From Candidatus Bathyarchaeota archaeon (GTDB lineage: Archaea > Thermoproteota > Bathyarchaeia > Bathyarchaeales > Bathycorpusculaceae): 64,000 nt of DNA. Location: the NCBI GenBank assembly GCA_026014745.1, contig JAOZHS010000001.1:434001-498000 (forward strand), read 5' to 3'. The notes under the pieces were generated by a model. That model worked only from the letters and a program-made list of their open reading frames with translations. It was not told the origin of the DNA and searched no databases. Positions 1 to 64,000 of the stretch are shown one piece after another (position 1 is the first letter of the stretch; each line of letters begins with the position of its first letter). The position numbers and the translations under genes were made by a program.

Positions 1-1074
1 GGCGCGCACCCGACTATTGATCCGCAGGATGTTCTCAAAAACACCGCTGTCGAGGTCTGCATTGTGGGTGAGGGCGAAGAAACCTGCACTGAGCTTATCA
101 AAAAGGTCCAAGCTAAAGAGCCCATAAGCGACATAGCTGGTACGGTGAATCGCCAAAAAAACAACGGTCTCCGTCCCCTCCTCAAGGATATTGACTTTTT
201 CCCCGCATGGGAACTGGTTGACTTCGAAAACTACGATATAGCGGTGAGCAAAAAACGGCGCATGGCTTATTTGCTGCCGATTCGTGGCTGTCCCAACTAC
301 TGCACGTATTGCAGCAATCCCGTGTGGAAGCTTGAGAAGCCTTGGATTCGGATGCGTTCGCCCAAAAACATCGCCGACGAAGTCAACTACCTCTACGGAC
401 GGGGCATCCGCGAAATCTACATCCGCTCCGACACGTTCAACGTGGATATCAAATGGTGCCTTGAAGTGCTGGGCGAAATCGAGAAGCTCAACCTCAAAGG
501 CATGACCTTCCAATGCAACCTCCGCGCCGACAAACTCAACGATGAATTAGCCAAAAAACTCAGCGACATCCACGTCTGGCTGGTGCACATCGGTTTGGAA
601 TCCGCCAACGACCGCGTGCTCAAAGGCATCGGCAAAAACGCGTCGCAAGCCGACAACGTCCACACTCTTGAGTTGCTCAAAAAGTACGGCGTTAAAGTGT
701 ATGGGTTTTTGATGCTCTATAACGCTTGGGAAACCAACGGCAAACTCGAATATGAAACGCCTGAGGAAGTCGAAAACACCCTCAAGTTTGCCAAGGATTG
801 CCTGCGCGACAACCTCATCGAATACATCTCATGGTCCATCACTAACCCCCTGATTGGCAGCAAACTCTACACCATCGCAGAACGCCACGGCATCGCAGCC
901 TACAACGTCAAAATCGGCAACTGCATGCACCTCCCCGGCGTATCTGAGGAGCAGATGGTGGAACACGTCAAACAAGGCATGATACTACAACTCCTAAACG
1001 GCATCCAAAAAGGCATGATAACCAAAAACAACAAACGCGCCCAACAAAAAGCCAAAAAAATCCTAAACATGTAA
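1..1074 (+). CDS. B12-binding-type radical SAM protein (5' truncated)
   Basis: The reading frame is already open at base 1, so the start lies outside the window. The first residues (GAHPTIDPQDVL, then VGEGEETCTELI) look like the end of a cobalamin-binding domain of the kind fused to radical SAM enzymes. The radical SAM core follows, with the cluster-binding triad in RGCPNYCTYC (CxxxCxxC, near base 290) and a downstream LVHIGLESAND segment typical of the SAM barrel. Family members methylate or rearrange unactivated carbons or act on sulfur. The substrate cannot be told here, and no neighbour helps because the next gene is convergent. The C-terminus is rich in Lys and Asn. Confident about the family, not about the reaction. 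Confidence 0.88.
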   Translation, partial: GAHPTIDPQDVLKNTAVEVCIVGEGEETCTELIKKVQAKEPISDIAGTVNRQKNNGLRPLLKDIDFFPAWELVDFENYDIAVSKKRRMAYLLPIRGCPNYCTYCSNPVWKLEKPWIRMRSPKNIADEVNYLYGRGIREIYIRSDTFNVDIKWCLEVLGEIEKLNLKGMTFQCNLRADKLNDELAKKLSDIHVWLVHIGLESANDRVLKGIGKNASQADNVHTLELLKKYGVKVYGFLMLYNAWETNGKLEYETPEEVENTLKFAKDCLRDNLIEYISWSITNPLIGSKLYTIAERHGIAAYNVKIGNCMHLPGVSEEQMVEHVKQGMILQLLNGIQKGMITKNNKRAQQKAKKILNM

Positions 1075-1170
1075 ACTCAGCAAATTTATTTCTCTTTTAT
1101 AGCAGTCGGTTTTGTCAATGAAAATGAATCGACCAAAAGAAAAGAGATTGGTTTTACGGACCCGCCTCGA

Positions 1171-2883
1171 CTAAGCTGTTATAGACTTACGCCTCTTTAA
1201 GAAAAAGATTAACAAGAGTAAGACTGTTGGAATGGTAATGGCAACGACAATTGCTCCTAAAAATTGAATGTCTCCCCCTACAGGTGCTGTGTCAGGCGAA
1301 GCAGCATTAACCTGCTTTATCAAGGGGTAATGGTCTATGTTGGCATCGTCAATGTAAAAACTTGTGTCCCAAACGTTTCTCTGCGTTTGTGAACTGTTGC
1401 TATATCTGGAATGGAAGTTGTCCCAGTAGTTGCCTTCCGCCCCGTTATCCCAGACGTTGCTTTCATATTCGGCGGGGGCATACCAGCGAGTTAAAACATG
1501 GGATTCTAAGGTGTTGTTGGCGAAGTTATTATGGAAGAGGGTGTTGTTGAAGGCATCGGATATTCGCAAAGCAGCACCTTTGTTGTCAGCAAAGGTATTT
1601 TTGGTGAATGAGTTATCGCTACTTTGAACAAGGTTAACTCCAAAATAATTTTCACGAAAGAGATTCTGCGTGATAGTGCTATTCCGGGAAACGGCAAAAT
1701 ACATTCCGGAGTCATTATTGGTAAAGTTGTTTTTGCGGATTAAGAGTTGTCTTGATCCGTCCCCACCAGAGTGGTTTTGGGTAATGCCTGACGGCGTTAA
1801 TCCATAACCACAGGAGTCGATATCATTCTCAGAGACAACGATATCGCTGCAATCCACCATGCCAATTCCTGCATATTGGTTTCTTGTAAGCTTATTCTCT
1901 GAAACGGTTATATTTTGGCTATATTTCAAGAAGATACCGTTTCCGCAGTTAGCCACCTGACTGCCTTCTATCTTTGAGTCATTTGTATTAATCAGTGTTA
2001 TGCTATCAAAGTTATGCGTTATCGCTAAATTCTGCATCGTAATGTTTGTGCAATTGCCTAAAGCAACAAAGCCCGCGTTGGGTGGCACAGTTTTGCCATG
2101 CTCATTTAACCAATAGATTATTGGTTTATCGTCAATTGTATTTGACGAATCGATGTTCTGTCTAAACTGTTCATGGGTATTGTAGGAAAGCCCAAAACTT
2201 TGCAGGTTATTTGCCATTTGATTGTTTGTTAAGGTGTTGTCTGCACAGTAATTGACTGCAATGCCACATTGGCAGTTTTCGACTTTGTTTGCGTCAATAG
2301 TGTTGTTAGTTGAGGCTGCTTGTATGAGGATTCCGTAGTTTAGGTCGGCTGGGCCTGAATAATTCGTGAATGTAGTTATGCTGTTTCTGGAGATAGTGTT
2401 TCTTGATGATAGGCTAAACCAGATACCACATGAAGTGCTCTTACCGCCGCCAATCAATGTATTGTTTTCAATACTGTTTTCCGAGGCGTTGTCGAGGAGA
2501 ATAGCTCGGTTAAAACCGAGTATCTGAAGGTTCTTTACTGTGACGCCAATTCTGTCGGTTAGTTCAACCCCTGTGTGCCCTTCACCAACCATTGTCAAAG
2601 CATGTTTATTGCCATCAATGACTATGTCATCCTTTAAAACCTGAAGCCCACTTGAGCACCACTGATCTGTAATGATAACATCACCCGTAAAGGTATAGGA
2701 GTTGCCTTGGCGCATTATGTGATCAGTACCGACTATCGTTCCATCTTCCTTAATCATGATCGCCCCCGGAATTCCTATCTCTGCTGAAGAACCTCCAAGA
2801 GCGAAAACAAGTAGAAGAATTACTCCAATACACAGTGCAGAGCAAAGTTTGGTTTTGCATTCTATTATTGCGCTGTGCTTCAT
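1171..2883 (-). CDS. NosD-like right-handed beta-helix surface protein
   Basis: This 570-residue protein has an N-terminal hydrophobic signal segment (about residues 14-34, VILLLVFALGG). A long series of parallel beta-helix repeats follows, rich in Asn and with recurrent N-x-I/L-x-x-N steps such as NNTLIGG, SRNTISRNSI and NSTITQNLF. A C-terminal transmembrane helix (about 541-563) ends in KRRKS. This is the architecture of NosD/periplasmic copper-binding-like carbohydrate-surface proteins, which in archaea are usually displayed on the cell surface. It probably binds or modifies polysaccharide, but no catalytic residues can be assigned. It stands alone, convergent with the radical SAM gene, and starts with ATG. 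The window has other exported proteins of similar plan (9487, 34450). Confidence 0.8.
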   Translation of the reverse strand: MKHSAIIECKTKLCSALCIGVILLLVFALGGSSAEIGIPGAIMIKEDGTIVGTDHIMRQGNSYTFTGDVIITDQWCSSGLQVLKDDIVIDGNKHALTMVGEGHTGVELTDRIGVTVKNLQILGFNRAILLDNASENSIENNTLIGGGKSTSCGIWFSLSSRNTISRNSITTFTNYSGPADLNYGILIQAASTNNTIDANKVENCQCGIAVNYCADNTLTNNQMANNLQSFGLSYNTHEQFRQNIDSSNTIDDKPIIYWLNEHGKTVPPNAGFVALGNCTNITMQNLAITHNFDSITLINTNDSKIEGSQVANCGNGIFLKYSQNITVSENKLTRNQYAGIGMVDCSDIVVSENDIDSCGYGLTPSGITQNHSGGDGSRQLLIRKNNFTNNDSGMYFAVSRNSTITQNLFRENYFGVNLVQSSDNSFTKNTFADNKGAALRISDAFNNTLFHNNFANNTLESHVLTRWYAPAEYESNVWDNGAEGNYWDNFHSRYSNSSQTQRNVWDTSFYIDDANIDHYPLIKQVNAASPDTAPVGGDIQFLGAIVVAITIPTVLLLLIFFLKRRKSITA

Positions 2884-3071
2884 TACTAGTGCCCTTATCT
2901 GCTGTTAACCTATGCCTTTTAAAAGCGTTGTCGTCAACGTTTCTTGACTAAGAGTTTTTTTTGTTGTCTCCTATAGAGTCAGCTTTGATGCGATGGAGGA
3001 GTCTTTTGAGACTGTTTGGTCATTACCTTTAAATTGCATTAGCGCCAGAAAAGCAATAGGTTGGTGGGTTA

Positions 3072-3674
3072 ATGGATTTCCTTAAGAAACTTCATGAGAA
3101 GGTCTCTGCGCCAGACGGGAACTTGGAGCTTAGGTTGGATAATTGGTCGGTTCCTTTGGGCAGCAGCTTGACAGGGTCTTTGGTTTTTAGCGCTCAGGAA
3201 GATTTTGATTGTACTGAGGTTAGGTGTGAGGTGGCTTGTGTGGAGACCGCCCGAGTCATAAGATACGTCTATGACCCAAACGTTAGGCGCTCGTTGCCGC
3301 ATGAAGCCGATGAGACAGCTACCCTCTACGCCATTAACCCCGCATCAAGCGGCCCAACCCACTTTACAAGGAGCGCGCAACGGAGTTTTCCAGTAAACAT
3401 CGCCATTCCGCCTGCGTCACGGACCACCTTTAATGGCGTTGGGCAGAAGCTGGTCTGGACCATCAAAGGCGTGATTGCAGTCGATGGGCGTCCCGATGTG
3501 ACGACGAACACCTTTGAGTTTCAAGTCGTGCCGCCTGCGCCAGTGATAAATCAGCCTTCTGTTCAGGTGGTTAAAGAGGTTGTTATCGTCAAGATTCCCT
3601 GCAAGTATTGCCAGACGCTATTTAACCAGCTTGACACGTTCTGTCCTAACTGCGGGGCAAGACGCACAGCCTAA
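3072..3674 (+). CDS. arrestin-like fold protein with C-terminal zinc ribbon
   Basis: The 200-residue product is all-beta. Its N-terminal two thirds (NWSVPLGSSLTGSLVF, then FPVNIAIPPASRTTF) match the pattern of arrestin/SpoOM/Vps26-like domains. Residues about 175-195 form a zinc ribbon with CKYC and CPNC. Such proteins are thought to be cytosolic scaffolds, and no enzymatic role is known. ATG start, preceded by GGTTGGTGGGTTA as ribosome-binding region and by a TATA-like CCTTTAAATTGC about 45 bases upstream, so it is probably transcribed alone. Its stop codon is followed at once by the dispersed repeat described separately. The fold assignment rests on pattern only. Confidence 0.6.
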   Translation: MDFLKKLHEKVSAPDGNLELRLDNWSVPLGSSLTGSLVFSAQEDFDCTEVRCEVACVETARVIRYVYDPNVRRSLPHEADETATLYAINPASSGPTHFTRSAQRSFPVNIAIPPASRTTFNGVGQKLVWTIKGVIAVDGRPDVTTNTFEFQVVPPAPVINQPSVQVVKEVVIVKIPCKYCQTLFNQLDTFCPNCGARRTA

Positions 3675-3851
3675 AAACCCTCTTTAGCGAACCTATTTGC
3701 AGTCTATTAGGATCCTATTAGTGGTTCTATGCAGAAACCTATAGGGGGGAGGGTTGCAGCCTCATATTTGGTGGCTATTAGAAACTCTATGCAGTTACCT
3801 AAGAGGGGTAGGTCACTATTGGCTGAAAACAAGCTCAAAAGCATGATGAAA
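3675..3851 (+). repeat. dispersed coding-like repeat, copy A (internally duplicated)
   Basis: From 3675 the DNA closely matches 54161-54283, including the 31-base core shared from GATCCTATTAGTGG to GAAACCTA. Read in one frame it gives KPSLANLFAVY, a TAG stop, then DPISGSMQKPIGGR. A second, diverged unit follows: YLVAIRNSMQLPKRGRSLLAEN. Copy B at 54158 reads through (TTG where copy A has TAG) and has one unit only. From ATG 3729 an open frame continues to 3917. Homology is visible at both DNA and peptide level, so this is either a decayed copy of a tiny gene or a mobile repeat that carries one. No function is known to me. Confidence 0.75.
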
Positions 3852-4101
3852 ACACCTGCTTATGGAAAGCGCAACTCGTGGCGGAGCAAGAGGCGAATTG
3901 ATTGCATGTTTGGTTAAGGCTTGTTTTGTATTGTTTTTTTGTTGCCAAAATTGTTTATAGCGTCGGCTGGGCTGCTGATTCTCGACGGGTGAAACCTCCG
4001 AATGGGCCATGCTAGCGCCCGAATGCATTGCGCTGTTCACTACAATCAAAGCTTTCCTGTTTCCAAAATAAAATCCCTCCACACACAAGAAAAAACATGC
4101 C

Positions 4102-4878
4102 ATGGCGAGTTGCGATAAACTATTATTCTGCCACACAAAACATATGGCTATGCCATCCTGCTCCGACCCCAACTTTAAAGTCGATTTTGTGGTGCCCTCC
4201 CGAGACGAAGCCAACCCAACGCTTCTGCGCCAGATAAAAAGCATGCCCTGCGCTGGCGAAATCATAAACACCCACGAAAAACCCCTAAGCGTCGCACGCA
4301 AGCACGCGGTGTTGCAGGCAAAAACAGAGTGGGTGGCAATGGTTGATGACGACATGCTGCTGCCCCGTGATTGGCTCCAAAACGTCAGTCAAGCAATCGC
4401 ACCAGACGTAGGCGCAATCGGCACCGTCGCCGTCCACAAAAACCGCCACGCAGCAGCCTACGAACGCGTCGTCGGCACCGTCTACAACCTAAGCAAACTA
4501 GACACCAACCCCCACATCAACAACATCCTCATACGCCGCAAAGTCATGGAAAACTACAACCCACCCAAACTCTTCTTCGGCGAAGACCAATACTTCAAAC
4601 GCTACGTACAAAAAAGCGGCTACAAATGGAAAGTTCTGCCTTTCCTTGGCGCTACCCATCTGGGAACCTCCAAAAACTACGTCACCATCGGAGTATCTTA
4701 TCGCCGCTACGGACACTACAGCATGTTCAAACTACTAAGACGCGTAGTCGCACGTTTCCTGTTCACGCCGTACGCAGCATTAAGCAACCTCAGCGCCGTA
4801 ACCTTCTACTACCTAACCAAACTAAACGTGGAATTCATCGCAGGCTGGGCAAAAGAACTCCTAACCGAAAAACTCTAA
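4102..4878 (+). CDS. GT-A family glycosyltransferase (GT2-like)
   Basis: Up to 258 residues. Early in the protein VDFVVPSRDEAN is the usual first strand and loop of GT2 enzymes, and AMVDDDMLLPRDWL carries the DxD-type metal/nucleotide-sugar site. The C-terminal part has basic amphipathic helices (KLLRRVVARFLF) that may lie on the membrane. It should transfer a sugar from a nucleotide- or lipid-linked donor; the acceptor is unknown. The start is uncertain: ATG 4102, 4144 and 4150 are all in frame, and homology would begin only around KVDFVV, so 4144 is equally possible. A TATA-like TTGTTTATAGC lies near 3950. The gene is convergent with the small gene at 4898. Confidence 0.75.
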   Translation: MASCDKLLFCHTKHMAMPSCSDPNFKVDFVVPSRDEANPTLLRQIKSMPCAGEIINTHEKPLSVARKHAVLQAKTEWVAMVDDDMLLPRDWLQNVSQAIAPDVGAIGTVAVHKNRHAAAYERVVGTVYNLSKLDTNPHINNILIRRKVMENYNPPKLFFGEDQYFKRYVQKSGYKWKVLPFLGATHLGTSKNYVTIGVSYRRYGHYSMFKLLRRVVARFLFTPYAALSNLSAVTFYYLTKLNVEFIAGWAKELLTEKL

Positions 4879-4897
4879 ATTTTGAGCCCAACGCATC

Positions 4898-5290
4898 TTA
4901 TTTGCTGATGCCCACCAACTCATATTTCCTAAGCATAGACCCCGACTCCTTGATGACTTGCAAACTATGCCACAAGTGAGGGTCATTTAACGCCATCTCT
5001 TTTAGTTCCCGCTCAAGCTCCGGCGTGAGGATGGCTTCGTAGGTTTTTATGGTGGCTTGATAGATTTTGGCTTTCTTGATTTTTTCCAACTTGACTTTGG
5101 AGTCTGCATCGAGGCAAATAGGTATCCCTTCTTCCATGTCCGTGGCGTCTAGATGGCGTTCTTTATGGTTGACTTTGATGATTCGGATCCTTTTCTTTGT
5201 TGATTGGGTGTGTTTCCACTCGGGATTTACCATGTCAATCGGCACTATAGACATCTGCTTGCTTTTTACTTTAATGGCGCCAAAACCCAA
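4898..5290 (-). CDS. conserved-looking hypothetical protein
   Basis: An open frame of 130 residues with a believable composition (Lys, Glu, Ile rich; helical C-terminal half LTPELERELKEMALND). I do not recognise the family. Either a TTG at 5290 or ATG 5254 could be the start. The frame is open further upstream to about 5386 but holds no ATG there. A TATA-like TTTATAGG on the minus strand near 5377-5385 would suit a transcript starting near 5355. There is a 77-residue plus-strand frame across it with poor composition, which I take as the shadow. No signal peptide, membrane helix or metal site is visible. Confidence 0.5.
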   Translation of the reverse strand: MGFGAIKVKSKQMSIVPIDMVNPEWKHTQSTKKRIRIIKVNHKERHLDATDMEEGIPICLDADSKVKLEKIKKAKIYQATIKTYEAILTPELERELKEMALNDPHLWHSLQVIKESGSMLRKYELVGISK

Positions 5291-5445
5291 ATCGGTCTGA
5301 ACTTTCCATAAACAAAGCAGTTGAGAATGAGAAAAAACACGCTGTTTGATGTTGTTTAAACCGTTTTTTAATCCTATAAATCAGTTTTTAAGCACAGCAG
5401 ATATAAGGAACCCCGTCAATAATTCGGCAAAGAAGTGTCACAGTC

Positions 5446-5625
5446 ATGTCAGAAAAACTGTCCCTAGTCACATGCACAAGCTGCGGAAAACCAATTCCGC
5501 CTGGCAGTGAATCCACAAAATTCCAATGTCCCAACTGCGGTGAAATCCAAATCAAACGCGACGGCAAATGCCGCAAATTCGGCCGCCTCTACAAATGCCC
5601 CAAATGCGGCTTCCAAGGACCATAA
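5446..5625 (+). CDS. small archaeal zinc-ribbon protein (HVO_2753-like)
   Basis: A 59-residue gene starting ATG at 5446. It holds four CxxC-type knuckles, CTSCGK, CPNCGE, a single C in KCRKFG, and CPKCGFQG, which makes two zinc-binding sites. This is the small double zinc-finger protein that many archaea encode directly in front of EF-1beta, and here too elongation factor 1-beta follows after only 12 bases. The pair is very probably one transcript. The family is implicated in RNA/ribosome-linked roles, but its exact activity is not settled. Confidence 0.85.
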   Translation: MSEKLSLVTCTSCGKPIPPGSESTKFQCPNCGEIQIKRDGKCRKFGRLYKCPKCGFQGP

Positions 5626-5637
5626 AAGGCGACAAAT

Positions 5638-5919
5638 ATGGGCTGGATTCTTGTAGTCTACAAAGTTTTCCCCGAAGACATCCTGCCAAGCTTTGATGAC
5701 TTAAAACAAAAAGTCACAGCCATCTTGCCCGAACACAGCTCCGTTGAAGGATGGGGCGAAGAAGACGTGGCCTTTGGCCTCAAAGCCTTGCTTGTCCAAG
5801 TCCGATTCCCCGAAGAAAAAATGGGATTAGTCGACGAATTCGAAACCGCCTTAGCAAAAATCCCCGGCGTAAGTCAAGCACAAAGCTTCAACATCCGCCG
5901 CACCAGCCGCGACAAGTAA
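5638..5919 (+). CDS. ef1b: translation elongation factor 1-beta
   Basis: A 93-residue protein beginning MGWILVVYKVFPED. The archaeal EF-1beta family is about 90 residues and has the ferredoxin-like alpha-beta fold of the guanine-exchange domain. The segment FGLKALLVQVRFPEE matches the conserved core that touches EF-1alpha, and GVSQAQSFNIRRTSR is the usual C-terminal strand. It exchanges GDP for GTP on EF-1alpha in the cytosol. It lies 12 bases after the small zinc-ribbon gene, an arrangement conserved in archaea, and the ATG start is firm. Confidence 0.93.
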   Translation: MGWILVVYKVFPEDILPSFDDLKQKVTAILPEHSSVEGWGEEDVAFGLKALLVQVRFPEEKMGLVDEFETALAKIPGVSQAQSFNIRRTSRDK

Positions 5920-6006
5920 GTCGCCGCAAACCCCTTTTCCCAACAAAAAACCCCTAACTCGTCTCTTTAGCAGGCATCTGACTGTTTTTGCAGTTACGCT
6001 TTAAAG

Positions 6007-6014
6007 TTTATATA
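6007..6014 (+). promoter_or_regulatory. TATA box of cdc48
   Basis: TTTATATA sits 66 bases before the ATG of the CDC48 gene. With the usual 22-27 base spacing, transcription should start near 6035-6040. That leaves a leader of about 40 bases that contains the conserved motif at 6047-6070. Confidence 0.65.
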
Positions 6015-6046
6015 CAATATTAATCTCTTTCAAACACATACCCTCG

Positions 6047-6070
6047 AGCAATCAAAGTAATTATTTGGAG
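6047..6070 (+). promoter_or_regulatory. leader motif shared with rpoD
   Basis: AGCAATCAAAGTAA followed directly by TTATTTGGAG lies just in front of the cdc48 start. The rpoD leader at 61847-61871 has AGCTATCAAAGTAA, one extra C, then the same TTATTTGGAG. GGAG probably acts as the ribosome-binding site, 9 bases before the ATG here. The identity extends well beyond a ribosome-binding site, so this may be a shared regulatory or RNA element. Confidence 0.55.
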
Positions 6071-6079
6071 AAATTCTAA

Positions 6080-8251
6080 ATGAGTGAAGTACAACTACGC
6101 GTCGGAGACGCACGGCAAAGAGATGTCGGCAGAGGAATAGCCCGCATCGACCAACGCACAATGCAGAAACTCGGCATAAGCGCTGGTGACGTAATCGAGA
6201 TAGTTAACAAACGCACAACAAGCGCGATTGCTTGGCCAGCCTACAGCGAAGACCAAAACCGCGACATCATACGAATCGACGGATTCACCCGCAAAAACAG
6301 CGGCGTCGCCATCAACGAATACGTCGTGGTCCGCCCAGCCAAAGTTAAAACAGCCCTATCCGTCACCCTCGCGCCAGTGGATATGCGTCTCAACGTGGAT
6401 GAAGACTTCACAAACTTTGTCAAAAATCGCCTCATGGAACGCACCCTCGTCGAAGGCGACACCACTCTAGTTATGATGCTTGGCCACGCTATACCCTTCA
6501 CCGTATCCAAAACTCGTCCTCACGGCATCATAAAAGTCACAACCGAAACCCGCTTAACAATCCTCAACGAACCTGCCCCCGAAGGCAAAGGTCTCCCACG
6601 CACCACCTACGAAGACATCGGCGGACTACACGAAGAAATCCAGCGCGTCCGAGAAATGGTCGAACTACCTCTACGTCACCCCGAACTCTTCCAACGCCTC
6701 GGCATTGAACCCCCCAAAGGCGTACTACTCCACGGTCCACCTGGCTGTGGTAAAACCCTGCTCGCACGCGCAGTCGCCAACGAGTCAGAAGCCAACTTCT
6801 ACTCAATTAACGGCCCCGAAATCATGAGCAAATTCTACGGCGAATCAGAAGCTCGACTACGCGAAATCTTCCAGCAAGCCCAACAAAACGCTCCCAGCAT
6901 CATCTTTGTCGACGAACTCGACGCCATTGCACCTAAGCGTGAAGAAGTCACTGGCGAAGTAGAACGACGTGTCGTCGCCCAACTATTGGCACTTATGGAT
7001 GGTCTTTCGGGGCGTGGAAACGTCATTGTTATCGGCGCTACCAACCGACCTGGCGCGCTTGACCCTGCATTGCGCAGACCTGGCCGATTTGACCGTGAAA
7101 TCGAAATCAGCGTTCCCGACAAGAAAGGCCGCTACGAGGTGCTTCAAATCCACACCCGCGGCATGCCGCTGGCTGAAGACGTTGACCTCTTGAAACTCTC
7201 AGCTATGACTCATGGCTACACAGGCGCAGACCTCTCCGCATTGAGCAGAGAAACTGCCATGAAAGCTCTGCGTCGCTACCTGCCCCAGATTAACCTTGAA
7301 GAAGAACGCATCCCTCCAGCTGTGCTCGAAAAGATGGAGGTCACAATGGATGACTTCGTGGGCGCCTACAAGGAAGTCACTCCTACTGCTATGCGTGAAG
7401 TCTACATCGAAGTTTCAACTGTGCATTGGGAAGATGCAGGTGGCTTGGAAGATGTTAAGCAGCATCTCAAAGAATCCGTGGAGTGGCCGATAAAGACCCC
7501 TGAAATATTCACTAAACTCGGAATTAGGCCCCCCAAAGGTATCCTACTCTATGGTCCACCTGGCTGCGGCAAAACCCTGCTTGCACGTGCTGTCTCAACT
7601 GAGAGTGAAGCCAACTTCATTTCCATCAAAGGTCCAGAGGTCTTTAGCAAATGGGTCGGCGAATCCGAGAAAGCTATCCGCGAAGTCTTCCGCAAAGCCC
7701 GTATGGCGGCCCCTGCAGTCATATTCCTTGACGAAATCGACTCCCTGACCCCCAGACGTGGTATGGGCATGAGCGACAGCGGTGTCTCTGAACGAGTCAT
7801 CAGCCAACTCCTAACCGAAATGGACGGCATAACTACCCTCCAAGACATAGTGGTCATCGCTGCAACCAACCGTCCCGACATGGTGGACTCGGCAGTTCTG
7901 CGTCCCGGAAGATTTGACCGTCTTATCTATGTGCCTGAACCCGACGAAAAAAGCCGTCTCCAAATCTTCAAAATATACACTAAAGGTATGCCTATTGGTG
8001 CAGATGTTGACCTCAACCAGCTGACCATTGCTACAAAGTACTATTCTGGCGCGGACATTGAATCTCTTTGCCGTGAAGCTGCGATGCATGCACTGAGACG
8101 TGATGTGAACAGCCGAGAAGTCGTGATGAAGGATTTCCAAGATGCCCTTAAAGAAATGGGTCCCAGCATCACGCCTGATATGGAGAAATGGTACAAGAGT
8201 TTTATGCAGCAAATCCGACAAGTACAAAAGCCAGCAACCCCAGTTGCATAG
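6080..8251 (+). CDS. cdc48: CDC48/VAT family AAA+ ATPase
   Basis: A 723-residue protein with the complete p97/VAT plan. Residues about 1-180 are the N-domain (double-psi barrel plus alpha-beta), starting LRVGDARQRDVGRGIARID. D1 has Walker A GPPGCGKT and Walker B IIFVDELDAIAP; D2 has GPPGCGKT again and VIFLDEIDSLTP with the pore loop KWVGESE. It works as a hexamer that unfolds proteins, feeding the 20S proteasome in archaea. The last residues (QIRQVQKPATPVA) differ from the HbYX tail of PAN. ATG at 6080 follows GGAG by 9 bases. The winged-helix gene starts 14 bases after its stop. Confidence 0.97.
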   Translation: MSEVQLRVGDARQRDVGRGIARIDQRTMQKLGISAGDVIEIVNKRTTSAIAWPAYSEDQNRDIIRIDGFTRKNSGVAINEYVVVRPAKVKTALSVTLAPVDMRLNVDEDFTNFVKNRLMERTLVEGDTTLVMMLGHAIPFTVSKTRPHGIIKVTTETRLTILNEPAPEGKGLPRTTYEDIGGLHEEIQRVREMVELPLRHPELFQRLGIEPPKGVLLHGPPGCGKTLLARAVANESEANFYSINGPEIMSKFYGESEARLREIFQQAQQNAPSIIFVDELDAIAPKREEVTGEVERRVVAQLLALMDGLSGRGNVIVIGATNRPGALDPALRRPGRFDREIEISVPDKKGRYEVLQIHTRGMPLAEDVDLLKLSAMTHGYTGADLSALSRETAMKALRRYLPQINLEEERIPPAVLEKMEVTMDDFVGAYKEVTPTAMREVYIEVSTVHWEDAGGLEDVKQHLKESVEWPIKTPEIFTKLGIRPPKGILLYGPPGCGKTLLARAVSTESEANFISIKGPEVFSKWVGESEKAIREVFRKARMAAPAVIFLDEIDSLTPRRGMGMSDSGVSERVISQLLTEMDGITTLQDIVVIAATNRPDMVDSAVLRPGRFDRLIYVPEPDEKSRLQIFKIYTKGMPIGADVDLNQLTIATKYYSGADIESLCREAAMHALRRDVNSREVVMKDFQDALKEMGPSITPDMEKWYKSFMQQIRQVQKPATPVA

Positions 8252-8265
8252 GGAAGGAACGCTTA

Positions 8266-8496
8266 ATGCCGCAGATGAAAACTTGGAAAACCCGTCCAGC
8301 TTATTATTTTGTGCTGGAAGTTCTCAACAAGAAAGGCGACATGACCGACGATGACTTGTTTGGTCAAATTAAAGATGAGTATGAAGATTTAGGCTTCAAG
8401 GACTTTAACGATTTGCTCTTAAAGCTTGAAGTCAGCGGGAGAATCCGCACTTCATCTATGGCAAGAGGCAAGCGTAGAATCGAGTTAGTCCAATAG
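8266..8496 (+). CDS. small winged-helix protein downstream of cdc48
   Basis: A 76-residue protein, ATG at 8266 preceded by GGGAAGGAAC. Its predicted helices and C-terminal wing (YYFVLEVLNKKGDMTDDDLF, then LLLKLEVSGRIRTSSM and KRRIELVQ) fit a winged helix-turn-helix. It starts 14 bases after the CDC48 stop, so the two are co-transcribed. It could bind DNA, or could be an adaptor for the ATPase, since winged helices also serve as protein contacts. I cannot name a family. Confidence 0.75.
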   Translation: MPQMKTWKTRPAYYFVLEVLNKKGDMTDDDLFGQIKDEYEDLGFKDFNDLLLKLEVSGRIRTSSMARGKRRIELVQ

Positions 8497-8527
8497 ACGC
8501 TCTTTTCTTTCTCTACTTTTATTATTG

Positions 8528-9352
8528 TTAATGTGCCAACGCTTGTCTTGTCAGAATTTTATTTTCTGCACTGTTTTTTTCCCAAACTGCATCAAAGTAC
8601 CCTATCATGACTTTTAAAAACTGTGGATGACTTGAGGCTAGACTGGGGGTAATTCGATTGTTCATTGGTGGTCCTATACACAAGTTTGCTTCCTTTCCGT
8701 CAGAGATGATCATGTCAACAGGTGTCCGTTGTTGTACAAATCGAATTTCAAACGACGGATTGTACTCTAGTGTTCCCATTACTTTTTGAATGAAATTTAG
8801 GTTGTCTTGCTTTTCAGTTATGAGTCGCAATTTCACGTTTCTGTTGAACATTTCCCGTAATTCTTCAACGTCAGATAGTATCCGATACCTCACTAACTTC
8901 CACTTGCACATAATGTCGAGGGAGTATTGGGTTGTACTCATAATTTTATCGAGCCACTTCACCATGAGGTCTTCTGAATAATTTATGATGAATTGCGGGT
9001 GCTCATCTTGAGGAGTTTGTTTGCTGTCAGGTTCCTCAAGGTTTTTAATTAGGTCTTTTGCTTTCTTTTCTAGCTCGACGTGTTTTTGTGTTTTGTTTTG
9101 TAGCAAGATTCGGAAGCCCTGCTTCATTGGAGTGGCTTTAAACATTGTGGGTTTGCCGATTATTTCTTGGGCTAGCCCCATTTTTTCAAGTGTAGGCATC
9201 ACCCGATAGATGTCCTGCCGTGCTATCTTTGAGACTTTAAAGATTGTTTTTACATCTGCTTTTTCAAACTTGACCAAGGATAGGTACGTTTTCGCCTGTA
9301 GGAAAGTTAATCCTAATCTCATTAGTATTTGGACGTATTCATCTTCCTGCAT
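8528..9352 (-). CDS. TrmB-family transcriptional regulator
   Basis: 274 residues. The N-terminal winged helix (LTFLQAKTYLSLVKF, then SKIARQDIYRVMPTLEKMGL) is the TrmB-type DNA-binding domain. A coiled segment follows (about 85-115, KTQKHVELEKKAKDL), and the C-terminal effector domain resembles phospholipase-D-like/TrmB sensor domains. TrmB proteins sense sugars or other ligands and act as repressors or activators. This gene is divergent from the large surface protein at 9487 and shares a 134-base intergenic region with it, so that gene is the likely target. A paralogue lies at 15488. Confidence 0.85.
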   Translation of the reverse strand: MQEDEYVQILMRLGLTFLQAKTYLSLVKFEKADVKTIFKVSKIARQDIYRVMPTLEKMGLAQEIIGKPTMFKATPMKQGFRILLQNKTQKHVELEKKAKDLIKNLEEPDSKQTPQDEHPQFIINYSEDLMVKWLDKIMSTTQYSLDIMCKWKLVRYRILSDVEELREMFNRNVKLRLITEKQDNLNFIQKVMGTLEYNPSFEIRFVQQRTPVDMIISDGKEANLCIGPPMNNRITPSLASSHPQFLKVMIGYFDAVWEKNSAENKILTRQALAH

Positions 9353-9486
9353 TATTAACCATACAGTTCACCAATTTTGTTTGCATTTCTCTTATTAGTT
9401 TTTCGTAAATTGTCGCAAGCGCCACTGATTACAAACGCTTAAGCTTGTACCGTAACAAAATAATTAGACTACAAGGAGAAAAAACA

Positions 9487-12267
9487 ATGAATCAAAAACC
9501 CTTGAAGTTCTCAAACAATAAAACCTTAGCTACCGCAATCATTTTGCTTCTAACGCTATCTCTTGTTGCCGCAGTTGCTATTCAAACTGCAAACGCAGAC
9601 ACCCAAGTAATAACCCACAAAACATACCTGTATTCTAGCGTAGCCAGTAGCATCTTAGGAGTTGGTCAAGACCAAGTCCTTGTTTACTGGACTGCTGACA
9701 TGCCTCCTGATACTGGAGAAATTGAAGGTGTCATTGCTGGTGCTTTCAACCGCGCTGCTTGGCGTGGTGTTTCTTTTAATGTGACTGCTCCAGACGGAAC
9801 CTCTACCATTATTAATGTTCCTGATAACCAGCAGGACTCCATCGGTGGCGGATACATTATGTTCGCTCCCGATCAGGTCGGTACCTACACTGTACAAGCT
9901 AGTTTCCCAGCACAATGGAAAAACACCACCCTAGTTAATGGCGCTTCAACACCAAGACAATACGGCTATCCCAACATAGTAAACCAATTCTATTCAGCCG
10001 CAACTAGCCAACCAATAACTTTCGTAGTACAAGAAGAGCCAGTGCCTTTATGGTCAGAGTCAGCTCTTCCGAATGACTATTGGACACGTCCAATCAACGA
10101 CGCTAGCAGACTATGGGGTCAACTCGAAGGAAACTGGCTTGCAGGTCAAGCGGGCGGTTTCTTCGGTGGCGCTGACTACAGTGGCTGGCAATACCCCGCA
10201 GGTCAAGCCGGCGGCACAACCACACGTTACGTATACGGTACTGGAACAGAAAGCTCTCACATACTTTGGACCCGACCGCTATATCTCGGTGGTCTCATGG
10301 ATGCCCGATTCGGTGACACAGGCTACCAAACTGGACACTACCAAGGCATGGACTTTACAGCATTCATCATGAACGGCCGAGTATACTATCCTGACCGCGC
10401 AGACGCATACCGCTCAATAGGCTTCAACGTCGTCGACCTCTATACCGGCGAGTTACTTATGTACGTCAACGAAACCTTCCCATCGTTCGCTCAAATCTAC
10501 AACTATGACTCACCTAACCAGCACGGAGGCTACTCATTCCTCTGGAGATCAACTACCAACCAATTAGGTGCAGGTAACGGAACTGTCTTAGAAATGCTAG
10601 ACGGCTATTCATTGCCAATGCGGCACATATGCTACATCGCTAACGCAAGTCTATCAGGCAAAAACGTCATCGGCAACAACGGCGAATACCTCTGGTACAA
10701 CATAGTCAACTATGGTACAGCCTCAAATCCCAAATACTACTTAACATGCTGGAACAACACCAACGTGTTAGGCTTAACCGCGACAGGTCCCAACACTGGT
10801 ACAACCTACTGGCAATGGCGTCCTGAAGGCGGCGGATTTGGCGGCGGACCCGGACTAAGCAACGCATACATTTGGGACGGAAACACAGGTTTTTCATTCA
10901 ACGCATCTATACCTACACCAATCGCACTCAGTAGCATCATTAACCAGACAGGCTCAATCCAAACTATCCGTGTCGGTTCACAACCGGACGGCGATGGCGG
11001 CTTCGTAATCCTCGGAACCACTGGACAGAACAACGAAGACGGCAACGTCCCAGGAAAACTCTGGTGCCTCAGCCTAGAACGCGGCCAAGAAGGTACACAA
11101 CTCTGGACAACAAGTTTCACAGCGCCATTCATATCAAAAGCTGACAACGAGTCATCAGGCATGTTTGGCACTTACAGCATGTGCGGCGTCTACCCAGAAG
11201 ACAACGTTATCCTATTCCACTCTACAAAGCAACTCAAATACTGGGCAATCGACATGAAATCAGGTCAAGCTCTCTGGGAAACTGAGCGTGAACCAGACAA
11301 CAACTACTACAGCACTCAATACAACTACTGGAACCACACCCTCTACACTACCGGCTACGGTGGTGTCGCAATTGCTTATGACATGGCTACTGGCAAACAA
11401 ATCTGGAACTACACCGCAACCAACGTCGGCGGCGAATCACCCTACGGCAACTATCCGCTTAACATCTTCGCAATCTGCGACGGCAAACTCTACATGCTAA
11501 CTGGCGAACACTCAATCACTCAGCCTATGTGGCGAGGACAAAACATCCGATGTGTCGATGCAACAACCGGCGAAGAAGTCTGGAAGATTCTTGGCATGGG
11601 CGCAGACAACGGTGCTCACTTAACCGGCATGTACATGCAGATGGGTGACGGCAAAGTTGTTGGTCTCAACTACTTTGACAACGAAATCTACTGCTTCGGC
11701 CCCGGTAAAAGCGCAACAACCGTTTCAGCTCCACAATCCATGCAAGAGCTAGGAACAACACTGACAATCACCGGCACCGTCACTGACCAGACACAATCTG
11801 GCAGACGCAACACAAACGGCCTCTACGACTTTACATTAGCCGGTACTCCAGCAGTCTCTGATGAAAGCATGTCTGCATGGATGGAATACCTCTACATGCA
11901 ACAGAACAAACCCACAGACACAATCGGCGTTCCAGTAACTGTAACCGCAATCGACCCCAACGGCAACTTCCAAAACGTCGGCGAAACCGTTAGCGACATG
12001 TATGGCAACTACGCTATACCCTACACACCTGAAGTCCCCGGCACCTACCAAATCCTCGCAAGCTTCGCTGGAACCAAAGGATATGGTCCATCCAGCTCAT
12101 CAACATACTTCACCGCAGGCGACGCACCAACCGCTCCACCCGTAGCAACTTCACAACCAACAGAATCTGTCGCTGACATGTACTTCGTCCCCGCAGTCAT
12201 CGGTATCGTCATCGCAATCGTCCTCGTCGGCGTAGCAAACGTGTTGCTGCTAAGAAAACGACCTTAA
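9487..12267 (+). CDS. PQQ-like beta-propeller surface protein, membrane anchored
   Basis: 926 residues from ATG 9487, which follows AAGGAG by 9 bases. An in-frame TTG 42 bases earlier lacks a ribosome-binding site. An N-terminal signal helix (ATAIILLLTLSLVAAVA) is followed by a region with WSESALPNDYWTRPI and then PQQ-type propeller blades, recognisable from repeated ALWETE, GKQIWNYT and GEEVWKILG strands. Residues about 750-870 form an Ig/CarboxypepD-like domain (PNGNFQNVGETVSDMYG, then TPEVPGTYQI). A C-terminal helix (FVPAVIGIVIAIVLVG) ends in LLRKRP. It is probably an abundant cell-envelope protein; whether it binds a cofactor or sugar is unknown. A decayed copy of its 3' end lies just downstream. 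Confidence 0.82.
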   Translation: MNQKPLKFSNNKTLATAIILLLTLSLVAAVAIQTANADTQVITHKTYLYSSVASSILGVGQDQVLVYWTADMPPDTGEIEGVIAGAFNRAAWRGVSFNVTAPDGTSTIINVPDNQQDSIGGGYIMFAPDQVGTYTVQASFPAQWKNTTLVNGASTPRQYGYPNIVNQFYSAATSQPITFVVQEEPVPLWSESALPNDYWTRPINDASRLWGQLEGNWLAGQAGGFFGGADYSGWQYPAGQAGGTTTRYVYGTGTESSHILWTRPLYLGGLMDARFGDTGYQTGHYQGMDFTAFIMNGRVYYPDRADAYRSIGFNVVDLYTGELLMYVNETFPSFAQIYNYDSPNQHGGYSFLWRSTTNQLGAGNGTVLEMLDGYSLPMRHICYIANASLSGKNVIGNNGEYLWYNIVNYGTASNPKYYLTCWNNTNVLGLTATGPNTGTTYWQWRPEGGGFGGGPGLSNAYIWDGNTGFSFNASIPTPIALSSIINQTGSIQTIRVGSQPDGDGGFVILGTTGQNNEDGNVPGKLWCLSLERGQEGTQLWTTSFTAPFISKADNESSGMFGTYSMCGVYPEDNVILFHSTKQLKYWAIDMKSGQALWETEREPDNNYYSTQYNYWNHTLYTTGYGGVAIAYDMATGKQIWNYTATNVGGESPYGNYPLNIFAICDGKLYMLTGEHSITQPMWRGQNIRCVDATTGEEVWKILGMGADNGAHLTGMYMQMGDGKVVGLNYFDNEIYCFGPGKSATTVSAPQSMQELGTTLTITGTVTDQTQSGRRNTNGLYDFTLAGTPAVSDESMSAWMEYLYMQQNKPTDTIGVPVTVTAIDPNGNFQNVGETVSDMYGNYAIPYTPEVPGTYQILASFAGTKGYGPSSSSTYFTAGDAPTAPPVATSQPTESVADMYFVPAVIGIVIAIVLVGVANVLLLRKRP

Positions 12268-12460
12268 ACAAGCAAAACAATTTCCCCCTTTCCCTTTTTT
12301 TGGGAACATGCAGAAAGGGCTGAGAGGGTTCTGAGCCTTTCTCATATAGAGGCAGCTTTAGGGTTTCATGTATTCCTTTCAACAGGGCCCCGGCAAACCT
12401 TTCTGTGTATTAATTCCATCTACGCTGTATTTGTTAGCTCATTTTTGGTAGTCGTGTTCC
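12268..12460. other. non-coding spacer
   Basis: Between the surface-protein stop and the decayed copy. A T-rich stretch at about 12291-12301 (CCCTTTTTTTGGG) right after the gene could end transcription. I see no coding frame, tRNA or further repeat here. Confidence 0.5.
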
Positions 12461-12761
12461 ACAACATTCCAAAATGGTTCGACAAGCGACTCATACGGCA
12501 ACTATGGATGCGCTTACACCCCTGAAGTTCCAGGAGTCTATCACATCATTGCAAGCTTCGAAAACTCTGCCACTTATGGGTCATCAAGCGCAACAATTTA
12601 CTTAGCAGTGGGCGAAGCAACAGCATCCACTCCACAACCAACAGCACAAGCAGAATCAGCATCTGACGTATATTTTCTACCCGCAATAATTTGGTGTAGT
12701 AGTCGTAGTTGTCATAGTTGGCGCAATTAACTTGCTGTTCTTACTGAGAAAACGACCATAA
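12461..12761 (+). pseudogene. decayed duplicate of the surface-protein C-terminus
   Basis: From 12461 the frame reads TFQNG, then SDSYGNYGCAYTPEVPG, ASFENSATYGSSSATIY, a Pro/Thr/Ala-rich linker, and ASDVYFLPAII. These match the end of the protein at 9487 in order (FQNVGETVSDMYGNY, YTPEVPGTYQILASF, SVADMYFVPAVI). One extra base near 12692 shifts the frame. Removing it restores GVVVVVVIVGAINLLFLLRKRP (read across two pieces) and a TAA at 12759. Upstream the matching frame is closed by TAG. No start or signal peptide is present, so this is a 3' remnant of a tandem duplication. Confidence 0.85.
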
Positions 12762-12900
12762 ACAAGCCGTACCAAGCCTCTCTTTCTTTTTTTATCTTGT
12801 AGCATTTTGGCGGTATCACGGTTTTATAAAGTGGCTGGTTGTCTGAAGTGGTGCTTCTTGCAAGCGCTTAAGTGGTAAGGATTACAATATAGCGCCCAGT

Positions 12901-12982
12901 AGGGCTCTGCAATAAGTAATGTTAGACGTGAGCTTAATTCTGCAAGCGTCTTTCCAATTATTTATAGAGCATGCAGAGCCCT
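12901..12982 (-). ncRNA. structured 3'-region hairpin element, copy 1
   Basis: A perfect 11-base inverted repeat (AGGGCTCTGCA with TGCAGAGCCCT) encloses a second helix, ATAAATAA against TTACTTAT on the minus strand, set off by a TGCTCT bulge. The element begins 40 bases behind the stop of the minus-strand pcc1 gene, so it would be in that transcript's 3' region. A second copy lies at 16538-16623. They share a 23-base block (12953-12975 equals 16594-16616), while the outer stem has changed in both arms. A 3'-UTR structure, a processed small RNA, or a hairpin-type miniature repeat are the possibilities. Confidence 0.6.
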
Positions 12983-13021
12983 TTCTCACTATTCTTAACC
13001 CTGAAATAAAACGTTTTCTCG

Positions 13022-13279
13022 TCACTGCCCCAGTTGCCTTATGTTTATTGAATTTAACGTTTTTTCAGCTATGGAGACACTGCACAGCAAGTCATCGATG
13101 GTTGCTGTTAAAGTTGCCAATTTGCATTCACATTTAAGTCGCGTAACCACAGTGTCTTTTTCTCTTACTGTTTTAATTTCGAGACCACTTGGCGTTTTAT
13201 AGTTGTCAGGCGAAACCGCATCGGCAACAGCCTGCGCAGTCCCCTCATCAATGTACTTGAGCGTTATTGTTGCTTCCAA
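13022..13279 (-). CDS. Pcc1-family protein (KEOPS-type), diverged paralogue
   Basis: About 85 residues. The best start is the TTG at 13279: it is 7 bases after the ribosome-binding site AGGGGGAG and gives LEATITLKYIDEG, which lines up with Pcc1 N-termini. An ATG at 13315 in the same frame would add 12 residues. The core (VVTRLKCECKLATLTATIDDLL) fits Pcc1, the dimer subunit of KEOPS, which makes t6A in tRNA. However, the usual ALRA...N helix is altered to TLTATIDDLL. A more typical Pcc1 lies at 58651, so this one may be the Gon7-like paralogue described in Sulfolobus. It overlaps the end of the DHH gene, and the two are translationally coupled. Confidence 0.72.
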   Translation of the reverse strand: MEATITLKYIDEGTAQAVADAVSPDNYKTPSGLEIKTVREKDTVVTRLKCECKLATLTATIDDLLCSVSIAEKTLNSINIRQLGQ

Positions 13280-14726
13280 GCTTCTCCCCCTTAAGCTGCC
13301 GACCAACCAAGTCATCCGCGGTTTTAATGAATGCCTCCAACTTGTCTAAAGGCACCTGTGCCCCCGCCGCAATGTTGTGCCCGCCGCCTTTGCCACCGTT
13401 CGCCTCCGAAGCCAACCGCATCACATCTCCCAAGTTGACGCCTTTTTTAAGCGCCGCTTCTGTTGTTCGCCCCGAAAACTTGGCTGCTTTCTCTGCTTCA
13501 ATGTTAGCAAATGCAAACAGCGGTTTTTCGTTGTGGACTAAGCTTGAGACGATGATTGATGAGACGGTGCCGATGATTTTTTCGTTTATGGCGTCTTCGC
13601 CGTAAATAACGTAGATGTTTTGGAATTCGCGCATGCGTTCAGGTTTCTCGCTGACCCAGTCGAGGTATTTGTTGATGTTTTTGCGGTAATCCTCCAAAAT
13701 CTTGTTGGATTCCTCTAAGGCGGCTTTACGGTCCCCCATACAAATGGCGATGCCTAAACTGGGGCGGTCCATGCGTCCCGTCGAGTTCAGCAGCACCGCA
13801 AATTCGCGTCCATCCCGAAGCGCCGTGTTAGGCTCTTCTTTGGTTAATACGTAGATGTTGCCGATGAGATTATCCACCTCCATATGCAGCCCCTTTGAGA
13901 GCAAGTAATCCGCTAAAGCAGTGCAGAGGCGTTTACGTTCCTCATCGTTTAGGTCGCACAGAGCTCTCACTTTATCTCCTTGCTTGAGGGGGATGCCCAA
14001 GTTCGCAACGAAATTAAGCGCCGCGCCCTCCTGTCCGCTTAAGCCGGGTATGAAGGGGTTTGTGGTAGTGGCTAGCATCTTGTATATGGGGCGGGTTTCG
14101 CGACCAAAAAACGTCAAATCCTTAACAACATTAAGCATCCCCACGGAGACGGCGTCGTTTACGATGATTTCGTTGAGGCTCCGCAGGCTGCGTTGCTCAT
14201 ATTTATCTTGCATGTCACCTAACGCGCCAACTAACGCTATGGGCGCCAAATCTTTGTTTGCTTGGTTTACAGCTCGGGCCGCAAAATAGGCGACGCCTGA
14301 ACCGCTCACGTCAGTGGCGCCGTCTATGCCGCATAGGTGAGGGTTAACTTGGGTGACGTTGGGGTTATTGGCTGTTCCAGTGATTTGGTGATGGTCTAAA
14401 ATCACTATTTTGGACTCGGGGATTTTTTCGTTAAGCAAATCAAGGTAGCCGCTGCCAAAGTCGGTGAGGATGACGAGTTGAGGTTTGGTGGCTTGCACTT
14501 CGGCGATGATTTTTTCATCCATCCATTGCATAACCCTGATTCTGTAACGCGCGTCGAGGCGGCTTAGCATTTTCCCGATGACGCTGGCTGCTGCAACGCC
14601 GTCCGCGTCCAAATGAGAAAAACAACTGATGTTTCCGTCTTTTTGGACGGTTTCTAAGATGACTTTGGCTGCTTTGTCTGCTTGAGCTAGGAACTGCTCT
14701 ATGGCTGCTTGTTGCTGTTGTGCCAT
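13248..14726 (-). CDS. DHH/DHHA1 phosphoesterase, archaeal RecJ-like (GAN type)
   Basis: 492 residues from ATG 14726 (a GTG directly before it is the alternative). The DHH motifs are all visible: SHLDADGVAAAS, LTDFGSG, ILDHHQ, and the DHHA1 glycine signature GGKGGGHNIAAGAQ near the C-terminus. Archaeal members are single-strand or 5'-3' exonucleases. Some bind GINS of the replisome (GAN), and others act on RNA. The gene lies downstream of rps15 and upstream of the Pcc1-like gene, all minus strand, an order widely seen in archaea. DNA versus RNA preference cannot be told from the sequence. Confidence 0.88.
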   Translation of the reverse strand: MAQQQQAAIEQFLAQADKAAKVILETVQKDGNISCFSHLDADGVAAASVIGKMLSRLDARYRIRVMQWMDEKIIAEVQATKPQLVILTDFGSGYLDLLNEKIPESKIVILDHHQITGTANNPNVTQVNPHLCGIDGATDVSGSGVAYFAARAVNQANKDLAPIALVGALGDMQDKYEQRSLRSLNEIIVNDAVSVGMLNVVKDLTFFGRETRPIYKMLATTTNPFIPGLSGQEGAALNFVANLGIPLKQGDKVRALCDLNDEERKRLCTALADYLLSKGLHMEVDNLIGNIYVLTKEEPNTALRDGREFAVLLNSTGRMDRPSLGIAICMGDRKAALEESNKILEDYRKNINKYLDWVSEKPERMREFQNIYVIYGEDAINEKIIGTVSSIIVSSLVHNEKPLFAFANIEAEKAAKFSGRTTEAALKKGVNLGDVMRLASEANGGKGGGHNIAAGAQVPLDKLEAFIKTADDLVGRQLKGEKLGSNNNAQVH

Positions 14727-14912
14727 CACGTTTCACTTCTTTTCCTAAAGGCGCTCTGATTGATTTAAAGCTGGCGCATCGCTGGGTCATCCTTTTTGAG
14801 GATGCCTTGCGGCTTGTCTACTTTGGCTTAAATAATTGGTTAGCGAACGCACTAATCGATGAATTTTTTTCAATGAAGTTGGAAGTAAAATGATTATAAA
14901 ATGAGAAGAAGT

Positions 14913-15353
14913 TTAGGTTACGGAGGCGATTTTTGCTTCGTACTTAAAGTTCTTTGAGAGGAGGCCTTCACGTTTGTAGTAGCGGCTGAGTTTGTGTATG
15001 CGGGCTTCGATGATTTGCATGTTGCGTTTGTTGTGTAGGTCTTTTTTGTTTTTGTCCATGTGAACGGCTAAGCCTTGAGCTTTTTTCATGAGGTTGTTGA
15101 GGTCTTCGGGCATGGTTGGTTTTAGTCCGGCGGCTTTGAGGGTGTCGCTTACGCTTTTGCCTGTGATGGGTTTTACTAGTGGGATGGCGTATTGGTCGCG
15201 TAGGATGGTTCCTATGCTGCTCATTGAGTGGCCTTCTTTGGCCAGTTTTATTATGAATGCTTCCACTTCTTCAGGCTGATATTTACACCAGCTTGGAGGA
15301 CGCCGACTGACTGGGCGCATCGAGTGGGATTTTCCCTTTTCTTGCTTTGGCAT
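14913..15353 (-). CDS. rps15: 30S ribosomal protein S15
   Basis: 146 residues, the usual length of archaeal/eukaryotic S15 (S13e). It has the archaeal N-terminal extension (SRRPPSWCKYQPEEVEAFI) and the S15 core ending HKLSRYYKREGLLSKNFKYE. It binds the central domain of 16S rRNA. ATG at 15353 is preceded by AAGGTGTAACG, and a TATA box lies at 15391-15400. It opens a minus-strand operon with the RecJ-like and Pcc1-like genes, although 187 bases separate it from the former. Confidence 0.95.
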   Translation of the reverse strand: MPKQEKGKSHSMRPVSRRPPSWCKYQPEEVEAFIIKLAKEGHSMSSIGTILRDQYAIPLVKPITGKSVSDTLKAAGLKPTMPEDLNNLMKKAQGLAVHMDKNKKDLHNKRNMQIIEARIHKLSRYYKREGLLSKNFKYEAKIASVT

Positions 15354-15390
15354 CGTTACACCTTATTGTGCACCTAAACCACACCGCACC

Positions 15391-15400
15391 AATATTTAAA
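15391..15400 (-). promoter_or_regulatory. TATA box of rps15
   Basis: On the minus strand this reads TTTAAATATT, 38-47 bases before the rps15 ATG. A start about 25 bases downstream would leave a leader of around 15 bases that holds the AAGGTG ribosome-binding site. Confidence 0.6.
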
Positions 15401-15487
15401 AGTAGTCCTATAAACCTGCCAAAGAACATAGAGCCTAAGCGCCACGGCACCCTTCAACTGCGGTTTTTCGGTGTCGCTTGTCTACTT

Positions 15488-16270
15488 TTAGGCTTCTGTT
15501 GCTTTTTCCCACATTTGGTTGTAGTAGTTCTCGGCTAGGATGACCAGATTGGGGTTGTTGGACCATAGACTGGGTAGCCCGTCATTTTCAGCTATTGATA
15601 GTGTTAATTCTCTTTGGTCAAAGATGTACATGCCAAAAGTAACATCTTTTGGGGCGTAGCGTAACTCAAAATCTGGATAATCTAAAATTGTTTTAGGCAA
15701 GGTAGCGTCTTCTTTGACTTTTTGAATAACTACCCGAACTTTTAGGTCTCTTCTTTTATTCATTACTTTTTTGAGCTGTGCCCACGATTTACTAAATCTA
15801 TCTAAACCGATGGCTGGTACCATGATGTCGATTTTTTCTTTTGTTTGGGACAAGAGTTTTTCGTGCGAATCAAAAAAGGGCATTAGCTTTGAGGTGACGA
15901 TGAATTGAGTTTCAACGGCGTTAAATTTGTCAGTCCTTTCGTTTTGTAGGTTGTTAATTAGGCGACTGTGTTTGTCTTCTAATCTGGTTATTTTTTCTTT
16001 TTCTTTTTTGATTAAAATATCTAAGGCATCTTCAAGGGGTGTGGCTTTGAAGTGTGCTGGTTTTCCCATTTTTCCTATGCGTTTTTTTCCTAGTCCCAAT
16101 TCTTGAAGTGAAGGCATTACCCGATAGATCTCTTGTCGTGCGACGTTGGAGGCTTTAGCGATTGTTTTTGTGTCTGCTTCCCCAAGTTCTAAAAGTGTAA
16201 GGTAGGTTTTTGCCTGTAAACCACTAAGCCCAAACCCCTTAAGCGTTTGGATGTGCTCTTGGCCAATCAT
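15488..16270 (-). CDS. TrmB-family transcriptional regulator (paralogue)
   Basis: 260 residues. The winged helix (LSGLQAKTYLTLLELGEAD, then SNVARQEIYRVMPSLQELGL) is nearly superimposable on that of the protein at 8528, as is the FKATPLEDALDILI linker. A coiled coil about residues 88-108 (KKEKEKITRLEDKHSRLI) precedes the effector domain, which ends NYYNQMWEKATEA. It is probably a ligand-responsive regulator; its target is unknown. A short remnant resembling its C-terminus lies upstream at 16384, suggesting that this locus once held tandem copies. Confidence 0.85.
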   Translation of the reverse strand: MIGQEHIQTLKGFGLSGLQAKTYLTLLELGEADTKTIAKASNVARQEIYRVMPSLQELGLGKKRIGKMGKPAHFKATPLEDALDILIKKEKEKITRLEDKHSRLINNLQNERTDKFNAVETQFIVTSKLMPFFDSHEKLLSQTKEKIDIMVPAIGLDRFSKSWAQLKKVMNKRRDLKVRVVIQKVKEDATLPKTILDYPDFELRYAPKDVTFGMYIFDQRELTLSIAENDGLPSLWSNNPNLVILAENYYNQMWEKATEA

Positions 16271-16383
16271 CTTGCCCTTTCCCCTGCCCAGTTATGTCCC
16301 CCTTATTGTCCTAAGGAGCAAATAAGGTTTTTCAAAAAAAGAATCTTTTTTTCCTCATTTTTTCAATTTTGTTTGCTTAAGCA

Positions 16384-16460
16384 TTATTTTGTTGCCCACA
16401 TTTGGTTGAATATTTTGCCTATTAACTATACTTGAGAAGTCTGCCATCGAATCTAGAAAA
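16384..16460 (-). pseudogene. remnant of a third TrmB-type gene (C-terminus)
   Basis: On the minus strand, codons ending at 16384 read GKIFNQMWATK then stop. This parallels NYYNQMWEKATEA at the end of the intact TrmB gene, with 14 identical bases (CAACCAAATGTGGG). A little upstream, in another frame, DGRLLKYS resembles DGLPSLWS of the intact protein. The frame is closed by TAG between the two pieces. It lies immediately upstream of the intact gene. The match is short, so this is a tentative call. Confidence 0.45.
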
Positions 16461-16537
16461 TATCTTCAATTGAGGTGAATAATAAAAAACCAAAAGCTTT
16501 TTTTGTATTTTCTATCATATACGACAAAGGGCTGAAT

Positions 16538-16623
16538 GGGCAGTGCAATAAATAGTCCTGATAAGGCGGTGGCTTTGAGGTTCCTGCTTTATCTCCAATT
16601 ATTTATAGAGCATGCACCGCTCC
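16538..16623 (-). ncRNA. structured 3'-region hairpin element, copy 2
   Basis: The same plan as 12901-12982. Outer arms are GGGCAGTGCA and TGCACCGCTC (one A-C mismatch on the plus strand, which is a U-G pair in minus-strand RNA). The bulge TGCTCT and the inner helix ATAAATA with TATTTAT (perfect here) are also present. The 23-base block is identical in both copies, while the loop sequence is not conserved. It starts 22 bases behind the stop of the minus-strand membrane-protein gene at 16645, the same relative place as copy 1 behind pcc1. Confidence 0.6.
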
Positions 16624-16644
16624 AGTACACCACAAAAAGAGACG

Positions 16645-17157
16645 TTACCTTTCTTTTGATTTACCCCATCTCGCAACAAAATAGACTGCTCCACGCGCAA
16701 TTAACGAAGCGCCAATCAAAACCATTATCGAAGACCAAAACTGGAACCACCCCGTTACCGTGCCCGCCAAAAGGAACACGCTTGCAGTGTATGCGCCGCC
16801 GAGCCAAAACACCAAGTTACCTACTGTTTCAGATATGCGCCCAATCCGCGAATGCGCAACTAAACGCATCGCCAAAATGACTATTTGTAGGATGCCGATG
16901 CCTAACATGAAGTTCATGACGGCGGTGAATAAGCCCAGATGCATGGCGGGGTCTGCGGGAGCGGGTAGCACCAGATGGCTTGTGCCGCCCATGGGGAAAG
17001 AGTTGGTTGTAAAATCTTGGAAAAACGAGTTTACCTGCCCCACAAAGTCGGGGGTGGCGACGATGACCAAGCCTAAGGTTATAAAGAAGCCGCCTACCGC
17101 TAAAGCTGTAATTAAGCCCTCATAGAGGTTCCAGTCTTTGTCATGTTGGTGACCCAT
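16645..17157 (-). CDS. four-helix membrane protein of unknown function
   Basis: 170 residues with about four membrane helices (LITALAVGGFFITLGLVIV; LFTAVMNFMLGIGILQIVIL; LVFWLGGAYTASVFLL; SSIMVLIGASLIARGAVYF) and a His-containing N-terminus (MGHQHDKDW). The loop between helices 1 and 2 is long and probably external. I recognise no family. ATG start, with a TATA-like TATTATATTG on the minus strand about 40 bases upstream. It appears to be a single-gene unit, followed by the hairpin element. Confidence 0.7.
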   Translation of the reverse strand: MGHQHDKDWNLYEGLITALAVGGFFITLGLVIVATPDFVGQVNSFFQDFTTNSFPMGGTSHLVLPAPADPAMHLGLFTAVMNFMLGIGILQIVILAMRLVAHSRIGRISETVGNLVFWLGGAYTASVFLLAGTVTGWFQFWSSIMVLIGASLIARGAVYFVARWGKSKER

Positions 17158-17250
17158 AACTTTTCTCCCCAGTTCCCTTATGCGGCAAGTGGCAATATAA
17201 TACTTTGTTTCCTCTTTTCAACTTAACACAAGTTTAACCCTCAAACAATC

Positions 17251-17273
17251 AAACTGCTGCATCTGGGCAGTTT
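17251..17273 (+). promoter_or_regulatory. palindrome upstream of the reductase promoter
   Basis: AAACTGC, nine bases, GCAGTTT: a perfect 7-base inverted repeat. It ends 7 bases before the TATA box at 17281, the position where archaeal activators bind next to BRE/TATA. No other copy was noticed in the window. Confidence 0.5.
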
Positions 17274-17280
17274 CTGTACT

Positions 17281-17287
17281 TATATAA
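17281..17287 (+). promoter_or_regulatory. TATA box of the geranylgeranyl reductase gene
   Basis: TATATAA is centred about 27 bases before the ATG at 17311. The transcript is therefore expected to be leaderless or nearly so. Confidence 0.65.
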
Positions 17288-17310
17288 CGACAAGAATATA
17301 GTACGTTACA

Positions 17311-18546
17311 ATGAATCCACAAACAAAAAAACCCGCCGAAGTCATCGTGGTTGGCGCGGGACCAGTGGGCTCTTGGGCAGCACAGCATCTAGCCCAAAAA
17401 GACATAGACGTCACAATATACGAAGAACACCCCCACGTTGGCTTACCCTCTCATTGCGCAGGACACATAAGCATCCGAAGCCTCAAACGCATCGGCCTCT
17501 ACCCACTGCCTGAGGGCATAGTAGAAGCCCAGTTTTCTGCAGCCAACTTTTACTCCCCCGCAGGCTCAAAATTCTCGCTCAAGCTTTCCTGCCCAGTGAC
17601 GGCAGCGCTGAATCGAGCTAAACTGGACCAGTATCTGGCAGAAAAGGCAAAGGCTGCAGGAGCCAAGTTGATTTTGGATTCTCGGGTTCAATCGCTGTCA
17701 ATGGTCCGAGGGGCTGTTTGTGGCGTCAATGTGGAGACAGGCGGCGATGTGGCCACTGTTCCAGCTAAAATTGTACTCGACACTGAAGGCATCTCCTCGC
17801 GGTTGCTTCGCCAAACAGGCTTAACTACCCTAAACCGGGGCGGCTTGGTTTATGCTGTGGAAACCGAAGTTGACAACGTCCAAGATGTCGAATCTGATGC
17901 AGTCGAGGTTTATTTTGGCAAGGCCTATGCGCCAGGCTTCTACGGATGGCTCATCCCAAGACCCGACGGCACAGCCAAATTGGGATTAGCAACAAACAAG
18001 GGCGACCCCCGCAAATATCTCAAACGCCTCATGACCCAACACCCCGTCGCATCCAAACAACTCGCAAAAGCAAAAATAACCTCGGCAGGCTACCACGCCA
18101 TCACATTGGGCGGACCAATTCCCCAAGCTTACACCCATGGTTTTCTCGCAATAGGCGACTGCGCCTCACAAGTCAAACCCACAACAGGCGGAGGCGTCAT
18201 TTTTGGGTTAACTGCCGCCCAAGAAGCCGCATCAGTCGCCGCCGACGCACTCAAAAATGGTGATGTTTCAGCAAAGGCACTGCATGTCTATCAGCAACGT
18301 TGCAATAGCCTGTTTAACTTTGACTTTAGAGTTATGTTGCGGTTACGGCGGTTTTTGGATTCGCTTTCTGATGAGCGGCTTGATGAGATGTTGCGTGTCT
18401 GCGGAAAACTCGGAGTTGACAGCGCCCTCAAAGACGTGGATGAAATAGATTTCCAAGGCAAAATGTTGCTCTCAGCGGTGGGGAAACCTGCGATGGCAGT
18501 GGCGCTTGCCTATTTTGCGCTGCTCTATCTCTCTGCAAACCCTTAA
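17311..18546 (+). CDS. geranylgeranyl reductase family FAD enzyme
   Basis: 411 residues. The N-terminal Rossmann motif VVGAGPVGSWAA binds FAD. PSHCAGHIS is the conserved Cys-containing family motif, GFYGWLIPRPDG sits in the substrate cavity, and FLAIGDCASQVKPTTGGG is the second FAD-contacting motif. Family members reduce the double bonds of geranylgeranyl chains in archaeal ether lipids. Other prenyl substrates (menaquinone, dolichol) are possible. The C-terminal hydrophobic segment (MAVALAYFALLYLSA) may attach it to the membrane. It precedes pth2 by 33 bases. A CDP-archaeol synthase is encoded elsewhere in the window (41074). Confidence 0.9.
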   Translation: MNPQTKKPAEVIVVGAGPVGSWAAQHLAQKDIDVTIYEEHPHVGLPSHCAGHISIRSLKRIGLYPLPEGIVEAQFSAANFYSPAGSKFSLKLSCPVTAALNRAKLDQYLAEKAKAAGAKLILDSRVQSLSMVRGAVCGVNVETGGDVATVPAKIVLDTEGISSRLLRQTGLTTLNRGGLVYAVETEVDNVQDVESDAVEVYFGKAYAPGFYGWLIPRPDGTAKLGLATNKGDPRKYLKRLMTQHPVASKQLAKAKITSAGYHAITLGGPIPQAYTHGFLAIGDCASQVKPTTGGGVIFGLTAAQEAASVAADALKNGDVSAKALHVYQQRCNSLFNFDFRVMLRLRRFLDSLSDERLDEMLRVCGKLGVDSALKDVDEIDFQGKMLLSAVGKPAMAVALAYFALLYLSANP

Positions 18547-18579
18547 AATCCCCCACGCCAACATAGAAGCAGATAACGC

Positions 18580-18942
18580 ATGTGCGAATTTGAATACAAA
18601 CAGGTCCTTGTTTTCCGAACCGATTTACAGATGAGCAAAGGCAAAATCGCAGCCCAAGCAGGTCACGCAGCCATATCCTCAGCGCAAGACGCCTTTAGCC
18701 GCCACAAGAAATGGTATGAGGCGTGGCTTTATGAGGGGCAAAAGAAGGTTGCGGTGAAAGTTGCTAACGAAGAGGAACTTGGCGCAGTTGAGGAAGAAGC
18801 CGACAGGCTGGGGCTGCCACATGCACTCATCATTGACCGTGGCTTAACGGAGGTTCCAGAAGGCACCGTAACCTGCCTCGGCATTGGTCCCGCGCCGTCG
18901 GCTATGATTGATAGGGTTACGGGTAACCTCAAGTTGTTGTAG
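18580..18942 (+). CDS. pth2: peptidyl-tRNA hydrolase, archaeal type 2
   Basis: 120 residues, the normal Pth2 length. The signature LQMSKGKIAAQAGHAA carries the catalytic Lys/His region. ALIIDRGLTEVPEGTVTCLG and GPAPSAMIDRVTGNLKLL complete the family fold. It recycles tRNA from prematurely released peptidyl-tRNA. It sits between the lipid reductase and truD and is probably co-transcribed with truD, whose start follows its stop by 9 bases. Confidence 0.95.
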   Translation: MCEFEYKQVLVFRTDLQMSKGKIAAQAGHAAISSAQDAFSRHKKWYEAWLYEGQKKVAVKVANEEELGAVEEEADRLGLPHALIIDRGLTEVPEGTVTCLGIGPAPSAMIDRVTGNLKLL

Positions 18943-18951
18943 GCGATTTTT

Positions 18952-20322
18952 GTGGTTTCTGAGGTTGATAGGCTTTTAGGTATGGATGCCTACGGCACCT
19001 CAACGTTAGGTGTCGGCGGCGTCATCAAAGAGGCAGTGGACGATTTCGTAGTGGAGGAAGTGCTAGTCGATGGCTCTGTAGCCGACATCAATGGCACGGT
19101 GCCTCCCAAAGTTTTGGGTTCCACGGTGCAGCGTCAGCGGTTTTTGCTCTGTGTTCTTGTTAAACGGAATTGGGATACCTTCATAGCAGTCAAGAACGTT
19201 GCCAAAAGCTTAGGCATCGACCAGAAACGGGTCCAGTTCGCGGGGATAAAAGACGCCAAAGCCATAACCGCTCAGCACATAACTCTTGAAAACGTCACAT
19301 TCGAAGAAGCCGCAAAAATCGATGTCAAAGACGTGCAGGTCAACCCTATCGGCTACATTCGAGAGATGCTTTCTCTTTTCTACTTGTTAGGTAACCATTT
19401 CACAATAACCGTCAAACACCTCAACCTCAACGAAACCGAACTCCGAGATCAAATCAGCCAAACCCAACAGCAAATCGCAACCGTTGGGGGTGTTGCAAAC
19501 TTTTTTGGGCATCAACGCTTCGGCACCACCCGCCCCATAACGCATCTGGTGGGCAAAGCGCTACGACAAGGCAATTTCCGTGAGGCGGCGATGCTGTTTT
19601 TGGCTAAGCCCAGCCCGTATGAACATCCTGCGTCAAGGCAAGCCCGAACCGAACTCCAAGAAACCCAAGATTTTGCCCAAGCAGCTCAACATTTTCCTAA
19701 ACAGCTCCGTTTCGAACGCCTAATGCTTATACACTTAGCAGAGCACCCTGACGATTTTGTTGGTGCATTTCGCAGGTTGCCGCCGAAGCTTCAGGCGCTT
19801 TTTGTCCAAGCCTACCAGTCCTACCTGTTTAACTGCTTTCTAAGTGAACGGCTCAAGCGTGGGTTGCGCATTGATGAGGCTGTAGAGGGCGATTTTGTGG
19901 TTGGCGTGGAACGCTCGGGGCTGCCCTTGACGAGTATCGAGAAGTCGGCTACGGCGCAGAATCTAGAGCAGGTGAACACTCAGATTAAGGCGGGCAGGTT
20001 GCGGGTCGCGTTGCCGATTGTGGGTTTTAAGCAAAAACTCTCTGCTGGCGTTATGGGCGATTTAGAGGCGACAGTTTTGCAAAAAGAAGGCGTAACTGCT
20101 GAGCAGACATGGAACAATGAACTATCCCGTGTCGGCGGCAAAGGCGGACTACGCGCGGTTATCTCGCCAGTAACCAACTTTACCCTACAAAAAATATCCC
20201 CCGACTCAGCAGAGGGTGACTTGGCGGTGCAGTTCTCGTTTAGGTTGCTGCGGGGTTCCTACGCGACTGTGGTGCTTCGCGAATTGATGAAGCCTCACGA
20301 TGTGGTTGGTGCAGGTTTCTAA
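18952..20322 (+). CDS. truD: tRNA pseudouridine synthase D
   Basis: 456 residues. The catalytic motif FAGIKDAKAITAQ contains the essential Asp. GGVANFFGHQRFG and LFVQAYQSYLFN are the other TruD landmarks. It forms pseudouridine 13 in tRNA. The GTG at 18952 is 9 bases from the end of pth2. A later ATG at codon 11 (MDAYGTST) is a possible alternative, with homology starting near GGVIKEAVDDFVVEE. Confidence 0.94.
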   Translation: MVSEVDRLLGMDAYGTSTLGVGGVIKEAVDDFVVEEVLVDGSVADINGTVPPKVLGSTVQRQRFLLCVLVKRNWDTFIAVKNVAKSLGIDQKRVQFAGIKDAKAITAQHITLENVTFEEAAKIDVKDVQVNPIGYIREMLSLFYLLGNHFTITVKHLNLNETELRDQISQTQQQIATVGGVANFFGHQRFGTTRPITHLVGKALRQGNFREAAMLFLAKPSPYEHPASRQARTELQETQDFAQAAQHFPKQLRFERLMLIHLAEHPDDFVGAFRRLPPKLQALFVQAYQSYLFNCFLSERLKRGLRIDEAVEGDFVVGVERSGLPLTSIEKSATAQNLEQVNTQIKAGRLRVALPIVGFKQKLSAGVMGDLEATVLQKEGVTAEQTWNNELSRVGGKGGLRAVISPVTNFTLQKISPDSAEGDLAVQFSFRLLRGSYATVVLRELMKPHDVVGAGF

Positions 20323-20390
20323 GCTTGCTTGCTGGGGTGGAGAGGTAACTTTGATAAGGTTGTTTTATTCTTTTTTTGTAGGAATTTCTT

Positions 20391-20951
20391 TTGGAAAAGA
20401 ACCCCTCCCGAGAATGCGTCATTCCTATCCATAAGCCAAACCGAAAAGAATACGTGTTCTTCTTCGTCACAGGCATAGTGGTCAGTATCCCGTTTGCCGT
20501 GTTCTATGAGGGCCTTTTCCCAACAGGGGTGCCTGCGATTTTGTTGATTGTGGTTGTGGCACCCTTCATCGAGGAACTCGCCAAAGTATTTCCCCTGTTT
20601 TATCGTCACGGCGAAACCGAACGCTCCTTGGTCTCGTTGGGTATTCTTATCGGGTTAGGGTTTGGCGTTTCAGAATTCTTCATCTACGTCTTAAACGGCG
20701 CTCCACTCCTTGCCCGCATACCCGGCATCGTTTTTCATGCATCCAGCGCAGGCATAACCGCCTATGGCATAGCTAAAAAGAACCCTCTCCCCTACTATCT
20801 GCTTGCGGTGTCTTTGCATATGCTTAACAATTTCTTTGCGGTCGTTGGCGACTTTTACACGGTGATTATTCAGGCATTGGTCTTGGCTTCTGCCTATCTG
20901 CTGTCATGGCGATATTATCATCGCGCTTCAAAAGACAAAATTGTGGTTTAG
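20391..20951 (+). CDS. PrsW-family membrane protein (putative intramembrane protease)
   Basis: 186 residues with about five membrane helices. The signature of PrsW/CAAX-like glutamic proteases is present: the EE pair in APFIEELAKVFPL, a Glu in GFGVSEFFIYVL, HASSAG in the following helix, and a His/Asn pair (LHMLNNFF) near the C-terminus. PrsW cleaves anti-sigma factors in Bacillus; the archaeal target is unknown. The start is TTG at 20391 after a GTAGGAATT ribosome-binding region. It ends in a 4-base convergent overlap with nadM. Confidence 0.8.
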   Translation: MEKNPSRECVIPIHKPNRKEYVFFFVTGIVVSIPFAVFYEGLFPTGVPAILLIVVVAPFIEELAKVFPLFYRHGETERSLVSLGILIGLGFGVSEFFIYVLNGAPLLARIPGIVFHASSAGITAYGIAKKNPLPYYLLAVSLHMLNNFFAVVGDFYTVIIQALVLASAYLLSWRYYHRASKDKIVV

Positions 20952-21472
20952 CCCTTGTCGCTGCGTGCTAAATCCCGTAGCCGATTAACTCCGTCGATTT
21001 CGCGTATGTAGTCTGCGACGCTCTGGGGAACGACTTCGTTCCAACTGATGTTTTTTAGCATTTTTTCTCGGACCAACGTGGAACTGTATACTTGTCGGTC
21101 GAAGAGGGGAATCTCGTTAACTTGGTAGCCTGCCTCCATGAATAATCGTCTTGAGAGGGGCTCATTAGAGTAAACTACGTTAAATTTTGGGGTGTAGCCT
21201 TCAACTGCGCTAACCCATAGCATATGTAGGTGGACGTCGGGGACGGGTACAATCCAAATTTTTGAGAGATCCACTTTGGCTTCGTCGAGGGCTCGTCGCA
21301 CCATAACTAACCGTTCGCCAGCGGTGAAGGGGTCGTGGATGTTGTGGCTGTACTGGGCGCTGCCGATAACAATGACTAACTCATCAACTTTTTGAAGGAC
21401 GTATTTGATGGCGTCTAGGTGTCCTCGATGGAACGGTTGAAACCTGCCTACGTAGAGGCCTCGATTAACCAA
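20948..21472 (-). CDS. nadM: nicotinamide-nucleotide adenylyltransferase
   Basis: 174 residues, archaeal NadM length. The nucleotidyltransferase motif GRFQPFHRGHLDAI is at the N-terminus, and the second motif is seen in VYSSTLVREKML (the ISSTxIR equivalent). It makes NAD from NMN and ATP. The ATG start is at 21472. Another NAD gene (nadC) lies about 3.6 kb away, but the two are not in one operon. Confidence 0.95.
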   Translation of the reverse strand: MVNRGLYVGRFQPFHRGHLDAIKYVLQKVDELVIVIGSAQYSHNIHDPFTAGERLVMVRRALDEAKVDLSKIWIVPVPDVHLHMLWVSAVEGYTPKFNVVYSNEPLSRRLFMEAGYQVNEIPLFDRQVYSSTLVREKMLKNISWNEVVPQSVADYIREIDGVNRLRDLARSDKG

Positions 21473-21526
21473 GCTTGCTTCCTCAAATGGAAGGGTAGAT
21501 TCGGCGCATTTATGATTTGCGATTGC

Positions 21527-22129
21527 CTATCCCCAGAGTTGTAGTCCTTGTATGGTTTTTAGGGTACATTCCGCTGGGTAAACGGTTAGACTGTTTCCGT
21601 TGACTGGTACCTTCTTTGGTTCGGTGTAGCCTCTTTTTTCGCGGTAGAGCAGTTCTGCTTTGAGTTTTAATCCCATTCCGTAGCCGCCCAAAGAAAAATC
21701 AGATTTAACCACCCGATGACAGGGTATCAATGGCGCAAAGGGGTTGGCAGCCATCACGTTGCCGACTGCGCGGGAACCTCCACCAACGGCGTGGGCTAAA
21801 GCGCCATAGGCGGTTATGTAGCCTGGGGGGATGGCTGCGGTGGCTTGGAGCACTTTTTTTGTGTAGGGGGGTAGTTTGTCCATGGCTAAATTGTATGTGG
21901 CGTGGGGGTCTTTGCCGTCGTAGACTTCTTTTAGTGTGGCTAAGACGTCTTTGGCTAAGTTTGAAGGGTTATGGAAAACTTGGAAGGGATAATTAAAGGG
22001 CAAATGTTCTAAGATGCTGTTTAGGGCTGCTTCTTCTGTGGTGTTAAAGGTGGTGGTGAGGATTTGTTGTTGGTTGAGGGCTACGGCAAACCATGTGTCG
22101 GTGAAGGTCTGCACATAAATTTCTATCAT
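21527..22129 (-). CDS. ogt: methylated-DNA-protein cysteine methyltransferase
   Basis: 200 residues. The acceptor cysteine lies in PLIPCHRVVKSD. The DNA-binding helix is PPGYITAYGALAHAVGGGSRAVGNVM (split here by function: recognition helix then Arg finger), and GGYGMGLKLKAELL is the C-terminal signature. The N-terminal domain is of the MGMT alpha/beta type. It repairs O6-alkylguanine by a single suicide transfer. ATG at 22129; it follows the small zinc-finger gene at 22174, with which it may share a transcript. Confidence 0.94.
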   Translation of the reverse strand: MIEIYVQTFTDTWFAVALNQQQILTTTFNTTEEAALNSILEHLPFNYPFQVFHNPSNLAKDVLATLKEVYDGKDPHATYNLAMDKLPPYTKKVLQATAAIPPGYITAYGALAHAVGGGSRAVGNVMAANPFAPLIPCHRVVKSDFSLGGYGMGLKLKAELLYREKRGYTEPKKVPVNGNSLTVYPAECTLKTIQGLQLWG

Positions 22130-22173
22130 GTCTGCTGGGGCCTTCTATCCACTGAAGGGGCGGTGATTTATGT

Positions 22174-22344
22174 TTAAAAGTTTCTGCGATAAAACCCTGT
22201 TCCGTTTGAGCATTCCATGCAGGTGCACACCAACTGCACATTGTCCAGTGAAGGCTTGGCGACGAACAAACTCTTCGGGGTAACGGCAACATAGCCGATG
22301 GGTTTTCCACATTTTTGGCACTTTAACTGTTTCGGCTCACTCAT
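22174..22344 (-). CDS. small zinc-finger protein (56 residues)
   Basis: ATG at 22344, TAA at 22174. The protein begins MSEPKQLKCQKCGKPIG and has a second knuckle CTCMEC before NGTGFYRRNF, so four to five cysteines can hold one zinc. It is too short for most gene callers but has good coding character and precedes the MGMT gene on the same strand by 44 bases. It is divergent from the proteasome beta gene, with alternating AACC/GGTT repeats between them. The function is unknown to me. Confidence 0.75.
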   Translation of the reverse strand: MSEPKQLKCQKCGKPIGYVAVTPKSLFVAKPSLDNVQLVCTCMECSNGTGFYRRNF

Positions 22345-22360
22345 CTATGCCACTTCAACT

Positions 22361-22384
22361 AACCTATAATGGTTATAAGTAACC
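22361..22384. promoter_or_regulatory. alternating AACC/GGTT repeats in a divergent promoter
   Basis: AACC at 22361, GGTT at 22371 and AACC at 22381 are spaced exactly one helical turn apart, giving two overlapping palindromes (AACC-6-GGTT and GGTTA-4-TAACC). The site lies between the small zinc-finger gene (minus) and psmB (plus), within 20 bases of the former's start. It looks like an operator. Confidence 0.45.
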
Positions 22385-22428
22385 TTAATAGATTGTCTTG
22401 TGTATAGACAACGAGCAAGGCGAAATTT

Positions 22429-23136
22429 ATGGAAAGATATGGACCACAATTACCTAATTTACCTCAAATTCCGCAAATTCCACTGATGCCGCTGGCTCAA
22501 GACGCCCAACAACAGGCGCAGCCCAATCAAGCACAGCAAGGCGGCCCATGGATGCCCGGCGCTACCACCATTGGCATTGTATTCAAAGACGGAGTTATCT
22601 TAGCCGCTGAAAAGAGAGTCACATATGGCTACTTCATTATGAGTCGTGGCGGCAAAAAAGTTTTCAAAGTCACAGACCGCATCGGCGTCGCCTGTGCAGG
22701 TCTAGTCGGCGACATGCAAATTCTCGCCCGAGAAATGGAAGCCCAAACCAACCTCTACAACATGGACGTTGGACGCGGCATAAGTGTACGTTCCGCATCA
22801 AAACTTTTAGCTAACGTGCTTTTTAACCGTCGCTACTCGCCCTTATTTGCACAAACAATCGTTGGCGGCGTAGACGAAGAAGGACCCTCAATCTACATCC
22901 TTGACGTTTTAGGCTCCCTCATCCCTGACAAATATGCAGTGGTGGGCTCAGGAACCGAAATCGCCATGGGCGTCGTTGAAGAGGGCTACAAAGATGATTT
23001 GACTGAAGAAGAAGCCAAAGCCCTCGTGAAACGAGCAGTCAAATCCGCGATTAGTCGAGATTCAATGAGCGGCGACGGCTTAGACCTGCTTATCATAACA
23101 AAAGCAGGCGTAACTGAAGAATCCATAAAGTTTTAA
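22429..23136 (+). CDS. psmB: proteasome beta-type subunit lacking the catalytic Thr1
   Basis: 235 residues with an unusual Pro/Gln-rich leader (residues 1-43). Aligning GATTIGIVFKDGVILAAEKR with the Thermoplasma beta start (TTTVGI...) places Ala where the nucleophile Thr1 should be. E17 (in AAEKR) and K33 (GGKKVF) are kept, as is SRDSMSGDGLDL. Crenarchaeal PsmB1, with ATAVG at the same place, is known as a non-catalytic partner of an active beta. This gene is therefore probably structural or regulatory, and the catalytic beta must be encoded elsewhere. The alpha subunit is at 54539. ATG follows AAGGCG by 6 bases. Confidence 0.9.
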   Translation: MERYGPQLPNLPQIPQIPLMPLAQDAQQQAQPNQAQQGGPWMPGATTIGIVFKDGVILAAEKRVTYGYFIMSRGGKKVFKVTDRIGVACAGLVGDMQILAREMEAQTNLYNMDVGRGISVRSASKLLANVLFNRRYSPLFAQTIVGGVDEEGPSIYILDVLGSLIPDKYAVVGSGTEIAMGVVEEGYKDDLTEEEAKALVKRAVKSAISRDSMSGDGLDLLIITKAGVTEESIKF

Positions 23137-23151
23137 CCTCCTTTTCCCTTT

Positions 23152-23829
23152 TTGAATAATATCGTTTCGCTGGTTGAGCAGCGCATAGGTATGGATTATA
23201 TGTCGTTTGACCTAACGCTTGAGGAAGGAAAATTTTTAATTACTCTAGCCCGAAGCACCGTTAAGCAGTATCTTGAAGACGCAAAAATCGCCAAGCCGCC
23301 TGTTGACACTCCAAAAAAGATGTTTCAACCCTGCGGCGTTTTCGTCACTATTAACACGCAGAGAAACGGTGAAAAAGAACTTCGGGGCTGCATCGGTTAT
23401 CCTTATCCGACGAACGCGCTTGTGGAAGCAGTTATCGCCTCAGCGATTAGCGCCGCCACCGAGGACCCACGTTTTGAACCTCTTGAACCTGAAGAACTCG
23501 ATAACGTGGTTTTCGAAGTTAGCGTGTTGACGCCGCCAGAGCTTATCCAAACCGATAACCCGAAAGAATACCTAAACAAAGTCAACATTGGCGAAGACGG
23601 TCTAATTGTTGAACGTGGACCTTACAAGGGGCTTCTTTTGCCACAGGTTCCTGTGGAATGGGGCTGGGGCAGCGAAGAGTTTCTTTGTCAATGCTGCATG
23701 AAGGCAGGCCTACCGCCTGATAGTTGGTTAACTAAAAATGCGAAAATCTACAAGTTCCACGCCATCGTATTTGATGAAGAAACCCCCCATGGGAAAGTAA
23801 AACGGCTTACTCTAACTAAACCTGCTTAA
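23152..23829 (+). CDS. AMMECR1-domain protein
   Basis: The AMMECR1 core is clear: LTLEEGKFLITLARSTV at the start, the signature ELRGCIGYPYP in the middle, SAATEDPRFEPL after it, and VPVEWGWGSEEFLCQCCMKAG (conserved WxxxEFL region) near the end. The function of the family is unsettled, though it is near-universal in archaea and eukaryotes. The start is not firm: TTG 23152 gives 225 residues, while ATG 23191 or 23200 would begin closer to the conserved region. It follows psmB by 15 bases and probably shares its transcript. Confidence 0.88.
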   Translation: MNNIVSLVEQRIGMDYMSFDLTLEEGKFLITLARSTVKQYLEDAKIAKPPVDTPKKMFQPCGVFVTINTQRNGEKELRGCIGYPYPTNALVEAVIASAISAATEDPRFEPLEPEELDNVVFEVSVLTPPELIQTDNPKEYLNKVNIGEDGLIVERGPYKGLLLPQVPVEWGWGSEEFLCQCCMKAGLPPDSWLTKNAKIYKFHAIVFDEETPHGKVKRLTLTKPA

Positions 23830-24965
23830 TCCAGCATGGTTTCCACGATTTCTGTGGCTCTATCCAACCCTCGATGGCGACTTGAAAACTCAGACATTGC
23901 TTCCGCGTGTTTTGTATAGGCATCCAAGTTTTTCTCCATTTCATTTACGGCTTTTTCTACTTGCTTTTTGTTTTTAGCCATGATAGAGCAGTTTAGGTCT
24001 GCAAGTTTAGCTGCGTTCCCTTCCTGTTCAGGTTGAGTGGGGATGCAGATGCTGGGTTTGCCGTATTTTATGGTTTCAAAACAGGTTGCGTGTCCACCGC
24101 TAAAAATCACGAACTTCGCGTTCCGCATGGCTTGCTGGCGTTCCTCAGCGGATAGCCATGTGTGGAGTTCAAAATTGCCGATTTTAGCAGAAACCTTCTT
24201 GCCAGGGGTACCTAAGCTGATTATGCATTTGGTTTTCACTTTCTCCATAACGGGGAGAAGTGTTTTTATGACTTTGCCGCGGGTCCCGACAGGTCCGCTA
24301 ATGGGGACAAAAATATGGTCTTGACCTCCCCTCTCGACGGCGGTGTCCACAAAACTGCCGACATACTCGAGTTTGTCACCCAGTTTCATGTCTTGGAGGT
24401 TCCCGATGTTGTATTCGGATACCGTGTATGGCGGTGGATTGTCGGGTATTACGATTTTGGTGGCTTTTTTGACGTATCGTTCCACGAGGCGTTCGCCGGG
24501 ATTCAAAAACGAAGAAAAGCCATAGCTGGGCCTTATCATGTTAGCGATGTAGAGTGAGGGGATGCGCCAGCGTTGTGCAAGGCGAAGCGCGTTGATGTCG
24601 CCATCAGCAATCAAAACGTCTGGTGCCAATTCAAGTATGTTTTCGCGAAGGTCATAGTAGCGGTGGATGGTTTCCATAGCGTTGGAGCTTTTCATCTCCA
24701 GCCTATTTTGCTCCAAATTAAACAGCGGCAACGGCAAGAACAAATTAAGTAACGACGCCGAAGTCAAAATACCATACGCATTCTCATACCATGAAATGGG
24801 CGTGCATTTGTGAACGTTGGGAAACTCTTTTTGCAGCAGCTCATAGGCTTTGCCTCCCGAGAAAAACGTCATTTCGTGCCCATGCCGACTCAGTCGTTTC
24901 CCTAAGGGGATTATTCGCGAAACGTGGCCTAAACCGAGTTCAGCGCAGGTTAAGAGCAGCCGCAT
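23826..24965 (-). CDS. MurG/GT28-like glycosyltransferase (GT-B fold)
   Basis: 379 residues. The N-terminal glycine-rich loop CAELGLGHVSRIIPLGK is typical of GT-B enzymes of the MurG/UDP-glycosyltransferase type. In the C-terminal half, IFSGGHATCFETIKYGKPSICIP is the donor-nucleotide-binding segment (GG...E...P). It transfers a sugar from a nucleotide donor to a lipid, protein or small molecule; the acceptor is unknown. It is convergent with AMMECR1 (4-base overlap) and divergent from nadC. No membrane helix is obvious. Confidence 0.8.
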   Translation of the reverse strand: MRLLLTCAELGLGHVSRIIPLGKRLSRHGHEMTFFSGGKAYELLQKEFPNVHKCTPISWYENAYGILTSASLLNLFLPLPLFNLEQNRLEMKSSNAMETIHRYYDLRENILELAPDVLIADGDINALRLAQRWRIPSLYIANMIRPSYGFSSFLNPGERLVERYVKKATKIVIPDNPPPYTVSEYNIGNLQDMKLGDKLEYVGSFVDTAVERGGQDHIFVPISGPVGTRGKVIKTLLPVMEKVKTKCIISLGTPGKKVSAKIGNFELHTWLSAEERQQAMRNAKFVIFSGGHATCFETIKYGKPSICIPTQPEQEGNAAKLADLNCSIMAKNKKQVEKAVNEMEKNLDAYTKHAEAMSEFSSRHRGLDRATEIVETMLD

Positions 24966-25059
24966 AAAAAATAGTTAAGGCATGACGGTATTTGAACTAT
25001 AGCTTGCTTTACCCTAAGAAAAGGAAGCGTTTTTAGCTTAAGTTACGTCTGTAGAAAGT

Positions 25060-25911
25060 ATGTTTATGCCAAGAAAGCTTGTGGAGGAGAAACTAAAGCA
25101 TCTCTTAGCTGAAGACGTTGGATTAGGAGACGTTACAGTAGCAGCAGTGATTCCACGGAATTTAACAGTTATGGCAGACGTGGTCGCCAAAGCAGAAGGC
25201 ACCGTTGCAGGCATCGAAGAAGCCACAATACTCGCAGAGTCCCTTGGACTGACCGTAAACGCCCAAGTTTCCGACGGCGACGCAGTCCACAACAAAGAGA
25301 TCCTGCTAAAAATCCATGGTGATGCCCAAACCCTACTCGCCGTTGAGCGTACCCTGCTAAACTTGCTTTCTCGAATGAGTGGCATAGCTACCAAAACCCG
25401 CAGCCTAAGCCAAACCCTCACAAACGCCGGCGTCAAAGCCAAAATCGCCGCCACACGCAAATCAGCGCCTGGGCTGCTCTACTTTGACAAAAAAGCCATA
25501 ATCGTGGGCGGAGGCGACCCGCATAGGCTTCACCTCGACGACATGGTGCTCATCAAAGACAACCATCTCGCGATCATCGGCGGCGTCGAAGAGGCAGTGA
25601 AGCGTGCAAAGGCGAATGTGTCGTTCTCAAAAAAAATAGAAGTCGAAGTCACAACCGTACAAGACGCCCTCAAAGCCGCATCCGCCGGAGCTGACATCGT
25701 CATGCTTGACAATTTCTCGCCCCCTCAAGCTACACAAGCCGCAGCGGCGCTTCGCAAGGCTGGGTTTGAGCGGGTGCTCTTGGAGGTCAGTGGCGGCATA
25801 ACAACCCAAAATCTGTTGGATTACGCAAACGCAGACGTTGACATTATCAGTATGGGTGAATTGACGCATAGCGTAAAGGCGCTGGACATAAGCTTAGAAA
25901 TCATCCCCTAA
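25060..25911 (+). CDS. nadC: nicotinate-nucleotide pyrophosphorylase (quinolinate PRTase)
   Basis: 283 residues. ATRKSAPGLLYFDKKAI carries the substrate-binding Arg/Lys, GGGDPHRLHLDDMVLIKDNH is the family signature (read in two pieces), and IEVEVTTVQDAL plus MLDNFSP line the active site. It converts quinolinate and PRPP to nicotinate mononucleotide in de novo NAD synthesis. ATG 25060 or ATG 25066; the promoter region is shared with the divergent glycosyltransferase. Confidence 0.95.
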   Translation: MFMPRKLVEEKLKHLLAEDVGLGDVTVAAVIPRNLTVMADVVAKAEGTVAGIEEATILAESLGLTVNAQVSDGDAVHNKEILLKIHGDAQTLLAVERTLLNLLSRMSGIATKTRSLSQTLTNAGVKAKIAATRKSAPGLLYFDKKAIIVGGGDPHRLHLDDMVLIKDNHLAIIGGVEEAVKRAKANVSFSKKIEVEVTTVQDALKAASAGADIVMLDNFSPPQATQAAAALRKAGFERVLLEVSGGITTQNLLDYANADVDIISMGELTHSVKALDISLEIIP

Positions 25912-25993
25912 CCCCTTGTGTTTTCTCGCCCAAAACCTCGCGGAAGTTGGAAAACACAAATAAGCCCACGCCCCAGTTACTTTGCTGATTAGT

Positions 25994-26560
25994 ATGACAA
26001 AGTCTGTTTGCCAAGTTTGCGGCGCCAGCTTCCGCGGCATCTCTCTATCCACCGTAAAAGACGGCGTACAAGTCGAAGTATGCCCCGCCTGCTACAAGAA
26101 ACTCGACGAAGAATACAAAAAGAACAGTTGCTACGCCTGCGTATTTTTCCACATAGGCAACTGCGAGCTTTTCGGCACCGAACTTGACGAACCCTACGTT
26201 AACAGCGCCACCTGCGAATTCTTCACCACCACCACAGAACCTGAAGCCGTCGCGAAGGCTCGAATCAAAAAATTCGAGATGACGGGACGCTTCGAGGAAG
26301 CCGCGCAGGAATACGAGAAAATCGGGTTAACTGAGAAGGCGGCGGAGGCTCGAAACAAAAGCCCCCCTCAACCAATAAGTGACCTTGACGAGTTGATTAA
26401 GCAACTTACGGCGAGGGGTCAAACCTTGACTTATTTCTGTGTCCACTGCGGTGCCCCCCTAAAAGTCGGCGCGAAGCATGAACCTGCTAAGTCTTGTCCT
26501 CACTGCAAATACGATTTATCTGCGGTGGACTTGGCGAAGGTAATTAATCAACACCTATAG
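25994..26560 (+). CDS. zinc-binding protein with several Cys pairs, unknown role
   Basis: 188 residues from ATG 25994 (a TTG 12 bases earlier is possible). It begins SVCQVCGASFRG, then CPAC, CYAC and two further Cys. A helical TPR-like segment follows (FEMTGRFEEAAQEYEKIGL), and the C-terminal zinc ribbon has CVHCGAP and CPHCKYD. Such multi-ribbon proteins are usually scaffolds or nucleic-acid binders. It ends with a 6-base convergent overlap with the SpoIIM-like gene. I recognise no named family. Confidence 0.72.
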   Translation: MTKSVCQVCGASFRGISLSTVKDGVQVEVCPACYKKLDEEYKKNSCYACVFFHIGNCELFGTELDEPYVNSATCEFFTTTTEPEAVAKARIKKFEMTGRFEEAAQEYEKIGLTEKAAEARNKSPPQPISDLDELIKQLTARGQTLTYFCVHCGAPLKVGAKHEPAKSCPHCKYDLSAVDLAKVINQHL

Positions 26561-27118
26561 GGAACCAGCGAAGTTTATAATCCAAACTTCCACTATCGCC
26601 CCGACGATAAGTAGGGCTGCGCAGATGCCGACAAATATGCCCGTCCATTTGAGTTCTCGCCATCGTCCTTGAGTTAATCTGCGAAACAGCCAAATGCTCT
26701 CAGCCATGGCAATCGAGTAGGCTACGAATTCTAGCCAGAAGACTGGGGTGACGACGAGGCTTAGCCAGCCGATGTAGACAGGGTAGCCCTGAGTGGTGGA
26801 TATGGCTCCCAACGCTAAACCCGTGTCGAATAGAATGAACATGCCCAAGGCAGGTCCGATAATGGGGACAAACATGAGCATACAGATGCCGAAGTTGTTG
26901 AGGAAGATGTACTGGGTGAGCGTGTTGGTGGCGCGGTTTTCGTTTAGGGTCTGGTTGAGTTGGTTGCTCAGCAATTGGGCGTCTTGGCTGCTAAGCGGAA
27001 CGGCGCTGCCGATTGCCACCATAAGCACGGCGACTACAAATATGAATAGGATTGAGTAGAAGCGTTTCATTTTAGGCGAAGCATTCTTCCAAAACGACCA
27101 ATTAAACATGTGTATCAT
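26555..27118 (-). CDS. SpoIIM/DUF95-like membrane protein
   Basis: 187 residues with about four membrane helices. The first (FYSILFIFVVAVLMVAIG) is followed by a soluble loop. The central FLNNFGICMLMFVPIIGPALGMF and TGLALGAI are characteristic of the stage II sporulation M family, where the N(n)x2 and Gly pattern sits at the membrane face. The archaeal role is unknown and may be in envelope remodelling. ATG at 27118; it begins right after the DUF4152 gene ends, so the two are co-transcribed. Confidence 0.72.
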   Translation of the reverse strand: MIHMFNWSFWKNASPKMKRFYSILFIFVVAVLMVAIGSAVPLSSQDAQLLSNQLNQTLNENRATNTLTQYIFLNNFGICMLMFVPIIGPALGMFILFDTGLALGAISTTQGYPVYIGWLSLVVTPVFWLEFVAYSIAMAESIWLFRRLTQGRWRELKWTGIFVGICAALLIVGAIVEVWIINFAGSL

Positions 27119-27119
27119 C

Positions 27120-27821
27120 CTAAATCGGCGTTATTTCCAGTACACGAAAGCCTCTTGCCACAGGGTTTAACGTTTCAAGCAATTTAACCTTTGTTAAAAC
27201 CCTTTCGCTATCCAACGCGTAACTTCCCACATCATGCTCCCCCGCAATCAAAGAAGAAACATCAACGCGATTTTCAATTATGGTGGCTTGGCATAGGTGC
27301 GGCAACCCTAACCTCAGGCTCTGCTGCGTTTCGACGGCGCGTTTTGATGCATACAGGATGGCTTCGGCTGCAACCGTTAACTCGGCAATTCGCACTGGCG
27401 CACTTTCTTTTCCTATGGCAAGCATGTCGATGCCGTAGAGCCGTTGGACTTCGCCTGCGACTCTGCGGAGCCTTGGCAGAATTTTGAGGATGTTTTTGCG
27501 TCCTGTTTTTGAGGCAAGGAGGTCGGTGAGTTCGACGGGTGAGAGGTCTTCGATGGAGATGCCGCCCAACGTCATGTCCAAATGTATCACGTCGGCTTTG
27601 GTTTTGTCCAGTAGGCTGCGGCAGAGTTCTGCTTCATGCACAATCACTTCACGTCCGGGTTCAACTTCTTTAAAGAGTGGTTCAGCTATCCGCAACGTAG
27701 GTTGTCGATAGGGCGGTTCAACTAAAACCGCGGCGCAAGCCACAAGCAAAACGGGTTCATACTTTTCGTCGAGTATGGCTGCGCCTGAATCTGCAGAAAT
27801 AATTCTCACTTTTTGCACCAA
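27120..27821 (-). CDS. conserved archaeal protein (DUF4152-like)
   Basis: 233 residues, soluble. The sequence VRIISADSGAAILDEKYEPVLLVA opens the protein (cited in pieces), VIHLDMTLGGISIEDLSP is a strikingly conserved-looking middle motif, and VSSLIAGEHDVGSYAL lies near the end. It matches my memory of the archaeal family DUF4152, which has no assigned function; Asp and His clusters suggest a metal site. It lies in a minus-strand run with the SpoIIM-like gene, rlmE and the TFE-beta-like gene. Confidence 0.62.
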   Translation of the reverse strand: MVQKVRIISADSGAAILDEKYEPVLLVACAAVLVEPPYRQPTLRIAEPLFKEVEPGREVIVHEAELCRSLLDKTKADVIHLDMTLGGISIEDLSPVELTDLLASKTGRKNILKILPRLRRVAGEVQRLYGIDMLAIGKESAPVRIAELTVAAEAILYASKRAVETQQSLRLGLPHLCQATIIENRVDVSSLIAGEHDVGSYALDSERVLTKVKLLETLNPVARGFRVLEITPI

Positions 27822-27850
27822 CCAGCCAATGAAGGGTGGCGGTGGCAGAA

Positions 27851-28492
27851 TTAGTTTTCTGTTTTGTCTTCGCTGCTTGTTATTAATCCTAAGGCTAAGA
27901 TGTATTCTTCGCTGCTTTTGGCGCGGCTTGCTGGGGGTTTTACGATTTTTACAGTTTCAAAGTTGGCTTTGACTGTTTGGATGTATTGTTCAAGGAGGTC
28001 GCCTTGGAAGACTTTGACGAAAAAGTTGCCGCCTGGTTTTAGGATGCCTTGGGAGATTTCGAGGGCTTTGGTGGCTAAGTCGATTTGGCATGCGTGGTCA
28101 ACTTCCCACACTCCCGTCACATTCGGCGCCGCATCGCATAAGACAACGTCTGGTCTGCGGGGCAAAAAGGACAGTATCTCATCGCATATGTTGGGTTCGG
28201 TTAGGTCTGCTACTATGGTGCGTATGTATTCTTGGGTGAACGGTTCAATTGGTTTGAGGTCAACGCCTAAAACAAAGCCGTGCTTGCCCGTCATTTTTCG
28301 TGCAGCCTGAATCCAGCCGCCCGGTGCAGCACCCAAATCCACAACGATATCGCGGAATTTTATGAAGTTGTATTTGCCGTTGACCTGAACAAGCTTGTAG
28401 GTGCTTCGACTGCGGTAGTTTTCGGCTTTTGCTTTCTTGTAATAAAACTCGTTTTTTCGCTCACGTATCCAAGCTTTCGGCAACTGTGTCAT
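27851..28492 (-). CDS. rlmE: RlmE/FtsJ-family 2'-O-methyltransferase
   Basis: 213 residues from ATG 28492, which gives MTQLPKAWIRERKNEFYY, the usual RlmE beginning. A longer frame to 28567 merely runs into the upstream gene. Motif I is VDLGAAPGGW and motif IV is LCDAAPNVTG. The K-D-K-E tetrad can be read in RSTYKL, CDAAP, FFVKVF and SSEEYIL. It methylates the ribose of a universally conserved uridine in 23S rRNA. It overlaps the end of the TFE-beta-like gene by 32 bases, indicating translational coupling. Confidence 0.93.
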   Translation of the reverse strand: MTQLPKAWIRERKNEFYYKKAKAENYRSRSTYKLVQVNGKYNFIKFRDIVVDLGAAPGGWIQAARKMTGKHGFVLGVDLKPIEPFTQEYIRTIVADLTEPNICDEILSFLPRRPDVVLCDAAPNVTGVWEVDHACQIDLATKALEISQGILKPGGNFFVKVFQGDLLEQYIQTVKANFETVKIVKPPASRAKSSEEYILALGLITSSEDKTEN

Positions 28493-28907
28493 CCTCAGGT
28501 AGGCTAAGTTCAGAGACGGATGCAGGTGCGCTTGGAACTTCTGGGGCTTCAGGTGCTTCTTTTCCAAGGTTTAGTATCCAATCTGTTAGTCGGGGGCAAC
28601 TTTTGGGGCTGATGGTTGTTGTGGGGTCGCATCGTGCGTTGTCTGGGCAGAGTAAGCAGGGGCAGTCAATGATTGTTTCAATAGATGCAGGTAACCTCTT
28701 AGGATAGAGGCGATATGTCCATCTGCCTTCTTGCAGTTCTTTTTCACGTCGAATAAGCCCCTTCTCTTCGAGTTTGATGGAGACGCGGCTGCCTTCGCGG
28801 CTGCTTGCGCCGAGTTCACGCCATAAATCTGATTGAAGTACACCCTGATAGCCGGTGTTCACAACATAATGGAGAGCTTTCTGTTCAAGGTCATTTCGCT
28901 TGGGCAT
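28461..28907 (-). CDS. TFE-beta / RPC39-like winged-helix Fe-S transcription factor
   Basis: 148 residues. An N-terminal winged helix (NDLEQKALHYVVNTGYQG, SDLWRELGAS, VSIKLEEKGLIRREKE) is followed by a four-cysteine motif C-x2-C-P-x4-C ... ISPKSC-x3-TDWIL. This matches the 4Fe-4S motif of RPC39/TFE-beta (CxxCPxxxxC...SPxxCxxxxxWL). TFE-beta partners TFE-alpha and helps open promoters in TACK archaea. The C-terminus is a Pro/Ala/Glu-rich tail with no homology I recognise. It is the first gene of a run with rlmE, divergent from kae1. Confidence 0.75.
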   Translation of the reverse strand: MPKRNDLEQKALHYVVNTGYQGVLQSDLWRELGASSREGSRVSIKLEEKGLIRREKELQEGRWTYRLYPKRLPASIETIIDCPCLLCPDNARCDPTTTISPKSCPRLTDWILNLGKEAPEAPEVPSAPASVSELSLPEDDTVAESLDT

Positions 28908-28991
28908 TTAGGTCAATTCCGAGATAATACAGTAATATAAGCGTTGGATTCACATAAAAATATCTATCTCCCCCTAATCTGTGGAACGCCC

Positions 28992-30017
28992 ATGAATAAC
29001 AGCGACCAAAAAGAACCCTGCAGATACTGCTTAGGCATCGAGTCATCAGCAGACGACTTCGGAGTCGGAATCGCCAACTTCAATGGCGAAATATTGGCCA
29101 ATCAATCCGACGGCTACATCCCTCAAGAAGGTGGTATTCACCCCCGAGAAGCCGCAAGACACCATGCCGAAGTAGCCGACAAAGTGCTAGCCGAAGCCCT
29201 AAAAAAAGCAGGCATAAACCCACGTGACCTCTCTGTTATTGCTTTCTCTCAAGGTCCCGGCTTAGGTCCGAGCCTACGGACAGGTGCAACAGTTGCACGC
29301 GCGGTAGCTGCATACCTTAACCTGCCCTTGGTCGGCGTCAACCACTCTGTTGCCCACATCGAAATCGGCAAACTCAAAACTGGCGCCCACGACCCCGTCA
29401 CCCTCTACGCTTCAGGCGGAAACACCATGGTTACCGCCTACGAGTCAGGCCGATACCGAGTGTTTGGCGAAACCCTTGACATTGCGTTGGGGAACTGTCT
29501 TGACGCTTTTGGACGCGAAGCTGGGCTTAAAAGTAGAAAGGGCTTGCCGATTGGCGCTGCCATCGAACAGTTAGCCCTCAAAGGCAAAAAACTGGTTCCT
29601 TTGCCGTATGTGGTTAAGGGGATGGATTTATCGCTTAGCGGACTTGTGACTGCTGCGTCAACGGCGTTACAGAAAGGGGAATGCCTTGAAGATGTTTGCT
29701 ACAGTCTGCAAGAGCATGCGTTTTCTATGGTTACAGAGGTTACGGAACGCGCGTTGGCGCATACTGAGAAAAAAGAGGTGTTGCTAACAGGCGGTGTGGC
29801 GGCGAATAAACGATTACAGGTAATGCTAGCCGTGATTGCGGAGGAGCATGGCGCAGAGTTCCGTGTGGTTCCATTGCAATATGCCACGGATAACGGCGCG
29901 ATGATTGCTTGGACTGGCATTCTCGCGTTTAGGCACAATTTAGTTACGCCAATCGATGAAAGTTATGTGAAGCTGCGGTGGCGCGTAGACAAGGTGGATG
30001 TTCCATGGATACAATAG
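28992..30017 (+). CDS. kae1: KEOPS subunit Kae1, tRNA t6A threonylcarbamoyltransferase
   Basis: 341 residues from ATG 28992 (a TTG 48 bases upstream extends the frame but adds nothing conserved). GIESSADDFGVGI is the nucleotide-binding start, NHSVAHIEIG holds the metal-binding histidines, LYASGGNTMV and LLTGGVAANKRL are ASKHA motifs, and the final DNGAMIAWTG holds the metal-binding Asp. It makes t6A37 in tRNA. The downstream bud32 overlaps by 13 bases, giving the usual archaeal kae1-bud32 pair here as separate but coupled genes. Confidence 0.96.
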   Translation: MNNSDQKEPCRYCLGIESSADDFGVGIANFNGEILANQSDGYIPQEGGIHPREAARHHAEVADKVLAEALKKAGINPRDLSVIAFSQGPGLGPSLRTGATVARAVAAYLNLPLVGVNHSVAHIEIGKLKTGAHDPVTLYASGGNTMVTAYESGRYRVFGETLDIALGNCLDAFGREAGLKSRKGLPIGAAIEQLALKGKKLVPLPYVVKGMDLSLSGLVTAASTALQKGECLEDVCYSLQEHAFSMVTEVTERALAHTEKKEVLLTGGVAANKRLQVMLAVIAEEHGAEFRVVPLQYATDNGAMIAWTGILAFRHNLVTPIDESYVKLRWRVDKVDVPWIQ

Positions 30018-30673
30018 ACAAAATTGACCAAACGGTCCTGTTCAAGAAAGGCGCCGAAGCAAGCCTCTACCGAACCATGTGGCATGGACGTGCCGCTGTC
30101 CTCAAGGTGCGAGTGCCCAAACGATACCGCCCAACTCAGCTAGATCAGCAAATTCGTAGCTATCGCACTGTTCATGAACCGCAATTGATGCATGAAGCTA
30201 AATCGGCGGGTGTTTCGACTCCTTTGATTTATTTGGTGAATGTTCCTGAGGCTACGATTGTTATGGAGTATGTTGAGGGGCAGCAAGCAAAGCGGTTGCT
30301 CAATCGTGCTGATAAGTCCGAGCGCCGTCGAGTATGTGTCAAAATCGGTGAATCTGTGGCTCTGTTGCATAATCACGGCTTAATTCATGGGGATTTAACC
30401 ACTTCCAACATGATTCAGCGACCAAACGGAGAAATCACATTTGTTGACTTCGGATTGGGTGAGAAAAGCATTGAAACCGAAGCAAAAGGCGTAGATTTAC
30501 ACCTGCTCAAACGCGCCCTTCAAAGCACGCATTACCTGTTCTGGGAAGAATGCTTTGAATCGGTTCTTAGTGGTTATTGCTCGGTTGTTGGTTCTGCTGT
30601 TGCGGAAAAGGTTTATGAGAAAATCCGTGAGATAGAGAGGCGTGGGCGCTATATTGAAGAACGCAGACAATAG
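30005..30673 (+). CDS. bud32: KEOPS kinase/ATPase Bud32
   Basis: 222 residues from ATG 30005, preceded by AAGGTGGATG. A GTG at 29978 is less likely. It is a minimal RIO-like kinase: KKGAEASLYRTMW forms the glycine loop, AAVLKVRVPKRYR gives the ATP-contact Lys, catalytic loop IHGDLTTSNMI, metal Asp in VDFGLGEKS, and the basic C-terminal tail RGRYIEERRQ reaches toward Kae1. It regulates Kae1 through ATP hydrolysis. Overlaps kae1; followed by rdgB. Confidence 0.95.
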   Translation: MDTIDKIDQTVLFKKGAEASLYRTMWHGRAAVLKVRVPKRYRPTQLDQQIRSYRTVHEPQLMHEAKSAGVSTPLIYLVNVPEATIVMEYVEGQQAKRLLNRADKSERRRVCVKIGESVALLHNHGLIHGDLTTSNMIQRPNGEITFVDFGLGEKSIETEAKGVDLHLLKRALQSTHYLFWEECFESVLSGYCSVVGSAVAEKVYEKIREIERRGRYIEERRQ

Positions 30674-30698
30674 TGTCAGTCAAGTTTGCAGGGGCAAA

Positions 30699-31268
30699 GT
30701 GGTTTTCTTCGCCACAGGCAACATCCACAAGTTCCTAGAAGTCCGAAGCCTCCTCAGCGGCTACGGCTTATCCGTGGGTATGCTACGCCTAAAAGGCGAC
30801 GAAGTCCAAAGCGACAGCTTAGAAGAAATCGCATCCAAAAGCGTACAAAACGCCTATCGGTCCAGTCACCTGCCGATTTTTGTCGAAGACGCAGGCTTAT
30901 TCATTGAGTCACTCGACGGCTTCCCCGGACCCTACGCCGCTTATGCTTACAAAACCATCCATAACCGAGGCATCCTAAAACTCCTCCACAAGGAAACGAA
31001 CCGAGGTGCCACTTTCCAATCCGTCATAGCCTACCTCGACAACCAAACCCTCCATCCAGTGTGTTTTAGTGGCAAATCAGACGGCGTCATAACTACCACC
31101 GAACGCGTAGCTGGTACGTCAGGCTTTGGTTTTGACCCCATATTCCAACCCGACGGAAGCAAGCGGACCTTTGCTGAAATGGAGCTTGCAGAAAAAAACA
31201 GCTACTCTCATCGTGCGAACGCGATTCGCAAGTTTGCTGATTGGTACATCAAACAAAGAAGTCACTAA
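30699..31268 (+). CDS. rdgB: XTP/dITP diphosphatase (RdgB/HAM1)
   Basis: 189 residues from GTG 30699, which follows AGGGG by 5 bases and gives the family start VVFFATGNIHKFLE. A frame from 30642 would overlap bud32 and adds no homology. FVEDAGLFIESLDGFPG is the metal-binding signature and GTSGFGFDPIFQPDG the substrate loop, with HRANAI near the end. It removes deaminated purine nucleotides (XTP, dITP) from the pool. It forms an operon with kae1 and bud32, a frequent archaeal arrangement. Confidence 0.94.
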   Translation: MVFFATGNIHKFLEVRSLLSGYGLSVGMLRLKGDEVQSDSLEEIASKSVQNAYRSSHLPIFVEDAGLFIESLDGFPGPYAAYAYKTIHNRGILKLLHKETNRGATFQSVIAYLDNQTLHPVCFSGKSDGVITTTERVAGTSGFGFDPIFQPDGSKRTFAEMELAEKNSYSHRANAIRKFADWYIKQRSH

Positions 31269-31480
31269 GCACCCACAGAGCAAGGCTGTTTCTTGTTGTT
31301 CTGGCAACTTGAGGTGTGCAAGGGTTTACAGCTTAAAAGTTCGCGGGTTCCCCGAGCCTATATACTTTAAGGTAGGGGGGTTTCTGAGGCGATGCTTTTT
31401 CTTGGCTGTTTTCTTCCTTTTAAGGGGGTGCACTAAATTTATTAGTACTACCTTAACAGCATAAAGGTAAGGCGAACATT

Positions 31481-31834
31481 GTGTCTTTACCAAAGAAACT
31501 ACAAGCCCTCAACCGTGCGGAACTCTTTGCCTTTGGCTTCTTCGCTGTAACTGGCTTACTATTGCTTGCGTTTCTGCCCGTCACTGGTTTTCCGCCTCAC
31601 ATTGGTTTTCTTGGTGTCGCCAGCTTAATCGCTGCTTACAGCATCTTTACCAAGCGGTTTTGGACGCCATGGCTTGTGTTTTTGCTCTTTGCAGTTATCA
31701 GCGTCTTTTCAATCTACACCATCTACTCGGTGGGGTTAAGCAACCTATTCATCTCATTAATCATGATTGCCTATGCTGCCCTCAACTGGGCATGCTCGAT
31801 TAATATGCTCCGAAAACGCAACTCTACGCCTTAG
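31481..31834 (+). CDS. small four-helix membrane protein, unknown
   Basis: 117 residues from a GTG start after AAGGTAAGGCG. The sequence has about four membrane helices (FAFGFFAVTGLLLLAFLP; IGFLGVASLIAAYSIF; WLVFLLFAVISVFSIYTI; ISLIMIAYAALNWACSI) and a basic tail NMLRKRNSTP. A TATA-like CTATATAC lies at about 31359, 120 bases upstream. The 3' end overlaps the end of the convergent moeA gene. No family recognised. Confidence 0.6.
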   Translation: MSLPKKLQALNRAELFAFGFFAVTGLLLLAFLPVTGFPPHIGFLGVASLIAAYSIFTKRFWTPWLVFLLFAVISVFSIYTIYSVGLSNLFISLIMIAYAALNWACSINMLRKRNSTP

Positions 31835-33074
31835 ATGCCAAACCCCTAAAGAGCATCACCGAGACTTCCTCGTCGGCGTTCACAAACTGCGTATTCTCTT
31901 CAATTTCCACAAATCCATCTGCCTTAGTCAACGTCGAAATCGCGCCTGACGCATTCGGCTCAACAGGCTCAGCAATGAGGCGGCAGTTCTCGTCAAACAT
32001 CAACTTCACAGAAATAAAAGTCAGCCTGCCCTTGGCGCTAAAGAGCCGGGCACCGGCAAACGCCTTAACAGTCTTCATAGGAGCCGTTGGACGCCCTGCC
32101 AAACGCAACACGAGGGAACGTGCAAACAGGTAAAACGTTAAAAGCGCCGCTGAAGGATGCCCCGGAAGCGAAAACACAGGTTTTTCTCCGACGAATGCGA
32201 CGGTGATGGGTTTGCCGGGTTTTATGGCGACGCCGCTGAAGATGACGCCGGGTTTGCCCAAGGAATCCACAATCTCGGCAGTGTAATCTTTGGGGCCCAC
32301 CGAGACGCCGCCCGACGTGATAACCATGTCGGCTGAGGCAAGGGCTGTTTGGAGGGTTTTGGTTAGGGTAGTTTTGTCGTCGGGGGTTACGCCGAAGTAG
32401 ACGGGTTTCGCGCCGCACTCCATTATTGCACTGCACAAACTGTAAGAGTTGATGTCATAGATTTTTCCCGGCGGCAACGGCTTACCCAACTCTGCGACTT
32501 CGTTACCGGTTGATAAGACTGCGATGATGGGGATTTTTTGTACTTTGACGGTGGTTTTGCCTAAGGCGGCTAAGACGCCGATTTCGCTGGGACCCAACAG
32601 TTGCCCCCGATGCAACACAACCGCGCCCGCCTCGATGTCTGTGGCTTTTTGCATGACGTTCTCGTTGGCTGATACGGCGCTGTAAACGTTTAGTTGGCTG
32701 TCTTCGCGTTCCGTATCTTCCACCATAACCACGGCGTCTGCGCCCTGAGGCATCACTGCGCCCGTCACTATCTCTGCTGCCTCTCCCTTGGCTATGTTGA
32801 GTTGGGTTTGTTCGCCGATACCCACTGCCCCCACTACTCGCAGCGTCGCAGGCTCATTCTCGTCGGCGCCAGCGATATCTTGGGCGTGCACGGCGTAGCC
32901 ATCGCGGGTGGACCGGTTAAACGGCGGAATATCCACCTCTGAGTTTATGTCTTCTGCTAAGACGCGGTTGTAGGCTTCCAGCAGCACCGTTTCTTCCTCT
33001 CCAAGGTCTGCGGGTTTGAATTGATGTTCGATAGCTTGTTTGGCTTCTTCAAAGGTAAGAAGTTTGCGAAACAT
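31824..33074 (-). CDS. moeA: molybdopterin molybdenumtransferase MoeA (second copy)
   Basis: 416 residues. The start is ATG at 33074, which overlaps the TAA of the upstream moeA by one base; a longer frame upstream is only a shadow. Family landmarks: VDIPPFNRSTRDGYAVHA, GEAAEIVTGAVMPQGADAVVMVED, SEIGVLAALG, IAVLSTGNEV, KIYDINSYSL, ITSGGVSVGPKDY and FSLPGHPSAAL. It inserts molybdate or tungstate into adenylated molybdopterin. The second MoeA next to it may serve the other metal, as proposed for archaea with paired MoeA; this is inference. Confidence 0.93.
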   Translation of the reverse strand: MFRKLLTFEEAKQAIEHQFKPADLGEEETVLLEAYNRVLAEDINSEVDIPPFNRSTRDGYAVHAQDIAGADENEPATLRVVGAVGIGEQTQLNIAKGEAAEIVTGAVMPQGADAVVMVEDTEREDSQLNVYSAVSANENVMQKATDIEAGAVVLHRGQLLGPSEIGVLAALGKTTVKVQKIPIIAVLSTGNEVAELGKPLPPGKIYDINSYSLCSAIMECGAKPVYFGVTPDDKTTLTKTLQTALASADMVITSGGVSVGPKDYTAEIVDSLGKPGVIFSGVAIKPGKPITVAFVGEKPVFSLPGHPSAALLTFYLFARSLVLRLAGRPTAPMKTVKAFAGARLFSAKGRLTFISVKLMFDENCRLIAEPVEPNASGAISTLTKADGFVEIEENTQFVNADEEVSVMLFRGLASKA

Positions 33075-34324
33075 TATGTGACCTCCAGGGGTGCGAAGAG
33101 TTGGATTGGGACGTTTTCGCCTTCTTTGGCGCCTTCTCGGTTTTCGGGCAGGATGAGGTAACCGTTGCTTTGCGTCATGGTAGAGATGGAGCCTGCGCCT
33201 TTTGCACTGATAGGTTCCGCGAGGCATTCGCCGTTTTGTAGGGTCACGTGAACGCGGACGTAGGTTTTTCTGCCCAAAACGCCCACGACTCGGTGAGTGA
33301 GTTTGGCGTTTAGGATTGGGCGGGGTTCAGTTTTGGGCATGCCAAGCATTTTGCAGATAAGCGGACGCATGAATACTTCAAAGCCGACTACCGCCGCCAC
33401 GGGGTTGCCTGACAGAATCATAACCGGTTTGCCCTCTATAGCGGCGACGCCTGTGGGCATTGCGGGTCGCAGCGCCATGCCATGGACTACTACGCCAGGT
33501 TTGCCTAAGCTGTCGATGACTTCGGGGACTAAATCTAAGCCGCCGACGCTGGTGCCTCCTGTCGTGATGACGCTGTCTGCGGTTTGGAGACCACGTTGGA
33601 TTTTTTGGGCAAGTTCGTCGGTGATGTCTTTGGAGATGCCGAGGTCTAGGGTGTCTGCGCCGAGTTCGTGGCACATGGCGGCGACGATGGGTTTGTTGGA
33701 GTCATAGATTTGGGTAGGTCCTCTTTCTTGGGGCGCGGGGACAACTTCGTTACCTGTGGCTAAGAGGGCGAATCTGGGTTTAACCGCCACTGGGAGGGTG
33801 GTGTAGCCAAATGCCGCGGCTATCCCGAGATGGTAGGGTGTTAGGCGTGTGCCCGCGGCTGCGATTAGGGTGCCTTTGGTTGTGTCCTCGCCCACTTTGG
33901 CAACGTTGATGCCTTCTGTGAGGGCGTTCCAGATTTCTACGGTTCCGTCTGGGCGGAGTTGGGTTTTTTCAATCATAACCACTGTGTCTGCCCCGTCGGG
34001 GATGCGGTTGCCTGTCCAAATCTGCTTAGCTTCCCCTGCGTGGACGTGGTCTGCTTGGGTTAGTTTGAGTAATGCGGGCTTTGATTGTGAAGCGCCCGTG
34101 ATGTCGGCGGCTTTTACTGCGTAGCCGTCCATGGCGGACTTGTCAAACCTCGGCAAATCCTCCAATGCCACGAGGTCTTGGGTTAAGACGCGTCCCAACG
34201 CTTGCGTTAGGGGTACTTGGGTGGTTTTGGGTTTGCCGATTTGGAGGGTGTTTAGCCAAGTTTTTAGGGCTTCATCGGTTGGGGTTAATTTTTGGAATCC
34301 TTGTAGTTTTACCAAGCCGCTCAC
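33074..34324 (-). CDS. moeA: molybdopterin molybdenumtransferase MoeA (first copy)
   Basis: 416 residues, with the same landmarks as its neighbour: LPRFDKSAMDGYAVKA, GNRIPDGADTVVMIE, FALLATGNEVV, QIYDSNKPI, ITTGGTSVGGLDLV and MILSGNPVAAVV. The two proteins are clearly paralogues but well diverged. Translational coupling with the second copy (TAATG) shows they are made together. No other Mo-cofactor gene (moaA, moaE, mobA) and no molybdoenzyme is in the window. Confidence 0.93.
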   Translation of the reverse strand: MSGLVKLQGFQKLTPTDEALKTWLNTLQIGKPKTTQVPLTQALGRVLTQDLVALEDLPRFDKSAMDGYAVKAADITGASQSKPALLKLTQADHVHAGEAKQIWTGNRIPDGADTVVMIEKTQLRPDGTVEIWNALTEGINVAKVGEDTTKGTLIAAAGTRLTPYHLGIAAAFGYTTLPVAVKPRFALLATGNEVVPAPQERGPTQIYDSNKPIVAAMCHELGADTLDLGISKDITDELAQKIQRGLQTADSVITTGGTSVGGLDLVPEVIDSLGKPGVVVHGMALRPAMPTGVAAIEGKPVMILSGNPVAAVVGFEVFMRPLICKMLGMPKTEPRPILNAKLTHRVVGVLGRKTYVRVHVTLQNGECLAEPISAKGAGSISTMTQSNGYLILPENREGAKEGENVPIQLFAPLEVT

Positions 34325-34449
34325 AATACCCCAAGTAACGACCTAACGTAAAAAACATATCGAACTCAAATCACGCCGTCAAATGAAAAAACCAGAGTTT
34401 TGAAGGTTTAAATCGGTTCGTGTTGCGTGGAATGCAGAAAATGCTGATT

Positions 34450-35703
34450 TTATTGGCTTTTTTTGGTTTTGCCTGTTATTTTGAAGATGACTGCCACCAA
34501 GAAAACCCAGACCGCAAAACCCAAAGCTGCAACAACTGGAAATTCGGGTACAAACTTTGCAGGGTTGCCCTCGGCGTCGATTTTTCCAAGCCAAACATAA
34601 AAAGTCATATCCGCTGGGTTAGCAGGTTTGTTTTGAACGGTGCCTGTTACTGCGTAGCCTCCGTCATCTGTTTGAGTCACTAAACCTGTTGGAACAGCAT
34701 AATATTCTGATGGCACCTCGAGGCTCACGTTTTGGCTCCAAATCAAATTACCTTTCGTATCGATTTTATCTAGCATTCCGCTGCAAAGAATGTAGTCTCC
34801 ATCATTTGCACGCGTCATCATTGAGGGTGTCCCTGACCCGGGGAAGTTCTTTAACCACAACAAATTGCCCTCGGAATCCGTTTTAACCAAGCCTACGCCT
34901 CCAGTGGTGCTGCGGTTCCACATTAACCCCGCCATAACGTAGCTGCCATCGGGGTCTTGAAGAATAGAGCTTCCGCCGTCTTTGTCTTGGGTGCCATAAT
35001 TTTTGCTCCACTTTAACTCGCCATGTGAGTCTATTTTTATAAGCAGAAAATCCATGTTTTCCGTTGTACCTACCATAGCGTAGCCTCCGTTCATGGCTTG
35101 GACAACTCCGCTGGATGAACCTAACCCTGCTCCAGGGTATGTTTTGCTCCACGACATTGCTCCTGAAGAATCAAGCTTAGCAAACCAGCAGGTATCAGTA
35201 ACATTCCAAATTATGTTGCCGCTGACCGATTTTGTTTGCTTCGCACCAGCCACTGCATAGCCGCCGTCACTGGTTTGAATTATCCAGTTTGCTACAGTGT
35301 CCTTTTCATATGTCCTGTTCCACTCTACGTTTCCCAAAGAGTCAGTTTTTATGATTTCAGCACAACTGTTTGCTGTTCCTGCAAGTATGTATCCGCCGTC
35401 GCTTGTTTGAATAACACAACTCGCGAAGCTTGCCCCCGCTGTGCCATAAGTTTTGTTCCACTCCCCATTTCCAAGGGCATCCGTTTTAAGAAGCCAAAAC
35501 TGTAGTCCACTGCTCGCGGAGATTTTCTTTTCGCCTGCGATGAGGTATCCACCGTCGCTGCATTGGATAAGGGCTTCGGCGCGCTCCGTATTTGTGCCAA
35601 CATACTCGCGTGTCCATTCCTCGGTTGGTATGGCGGATACAGTGACCATTTGAGTTATCATAGCGAAAACCAAAGCCAAAACGCAGACTACTTTTTTTCT
35701 CAT
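34450..35703 (-). CDS. secreted beta-propeller surface protein, C-terminally anchored
   Basis: 417 residues. Signal peptide at 1-24 (VCVLALVFAMITQMVTV). Repeats of about 50 residues follow, each with SDGGY(L/I/A) and W-K-T(Y/L) signatures (CSDGGYLIAGEKK, TSDGGYILAGTAN, TSDGGYAVAGAKQ, MNGGYAMVG, TDDGGYAVTG), that is, a propeller of the delta-60/kelch-like class. The end, VPEFPVVAALGFAVWVFLV plus KITGKTKKSQ, is a PEF-type anchor found in many archaeal surface proteins. It is probably exposed on the cell envelope; the ligand is unknown. Single gene, divergent from nth. Confidence 0.8.
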   Translation of the reverse strand: MRKKVVCVLALVFAMITQMVTVSAIPTEEWTREYVGTNTERAEALIQCSDGGYLIAGEKKISASSGLQFWLLKTDALGNGEWNKTYGTAGASFASCVIQTSDGGYILAGTANSCAEIIKTDSLGNVEWNRTYEKDTVANWIIQTSDGGYAVAGAKQTKSVSGNIIWNVTDTCWFAKLDSSGAMSWSKTYPGAGLGSSSGVVQAMNGGYAMVGTTENMDFLLIKIDSHGELKWSKNYGTQDKDGGSSILQDPDGSYVMAGLMWNRSTTGGVGLVKTDSEGNLLWLKNFPGSGTPSMMTRANDGDYILCSGMLDKIDTKGNLIWSQNVSLEVPSEYYAVPTGLVTQTDDGGYAVTGTVQNKPANPADMTFYVWLGKIDAEGNPAKFVPEFPVVAALGFAVWVFLVAVIFKITGKTKKSQ

Positions 35704-35963
35704 CTTCTATCTATCACATTTATGCTTTTTTCTTGTTATAATGTTTACGAAGTCAGTTGTTGCTTAAATTTGGGGTTTGAAAAAACGTGGTGTGCTGTGC
35801 AGACGAGACAAATGTCGCGTACAACCCAAAAATACTCGTGTCGCCGCCATAAAAAGGCGCAATACTGCCTAGATACATCCAAAAGATTGCTTCCTTCATT
35901 CACAATTGGTATTTATAGCTTAACAAACCATACTCTGCAATACTTCCGGGGATAAACAAGCCA
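35704..35963. other. divergent intergenic region, surface propeller / nth
   Basis: This holds the promoters of both flanking genes. On the plus strand TATTTATAG near 35909 could serve nth, about 55 bases before its ATG, and CCGGGG precedes the start as ribosome-binding site. No gene, RNA or repeat is seen otherwise. Confidence 0.4.
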
Positions 35964-36632
35964 ATGATAACCAAACCCTGCGCCCAAACCATTCTACAGA
36001 CTCTAAAGCGCAGTCTCCAAGTCCCCAACATGGTTAAAACGAACCATGAACCCTTCCAAACCCTCATAATAACCATAATCTCCCAAAACACCGCCGACAC
36101 TAACACCGAACGCGCCTACGCAGCCCTCCAAAACCGCTTCGAAATCAACCCCCAAACCCTCGCCGTAGCCCCACGCGCAGAGATTGAAGAGTGTATTCGA
36201 GTTGGTGGACTCTATCAAAACAAAGCCCAAGCAATCCAAACCGCATCCAAAATTATACTCGAAAAATTCGGTGGCTCCCTGAACCAGATTTTGGCGTTGC
36301 CCCTAAAAGAAGCCCGAGCGGTGTTAATGGCGATGCCTGGTGTGGGACCAAAAACAGCCGATGTGGTGTTGCTCTTCTCAGGCGAAAAACCAACAATTCC
36401 CGTTGACACCCATGTCGGGCGCGTAAGCAAGCGTCTGGGTTTAGCTCCCATTGCTGGCGACTATGAGGCGGTGCGATTGAGCCTGCAATCATTTTTTGAG
36501 CCTAGCGATTATTTGGCAGTGCATTTGCTGTTGATCTCATTGGGCAGAAAATACTGTAAATCCCAAAAACCCCAATGCAAAGACTGCCCAGTAACCAGTT
36601 ATTGTCCATCAAGCACAGGAGGCCCAACATGA
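35964..36632 (+). CDS. nth: endonuclease III (DNA glycosylase/AP lyase)
   Basis: 222 residues. The helix-hairpin-helix MPGVGPKTADVV contains the catalytic Lys, and the catalytic Asp lies in PVDTHVGRV. The C-terminal cluster KYCKSQKPQCKDCPVTSYC has the C-x6-C-x2-C-x5-C spacing of the 4Fe-4S loop. It removes oxidised pyrimidines and cuts the abasic site. Its stop overlaps the start of the downstream helicase gene (ATGA), so the two repair genes are coupled. Confidence 0.95.
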   Translation: MITKPCAQTILQTLKRSLQVPNMVKTNHEPFQTLIITIISQNTADTNTERAYAALQNRFEINPQTLAVAPRAEIEECIRVGGLYQNKAQAIQTASKIILEKFGGSLNQILALPLKEARAVLMAMPGVGPKTADVVLLFSGEKPTIPVDTHVGRVSKRLGLAPIAGDYEAVRLSLQSFFEPSDYLAVHLLLISLGRKYCKSQKPQCKDCPVTSYCPSSTGGPT

Positions 36633-38569
36633 CCCAGCTACCCAGCGAAGTCGCCTCCTACTTCCCCTACAGCAGCGTGCGACCTCACCAAGATAATTTC
36701 ATCGCCACTATAAACAGCGCCATAAACGAACGCCACAGTGTGCTCATCGAGGGTAGTAACGGGTTGGGCAAAACCATTTCGGCGCTGTCAGCCTGCTTGC
36801 CCGTGGCGGTTAAGAAGAACCTCAAAATCCTCTACGTCGCCCGCACCCACCGCCAGCACGACCGCGTCATCGAGGAGCTCCGCGCTGTATACAAAAAACA
36901 ACCCATTTCAGGCGTATCCATTCGGGGACGCAACGAAATGTGCCTCAACCCGTTTGCAGCAAAGGGTGCGTTTGATTCCAAATCGCTTATGGAAGTCTGT
37001 GAACTCCTCAAAGCAAAAGGCCGCTGCCCCTACTACACCAACGTAGACCAGCGAACCTATGATTATTTGGCGCTTCAGCAGCAGGTGGCTAGCCGCCCCT
37101 ACATGGGCAGCGAGATTTTGCGTATTTGCAAAAAACGTGAGGTCTGTGCCTATGAACTCATTAAAAACGCCCTCACCGAAGCCAAAGTCATCGCGCTAAG
37201 CTACCTCTACGTTTTTGACCCCCAAATCCGCGCGGCTTTTCTTAAAAACCTCGAAACTGACCTCTCAAAAATCATCCTCATCGTAGACGAAGCTCACAAT
37301 CTCCCCGAAACCGCCATAGACATCTCCAGCAGCAACCTCTCCCTATTCGTTTTGCGCCAAGCAGAGTTGGAGGCGAATCGGTTTGGCAACAAAGAAATCG
37401 AAGAATTCTCCCACTTCCTCTACGGCGAAATAGAAAAAATCACCGACGCCATTGGCCGCGAGCAGATTATTTCGCCTGATGCCCTCTTAGAAGTAATCGA
37501 GAAGCAGGTCAACGTTTCAGATCCCAAAGTCTTCTTCGACCATCTGCACGAGGTTGGTATCGGCATCAAAAAGGCTCTTCTTGCGGAGGGCAAAAATCCC
37601 CGGTCCTATGTGTATTCGATGTCGGAGTTTCTGCTCAAATGGCACGCCACACTCGATGATGATGCTTACATCAATGTGGCAAGCAAATTCTTCAGCAAAG
37701 ACAACACCAAATCCGCCAAACTCGAAATCGTCGCATTAGACCCCGCCAAAATCACTGAACCCGTCTTCTCCGCAACCTACGCCAACGTGATTATGTCGGG
37801 GACGTTGCAGCCGCTGGAGGCTTATGCCCGTATAACCAAACTGCCCCAAGATACCGTGCGGTTTTTGGCGTCCTCACCCTTCCCTAAAGAACACATCTTC
37901 TCCGCAGTCAGCTTAGGCGTCTCCACCTCGATGGATAAACGAACGCCCCAGATGTACCAGACCATGATTGACCGCATAAACGAAGTTGTCAACAGCACCC
38001 CCACCAACACCGGCATCTTTGCCGCTAGCTTCCAAGTCCTCAACTCTCTGCTTTCCGCGGGGCTGGAGAATTCGCTTTTAAAACCGCTTTTCTACGAGAA
38101 AAACGGCATGACCTCTAAAGCTAACGAAAAACTTGTTTCCGACTATAAAGCCTGCGGCGATAAGGGTGGCGCCGTGTTTTTGGGCGTTCAGGGCGGACGC
38201 ACCTCGGAGGGCGTAGATTTCCCTGGGAACCAAATGAACTCAGTAATCGTTCTCGGCGTGCCCTATGCTGAACCGACACCTCGGGTTAAAGCCCAAATCG
38301 ACTATTATGACCGCTGCTTCCCTGGACTGGGACGCGAATATGGGTATGTGTTGCCTGCCATGAAAAAAGCCTGCCAAGCCGGGGGACGCCCCATCCGTAC
38401 TCTCGAAGACCGCGGCGCTATCGTCTTTATGGATTTCCGCTTCGCTACCGCATACTGCAAAAGTTTTCTGCCCTCATGGATAACTAACGGAATGAAGGTG
38501 TTGCCTGACAAACCAGGTGTCTTAGCCGCCGAAGTCAGCGGCTTTTTTAGAGCTCAAACCCAAGTTTAG
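36629..38569 (+). CDS. xpd: XPD/Rad3-related DNA helicase with Fe-S domain
   Basis: 646 residues from ATG 36629; the frame upstream of it only overlaps nth. Walker A is EGSNGLGKTIS and the DEAH box VDEAHNLPE. Between them are four cysteines of the Fe-S domain (NEMCLNP, LMEVCELL, KGRCPYY, LRICKKREVC region). The C-terminal helicase motifs include MSGTLQP and QGGRTSEGVDFPG, and the family Arg finger follows. It unwinds DNA 5' to 3' in repair. The last 4 bases overlap the convergent kinase gene. Confidence 0.93.
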   Translation: MTQLPSEVASYFPYSSVRPHQDNFIATINSAINERHSVLIEGSNGLGKTISALSACLPVAVKKNLKILYVARTHRQHDRVIEELRAVYKKQPISGVSIRGRNEMCLNPFAAKGAFDSKSLMEVCELLKAKGRCPYYTNVDQRTYDYLALQQQVASRPYMGSEILRICKKREVCAYELIKNALTEAKVIALSYLYVFDPQIRAAFLKNLETDLSKIILIVDEAHNLPETAIDISSSNLSLFVLRQAELEANRFGNKEIEEFSHFLYGEIEKITDAIGREQIISPDALLEVIEKQVNVSDPKVFFDHLHEVGIGIKKALLAEGKNPRSYVYSMSEFLLKWHATLDDDAYINVASKFFSKDNTKSAKLEIVALDPAKITEPVFSATYANVIMSGTLQPLEAYARITKLPQDTVRFLASSPFPKEHIFSAVSLGVSTSMDKRTPQMYQTMIDRINEVVNSTPTNTGIFAASFQVLNSLLSAGLENSLLKPLFYEKNGMTSKANEKLVSDYKACGDKGGAVFLGVQGGRTSEGVDFPGNQMNSVIVLGVPYAEPTPRVKAQIDYYDRCFPGLGREYGYVLPAMKKACQAGGRPIRTLEDRGAIVFMDFRFATAYCKSFLPSWITNGMKVLPDKPGVLAAEVSGFFRAQTQV

Positions 38570-39645
38570 AGTTCTTGGAGTTTTCGGTTTATCATAACTT
38601 TACCGATGACTAACCTTGTGGGTTTGATTGGAACCGCTGTTTGTACCTTAAGTACGCGTCTTTCTGGGTTTACGTGGCGGAGTACGCCTATGCCTAAAAA
38701 CTTTGAACCGCGTCCGTATAAGCCGACAAGTAGACCTCTTTCAGGGTCTTGGTTTTGGGGTATGGCTTTTTTTGGTTCAACGGTTAGCTGGCTGATGGGG
38801 TAGCATATGAGTTTTGCTTGGTTTAGATATCGGGCGTAGGTCATTTCGCGGAGGATTCTGCGTTTTTCAGGTGGCCGCGGGCTCAGCGCGGTGGAGGGTT
38901 CGACAATGAAGGTGGGGGCGGTGCGTTTGGCAATTAAGCCTTCAAGTTCGTTTTGTATTTGGATGCCCACGATGATGTCGGGTTTTATGGCGTTAAATAA
39001 GGCGGCTTTATAGTTCACTGCGGCGTCGCCTGTTACCCACCCGCCAGTGTTAATAAGTATAAAATCCACTTTTTGCCCAAGAATCTCAGCCATTAAGCTT
39101 TTGAATGCTTCAATTGTTCGAGTGGTTGAAGTTAGCGGAGAAGTCGCGCCGACGAAGAAGCCGTTTTCGAGTTTTAGATTGTAGAGTTCCGTTTGAGGTT
39201 TTGAGCTTATGGCGTAGGCTAAGGTGGCTGAGGGTCCAATGTCTGATTGTCCTAAATCGCCGTCTAAAACCGCTACGGGACGGTTGCCTTGTGAGAGTAT
39301 GTTTAGTAGGTAGGTGCAGAGACTGCTCTTTCCCGAATCTATCGCCCCAATAATCATCACCACAACGGGGCGTTTCTCCACATCCATTATGGCTTGAGCT
39401 ACTTTTCCCCACGATGAGGGCACGCTGTCGCCTTCGGCTTCTGACAAAGTTGCGTTAGCTCCTAAAGCCACTTCAAAGACAGAGTTTTCTGATACAAAGA
39501 AGGGTAAACGTTTGCCTTCGCGAACCAAAATCTTTGATGCCTCTTTAATTGGACAACCGAAAACCTGAGTTTTCCCTTTTGTTAACCTAATCGAGGCTGG
39601 ACCATTCACCAGTAAGGTTTTATTCGCTTCAACTATTTGCTGCAA
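38566..39645 (-). CDS. polynucleotide 5'-hydroxyl kinase, Clp1/Grc3 family
   Basis: About 359 residues. The likely start is TTG 39645, five bases after the strong ribosome-binding site GAGGAGAACC-type sequence; ATG 39675 would place that site inside the gene. Walker A is IIGAIDSGKSSLCTYL, Walker B lies around VLDGDLGQSDIGPS, and the lid is SPLTSTTRTIEAF. Clp1/Grc3 kinases phosphorylate RNA or DNA 5'-OH ends and in archaea are linked to RNA maturation. The gene overlaps the end of the upstream RuvC-like gene, so both are made together. Confidence 0.87.
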   Translation of the reverse strand: MQQIVEANKTLLVNGPASIRLTKGKTQVFGCPIKEASKILVREGKRLPFFVSENSVFEVALGANATLSEAEGDSVPSSWGKVAQAIMDVEKRPVVVMIIGAIDSGKSSLCTYLLNILSQGNRPVAVLDGDLGQSDIGPSATLAYAISSKPQTELYNLKLENGFFVGATSPLTSTTRTIEAFKSLMAEILGQKVDFILINTGGWVTGDAAVNYKAALFNAIKPDIIVGIQIQNELEGLIAKRTAPTFIVEPSTALSPRPPEKRRILREMTYARYLNQAKLICYPISQLTVEPKKAIPQNQDPERGLLVGLYGRGSKFLGIGVLRHVNPERRVLKVQTAVPIKPTRLVIGKVMINRKLQEL

Positions 39646-40279
39646 TGGTTCTCCTCCTCTCAAAGATGTATCCAACTCTGCCGGCTATACGTATGGCTGA
39701 AGAGATATGCCTAATTTTCCGACTGCGTTTGTTTTCTTGTAGCGGCTTGTTGGTTCCTGCTTCCCCCACCACTTCCAGCGTAACCTCGAGCGGTAACGAC
39801 TCGTCAAGGGCTTGGAGCATTTCTTTGTAAACAGGCACGCCGTTGCCTATTTTGACTGTTACCGCTGTTTGAGTGAAGTTAATGTTTCTTAAGGTTTTGC
39901 TTATGGTGCGAGTTACTTCTTGTGTGCTATAGCAGTTGCCTTCCTCAATAACTTTTCCATCACCGATAACTGCTAAGCCAGTGGCGACGCCGGGGTCAAG
40001 ACCAATTATGATTTTTTCAAAGGCTTCCTTGCCAAGCAGCGTCCGTTTAACTCCGCTAATTAATGTGTCAATGTCTTCTTCGCCATGGAAAATGAAGACT
40101 TTTTCGTGATGATTGGCTGCGGCTTGTTCTTGTTCGGTGGTTATGAGCATCCGAGCTTTAGGCGGTACTGGTTGCCCGGGTAATAAGCTGATGAAGGGGA
40201 TGTTTTGGTCTCGAAGCGCGTTTACTATAAAAAAATATGCTTTCCCTTGAACTGTTGCTACGGCGACCCGCTCTTTCAT
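39629..40279 (-). CDS. RNase H/RuvC-fold protein of unknown function
   Basis: 216 residues. The segment IIIGLDPGVATGLAVIGDGK is the first strand-turn of RuvC/RNase H-fold nucleases (GLDPG with the metal Asp), followed by later acidic positions and VGEAGTNKP. The N-terminal 80 residues have no recognised domain. The C-terminus is basic (NKRSRKIRH), suggesting nucleic-acid binding. It is translationally coupled to the Clp1/Grc3 kinase downstream, which points to RNA or DNA end processing. Divergent from radB. Confidence 0.68.
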   Translation of the reverse strand: MKERVAVATVQGKAYFFIVNALRDQNIPFISLLPGQPVPPKARMLITTEQEQAAANHHEKVFIFHGEEDIDTLISGVKRTLLGKEAFEKIIIGLDPGVATGLAVIGDGKVIEEGNCYSTQEVTRTISKTLRNINFTQTAVTVKIGNGVPVYKEMLQALDESLPLEVTLEVVGEAGTNKPLQENKRSRKIRHISSAIRIAGRVGYIFERRRTIAANS

Positions 40280-40354
40280 AAACCATCCTTAAGAGTATAA
40301 TTTAAGTGCCTTCACATTACTATTTTCAAGTTAATAATGCTTGACGTGTAACAT

Positions 40355-41056
40355 ATGGCAGAATCAGCAGCAATCTCAACTGGCACCAAATGCCTCGATG
40401 CAACGCTAGGCGGCGGGATTTCTCCTCAAACTGTTACGTTGATTTATGGGGAACCCGAAACAGGCAAAAGCACCCTTACCATGCAATGCGCTGTTTATTG
40501 TGCGTTGCAGAACCGTAAAGTGCTCTTTGTAGACTGCGATAACACCTTCTACGCTAAACGTTTAGCCCAGATTGCGGGACCAAAATTTGACGAAGTCGCC
40601 GAACGAATCGTATTGGTGAAACCCCGTGATTTTAAGGAACAAACTGCCGTTATTGAAAACATCGAGGACTACACCACCAACGTTGGGTTAATCATTATTG
40701 ACACTTTCACCTCGCTCTACAGTGCAAGAGCCGCAGAAACTTCTCGTAAAGCGTATGGGGTTAATCGGGAATTAAATCGGCTGCTTGCACTTTTGGCGCA
40801 GCTTACCAAAATCCGAAAAATCCCCGTCATAATTACCAGTCAAGTCCGTAGCGTAATCTCCGAGGAGACCTCAGGGGTGAGGCCAGTAGCGACGCGTGTG
40901 CTCAAATTTTGGGCTGACAACATAATTGCGGTAAAACCCACAGAATACCCCCAAGTCTTCAAGGTACTGATTGAGAAGTCACCCAATACAACGACTGAAG
41001 TTACCTGCTACATACAAATAGGTGGAGCAGGCATAGAAGATGCGGAATTCCACTAA
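40355..41056 (+). CDS. radB: RadB recombinase paralogue
   Basis: 233 residues, ATPase core only, without the N-terminal HhH domain of RadA, as expected of RadB. Walker A is GEPETGKSTLTM, Walker B LIIIDTFTSLYS, and the Q/L2 region ITSQVRSVISEE follows. It assists RadA in homologous recombination. CarS starts 17 bases after its stop and is probably in the same transcript. Confidence 0.93.
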   Translation: MAESAAISTGTKCLDATLGGGISPQTVTLIYGEPETGKSTLTMQCAVYCALQNRKVLFVDCDNTFYAKRLAQIAGPKFDEVAERIVLVKPRDFKEQTAVIENIEDYTTNVGLIIIDTFTSLYSARAAETSRKAYGVNRELNRLLALLAQLTKIRKIPVIITSQVRSVISEETSGVRPVATRVLKFWADNIIAVKPTEYPQVFKVLIEKSPNTTTEVTCYIQIGGAGIEDAEFH

Positions 41057-41073
41057 ACACACGGTTGAACCTC

Positions 41074-41610
41074 ATGGATGCACCATGGCTAATCCTGCTA
41101 ATCGTTGAAGCCCTAATATTCATCTTCCCTGCCTACTGCGCAAACGGCACCCCCGTGTTGGCAGGCGGCGGCGCAAAGATGGATTTCGGACGCAACTTTA
41201 TCGATGGCAAACGCGTTTTTGGCAACAACAAAACTTGGCGCGGCTTCTTTTTCGGTTGGGCAGTCGGCTTAGGCGTGGGTTTAGCCGAAGGCGCCGTGTT
41301 TGGCTTCGATACCGTCCCAATAATTTTCAGCGTCCTGATTCCGCTGGGCGCACTTCTTGGCGATTTAACAGGCGCATTCATCAAAAGACGCTTAGACATC
41401 GCCCCAGGCGGGTTACTGCCTGTAGTGGACCAAGTGGATTTTGTTGTGGGCGCTGTTGTGTTTTCGTTACCGCTGGTCTGGATGGGCTGGCAAACGGGTG
41501 ATTTTCCATTTTGGCAAGTTGCCGTAACAGTCTTGATTATTACGCCGCCGATTCACTTGTTTACGAATTACTTGGCGTATAAGCTAAAACTCAAGAAGCA
41601 CCCGTGGTAG
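41074..41610 (+). CDS. carS: CDP-archaeol synthase
   Basis: 178 residues from ATG 41074 (TTG 41065 possible). About five membrane helices. The polar motifs KTWRGFFFG, GDLTGAFIKRRLDI and LPVVDQVDFVVGA are the CarS catalytic set, with the metal-binding Asp residues in the last two. It activates digeranylgeranylglyceryl phosphate with CTP, giving the lipid-head-group precursor in the archaeal membrane. Preceded by radB. Confidence 0.93.
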   Translation: MDAPWLILLIVEALIFIFPAYCANGTPVLAGGGAKMDFGRNFIDGKRVFGNNKTWRGFFFGWAVGLGVGLAEGAVFGFDTVPIIFSVLIPLGALLGDLTGAFIKRRLDIAPGGLLPVVDQVDFVVGAVVFSLPLVWMGWQTGDFPFWQVAVTVLIITPPIHLFTNYLAYKLKLKKHPW

Positions 41611-41686
41611 AAACAGGAAAACGCAAAACAACAAAGATTCAACAAAAAATAATTAAAAAAATAAACAAAAGTTAGACGAGTATATT

Positions 41687-42148
41687 TTACCCGTTGTAGG
41701 TTGTCTTGAAGAGTATTGCTCCTTCGAGGAACAGGTAGGAGATCAACAGGAAAGCTACGCCTATAATTAAAAGCATGTAGGCTTGGCGTGGTTTATGGAC
41801 GTTTTTGGTGCTTTGGTAAATCGCCATTAACCCAACAAACCCTAATGCGTAGAGTATGATTGAGATTAGGGTGTCCGACATGTATTGGTTACTGATGTTG
41901 GGGTACAGGAAGAAGAATTGTCCATTATAATATCCTGAAGCTGCGGGTTGAGTGATGAGTGAGTATAAGCCGCCGCCGAAGAGAAACAGCACATAAGAAA
42001 CACCGAGTACGGTAACCAGCAATGTTGAAGGCGCGTTTTCGGTGAGTTTGCGGAGCCATCGGCTTAGCGAGAACGAAAGGGACGAGCGTGGTGCGGGTGC
42101 TTCTGGCTTAGTCTTGATTTTCTTCTTTTGTTGTTGTTTGTGTGACAT
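41687..42148 (-). CDS. OST3/OST6-like membrane protein (candidate OST subunit)
   Basis: 153 residues with a basic cytosolic N-terminus (HKQQQKKKIKTKPE) and four membrane helices. The pattern FGGGLYSLITQP ... FFFLYPNISNQYMSDT ... LLISYLFLEGAILFKTTYNG resembles the membrane half of OST3/OST6/MagT1 (GG-x-xYD-xI-xxPP, then sxSQ-qF-E, then a C-terminal SxLxxxFRxKxxGY). The thioredoxin domain of eukaryotic OST3 is absent. It lies in an operon with a zinc-binding protein and topA, 3 kb from aglB. This is a similarity by eye only and must be checked. Confidence 0.5.
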   Translation of the reverse strand: MSHKQQQKKKIKTKPEAPAPRSSLSFSLSRWLRKLTENAPSTLLVTVLGVSYVLFLFGGGLYSLITQPAASGYYNGQFFFLYPNISNQYMSDTLISIILYALGFVGLMAIYQSTKNVHKPRQAYMLLIIGVAFLLISYLFLEGAILFKTTYNG

Positions 42149-42362
42149 CTTTTTCCTCTTCCCAAAGTAGATGCTTTACTACTTCTTTAGCCCATTCTCC
42201 AGTTAATGAATTTTTCTGAATCTCCCTTAAGTATTCCACCCAACCGAGGTTTTCTGCTTTCTGCCAAACTCCAAACTTGTCTTTTACATTAACATACGCT
42301 GCCCAATGCAGCCCACAGAATCCTTCTCTTTGTGCTTCTCTGCAACAGACTATACACTTCAT
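42108..42362 (-). CDS. small Cys/His protein between topA and the OST3-like gene
   Basis: 84 residues, ATG at 42362. The start MKCIVCCREAQREGFCGLHW holds CxxC, then CxxH, a plausible zinc site; the rest is an acidic helical segment. It overlaps both neighbours: its first codon overlaps the topA stop region (4 bases) and its last 41 bases lie inside the OST3-like gene, so the three are translated as a coupled unit. Function unknown. Confidence 0.68.
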   Translation of the reverse strand: MKCIVCCREAQREGFCGLHWAAYVNVKDKFGVWQKAENLGWVEYLREIQKNSLTGEWAKEVVKHLLWEEEKDVTQTTTKEENQD

Positions 42363-44455
42363 GGTTTTTTGTCACCTTTTGTGGGGCACTTTGGATTCAA
42401 ACATAGCCTCCAAGCTTTTCTGCCCCTAATATAAACCGCCACCACAGGCGCCCCGCATCTACCACAGTTGCCCAACGGTTTTATGATGCCTGTTTGGGGG
42501 AGCGGATACGTAGTGTTGCATTTGCCCTCAAAATAATTGGTGCAGCCCACAAACCGTTTCCCCGTCTTCTTAGAATGCAGAACCACCAGTTGCCCGCTTT
42601 TGCAGGTTGGGCAGACGCCGACGGTGCGCTCAGCCATTCGCGCTGCCTGTAACGACACGCTAAGTCTGGCTCCAACAGCGGCTTCCTGCATTTTAAGCGC
42701 TGCCGTGATAGGTTTTAGGGTTCCAACCGCGTTTTCCAGAACGAATGTCTTGGTTACTTTGCCTTCTTGAATCTGCTCCATCTGTTCCTCAAGGTTCCTA
42801 GTCATTTCTGATGAAACTACATTGGGGCAGTATTGTGCGAGCACTTCTACCACTGAGAACCCTAATTCGCTGACTTCAAGGCGGTCGGTGCCACTGAGAT
42901 ATTTGCGGTCTTGCAGGGTCTCGATGATTGCTGCTCGGGTTGCTTTGGTGCCGATTTCTTCTTTCTCCATCTTCTCCAACAGCGTGCGAGGGTTGTATCG
43001 GGCAGGTGGCTTAGTAAACAATTCATGTAACGTAATCCGTTTCACCACGACAGAACGTCCCTCAATCAACGGCGGCAACGCATCATCCTTTAGTTGCATA
43101 TAGGGTTTGTAGAAGCCAATCCAGCCCTCGCTTAGCGTTCGAACTAACGCCATATTAAACCGGTTGCCATTGATTGCGATGCATACTGCTATGTTTTGGC
43201 GGATTGCGGGCTCGGCGAAAACAGCAAAAAAACGTTTCACAATCAAATCGAAGATGTTTCGTTCAGCCGCGTCGAGGGGTTTGTTGGGGAGGTTACCAGT
43301 GGGGTAAATGGCTGGGTGGGCGGGGTCAAATTTTTTGCCTTCATTCGGTTTTAGCGTGGGTTTGGCGAGGAGTTCTGTGGCGGGTTTGTTGTAGAGGGGG
43401 GCTTTTGAGAGTTTTTTGAGTATGCCTTTGTAGCCGATGCTTGGGGGCAGTTTTTGGCTGCTGGTACGCGGATAAGAAATCAACGCCGCTAAGTAGAGAT
43501 GCTGAGCGATGTTTGAGGTCCGCATGGGTGTGTATTTGAAGATGCGGTAGGCTTCACTTTGCAGGCTCCCCAAATCGAAGGGCAACGGCGGATTCATCGT
43601 CGCCTGCGTCACCGCAACTGATTCGATGACGCCCTCTTTACTTCGGCAGCCTTCCCGCAGCGCCGTAGCCTCCGCCAACGTTTCAAGAGTCTTCTCGTAG
43701 GTAACCGCAAAATCCATGCCTTCTATGCTGATTTTAGCGGTTAAGGTCCAGTAGGGTGTGGGGACAAAGCTGTTTATGATTTTTTCGCGTTCCTCAAGGA
43801 ACTTGAGGGTGGGTCCCTGCACTCTGCCCGTGCTTAACTTGGCGTATTGACCGCTGGAGGCTTTTGCTGCCTGCGTTAACGCTCTAGAAAGGTTAATGCC
43901 GTAGAGCCAGTCGACTTCGTGACGCGTTAACCCTGCCTCGACCAACGCAAAATCCAGCTTCGGCAACAAATGTGCGTAGGCGTCTTGAAGTTCTTCAGTG
44001 GTTAGGGTAGAGTATTTCATGCGTTTTGCCTTGTCCGCCTTCTCGCCACATGCATATTTTAGAATCGTGTAGCCGATGATGCTGCCTTCGATGTCGTAGT
44101 CGCAGGCATCCACAAACTCCTCTGCATCCGCCGCTAACTGCGAAATAGCCTTAAGCCACGTCCGAATTCGCGAGGCGCCCTTCTCTGCTTGGTATCGTGG
44201 TACCCATTGATACTCAAAAATAGGATACCCCTGCACCCTATGTTTAGCGGCAACCGTGTAGAGATGCCCTAGGGCTGGGACAACGATTATTTGGCCGTTG
44301 CGGTAGGCTTCATAGTAGGGTACGCCTTGAAGGCCGGCTTTTCTGGGTTTATTCTTTTCGTCTAGGGCGGTGGCTATTTGGTTCGCTGCATCTGGTTTCT
44401 CGGTGACGATAAGGGTGTATTTTCCCAAATAACTAACCTGTTTTTGAAGAGTCAT
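42359..44455 (-). CDS. topA: DNA topoisomerase I (type IA)
   Basis: 698 residues. The Toprim domain shows TLIVTEKPDAANQIA and the metal site DACDYDIEGSIIGY. The catalytic tyrosine lies in LISYPRTSSQ, preceded by SLQSEAYRIFKYTPMRTS. After about residue 600 two zinc modules follow (CPTC...C...C and CGRCGAP...C...C). It relaxes negative supercoils through a 5'-phosphotyrosine link. It heads a three-gene minus-strand operon and is divergent from the zinc-ribbon/aglB unit. Confidence 0.95.
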   Translation of the reverse strand: MTLQKQVSYLGKYTLIVTEKPDAANQIATALDEKNKPRKAGLQGVPYYEAYRNGQIIVVPALGHLYTVAAKHRVQGYPIFEYQWVPRYQAEKGASRIRTWLKAISQLAADAEEFVDACDYDIEGSIIGYTILKYACGEKADKAKRMKYSTLTTEELQDAYAHLLPKLDFALVEAGLTRHEVDWLYGINLSRALTQAAKASSGQYAKLSTGRVQGPTLKFLEEREKIINSFVPTPYWTLTAKISIEGMDFAVTYEKTLETLAEATALREGCRSKEGVIESVAVTQATMNPPLPFDLGSLQSEAYRIFKYTPMRTSNIAQHLYLAALISYPRTSSQKLPPSIGYKGILKKLSKAPLYNKPATELLAKPTLKPNEGKKFDPAHPAIYPTGNLPNKPLDAAERNIFDLIVKRFFAVFAEPAIRQNIAVCIAINGNRFNMALVRTLSEGWIGFYKPYMQLKDDALPPLIEGRSVVVKRITLHELFTKPPARYNPRTLLEKMEKEEIGTKATRAAIIETLQDRKYLSGTDRLEVSELGFSVVEVLAQYCPNVVSSEMTRNLEEQMEQIQEGKVTKTFVLENAVGTLKPITAALKMQEAAVGARLSVSLQAARMAERTVGVCPTCKSGQLVVLHSKKTGKRFVGCTNYFEGKCNTTYPLPQTGIIKPLGNCGRCGAPVVAVYIRGRKAWRLCLNPKCPTKGDKKP

Positions 44456-44537
44456 GATGCTTTATTAAAATAAGCTTTAGCCCCTCCAAGCAACCTTTAC
44501 CAGTGACTATAAAGTTAAGCTTTTCAACGCTAAGTAG

Positions 44538-44585
44538 CCTGAATAATTTATTGAATCAGGATAAACAATTTTTCTCAGTAACTGA
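44538..44585. promoter_or_regulatory. two palindromes in the topA / zinc-ribbon promoter region
   Basis: CCTGA, 13 bases, TCAGG (44538-44560) with an inner AATAA-T-TTATT, and TCAGT-A-ACTGA (44575-44585). The second directly abuts a TATA-like TAAATAA (44586-44592) that would place a start about 10 bases before the ATG at 44623. Likely operators for the plus-strand unit. Confidence 0.4.
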
Positions 44586-44622
44586 TAAATAAGCGGTTAC
44601 CGACATACTTCAGGGGATTTGG

Positions 44623-44793
44623 ATGCCGCAACGCGTTGTTTGTCATGATTGCAAACAGGTTTTATATGAAGGCGTCGAGTTAAGGCCGCCGGATGAGATT
44701 ATTCAGCAGTATGGCGGAAAATGCCCAAAGTGTGGTCGAAAACTTTCTTTGTTGCCTCTAGATGTGGAAGTTAAACCCATCAACCGGCGCTGA
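44623..44793 (+). CDS. small zinc-ribbon protein upstream of aglB
   Basis: 56 residues, ATG 44623, TGA 44793. Knuckles VCHDCKQ and CPKCGRKL flank the sequence LRPPDEIIQQYGG. AGGGGA-type bases 8 upstream can bind the ribosome. Small zinc ribbons of this kind sit next to AglB in other archaea according to my memory, but no role is known. A minus-strand 78-residue frame across its end lacks a start signal and is taken as a shadow. Confidence 0.75.
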   Translation: MPQRVVCHDCKQVLYEGVELRPPDEIIQQYGGKCPKCGRKLSLLPLDVEVKPINRR

Positions 44794-45071
44794 TGCTATG
44801 TTGCTGATCCATCGATAAGTGACCCTTAATAGACAGCTTTGCCCATAAAACTGGGGTTTAACTTTTTGTTCTATGCCCGATTTAACGTTGGGTGATAGCG
44901 GTAAGTTTGTGTGTTGCTTTTTTTGTAATTGCGTTGAAGGGGGTTGCAGGAAGCGGCTTATCTCCAGCGATTTTGGTCTATTTTGGAAAGCCATAAATAA
45001 CGCCTAAATGTGTAAACTAATATAATCTACGAAAAAACATTAACCTAGCACTTCGACGGAGAGATGGCTAA

Positions 45072-47384
45072 ATGGGGGAAACATTTAAAGAACGACTCGG
45101 GAAGAGCTTCTCGATTTTTGATAGACTACGCGTTCAGGTTAACCATGGTACAATCATCGCAATTGCAGCCTTGCTGCTTATTCTCTTCGTAGCGTTCACC
45201 ATACGCATTTTACCCCTTCGTTGGGAAAACCTCGCCACAGGGCAAATTCTGCTCAACGAGTTTGACCCCTACTATCAATACAGCATCACCCAGCATATGG
45301 TTAACAACGGTTTACTCTCACCCTACCTTGATCACTGGGTAAACTACCAAAAATGGTATCCATTCGGCTTAGACATGTATGCCGCGCTGCCATCACTACC
45401 TATGACTGCGGCGGCACTCTACGGATTTGTCTCTATATTCGGCAACGTTGACTTAATGTCCTTCTGCTCAATCCTACCAGCATTCATAGCGATGATTTCC
45501 TGTTTAGTTGTCTTCTACATAGGCAAAGACATGGGTGGAAAAGCAGTCGGTTTATTCGCTGCATTATTCATGGCGTTAGCCCCCTCATTTCTGCAAAGAA
45601 GCTCGCTGGGCTTCTTCGACACAGAAGTCCCCGGTGTCTTAGGCTTAGTATTATTCATATTCCTATTCCTCAGAGCACTCGATGGTAAACGGTCCCTACG
45701 CGGCACTATCGTTTACTCGTTATGCGCAGCCGCTGCACTAGCTTACTTCATTGGAGGCTGGGGAGCCGCCTACTACGTAGTCGACTTATCCGCGCTCTTC
45801 GTATTTGTCTTGGTTTTGCTAAAGCGGTATACCCCTAGGCTGCTGATTAGCTACAGCATCACCTTTGGGTTAGGGCTGTTTCTAGCAACCAAAGTTCCCT
45901 ACATCTCGCCCAGTTATGTGTTCTCAGGTGCAGTTATCCCTGTAGCTGGCGTATTTGTGGTGCTTCTCATTGCTGAGTTGCTCCGCAACAACATCTCTAT
46001 GCGTACCAAACTCACCTTAATGGGCGGCGCCATAGCTGTGGCGGTTGGCGGCTTTGCAACGTTATGGTTTACAGGCATCTTTACTCGAAGCGGTTTACAA
46101 GGCAAATTCAGTACAGTCCTTGACCCCTTCATACGCGCCTCCTCCCCCCTAATTGACTCAGTCGCTGAACAGCGCATCAGCGCATGGGGTAACCTCTACA
46201 TAGAATTAGGAATCAGCATACTCTTCTTCATAGTAGGACTATACTTTACACTCCGCAACCCAACCAACCGAAACATATTCCTCATGCTCTTCGCCGTAAC
46301 CTCACTATACTTCGCCATGTCAATGGTCCGTCTACTCGTACTCTTCGCTCCCGCATTCGCTATAATCGCAGCCATCGGCATACTCAGCATCATAAAACCC
46401 TTCTTCTCGATTCTGCATGGGTCACCGCGGATGTTAGCGAAGTCAAAGAAGAAACTTCAACGCGTAAGCAAGGAATACTGTGGTCTCGCAGTGTTCTTAA
46501 TCTTCATCGTCCTCGTAACGAACTTTGCGTTTTCACCCCAAACCGGGGGCATGCCCCGAGTGGTACAGCAAGCCTACGTGCCAACGGCTATCAGTGCATC
46601 CAGCCTACCCGTGGGTGGAGCAGGTTTAACTGAACCCGTGGGAGCATGGCTTGACGCGGTGAATTGGCTTAAGACTAACGTGCCCTCGAACAACGTGGTG
46701 GTGTCTTGGTGGGACTATGGTAACTGGCTCGCGGATCTTGGAAACGTGACCAGTATAGCCGACAACACTACGGTGAACTCGACGCAGATACAGAACGTCG
46801 GGTTCATTTACATGGGTAACGAAAACGAATCCATGAAAATGCTAAGTACCTACAACAAGTACAACGAACCTGGCCGTGTCAACTACATCATGGTCTTCAC
46901 AGTCCTCTACGTTGGACAAGCAAGCACCAGCGTCTACGTCGCAACTCCCGCTGGATACGGCGACGAAGGCAAATGGCAATGGATGGCCAGAATCTCAGGC
47001 CAAGCCAAAGACCGCCTAATCTCTGAAGGCTACATGAACCCCGCTACTGCGTGGACAGACGAATACCAATTCGGCGGCTACAACAATGATACCACAAGCT
47101 CCAGTTATGGTCAATGGGGCTGGAACGACCAAGGTCAAAACGCCACAGTTACAATGCTGCTCAACTATGCAACTGTGCAATACTGCAACCAAATGAATGC
47201 GCTGTATGCTTCACAGGGCATCACTGTACAACCATCATACACAACGACCGTGCCCAAATACTTCAAGATGGCATACTTCAGCGGCTTAGACACAGGTCTC
47301 ACAGAATACGGCGGATTGGTACCAATCGTTGCAATCTACAAGATTGACTGGGCTTCCTACAACGCAGATCACGGCATAACTTAA
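45072..47384 (+). CDS. aglB: oligosaccharyltransferase AglB (STT3 family)
   Basis: 770 residues. About 12 membrane helices (residues 30-480) precede a soluble C-terminal domain. The metal-binding Asp of the first loop lies in NEFDPYYQY, the second DxE-type motif in GFFDTEVPG, and the diagnostic WWDYGNW is at about residue 550. It moves the lipid-linked glycan onto Asn of N-x-S/T sequons on the outer face of the membrane. GGAGAG precedes the ATG. The GlcNAc-1-P transferase starts 13 bases after its stop, so lipid priming and transfer are encoded together. Confidence 0.96.
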   Translation: MGETFKERLGKSFSIFDRLRVQVNHGTIIAIAALLLILFVAFTIRILPLRWENLATGQILLNEFDPYYQYSITQHMVNNGLLSPYLDHWVNYQKWYPFGLDMYAALPSLPMTAAALYGFVSIFGNVDLMSFCSILPAFIAMISCLVVFYIGKDMGGKAVGLFAALFMALAPSFLQRSSLGFFDTEVPGVLGLVLFIFLFLRALDGKRSLRGTIVYSLCAAAALAYFIGGWGAAYYVVDLSALFVFVLVLLKRYTPRLLISYSITFGLGLFLATKVPYISPSYVFSGAVIPVAGVFVVLLIAELLRNNISMRTKLTLMGGAIAVAVGGFATLWFTGIFTRSGLQGKFSTVLDPFIRASSPLIDSVAEQRISAWGNLYIELGISILFFIVGLYFTLRNPTNRNIFLMLFAVTSLYFAMSMVRLLVLFAPAFAIIAAIGILSIIKPFFSILHGSPRMLAKSKKKLQRVSKEYCGLAVFLIFIVLVTNFAFSPQTGGMPRVVQQAYVPTAISASSLPVGGAGLTEPVGAWLDAVNWLKTNVPSNNVVVSWWDYGNWLADLGNVTSIADNTTVNSTQIQNVGFIYMGNENESMKMLSTYNKYNEPGRVNYIMVFTVLYVGQASTSVYVATPAGYGDEGKWQWMARISGQAKDRLISEGYMNPATAWTDEYQFGGYNNDTTSSSYGQWGWNDQGQNATVTMLLNYATVQYCNQMNALYASQGITVQPSYTTTVPKYFKMAYFSGLDTGLTEYGGLVPIVAIYKIDWASYNADHGIT

Positions 47385-47397
47385 GAGCCGAAACACC

Positions 47398-48294
47398 ATG
47401 GTCTTCCCAAAGGTCCCTGATCAGCACAAAGTTGGGCGACCTTTAATACCCAACGGTTTGGGCGTATTATTCGTCCTAACCACAACCATATACCTTTTTT
47501 CAATCTACTTCTCTAACCGCGTTTTCGAGCTAGGATTAGACACATACGTTAACGGTGTCTCCTCCGCGTTAACGCTTGCCGTCTGCATCTTATTCGGCGG
47601 ATTTATGGGGTTGCTTGATGACTTCATGGATTTGAAGTGGCGCTACAAAGCATTTATGCCGCTTATCGCCGCGTTGCCCCTCATGTACTATGCGCTTGAA
47701 GGCTTACAAGTCGGCGCAATTCGAACCGCCATATCCATTCCTTTTCTTGGTTCCATTCAATTCGGCGCCTACTACGTTCTCCTAATAATCCCACTCATCG
47801 TCATGATTGTCACCAACGTCGTCAACATGCTCGCTGGATTAAACGGGTTAGAAACTCTTTGCCCCGCTATAGTTATAATCGGTTTAATGGCGTTCTCGCC
47901 CTATGCGGTTCTTATGATTGGTCCACTCATCTTTTGGCTAATCCTCACCTACTTTAACATCCGCGGAAAAATCTTTGTAGGCAACGCAGGCTCCTTTGCC
48001 ATAGGCATAACCATCGCAGCCTTTGCCGTCATCTCAGACCTCAAAGCCAACCTCGCAATCTCCATTCTGCCCTTCATCTTCAACTCCAGCCTCATCCTAC
48101 TCACCGCCTTTATAACCCACAAAAAAGCCCGCGTAACCTTCGACGGACAAAAACTCAGCTCTGATGCCCGAAAAAGCCTCGTCACAATCATCTGCTACAA
48201 ACGCCCCCTAACCGAACGCCAAATAGTGTTAATAATAGCTGGTATCGTGGCGTTATTCACGCTGCTGGGTGCACTTGTTCAGATGCTCCCATAA
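47398..48294 (+). CDS. polyprenyl-phosphate GlcNAc-1-P transferase (Alg7/AglH-like)
   Basis: 298 residues. The family motifs are all visible: DQHKVGRPLIPN (substrate loop), GLLDDFMDLKWRYK (Mg-binding Asp pair), NVVNMLAGLNGLE, and GNAGSFAIG. It attaches GlcNAc-1-P, or a related sugar phosphate, to dolichyl phosphate, starting the N-glycan lipid. The frame is closed by TAA 18 bases before the ATG. The usual first membrane helix that should precede the KVGRP loop is missing, so the protein appears shortened at its N-terminus. Co-transcribed with aglB. Confidence 0.9.
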   Translation: MVFPKVPDQHKVGRPLIPNGLGVLFVLTTTIYLFSIYFSNRVFELGLDTYVNGVSSALTLAVCILFGGFMGLLDDFMDLKWRYKAFMPLIAALPLMYYALEGLQVGAIRTAISIPFLGSIQFGAYYVLLIIPLIVMIVTNVVNMLAGLNGLETLCPAIVIIGLMAFSPYAVLMIGPLIFWLILTYFNIRGKIFVGNAGSFAIGITIAAFAVISDLKANLAISILPFIFNSSLILLTAFITHKKARVTFDGQKLSSDARKSLVTIICYKRPLTERQIVLIIAGIVALFTLLGALVQMLP

Positions 48295-48310
48295 GCGTTT
48301 GCTTTTGCGC

Positions 48311-51064
48311 TCAAAGGAAGCTTGCCAACCGAGTTAACCCGACGATCTCGTCGAAGTTTAGGCCTAACGCATCTAAAACTTGATCAAAAGTCGCCTGTAA
48401 GTATGCCGTGTATTTGGCAACGTCCACTTCGTTGCGGCTGGCTAACTCGACGGGTTTAACGCCTGAATTGTCCTCTGCGCCTCCTCTGGGAGCCGACGTG
48501 GATTTGATGACTTTTACGAAGCTTATGAGGTCGCCTGCCCGGAGTTCTTTTTTGGTGGCGTTCTGGAGAATTCTTGCGGCTTTAACGTGTTGGGGCGTAG
48601 TTTTGGTGTAACTGGCAAGTTCGTCACCTAACACCACATGGAAGGCAAGGTCATTCATGTCGCCCCATTCCCTCCGCTTAAGAATATTATAACGTTCTCG
48701 GACGATGTTTGCGATGTCTTTTCGGGCTTTCTCGAAGTCCTCGGGGTTCTTAACCTTCGCTAAACGCTCCTTCATCTGATTAAACGCGCCTTTAATGAAA
48801 ATGGGAATGTGTTTTTTCTTGCCCGTTAACCCCTTCACATCAACCGTGCCGTCTTCTAAAACGCCGAGATAGTTCTTTTTACGCGAACTAAACACTGCGT
48901 ATCGATAGGTTTTCTCCATGTCGATGCCCATGCCGAGTTCGTGTTCGGTGTAGTGGATGACGTCTTCGATTTGTTCTTTGGTGGGGTTTTTGAGGAATAA
49001 GCTGTCGGTGTCGCCGTAGAGTACAGTGATGCCTACGGTTTCGGCGTGTTTGAGTATTTGGGTGATGCTGTAGCGTCCGATGGCTGCAGTGGCTTCCGCG
49101 ACTGGGGGACAATAGAGGTCAAAGCTGTCTGCGCCAAAAACGCCGTAGCTCGCGTTTAAGATGACTTTGAGCGCGCCCTGTGCAATGCCGTACCAACTGC
49201 GCACCTCAGGCGGCAGGGTTTTGTCTTTGGCGCGGCTCTTGTACCAGCGGACACGCAAATCCCGCAAAGACCCAATGAGGAGGCTCTCGAGTGCGCGTTT
49301 TTCGGTACAAACCCAATGCGGCGTATCGGGGATAGTGTGTCCTTTGCAGCCCGGATGGTTGCAGCAGATAGATTGGTAACCCAGATTCCAGACTTTAATG
49401 ATGCTGGGGTACAGGCTGGGAAAGTCCATAACCGCCACATTAAAATGCACGCCGGGTTTAGGCTCCACGACGATGGCGCCCTTGTATTTCTTGCCCTTGA
49501 TGACTGCGGTTGTGCTGGTTTTACCTTTTTTGGTTAGGATGTCTTCAGCGTTAGGGATAAGCATGTTTTGTCTGCGATGTTCGCGTTGCATGAAATTGCG
49601 TATCCATCGGCTCACGCCCTGTCGGCTAACGTCTTCCATAGGCATGCTGCTAATGCGGGTAAGAACCAGCAGAAGCTTCATGGCTGAATCGTTGTCTTGG
49701 CTGGTAAGCTTGTAGGTGATTTCTGAATCGCGGAAACAGTACGCTGCGAGTTCACAGTAGTTGAGGTCGCCAAAGGCTTTGTCGAGGTGGATTTTTTCCA
49801 TTCCCAAAAGGGCGCTTGCCACGTCGTCGAGGCTGACGTCTTTGTATTTGCCGCTGTACGCGTAGATTTGGATAGAGCGGTTAAAGAAGAACTTGTAGAG
49901 GTCTATGTGAATGGCGGATTTGAGGGTGCAGACGCGTTTGCCAATGTCGATAGGTATGTCTTTTTTGTAAAAGCCCAAGTTGGCTGCGCGGTGGACGAGG
50001 TAACGGAGGTCAAAGTCGTCACCGTTAAAGGTTAGAATGAAGGGGTAATTCCATAAGACGTCGAAGACCTTTTTGAGAAGCTCTTTTTCTGTTTCACAGT
50101 ACTCGACGGTTATGCCTTTGCAAATTGCGTCGTCACCTTGCTGCATGCCTTCCCGTTTGAGTATCAAAACGCGTTTGTCGCCATCCGAACTGTAGATGGA
50201 GCAGGCAATAACGGGGCAGGCGCCTTCCCGTGCATCAGGCACACGTGAAGCTAGTGGCGAGTAAACTTCGATGTCTATTGCGGCGCGGCGAAACTGTGGC
50301 GCAGGGTACTCGAGGAGTTTGGCCCAATTCTCCGCAAAGGCACGTTCTTGGGGGGTACAGTCGGTGAATACGCTGCGAATTTTGTTAAGGTTCTCTGTAG
50401 CCGAATCAACCGTGGTTTCAACTAAGCTGCCGTTTTTAATTTCATAAATCATGCCGGGCATTAAACCGCGGTCGTAAATGTAACACTGGTAATACTTAAT
50501 TTTAGTTTCCCAAATCTTAGTGTTGCTGTCTTGCATTTTGCAACCGAAGACCTTGGGATAATCTTGGGGAATGATGTCGCGTATGGTTCCGCCTGGACGA
50601 CCACCAATCGCTAAAGGGTCTTTACAAACAATTTTGGTAACTTCAATTTCGCAGTCATTGAGCGGGTCGATTTTTTTTATCGCTTCAAAACTGTCAAACC
50701 CCTCATGGTTAACTACCCCGCTGAATTTTTGGAGATCTTGAGGTTTGAGATTAGTTAAGCAGTAAGGTTTGTGGTTTGTGTTGTCGTACCAAAAGTAGAG
50801 GTTGCCCGATTGGGGTTCATAGAGTTTGATAACTGCTTTTTTTAGGCGCCCATCATAAGAAGCAGACACAAAATAGGACGGAGGCAGATTAAGGGGCGCA
50901 ACGGGCGGGTAAGGTAGGCGCTCCCTGTTTTTTGGTTTCACGATTTCTGTTTCAACCGGTTGGGGTGCCTGCGGTTGTTGTGGTGGCGCTTGCGCTTTAA
51001 CTTCGGCTTTAACCGCTGGTTTAGCTGGTTCACTGATGCAGTAATCTAGGAGAGTGCGCGCCAT
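48311..51064 (-). CDS. polB: family B DNA polymerase
   Basis: 917 residues without intein. Exonuclease motifs: AAIDIEVYSP (Exo I), ILTFNGDDFDLRYL (Exo II), YCFRDSEITYKL (Exo III). Polymerase motifs: DFPSLYPSIIKVWNLGYQSI region (A), KVILNASYGVFGAD (B), YGDTDSLF (C). The first 60 residues are an Ala/Pro/Gln-rich linker (APPQQPQAPQ) without homology. Replicative or repair polymerase with proofreading. ATG 51064 follows AAGGAAG by 6 bases, and a palindrome lies at the core promoter (51123). The 3' end is convergent with the GlcNAc-1-P transferase gene. Confidence 0.96.
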   Translation of the reverse strand: MARTLLDYCISEPAKPAVKAEVKAQAPPQQPQAPQPVETEIVKPKNRERLPYPPVAPLNLPPSYFVSASYDGRLKKAVIKLYEPQSGNLYFWYDNTNHKPYCLTNLKPQDLQKFSGVVNHEGFDSFEAIKKIDPLNDCEIEVTKIVCKDPLAIGGRPGGTIRDIIPQDYPKVFGCKMQDSNTKIWETKIKYYQCYIYDRGLMPGMIYEIKNGSLVETTVDSATENLNKIRSVFTDCTPQERAFAENWAKLLEYPAPQFRRAAIDIEVYSPLASRVPDAREGACPVIACSIYSSDGDKRVLILKREGMQQGDDAICKGITVEYCETEKELLKKVFDVLWNYPFILTFNGDDFDLRYLVHRAANLGFYKKDIPIDIGKRVCTLKSAIHIDLYKFFFNRSIQIYAYSGKYKDVSLDDVASALLGMEKIHLDKAFGDLNYCELAAYCFRDSEITYKLTSQDNDSAMKLLLVLTRISSMPMEDVSRQGVSRWIRNFMQREHRRQNMLIPNAEDILTKKGKTSTTAVIKGKKYKGAIVVEPKPGVHFNVAVMDFPSLYPSIIKVWNLGYQSICCNHPGCKGHTIPDTPHWVCTEKRALESLLIGSLRDLRVRWYKSRAKDKTLPPEVRSWYGIAQGALKVILNASYGVFGADSFDLYCPPVAEATAAIGRYSITQILKHAETVGITVLYGDTDSLFLKNPTKEQIEDVIHYTEHELGMGIDMEKTYRYAVFSSRKKNYLGVLEDGTVDVKGLTGKKKHIPIFIKGAFNQMKERLAKVKNPEDFEKARKDIANIVRERYNILKRREWGDMNDLAFHVVLGDELASYTKTTPQHVKAARILQNATKKELRAGDLISFVKVIKSTSAPRGGAEDNSGVKPVELASRNEVDVAKYTAYLQATFDQVLDALGLNFDEIVGLTRLASFL

Positions 51065-51122
51065 CCCATCTTCCTTAACGTTTAGAGGTGTCGCTTAACC
51101 CTAAAAACGTTTTACCCAGAAA

Positions 51123-51145
51123 CGACTGGAACAGTCGATAAATCC
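51123..51145 (-). promoter_or_regulatory. polB core promoter with abutting palindrome
   Basis: On the minus strand the sequence reads GGATTTATCGACTGTTCC then AGTCG. The TATA-like TTTAT (51138-51143) is followed directly by CGACTG-3-CAGTCG (51123-51137), a perfect 6-base palindrome between TATA and the expected start near 51114. This is the usual position of an archaeal repressor site. Confidence 0.5.
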
Positions 51146-51184
51146 AAGCAACCTGTTTTTTCCAAAAATCCTGTTATGAGGCGT

Positions 51185-51367
51185 CTAGTCGCCGCCACTG
51201 CTAAGTACGCCGTAAAGCATGCGGATGTGGGGCTCATGCATCGTTTGGATGTGGTTGTCGACTTCTTTTTTGGTTTCAAATACTTGCCCGCATTCGGGAC
51301 ACATGTATTGTCCAGCGCGGGTCTCCGGAGTGCTTCTCCGGCGTTTAATCGATGCTCGACTCATCAT
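51185..51367 (-). CDS. small C2H2 zinc-finger protein
   Basis: 60 residues (MMSRASIKRRRS...). A single C2H2 finger is plain: YMCPECGQVFETKKEVDNHIQTMH, that is C-x2-C-x12-H-x4-H (shown with key residues C, C, H, H). A strongly basic start, KRRRSTPETR, precedes it. AGAGAGGTGAG lies just before the ATG pair. Probably a small DNA- or RNA-binding protein; its partner is unknown. Confidence 0.78.
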   Translation of the reverse strand: MMSRASIKRRRSTPETRAGQYMCPECGQVFETKKEVDNHIQTMHEPHIRMLYGVLSSGGD

Positions 51368-51486
51368 CTACTCACCTCTCTTTAATTGAGGAAAGGGGCA
51401 TAAACTACTGTGTGCGACCCGAAGTGCTACACACTTGCTTTTGTCGAAAAATCAGCTAACTCGCTTTTTCAACATCTAGCTAGCAG

Positions 51487-51648
51487 TTATCCCTCTTCAT
51501 ATGCTTTGCCTTCCTCGATGAGTTCACGGACGCGTGGCCCGCCTTTAGCGCCGCCTCTTCTGCCTGCCTCTTGAACCGTCATTTTTCCTTTATCTGTGCT
51601 GTTCATGTCTTCGTCTTTTTGTTTGTTTGACAGTTCCGTCACCTCCAT
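51487..51648 (-). CDS. small KGG-motif hydrophilic protein
   Basis: About 40-53 residues. The C-terminal part MTVQEAGRRGGAKGG and RVRELIEEGK resembles the small hydrophilic KGG-type proteins widespread in archaea and bacteria and often linked to stress. The start is not settled: ATG 51648 (which overlaps a perfect GGAGGTGA ribosome-binding sequence, so unlikely), a CTG 5 bases after it, or ATG 51606 (NSTDKGKM). The frame extends further up to 51699 without signal. A single gene. Confidence 0.6.
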   Translation of the reverse strand: MEVTELSNKQKDEDMNSTDKGKMTVQEAGRRGGAKGGPRVRELIEEGKAYEEG

Positions 51649-51820
51649 TTTTGGGCTCGCACAGCACAAAGCATGAGGTCTAGCACATGATTCTTTCATA
51701 AAGATATGTGGTTTCTTCTATGCAGTTACAGTTCGTTGCCTTAGATTAGTCCTTCACTTTTCTTTTTTTAGTTTTAACTCTTATTAGTAGCCCCACGATG
51801 TCTTAGCCTGTGCATGTAAT

Positions 51821-53182
51821 TTGCTGCGAGAAGCCTACACTGTTGCTATAGAAACCCTAAGTTGGATGGAGATGCGACGACTCAACGAGCGCGCTGCCCT
51901 AGTTCGCACCATAAAGCAGCTTAACGTAGGCGACCCCAGTGTCATACGTTTTGCTTACGGTTTAGTTGTTGAAGCCACCCGACGCAAAAACCTCATCGAT
52001 AAACTCATAAACAATGTTGTGGCGCCCAAAAAAATAGGTGAATACACTCAGGGTATCCAAGCGTTTTTGCGCCTCTACGTTTACCAAACCCGCATAGCCA
52101 AAAACTGGGAGGGCTTAAACCTCAAAGAAGCCGAAGCCATCGCCAGCCTCGGACGCGCCATCCTCGGATGGCAAACCATGCGCGAAGTTGAACCCTGCTT
52201 AGGTTTCCTCTTAACACGGCAGCTTCAACCAATAATGGAAGCCGCTGGTGACATGGAAAAAATCGCTTTGCACACTTATCATCCTGTATGGTTTGTGGAG
52301 TACTGCTTCAAAATGTTCGGGCAAGAGCAGGCTCAAGCCTTCTTAGAGGGCAGCATTAACCCGCCGCCTACCTACCTCCGCATCAACACGCTATCCGCTT
52401 CTGAGGAGGAAGTCGTGCAGAGGCTTGCGTTAGAAGGCATTAAACTCCAAAAAGTCCCCTCCTTACAGTATACCTATGAGGTTTTGGAGCATAAACAGCC
52501 CCTAAACGGCTTAGCAAGCTACCGTGATGGGCTCTTTTATGTTCAGGACAAAGCAAGCTGTTATGCCACCGAAGTCGCAGACCCCAAAGCTGGGCAGGTC
52601 GTTTTTGATGTCTGCGCTGCCCCCGGCGCTAAAACCACTTTTCTGGCGCAGCTTATGCAAAACCAAGGCATCATCTACTCCGTAGACTTCTCAGCAAAAC
52701 GCATGCATACCTGGAACAAGGAAACCAAGCATATGGGCACAAAAATCGCTGCGCCCCTCATCTCCGACGCCCGCGTCTCCATACCCTTAACTGAGCAGGC
52801 TGACCTCGTGGTGTTGGACCCGCCCTGCACCAGCACCGGCGTCTTTGCCAAGCAACCTAGCGCGAAGTGGCGGCTAAGCCCCCGATCCATCCAGAACATG
52901 TCCGAGCTCCAATACAAAATAATCAGCAACTGCGCGGACAAAGTCAAAGTCGGCGGCGCCTTAACCTACTCGACCTGCAGCATAACCGAGGAAGAAAACG
53001 AAGGCGTAATCGAGCGTTTCCTTCAAGAGCACCCCGAATTTGAACTCGTCGATATTGAACCCAAGATTGGCTTGCCTGGGCTGCGGGGTTTAGTTGGGTG
53101 TCAACGGCTCTATCCGCATCTGCATCACTGCAACGGCTTCTTTATAGCGAAGCTCTGCAAAACCCGCCAAGCGGAAGCATAG
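51821..53182 (+). CDS. NOL1/NOP2/Sun-family RNA m5C methyltransferase with NusB domain
   Basis: 453 residues, TTG start. The first about 150 residues are a NusB-like helical domain, and PPTYLRINTL opens the methyltransferase part. The SAM site is VFDVCAAPGAKTTFL. The two catalytic cysteines lie in LDPPCTSTG and TYSTCSITEEEN. It is RsmB/Nsun-like and should form 5-methylcytosine in rRNA or tRNA; the target cannot be told. The small membrane-protein gene follows by 45 bases. Confidence 0.92.
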   Translation: MLREAYTVAIETLSWMEMRRLNERAALVRTIKQLNVGDPSVIRFAYGLVVEATRRKNLIDKLINNVVAPKKIGEYTQGIQAFLRLYVYQTRIAKNWEGLNLKEAEAIASLGRAILGWQTMREVEPCLGFLLTRQLQPIMEAAGDMEKIALHTYHPVWFVEYCFKMFGQEQAQAFLEGSINPPPTYLRINTLSASEEEVVQRLALEGIKLQKVPSLQYTYEVLEHKQPLNGLASYRDGLFYVQDKASCYATEVADPKAGQVVFDVCAAPGAKTTFLAQLMQNQGIIYSVDFSAKRMHTWNKETKHMGTKIAAPLISDARVSIPLTEQADLVVLDPPCTSTGVFAKQPSAKWRLSPRSIQNMSELQYKIISNCADKVKVGGALTYSTCSITEEENEGVIERFLQEHPEFELVDIEPKIGLPGLRGLVGCQRLYPHLHHCNGFFIAKLCKTRQAEA

Positions 53183-53227
53183 AAACCTAAATATCCCCAC
53201 GCTACCCCAACATATTCGGCGACACAT

Positions 53228-53446
53228 TTGGAACCTAAACTAATCATTATCTTTACTTCTCTGTTCGGCTTCTTAGTGGGGATTTACTTTTTGCCGATAG
53301 CTAGCCCTCAACTTGACTTCGCCTACTGGTTGCCTCTCTTTGGCTTAATAGGCTTAATCGGCGCCAACATACTGTTTATCATCGTGCGGGATGTCATTAA
53401 AAAACTCGCAGAACCACCCCAACCCCAAAAACCTCAACAAGAATAA
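53228..53446 (+). CDS. small two-helix membrane protein
   Basis: 72 residues, TTG start (EPKLIIIFTSLFGFLVGIYF). Two membrane helices (KLIIIFTSLFGFLVG and LPLFGLIGLIGANILFII) and a Pro/Gln-rich tail PPQPQKPQQE. Not recognised. It follows the RNA methylase by 45 bases in the same direction and could be co-transcribed. Confidence 0.55.
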   Translation: MEPKLIIIFTSLFGFLVGIYFLPIASPQLDFAYWLPLFGLIGLIGANILFIIVRDVIKKLAEPPQPQKPQQE

Positions 53447-53502
53447 AACCCCGCTTTAGTCGGATTAGTAATTTTGATAATGAGAACACATACAAACTGT
53501 TC

Positions 53503-54072
53503 TTAAACGGTTCCGAATTCTCCCAGTGTCCGCTGTTTTGTCTCCTTTGGATAAAGTGGATACGTTACTTTGGTGCCCTCCACCTGCGCCAACTCATTTA
53601 GCAGATGCGTAACCGTATCCGCCTTACTGATGATGTGTAGCACCCGAATATGCCGTGCAACCAACGCATCCGAAATCAAACCCCTATGGCACTTCCACGG
53701 CAACGCCTCCGCACACATCAAGGCAAGGCGATTTGTCTGTGCTAAGGCTACGATTTTTAGGAGTTGCTCGGTGAATTCTTTGGTTTGCATAAAATCCGCG
53801 TAGCCCCGCAGGTCGATGTCGAGGGCGAGGTTTTCGCTGTTGGGTTTGGGTCTGCGTAAGCCGCCGATATCGGGCATGTGGATGTATTTGATGCCGCTGG
53901 GTTTGAGGTGGTTGGGGAGGTTTTCTTTGTTGAATTGGGGGTTGTGGCGGCTGTGGGGAACCGTTCGGACATCCACCACTAAGGTCACTTTGTTGGCTTG
54001 GAGGAGTTCGATGAATTCTTCAAGGGTTCGGGTAGAGTGCCCCACTGTAAAAACCACTAACTCAGATTCCAT
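53503..54072 (-). CDS. DUF488-family protein
   Basis: 189 residues from ATG 54072 (SELVVFTVGHSTRTLEEF). The frame is open further up but contains no conserved sequence there, and a TATA-like TTATATTTTAAA lies near 54100. The DUF488 signatures GHSTRTLEEF, VVDVRTVPHSRHNPQF and MCAEALPWKCHRGLIS are present. The last contains the C-x8-C-H-R site. The function of the family is not known, though it is linked to nucleic-acid processing in some genomes. The 3' end is convergent with the small membrane protein. Confidence 0.85.
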   Translation of the reverse strand: MESELVVFTVGHSTRTLEEFIELLQANKVTLVVDVRTVPHSRHNPQFNKENLPNHLKPSGIKYIHMPDIGGLRRPKPNSENLALDIDLRGYADFMQTKEFTEQLLKIVALAQTNRLALMCAEALPWKCHRGLISDALVARHIRVLHIISKADTVTHLLNELAQVEGTKVTYPLYPKETKQRTLGEFGTV

Positions 54073-54157
54073 TGCCAACACACACCACCCTAGAGTAGCG
54101 TTTAAAATATAAGAATCCACGCAGCCCTCTGGCATATTACTTTGAGGCGGGTATGAT

Positions 54158-54286
54158 TTGAAACCAGCTAAAACGAACCTATTTGGCGTCTATTTGGATC
54201 CTATTAGTGGTTCTATGCAGAAACCTAAGGGGGGTAGGTCGGTATTGGCTGAAAACCCATCCAATAATATGTTGAAAATCAGTTAG
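54158..54286 (+). repeat. dispersed coding-like repeat, copy B (possible 42-residue gene)
   Basis: The frame opened by TTG 54158, 6 bases after GAGGCGGG, reads KPAKTNLFGVYLDPISG, SMQKPKGGRSVLAEN, PSNNMLKIS, then TAG. The DNA matches copy A at 3675 closely through GAAACCTA, and again in the GGTAGGTC-x4-TTGGCTGAAAAC part of copy A's second unit. Copy B has no in-frame stop where copy A has TAG, so it may be the intact form of a tiny gene. It lies between the DUF488 and proteasome alpha genes. Confidence 0.6.
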
Positions 54287-54538
54287 AAGTTCCCTGTTTA
54301 TTTGTACTTTAACTTAGGGAGAAAGTTATGTCCCTCTTACTGTCTAAGAACCGAAACTCCACTCAAAAATTACGCAGCTACGATTTGGCGGTTTTTTCGC
54401 TCATTTTTAGAGATTTGAACGGTTGTTTAGTGGGGTTCGATGTAACTTTTGGTTTTTGTTTAAATAGGAAAGGTTTTTAGTATAGTTATTGTATGAGTCT
54501 GTGAAAAAGTACACAGGTTAAAATGAGGTTAACGTATT
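54287..54538. other. spacer and promoter region of psmA
   Basis: A TATA-like TTTAAATA at 54459-54466 lies about 75 bases before the psmA ATG. An ATG frame of 50 residues (54328-54480), preceded by AGGGAG, is present, but its Phe/Leu/Asn-rich composition does not look coding. No RNA gene is recognised. Confidence 0.4.
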
Positions 54539-55267
54539 ATGTCTGTATTTGCAGCCCCTGGAGCATATGACCGTGCAATAACTGTTTTCTCACCTGACGG
54601 ACGCCTCTTCCAAGTTGAGTACGCTATGGAACTGGTCAACCGCGGAGCCACGATACTTGGCATCCAAACCTCTGAAGGACTGGTTTTGGGTTCCGAAGAG
54701 AACATTGAAGTACTCGAAGAAGCAGGCTATTCATATAAGATTTTCCGAGTAGACGACCACATTGGCGCAGCCATTGTCGGGTTAAGCAGCGATGCACGTA
54801 TCCTAATTGATCAAGCACGTATTTACGCGCAAAGTAACAAATTAACATATGACGAACCAATCGATGTAGAAGTCGTAACCAAACGCATCTGCGACATCCA
54901 ACAGATGTATACGCAGCATGCAGGTGTGCGACCCTTCGGTGTATCCATCATTTTTGGCGGCGTCGACAAAAGCGGTTCCCGCGTATTTGGCACGCACCCC
55001 AGCGGAACCTACCGCGGCTACAAAGCCACCGCATTAGGCGCAGGCAGAGAAACAGTGCTAAACATCCTCAAAGAGGATTACAAAGATGACCTAAGTCTTG
55101 ACGCCAGCATAAAACTCGCAGTAAAATGCTTAGTTAAGGCACTTGAAGCACGCCAACTCCCGCCCAGAATCAAAATCGCAGTCATCCCAACCGCCACCAA
55201 AAAAATGGAAATGTTAAACGACAGCACAGTAGAAGGCTACATCAAAGAACTGGGTTCGAGCAAGTGA
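54539..55267 (+). CDS. psmA: proteasome alpha subunit
   Basis: 242 residues. The alpha-type N-terminus AYDRAITVFSPDGRLFQVEYA and NRGATILGIQTSEG are diagnostic, and no propeptide or N-terminal Thr is present, as expected. Seven copies form the outer gate ring of the 20S proteasome, which docks to CDC48 or PAN ATPases. First gene of the psmA-SBDS-rrp4-rrp41-rrp42-rpl37ae run, all plus strand with short gaps or overlaps. AGGTTAACGTATT precedes the ATG. Confidence 0.97.
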   Translation: MSVFAAPGAYDRAITVFSPDGRLFQVEYAMELVNRGATILGIQTSEGLVLGSEENIEVLEEAGYSYKIFRVDDHIGAAIVGLSSDARILIDQARIYAQSNKLTYDEPIDVEVVTKRICDIQQMYTQHAGVRPFGVSIIFGGVDKSGSRVFGTHPSGTYRGYKATALGAGRETVLNILKEDYKDDLSLDASIKLAVKCLVKALEARQLPPRIKIAVIPTATKKMEMLNDSTVEGYIKELGSSK

Positions 55268-55274
55268 AACCCCG

Positions 55275-55964
55275 ATGAGTGAAAAGTTCACCGTTGCACG
55301 TTTAACCAGAGAAAATGAACATTTTGAAATCTTAGTCAAGCCCCATAAAGCTCTTGACTACCGTAACGGCAAAGCCTCCTCTATAACCGAGGTTTTAGCC
55401 GCAGAAATCATTTTTTCTGACGCCAACAAAGGCACAAAAGTTTCCGAAGAATCAATGAAAAAAGCCTTCCGCACAGTGGATACACTCAAAATAGCAGATG
55501 AAATCCTAAAAAAAGGAACCCTGCAATTAACCACCGACCAAAGAAGAAAAATGGTCGAAGATAAAAAAAGACAAGTAATCGACTTCATTTCCCGACAAGC
55601 CGTTGACCCCAAAACAAATCTCCCCCATCCTCCCGCACGCATCGAAAATGCAATGGAACAAATCCGCTACCCCATCGACCCCTACAAACCAGTAGAGGAA
55701 CAAGCCAAAGACATCGTTAAACTGCTGCGACCAATTCTGCCACTAAAAATCGAGCAAGTCGTGGTTGCAATCAAGATTCCGACGCAGTTTGCTGCGCGTG
55801 CTTATGGCTCAATTAAGCCGTTGGGCACCATTAAACGGGAGGAATGGCGCGGCGATGGCTCATGGTATGGCGAATTGGAGTTGCCCGCAGGCGCCTATGC
55901 TTCGTTGCTAAACAAGCTGGGTGACCTAACTAAGGGAAGTGGAGAAGCAAAAATAATCTCTTAA
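55275..55964 (+). CDS. sbds: ribosome maturation protein SBDS
   Basis: 229 residues in the three-domain SBDS plan: a conserved N-terminal domain (FTVARLTRENEHFEILVKP), a middle helical domain with PHPPARIENAMEQIRY, and a C-terminal ferredoxin-like domain ending in KGSGEAKIIS. It helps release the anti-association factor aIF6 (with EF2-like GTPase) from the large subunit. Eight bases after psmA. Confidence 0.95.
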   Translation: MSEKFTVARLTRENEHFEILVKPHKALDYRNGKASSITEVLAAEIIFSDANKGTKVSEESMKKAFRTVDTLKIADEILKKGTLQLTTDQRRKMVEDKKRQVIDFISRQAVDPKTNLPHPPARIENAMEQIRYPIDPYKPVEEQAKDIVKLLRPILPLKIEQVVVAIKIPTQFAARAYGSIKPLGTIKREEWRGDGSWYGELELPAGAYASLLNKLGDLTKGSGEAKIIS

Positions 55965-55989
55965 AGTAACGAAAAAATGAAGTGATTTT

Positions 55990-56700
55990 ATGCCAACATT
56001 CTTTGAAAAAAAACAGCTCGTGACGCCCGGAGAAATGCTCGCTGAAGGCGACTATATGCCTGGCGAAAACACGTTTGTGGAAGCAGGCAAGATCTTCGCC
56101 TCAAGGATTGGACTCGTAGACAGCGACAACAAAAAAGTCAACGTGGTTGCACTAAGAGCGTTTTATGTGCCAAAAACGGGTGACATTGTTATTGGAACAG
56201 TATTAGAAGTTGGATTCAACGGCTGGACCATCGACATTAAAGCACCCTACAATGCACTGCTACGTGCATCAGACGTATTAAGCAGGCCCTTTAAGCCTCA
56301 AAACGACGAGTTATCCGCAGTCCTCACAGCAGGCGACCTGATTGTTGCCAAAATCGCCAGCTATGACCGCGCCCACGACCCCCAATTAACCGTGGGTGAA
56401 CCTGGATTAGGCAAGATTACCCGCGGCCAAATTTTGCATGTGACCCCAACGAAAATCCCCCGTGTCATCGGACGCAAAGGCTCCATGATTTCCATGATTA
56501 AACAGGAAACCAACTGCCAAATCATCCTTGGACTCAACGGAGTCATCCTGGTCACTGGCAAAACTATAGAAGAAGAGGAACTAGCCATCGAGGCTATCCG
56601 CAAAATCGAGCAAGAATCCCACACCAGCGGTCTCACTGACCGTATTACCCAGTTATTGAAAGAAAAGAAAGTTGTTAAAGTGGAGGAAAACCAACAATGA
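55990..56700 (+). CDS. rrp4: exosome RNA-binding subunit Rrp4
   Basis: 236 residues. It starts with an N-terminal L27e-like part (KKQLVTPGEMLAEG), then the S1 domain (GDIVIGTVLEVGFNGWTIDI), then the KH domain with GRKGSMISMIKQET. Rrp4 caps the hexameric Rrp41/Rrp42 ring and channels RNA. Its stop overlaps the rrp41 ATG by 4 bases. Confidence 0.95.
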   Translation: MPTFFEKKQLVTPGEMLAEGDYMPGENTFVEAGKIFASRIGLVDSDNKKVNVVALRAFYVPKTGDIVIGTVLEVGFNGWTIDIKAPYNALLRASDVLSRPFKPQNDELSAVLTAGDLIVAKIASYDRAHDPQLTVGEPGLGKITRGQILHVTPTKIPRVIGRKGSMISMIKQETNCQIILGLNGVILVTGKTIEEEELAIEAIRKIEQESHTSGLTDRITQLLKEKKVVKVEENQQ

Positions 56701-57431
56701 ATGAAAAATCCGATAAATTAATTGACAAGAAAGGTATCCGATTGGACGGCAGAAAGGCAGACGAACTTCGTTCAGTTAAACTGCAAGTCGGCGTTCTCTC
56801 CAACGCGGACGGATCCGCATACATCGAACACGGCAAAAACAAAATCCTCGCAGCCGCGTTCGGCCCCAGAGAAATGCACCCAAAACATCTCGCTCAACCT
56901 GACCGCATGGTTCTGCGTTGCCGCTACCATATGGCGCCTTTCAGCGTTCAAGAACGCAAATCTCCCGCACCATCTCGAAGAGAAGTTGAATTAAGCAAAG
57001 TCATAAAGGAATCTCTCGAACCCGCCCTGTTCTTAGAACTTTACCCCCGCACAGGCGTAGACGTATTTGTTGAGGTTCTGCAAGCTGATGGAGGCACCCG
57101 ATGCGCAAGTATCACCGCCGCTGCACTCGCAATCGCAGATGCAGGCGTCCCCATGAAGGACCTAGTCGTTGCATGCGCCGCAGGCAAAGTCGACGACACT
57201 GTAGTTGTGGATCTCTTTGACGCTGAAGACAAACTCGGCGCCGCAGACGTTCCAGTCGCCTATATGCCAAACCTAAACGCAGTGACTCTGCTACAGATGG
57301 ATGGTGTTCTCAATCCTGAGGAATTCGAGAAAGCAGTCAACATGGCGATGGAAGGATGCAAGAAAATCTATGCCATGCAAAAAGAAGCATTAAAAACAAA
57401 ATATATGGTTGTTAAGGAGGTCGAAGAGTAA
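56697..57431 (+). CDS. rrp41: exosome catalytic subunit Rrp41
   Basis: 244 residues of the RNase PH fold. RLDGRKADELRSVKLQVG is the opening of the archaeal subunit. Phosphate-binding Arg residues lie in ERKSPAPSRREVELS-type segments, and the catalytic aspartates are in DLFDAEDKLGAADVPVA. It degrades RNA phosphorolytically, 3' to 5', with Rrp42 in a trimer of dimers. It overlaps rrp4 by 4 bases and rrp42 by one base. Confidence 0.96.
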   Translation: MNEKSDKLIDKKGIRLDGRKADELRSVKLQVGVLSNADGSAYIEHGKNKILAAAFGPREMHPKHLAQPDRMVLRCRYHMAPFSVQERKSPAPSRREVELSKVIKESLEPALFLELYPRTGVDVFVEVLQADGGTRCASITAAALAIADAGVPMKDLVVACAAGKVDDTVVVDLFDAEDKLGAADVPVAYMPNLNAVTLLQMDGVLNPEEFEKAVNMAMEGCKKIYAMQKEALKTKYMVVKEVEE

Positions 57432-58222
57432 TGTCATCACTCGTTACTAAAGTCCGACTACGACAAATAGAACAACTCCTCGAGAAAGGCAAACGCCTCG
57501 ACGAACGAGGACTACAAGACTACCGCGAAATAAAAATCGAACAAGGAATCATCGAGAAAGCTGAAGGTTCCGCCCGCGTATTACTCGGCAAAACCGAAGT
57601 GCTCGTAGGCGTCAAAGTTGAAACTGGAGAACCCTTCCCCGACACACCAAACGACGGTGTCATGACCGTTAACGCTGAACTTGTCCCGATTGCATCACCC
57701 CACTTTGAACCCGGACCACCCGACGAAAACAGCATCGAACTCGCCCGCGTCGTTGACCGCGGAATCAGAGAATCTCACGCTATCGACACAGAAAAACTCT
57801 GCATTGAAGCCGGCAAAAAAGTCTTCGTAGTATTCGTTGATGTCTACGTCTTAAACCACGACGGTAACCTTATTGACGCATCTGCAATGGCTGCTATCGC
57901 TGCACTTCTCAACACAAAGATGCCAAACTACGAAATCAAAGACGGCGAACTCAAAATCAAACAAGGCTACACTCAGCTACCTATGAAGAGTCACCCCGTA
58001 ACAGTCACCTTAGGCAAAATCAACAACAAACTAATCATTGACCCGGGTGTTGAAGAAGAATCTGTTATGGACTCACGCATTACCTTTGCAACTAATGAGG
58101 CTGGTAACATCTGTGCCATTCAGAAGGGCGGCTCAGGCTTTTTCACACCGCAACAGATTTTAGACGCTTCAAAGATTGCACTGGAGAAAGCAGCAGAACT
58201 GCGTAAGAAACTCAACTGGTGA
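57431..58222 (+). CDS. rrp42: exosome structural subunit Rrp42
   Basis: 263 residues, RNase PH fold but without the catalytic Asp pair of Rrp41; it contributes RNA-binding residues only. KRLDERGLQDYREIKIEQG and GKTEVLVGVKVETGEPFPD (each read as family landmarks) place it in the Rrp42 class. The next gene overlaps by 4 bases (GTGA). Confidence 0.95.
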   Translation: MSSLVTKVRLRQIEQLLEKGKRLDERGLQDYREIKIEQGIIEKAEGSARVLLGKTEVLVGVKVETGEPFPDTPNDGVMTVNAELVPIASPHFEPGPPDENSIELARVVDRGIRESHAIDTEKLCIEAGKKVFVVFVDVYVLNHDGNLIDASAMAAIAALLNTKMPNYEIKDGELKIKQGYTQLPMKSHPVTVTLGKINNKLIIDPGVEEESVMDSRITFATNEAGNICAIQKGGSGFFTPQQILDASKIALEKAAELRKKLNW

Positions 58223-58587
58223 AAAAGTTGCCCAAGACAAAGAAAGTAGGTCCAACTCGAGGTTTAGGCGTACGTTACGGATCCACCGTCAGAAAACGCT
58301 ATGTTAAAGTAGTTACTGAACTCAAAAAACCCCATCGATGCCCTCAATGCGGCTTTGTCCGTGTGCATCGCAAAAGCGTCGGGGTTTGGCAATGCGGTAA
58401 ATGTTACTTTACCTTTGCAGGTGGTGCCTACACTCCGAACACTAAACTGGGCGCTGTTGCACGTCGCGCAGCTAAAGGCACAGTCGCTGAGGCTGTTGCT
58501 CCAGAAGGTGCAGTTGAGGCTTCCCCAGTTGAACCTACTGAGGAAATCGACACAACCGAAGAAGAATCTGAAGAAGAAACTCAATAG
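58219..58587 (+). CDS. rpl37ae: 50S ribosomal protein L37Ae with acidic tail
   Basis: 122 residues, GTG start coupled to rrp42. The core (GPTRGLGVRYGSTVRKRY, then CPQCGF and CGKCYFTFAGGAY) is a C4 zinc-ribbon L37Ae. That protein is normally about 80-95 residues; the extra about 40 residues here are rich in Ala, Glu and Thr (EEIDTTEEESEEETQ) and strongly acidic. The role of the tail is unknown, and the tail is continuous with the frame. A hairpin-like TTTAACTA/TAGTTAAA and T-rich sequence follow the stop. Confidence 0.93.
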   Translation: MKKLPKTKKVGPTRGLGVRYGSTVRKRYVKVVTELKKPHRCPQCGFVRVHRKSVGVWQCGKCYFTFAGGAYTPNTKLGAVARRAAKGTVAEAVAPEGAVEASPVEPTEEIDTTEEESEEETQ

Positions 58588-58597
58588 AGCTTCTTTC

Positions 58598-58622
58598 TTT
58601 AACTATTTTTATTTTAGTTAAA
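58598..58622 (+). terminator. hairpin with T-rich loop behind rpl37ae
   Basis: TTTAACTA, nine bases TTTTTATTT, TAGTTAAA: a perfect 8-base inverted repeat starting 11 bases after the rpl37ae stop. It could end or weaken the long psmA-rpl37ae transcript before the Pcc1-like gene, but its A+T richness makes it weak. Confidence 0.4.
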
Positions 58623-58650
58623 CATCCCTTACGTAGAGTAGGGTCCAGAT

Positions 58651-58911
58651 ATGTCCTCTAAACGTGCCCAAGCCAGCATACGCCTAAACTTTCCTGATCA
58701 AAAACAACTAACCACTCTGCTTGCCGCATTGAGCCCCGAAACGCATGCGACGGCAACACGGCGAGCCAACGTTAACCTGCAAAAAGACGAGAACTCTCTG
58801 GTACTAACGGTTGAAGCGGAAGACACTGTGGCGCTGCGGGCAACACTTAACGCTTATTTGCATTGGATAAACTCCACCTTAAGTGTGATTGACGCTGTTG
58901 AGAAAAGTTAG
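58651..58911 (+). CDS. pcc1: KEOPS subunit Pcc1
   Basis: 86 residues. The C-terminal helices ALRATLNAYLHWINSTL match Pcc1 well, and the strand pair ASIRLNFPDQKQ and VLTVEAED form its KH-like sheet. Pcc1 dimerises and brings Kae1-Bud32 to the tRNA. In other archaea a pcc1 gene follows rpl37ae/rpoP at just this place, so this is probably the positional orthologue. Kae1 and Bud32 are encoded at 28992-30673. Confidence 0.82.
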   Translation: MSSKRAQASIRLNFPDQKQLTTLLAALSPETHATATRRANVNLQKDENSLVLTVEAEDTVALRATLNAYLHWINSTLSVIDAVEKS

Positions 58912-59120
58912 CGCGCAGAAAACAAGCCTGTTGAGTCAGACAGACCCTCTCTTATATAGGCAAAATTGGTGCCTGACCCCGATATTTGCTAAAATTTGTT
59001 CTCGCTTGACGTCATCCACGAGACTCCTATGCCCCTGATTCTTACTTGGATTTTCTCTCTCAAAAACATACAGCGGGCGATTCAAAAAATAAATAACTCT
59101 TGCGTATCAAAATATCTTTA

Positions 59121-60116
59121 ATGCTTACTCAAAAACATAAAACAATTTACATAATCCTGACAGCTGCCCTAATAATTTGTCTACTCATTCTCCTGTATCC
59201 GCAGCCAATCCAGCCATCCCAAACTAACACTATCCACGGAGACAACGTTGGAATATGTGTACATGACCTACCCTATATGCAAGCCACACAGGTCAAGGAC
59301 AGCGGTGCAGGCTGGATACGCATAGACGCCTCCAACAACCCCCAACTCAACAACTTCAGCATATCTGTCCAAAACGCTAAAGCCCAAAACCTCCAAGTCC
59401 TAGTTATCCTTGACAGTTGGATGTTCGACCAATCCACAGTATTCACGCTACAAGAATGGCAGAGTAACGTAACCTACTATGTGTCCCAACACGCCGACTA
59501 TGTGGATGCTTGGGAAATCTTCAACGAACCCTCAAGTTGGAAGTATCCTCTGTTAGGTCTAAACCTTTCAAACCAGCAAAGCCAAGAAAACCTCACCAAA
59601 ATAGCGGATTTTTACTATCAAATGGCCCAGACTGCCGCGCCCATAATCCGCCAATATGATCCCACAGCAAAAATTCTACTGCTCGGCGGATGCCACCTCT
59701 ACACAGATACTGATCCCCAAATCTCTTTAGACGAAGCGTTTGCGGAGAAGGTAGTATCCAAAGGCATTGAGCATTATGGCGATGGGATATCTTTGCATGC
59801 TTATCCTTGGGGCAAATCAGATACAGTGTTGTTGCAGCAAAAATATGATGAAGCTTTGGTTTACTATCGTGAATTATTTGGTGATTCAATGGAGGTTTGG
59901 GTAACAGAAACAGGGAAGCCCCTTGAAGAGGCAGATGAAGCTGGACAAGCAACATACATGGCAGACGTTATAGAATATTTTTATGGGCGGGTCGATAAGG
60001 TGTTTTGGTATCTGCTACAAGATTATCCTGATGACCGCCGCGCGTTTGGTTTAATTGGCGGCGATGGTGTAGCGCGGCCTGCGTATGGTGAATTGCAAAA
60101 AATATTGGGGAAGTAA
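59121..60116 (+). CDS. secreted clan GH-A glycoside hydrolase
   Basis: 331 residues from ATG 59121 (a TTG at 59100 is possible). A signal/anchor helix (IYIILTAALIICLLILLY) is followed by a TIM-barrel hydrolase. The acid/base Glu is in WEIFNEPSSW and the nucleophile Glu in VWVTETGKP, the hallmark pair of GH5/GH39-like clan GH-A. LHAYPWG and VFWYLLQD flank the site. Probably anchored outside the membrane and acting on beta-linked glycans, substrate unknown. It sits between the exosome and ribosomal-protein clusters with its own promoter likely (TATATAGG at about 58950). Confidence 0.82.
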   Translation: MLTQKHKTIYIILTAALIICLLILLYPQPIQPSQTNTIHGDNVGICVHDLPYMQATQVKDSGAGWIRIDASNNPQLNNFSISVQNAKAQNLQVLVILDSWMFDQSTVFTLQEWQSNVTYYVSQHADYVDAWEIFNEPSSWKYPLLGLNLSNQQSQENLTKIADFYYQMAQTAAPIIRQYDPTAKILLLGGCHLYTDTDPQISLDEAFAEKVVSKGIEHYGDGISLHAYPWGKSDTVLLQQKYDEALVYYRELFGDSMEVWVTETGKPLEEADEAGQATYMADVIEYFYGRVDKVFWYLLQDYPDDRRAFGLIGGDGVARPAYGELQKILGK

Positions 60117-60235
60117 ACTCTGTTTTGTGCGCGTTTTTGTGGACTTGGTTTTTTGGTTAGTTGTTTGTTTTATGTAGAGGATGCAATAACCTGTGTTTTG
60201 CCTCAACGGTTGACAAAGCTTTTTCGACGAGAAGG

Positions 60236-60245
60236 TTTAAATAAA
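60236..60245 (+). promoter_or_regulatory. TATA box of the rps13 operon
   Basis: TTTAAATAAA lies 53 bases before the rps13 ATG. Transcription should start near 60268-60272, giving a leader of about 28 bases. Confidence 0.6.
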
Positions 60246-60297
60246 CACTGACTCATTTCGTATATGCTTCAAGTTAAAAAACGGATGAAAACTTAGC

Positions 60298-60783
60298 ATG
60301 TCACAGGAATATCGCTATATTGTTCGTATCATGGGTACAGACGTTACAGGTACCCTCAAGACGTCTTACGCAGTCTCACAAATCAAAGGCGTCAGCTCAA
60401 GTCTTTCCAATGCCATTCTCCGCAAGGCAGGCGTAAACCCTGACCTCCGAGTAGGCTACATAACAGAGTCTGACGTAGCAAAAATTGAAGACGTTATCCG
60501 GGATCCAGTTAAATATAACATCCCTGCTTGGATGTTTAACCGCCGCAAAGACACCGAAACCGGAAAAGACGTTCATGTTCTAAGCGCAGACTTAGCATTC
60601 AAAATAAAAACTGATATTGACGGAGCCAAAGAAATCAGGTCTTGGCGTGGATACCGCCATGCTTACAGCCTGAAAGTTCGCGGTCAACGCACCAAAACAA
60701 CTGGACGCCAAGGCAAATCTCTAGGTGTCAAAAAGAAGACACTACTCCAGAAACCTGGCGCTCCCGCTGCTGGAGGCAAATAA
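60298..60783 (+). CDS. rps13: 30S ribosomal protein S13
   Basis: 161 residues. YRYIVRIMGTDVTGTLKT and LSNAILRKAG open the S13 fold; the C-terminal RSWRGYRHAYSLKVRGQRTK and TTGRQGKSLG match the conserved tail that contacts tRNA and the 30S head. First gene of the S13-S4-S11-RpoD cluster conserved across archaea. Its stop is followed after 2 bases by the rps4 ATG. Confidence 0.96.
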   Translation: MSQEYRYIVRIMGTDVTGTLKTSYAVSQIKGVSSSLSNAILRKAGVNPDLRVGYITESDVAKIEDVIRDPVKYNIPAWMFNRRKDTETGKDVHVLSADLAFKIKTDIDGAKEIRSWRGYRHAYSLKVRGQRTKTTGRQGKSLGVKKKTLLQKPGAPAAGGK

Positions 60784-60785
60784 GC

Positions 60786-61376
60786 ATGGGAGATCCAAAG
60801 AAGCAACGTAAAAAGTTTGAGACGCCACGTTTTCCTTGGCGTAAAGACATCCTCCAAGAAGAACTAAAACTTCAAGGACAATACGGCTTACGAAACAAAC
60901 ATGAACTCTGGCGCCACAAAACCACCCTATCTAAAGCCAGAGGCATCGCCCGTTCACTCATCAGCAAACCTGCTGAAGAAAGAGCAAAAATGGAAAACGA
61001 GCTCCTTTCTCAACTAAAAAAGAAAGGTATCTTGCAGGAAACTGCAGTCCTTGACAATGTGCTCGACTTAACCATCGAAGACATCTTGGAACGCAGACTC
61101 CAAACAATCGTTTTCCGCAAGGGATTAGCCCGCACGATATTCCAGTCACGGCAACTAATCACCCACGGACACGTAACTATCGATAACCGCCGCGTAACCA
61201 TCCCTGGCTTTATTGTGCCTAAGGAAGCAGAAGCCAAAATCGTCTACTCTCCTGAAAGTGCAGTTGCAAGCCCTGAGCATGCATTACGTGTCGGATTAAC
61301 AGTTGTTGCAAAACAACCTGAAGTTAGACAACCAACTCGCGGCCGCAGAGGCGGCAGAGGAGGCGGCAGATTCTGA
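60786..61376 (+). CDS. rps4: 30S ribosomal protein S4
   Basis: 196 residues starting ATG 60786 ([17 protein letters not shown]). A longer frame begins inside rps13 but is a shadow. The S4 domain with [21 protein letters not shown] lies in the middle, and the tail [14 protein letters not shown] is Arg/Gly-rich. It binds 16S rRNA early in assembly. Its stop TGA shares two bases with the proposed CTG start of rps11. Confidence 0.95.
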
Positions 61377-61780
61377 GCACCGCAAATAGTAAACGTAACG
61401 ACCGATGGGCAATCGTCCACATCTTTAGTTCCTACAACAACACCCTAATCCACATAACCGACATATCCGGCGCCGAAACCATCGCGCGCACAACCGGTGG
61501 TATGTTCGTCAAAGCTGACCGTATGGAATCATCCCCCTACGCAGCTATGCGCGCAGCCACAGGCGCAGCTGAAATTGCACGCGACAAAGGCATCACCGCG
61601 ATACACATCAAAGTCCGCGCACCCGGCGGCAGTGGCCCAAGAACCCCTGGTCCCGGTGCACAAGCAGCTATTCGAGCATTAGCCCGCTTCGGTTTCCGCA
61701 TTGAACGCATCGAAGAAGTCACCCCAATTCCCCATGATGGCACAAGACGACCTGGCGGCCGAAGAGGCAGAAGAGTCTAA
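61373..61780 (+). CDS. rps11: 30S ribosomal protein S11 with a non-AUG start
   Basis: 135 residues when started at CTG 61373, which reads [20 protein letters not shown], the expected S11 beginning. The core has [12 protein letters not shown] and the C-terminus [12 protein letters not shown]. The frame is closed by TAG at 61325, and there is no ATG, GTG or TTG before the internal ATG 61502, which would remove a third of the protein. AGGAGG precedes CTG by about 9 bases, and ATT 61370 is an alternative. CTGA overlaps the rps4 stop, so re-initiation by coupling is plausible. Confidence 0.88.
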
Positions 61781-61846
61781 CTCTTCCTTCTTTGTTTGTT
61801 AACAGAAAAATACAAATAATGCACCGAAATATCCTAATGACCGCAC

Positions 61847-61871
61847 AGCTATCAAAGTAACTTATTTGGAG
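61847..61871 (+). promoter_or_regulatory. leader motif shared with cdc48
   Basis: AGCTATCAAAGTAA, C, TTATTTGGAG in front of rpoD. The cdc48 leader at 6047-6070 differs by one substitution and by the single C. GGAG is 12 bases before the GTG start. No clear TATA box is seen upstream. Confidence 0.5.
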
Positions 61872-61883
61872 TGTCTTTAGCAA

Positions 61884-62699
61884 GTGAAAATTAAAATCCT
61901 GGAAAAAAACGATTCGAACCTGCGTATACATGTACAGGACGCAGATGTTCCTTTAATGAATGCATTGCGTAGGTTAGCACTTGCTGAAGTCCCCTGCATG
62001 GCAATCGAAGAAGTTGTCATGATTGAAAACAGCAGTATTCTCCAAGACGAAATCATCGCACACCGCCTCGGTTTAACTCCGCTAAAAACTGATTTAGATG
62101 CATACAACCTCCCTGAGGAATGCAGTTGCCAAAGCGAATTCGGCTGCGCTCAATGCCGCGTCACCTTAACTCTTGACGCTGAAGCCAAAGATGGCACCCG
62201 AACCGTATATTCAGGCGAAATCGTCTCCGAAAACCCGGAAATTCTTCCAGTATCTGACAAAGTCCCAATAATCAAACTGGCAAAGAACCAGAAGCTAAAA
62301 CTTGAAGCCTACGCAAGACTCGGCAGAGGAAAAACTCACGCGAAATGGCAACCCGTTTCGATGTGCGCATACAAGTATTATCCAAAAATTACTCCTCCCG
62401 AAGAGAAATGCGCTGACTGCTCCAAATGCGTTGACATTTGCTCCAAAAAAGTCTTAGCTATGAAAGACCAAAAAGTCGAAGTCCGCGACTTGCTTAGCTG
62501 CACGCTTTGTATGGACTGCGTGGAAGCTTGCCCACAGAAGCCTTCACCGCTAAAAATCGAGTGGGAAAAGAATGCATTCATCATGAATATTGAATCTACA
62601 GGTGCGCTTCCTCCAGATCGTATCTTAAAAGAAGCCACCAAACTTTTAGGCAAACAACTAAACGAGTTTGAAGAACAACTTAAGGCTGAAGAACTATGA
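61884..62699 (+). CDS. rpoD: RNA polymerase subunit D with two ferredoxin-like Fe-S motifs
   Basis: 271 residues, GTG start. The alpha-like domain (LMNALRRLALAEVPCMAIEEV, in short pieces) forms the subunit dimer interface with L. The inserted domain has CADCSKCVDIC and CTLCMDCVEACP, two complete C-x2-C-x2-C-x3-C motifs, so two 4Fe-4S clusters can form. This is the RpoD class with both cluster motifs intact. It assembles the RNA polymerase scaffold. Stop overlaps the rpl18e ATG by 4 bases. Confidence 0.95.
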   Translation: MKIKILEKNDSNLRIHVQDADVPLMNALRRLALAEVPCMAIEEVVMIENSSILQDEIIAHRLGLTPLKTDLDAYNLPEECSCQSEFGCAQCRVTLTLDAEAKDGTRTVYSGEIVSENPEILPVSDKVPIIKLAKNQKLKLEAYARLGRGKTHAKWQPVSMCAYKYYPKITPPEEKCADCSKCVDICSKKVLAMKDQKVEVRDLLSCTLCMDCVEACPQKPSPLKIEWEKNAFIMNIESTGALPPDRILKEATKLLGKQLNEFEEQLKAEEL

Positions 62700-63058
62700 G
62701 AGAAACAAAAACCACCAACCCCCAACTAATCGACCTTATCAGTCAGCTACGCAAAACCAGCAAAGAGCAAGATGCACCAGTCTGGTTTGATGTAGCGGAC
62801 TATCTTGCTAAAACACGCAGTCAACGCGTTGTAGTCAACTTAAGTAGCATCAACCGCAACAGCCAAAAACAAGATGTCGTGGTTGTCCCAGGCAAACTCC
62901 TTGCCTCAGGAACCTTAGATCACGCCATGACGATTGCTGCCTTTGAAGTCTCCGAGCAGGCAGTTGCAAAAATTGAGGCTGTAAAAGCCAAATATATCTC
63001 AATCAAAGAGCTTCTGGAAAAAAACCCCAAGGGCTCTAATGTAAAAATCATTCGGTGA
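62696..63058 (+). CDS. rpl18e: 50S ribosomal protein L18e
   Basis: 120 residues. PQLIDLISQLRKTSKEQ is the N-terminal helix, and VVVVPGKLLASGTLDH the family signature of L18e/L15-like proteins. Overlaps the ends of rpoD and rpl13 by 4 bases each, so the run is translated in a coupled manner. Confidence 0.95.
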   Translation: MRETKTTNPQLIDLISQLRKTSKEQDAPVWFDVADYLAKTRSQRVVVNLSSINRNSQKQDVVVVPGKLLASGTLDHAMTIAAFEVSEQAVAKIEAVKAKYISIKELLEKNPKGSNVKIIR

Positions 63059-63534
63059 AAAAAATAATGTCACAAACTACAACCAGCAAACCAGCAAAAT
63101 CACCTAAAGTCACCTTAGTGAACGCTGAAGGCTTAATCGTCGGTAGAATGGGCAGTAAAGTCGCTAAACTTCTCCTCAACGGTCAAGAAGTCATCATACT
63201 CAACGCAGAAAAGGCTGTCTTTAGCGGTAAACGCAAAAGCAAAATCGCCGAAGCTCACCTATTCCTCGAAGTCGGCGCACCCGAACGCGGACCCTTCCAT
63301 TACCGCCGACCTGACCGCCTTCTACGCAAAACTCTCCGTGGCATGTTGCCCTTCAAACAGCCCAAAGGCATAAGCGCATACAAACGCCTAAAAGTCTACA
63401 TGGGCATACCCCAAGAATTCACCGTCAAAGAAATGATTACATTCACAGATGCTTCATCCGCCGACCTTAAGGGTCCACATTTCACCTTAGGCGAATTAGC
63501 AACCGAAATCGGATGGAGAAACAGGATGGAATAA
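63055..63534 (+). CDS. rpl13: 50S ribosomal protein L13
   Basis: 159 residues, GTG start overlapping the rpl18e stop (GTGA). ATG 63067 (SQTTTSKPAK) is an alternative since the first residues are not conserved. GRMGSKVAKLLLNGQEV and GPFHYRRPDRLLRKTLRGML identify archaeal L13. Assembles early on 23S rRNA. Confidence 0.95.
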   Translation: MKKIMSQTTTSKPAKSPKVTLVNAEGLIVGRMGSKVAKLLLNGQEVIILNAEKAVFSGKRKSKIAEAHLFLEVGAPERGPFHYRRPDRLLRKTLRGMLPFKQPKGISAYKRLKVYMGIPQEFTVKEMITFTDASSADLKGPHFTLGELATEIGWRNRME

Positions 63535-63536
63535 TT

Positions 63537-63947
63537 ATGCCAACAAAAAAAGTTTTAGTTGTTAGTGGAAAACGCAAAACCGCAACCGCCCGCGCCATCA
63601 TAAAACCCGGCGTCGGCAAAGTCAGAATCAACCTGACCCCCGTCGAAATTTATGAACCCGCCATCGCCAAAGAAAAAATCATGGAGCCTCTATTGCAGGC
63701 AGGCGGCGAAGTATGGCAACAAGTCGACATGGACATCAAAACCCAAGGCGGAGGCTACATGGGTCAAGCTGAAGCAGCCCGCATGGCCATAGCTAACGGA
63801 CTCCTAAAATGGACTAAGAGCAGTCACCTACGCACCGTTTTCAGCGAATACGACCGCACTATGATTGCAGGCGACAGCCGAACTAAAGAAACCAAGAAAG
63901 TCGGCGGCGCAGGCGCACGTAGTAAAGAACAGAAGAGCTATCGGTAG
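63537..63947 (+). CDS. rps9: 30S ribosomal protein S9
   Basis: 136 residues from ATG 63537, 7 bases after AGGATGG; a frame upstream to 63513 is not conserved. SGKRKTATARAIIKPG begins the protein, GGGYMGQAEAARMAIANGLL is its signature, and the basic end GAGARSKEQKSYR reaches the decoding site. Two bases after rpl13. Confidence 0.96.
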   Translation: MPTKKVLVVSGKRKTATARAIIKPGVGKVRINLTPVEIYEPAIAKEKIMEPLLQAGGEVWQQVDMDIKTQGGGYMGQAEAARMAIANGLLKWTKSSHLRTVFSEYDRTMIAGDSRTKETKKVGGAGARSKEQKSYR

Positions 63948-63961
63948 GAGAAAAACAAAAA

Positions 63962-64000
63962 ATGATTATCCCCGTCAGATGCTTCACTTGCGGCAAACTC
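63962..64000 (+). CDS. rpoN: RNA polymerase subunit N (3' truncated by the window)
   Basis: Thirteen codons from ATG 63962 read MIIPVRCFTCGKL, the invariant zinc-knuckle start of RpoN (CFTCGK). GGTAGGAG lies 14 bases upstream. In archaea rpoN follows rps9 in this operon, so identification is safe despite the short piece. Confidence 0.9.
   Translation, partial: MIIPVRCFTCGKL

Follow-up and report, generated by a model that had tools for sequence, protein, structure and literature searches.

Integron attC sites are bounded by the terminal boxes RYYYAAC ... GTTRRRY. They contain extrahelical bases and a central spacer, have a variable terminal structure, and are used with strand selectivity (PMC8946536). 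The element described here, which occurs twice in a 64-kb window (the whole stretch of DNA that was analysed, 64,000 nucleotides) of an archaeal genome that comprises 2.7 Mb in three contigs, resembles these sites in several respects: its hairpin is imperfect, with unpaired bases and a terminal structure that varies, its copies lie behind stop codons in one orientation, and the strand opposite the genes folds better. It differs from them in that its asymmetry between strands is weak when folded as DNA, no cassette array accompanies it, and the attC boxes are absent from its ends, which are AGGGCTCTGCA/TGCAGAGCCCT in copy 1 and TGGGCAGTGCA/TGCACCGCTCC in copy 2.

REP and MITE sequences and palindromic elements of the IS200/IS605 type are also small, scattered intergenic hairpins with mismatches or bulges. 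In contrast to the many dispersed genome copies that characterize REP and MITE families, only two copies of the present element exist; no source element was found, and the copies differ greatly outside the core. No Y1 transposase gene lies near the hairpins, the genes between or beside the copies being pcc1, DHH, rpS15, TrmB and a membrane-protein gene. Orphan candidates for structured noncoding RNAs, such as the 104 motifs described in PMC2864571, share with the element an intergenic location, fixed loops or bulges, and helices that vary yet remain paired, whereas the element is represented by two copies in one genome, with minimal support from covariation.

A hairpin with a fixed core in two copies

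Copy 1 (12901-12982, plus strand, 82 nt) was delimited by sequence, RNA folding and covariance-model matches, and copy 2 (16537-16623, 87 nt), which has the same orientation, by sequence and RNA folding. A block of 23 bases, TCCAATTATTTATAGAGCATGCA, is identical in the two (12953-12975 and 16594-16616, plus strand), and a second conserved block, GGGC..TGCAATAA.TA, occupies the matching place on the 5′ side of each; the insert between these blocks is unrelated in sequence and differs in length. Within the window, 16-mers repeated on the same strand come only from this element and a single further repeat family, and only two places carry perfect arms of 11 bp separated by 20-100 nt, so that the element is beyond chance. 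The flanks of the copies have nothing evident in common, and the pair is therefore not a simple segmental duplication. Plus-strand ORFs overlap both copies, and the peptide QLFIEHA occurs in both ORFs. A coding repeat was nevertheless rejected, because the distance from one conserved block to the other is not the same in the two copies (a difference of 5 nt); the conservation is not coding, since the difference between 82 and 87 nt is not a multiple of 3.

On the plus strand, the two copies share one fold, a single long hairpin that consists of an outer helix (P1), a 6-nt bulge on the 3′ side (AGAGCA), a second helix of nine A/T-rich pairs (P2), an internal loop with UCC on its 3′ side, and a variable apical hairpin (P3). 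In copy 1, the P1 arms AGGGCTCTGCA (12901-12911) and TGCAGAGCCCT (12972-12982) form a perfect 11-bp complement, P2 is formed by ATAAGTAAT (12912-12920) and ATTATTTAT (12957-12965), the conserved bulge at the junction of P2 and P1 occupies 12966-12971, and P3 (AGACG...CGTCT) extends over 12924-12952. In copy 2, TGGGCAGTGCA (16537-16547) forms 9 standard pairs out of 11 with TGCACCGCTCC (16613-16623), ATAAATAGT (16548-16556) pairs with 16598-16606 to form P2, the bulge lies within the 23-base block at 16607-16612, and P3 (GATAAGGCGG...CTGCTTTATC) extends over 16560-16593. The perfect outer stem of copy 1, the bulge (TGCTCT as read on the minus strand), the inner A/T helix and the 23-base identity are all as described in the original prediction.

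Three P1 pairs are altered on both sides between copies 1 and 2, and one pair is altered on one side only. Among the two-sided changes, a C-G pair that becomes G-C stays Watson-Crick, another pair becomes A.C on the plus strand (U.G on the minus strand), and the third pairs only if a T is bulged out; the one-sided change converts G-C to G-U on the plus strand. It had been proposed that the changes on the two arms compensate for one another, which is true only in part. Copy 2 retains 9 of the 11 P1 pairs, compared with 6.4 expected under random changes (P about 0.05), and the evidence for compensation in P1 is modest. P2 and P3 are better structural evidence than P1. The best is P3, because its sequence is wholly different in the two copies and the helix, present in both on the plus strand, beats dinucleotide shuffles there in each case (p = 0.005 for copy 1 and 0.015 for copy 2, compared with 0.053 and 0.44 on the minus strand).

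Strand preference of the fold

All pairs of P2 and P3 are standard on the plus strand in both copies (n = 2), and P1 is kept there with 11/11 and 9/11 pairs. On the minus strand, the helices are not kept in both copies: P2 has one mismatch in each (8/9 pairs, compared with 9/9), and P3 of copy 2 falls from 10/10 to 8/10 pairs. At one pair in P2 of each copy and at two pairs in P3 of copy 2, a G.U on the plus strand corresponds to an A.C on the minus strand, and P1 of copy 2, if read without the bulge, contains one further G.U on the plus strand. Folding as RNA yielded -37.2 kcal/mol (z = -6.6) for the plus strand and -29.8 kcal/mol (z = -5.5) for the minus strand of copy 1 (12899-12986), and -32.1 kcal/mol (z = -2.9) and -24.0 kcal/mol (z = -1.4), respectively, for copy 2 (16532-16628). 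With DNA parameters, the corresponding values were -17.4 and -15.8 for copy 1 and -12.4 and -11.8 for copy 2. Because the difference between strands is small as DNA and large as RNA, RNA fits better than folded DNA. With two copies, the plus-strand bias is evidence rather than proof, and short palindromes may favour one strand by chance.

The original prediction assigned the structure to minus-strand RNA, in which the sole mismatch was said to become a U-G pair. This is true of one P1 pair, but the G.U pairs of P2 and P3 favour the plus strand, and when all helices are counted instead of a single P1 mismatch the assignment is reversed; the minus-strand call looks wrong. The accompanying proposal of selection on RNA structure retains its core, namely a folded single strand, but not the strand. 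Support for selection acting on a single folded strand comes from the identity of the core, which remained fixed inside helices that changed in sequence but not in pairing, from the replacement of the apical segment and from the retention of P3.

Genomic context and distribution

Copy 1 is located between convergent genes, 39 nt behind the stop of pcc1 (13022), and copy 2 is located 21 nt behind the stop of the membrane-protein gene (16645). Both genes are on the minus strand, and the distances fall within the 20-40 bases given originally; on the plus strand, neither copy is a 3′-UTR of pcc1 or the membrane-protein gene. Neighbours of the element match Pcc1, a ribosomal S13/S15 protein and TrmB in Pfam, and the membrane-protein gene has no Pfam match. 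The gene for the TrmB-family regulator (15488-16270, minus strand), assigned by its Pfam match, shares with copy 2 a segment that, by synteny, is missing from congeners between the membrane-protein gene and rpS15. TrmB paralogs are common in this genome, where no fewer than 14 TrmB-like matches were obtained at E up to 1e-15. Wherever the membrane-protein gene is found in congeners, the genes follow the order membrane protein, rpS15, DHH, pcc1; in one congener, the membrane-protein match is about 4 kb from the rpS15-DHH-pcc1 block. The gap between the membrane-protein gene and rpS15 is usually 90-133 bp, and about 560 bp in one congener; because neither the TrmB gene nor the element is present in this gap in the compared congeners, copy 2 and the TrmB gene lie in a segment that only this genome has among the genomes compared. 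The sequence behind pcc1 is unrelated in congeners, several of which have a different repeat family there.

Other features of the region were recorded in passing. Another family of intergenic repeats, CCTATTAGTGGTTCTATGCAGAAACCTATAGGGGGTAGGT with the ends AACCTA...TAGGT, is present in the window at 3690-3815, as two tandem units, and at about 54180-54270; it also occurs in several congeners, in three of them downstream of pcc1. At the 3′ end of a gene for a PQQ-repeat secreted protein, 12242-12299 and 12736-12793 represent a tandem partial duplication (about 494 bp), the second copy of which appears frameshifted on our reading. A strong plain hairpin at 12320-12355 (AGAAAGGGCT...AGCCTTTCT), behind the intact copy of this gene, is by eye unrelated to the element.

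Two covariance models were used in the searches, one built from the full copies (R1) and the other from the core after masking of the apical segment (R2). The genomes searched formed overlapping sets, namely 60 relatives, the order (163), the class (257), a draw from the phylum (398) and a family sample (41), together with 87 loci in the neighbourhood of the genes beside the element and of TrmB paralogs; stricter filters were applied to the large sets. Exactly two copies were found in the host genome, and neither model found anything convincing outside it in these sets and loci. The element is absent from the same positions in about 30 congeners. Some 700 further genomes and collections of viral, phage and plasmid sequences gave only chance matches, those in the latter collections being short or unstructured. 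The best outside score of R1 in the genome searches was 24 bits, compared with 98-102 bits for the host copies. Weak model matches in four genomes and others (18-24 bits, compared with 71-102) were rejected; several lie in ORFs, and the core is kept in none. BLAST of copy 1 against the 60 relatives returned chance-level short matches besides the two host copies. An 18-mer search of the same relatives with up to 3 mismatches found nothing better than 2 mismatches outside the host genome; a reversed-pattern control also gave matches, but fewer. A pattern scan of GTDB contigs returned 26 matches in unrelated taxa, by our estimate about the number expected by chance, and two of these represent one RecG-like coding motif (VIEHAE, our reading). 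Comparison of 12000-17500 with Rfam 15 (cmscan, E up to 5) gave no family match in the element; the only match, a sub-threshold rliB at 13039-13166 on the minus strand, lies outside it and is attributable to chance. By these comparisons the element occurs in this genome alone among those searched and is lineage-specific, and it belongs to no known family tested. The original prediction had named a lack of further copies in relatives as an outcome that would count against it. The searches found none in this sample, which limits what covariation can show.

Possible origins and significance

The explanation that is tentatively preferred is a structured small RNA, specific to the lineage and encoded in two copies, that is probably transcribed from the plus strand and would explain both the strand bias and the contrast between RNA and DNA energies. 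In the single long hairpin, the AGAGCA bulge, P2 with its A/T pairs and the internal loop with UCC would together form a fixed recognition surface, and P1 and P3 would serve as scaffolding in which shape counts more than sequence. The core may bind a protein, a ligand or a UGCUCU-containing target, and the RNA would act in trans, or antisense to the neighbouring genes, rather than as a 3′-UTR of pcc1 or the membrane-protein gene. No shared or convincing plus-strand promoter was found for the two copies; TATA-like stretches can be seen by eye at 12823-12832 and about 16506-16514. Other points also stand against a plus-strand small RNA: the location of both copies just behind the stops of minus-strand genes would be a coincidence, and with two sequences only the covariation is thin, one P1 pair being restored via a double change. 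The location behind stops and the lineage-specific positions would instead be explained by the main rival, a folded-DNA site or mobile hairpin, which is possible but doubtful. Here a miniature element, or a single-strand site for recombination or transposition, would have landed twice in intergenic DNA through an enzyme supplied in trans. Consistent with this, copy 2 lies in a TrmB-bearing segment that is missing between the same two genes in congeners, the intergenic copies share their orientation, and a fixed core with a variable apical hairpin recalls folded att sites. However, the 2.7-Mb genome contains two copies and no third that could be a source element, there are no AAC/GTT core ends, folding as DNA shows little strand preference, no shared flanking target sequence was seen, and the interval between the copies holds the conserved rpS15-DHH-pcc1 block and is therefore not a transposon body. 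The copies were also considered as attL/attR direct repeats of an integrated element, which was rejected since the interval contains this conserved block and homology extends beyond the variable segment.

The positional argument is likewise the reason for retaining the earlier view, now unlikely, that the copies form a minus-strand 3′-UTR element or a processed 3′ small RNA of pcc1 and the membrane-protein gene. Both strands can form P1, and the minus strand of copy 1 also folds well. Nevertheless, that strand carries a P2 mismatch in each copy and leaves P3 of copy 2 unfolded, its energies are weaker, and congeners have the same genes without the element; in addition, the minus strand has a T-rich stretch, CTCTTTTTG, after the membrane-protein stop and before copy 2, and the transcript may already end at this stretch. 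That the hairpins terminate transcription in an unusual way, on one strand or on both, as their location behind stops and that of copy 1 between convergent genes might suggest, is highly improbable. One published account ties the efficacy of archaeal termination to U-tracts and aCPSF1 (PMC8716108), but in both copies and on both strands the hairpin lacks a U-tract behind it, so that the arrangement of an intrinsic terminator, a GC-rich hairpin directly followed by a U-tract, is missing from the flanks of both. A consensus scan also found no terminator at the element, and a terminator would not need a fixed core of 23 bases. The P2 mismatches, the minus-strand fold of P3 in copy 2 and the missing U-tract thus argue against all three minus-strand roles originally proposed.

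A more far-reaching proposal, which is improbable, is that the element represents a new class of folded single-strand recognition sites or small RNAs, with a fixed bulge and P2 core and exchangeable apical hairpins, that would be spreading in the lineage and carrying passenger genes, the TrmB gene by copy 2 among them. With two copies and no relatives, this is a minor and unproven case, and the role of the element is likewise unproven. As an RNA, it would form an orphan class outside the curated families, with an invariant core that is clearly defined; as DNA, it would represent a small folded site that moves in an archaeon without an evident enzyme.
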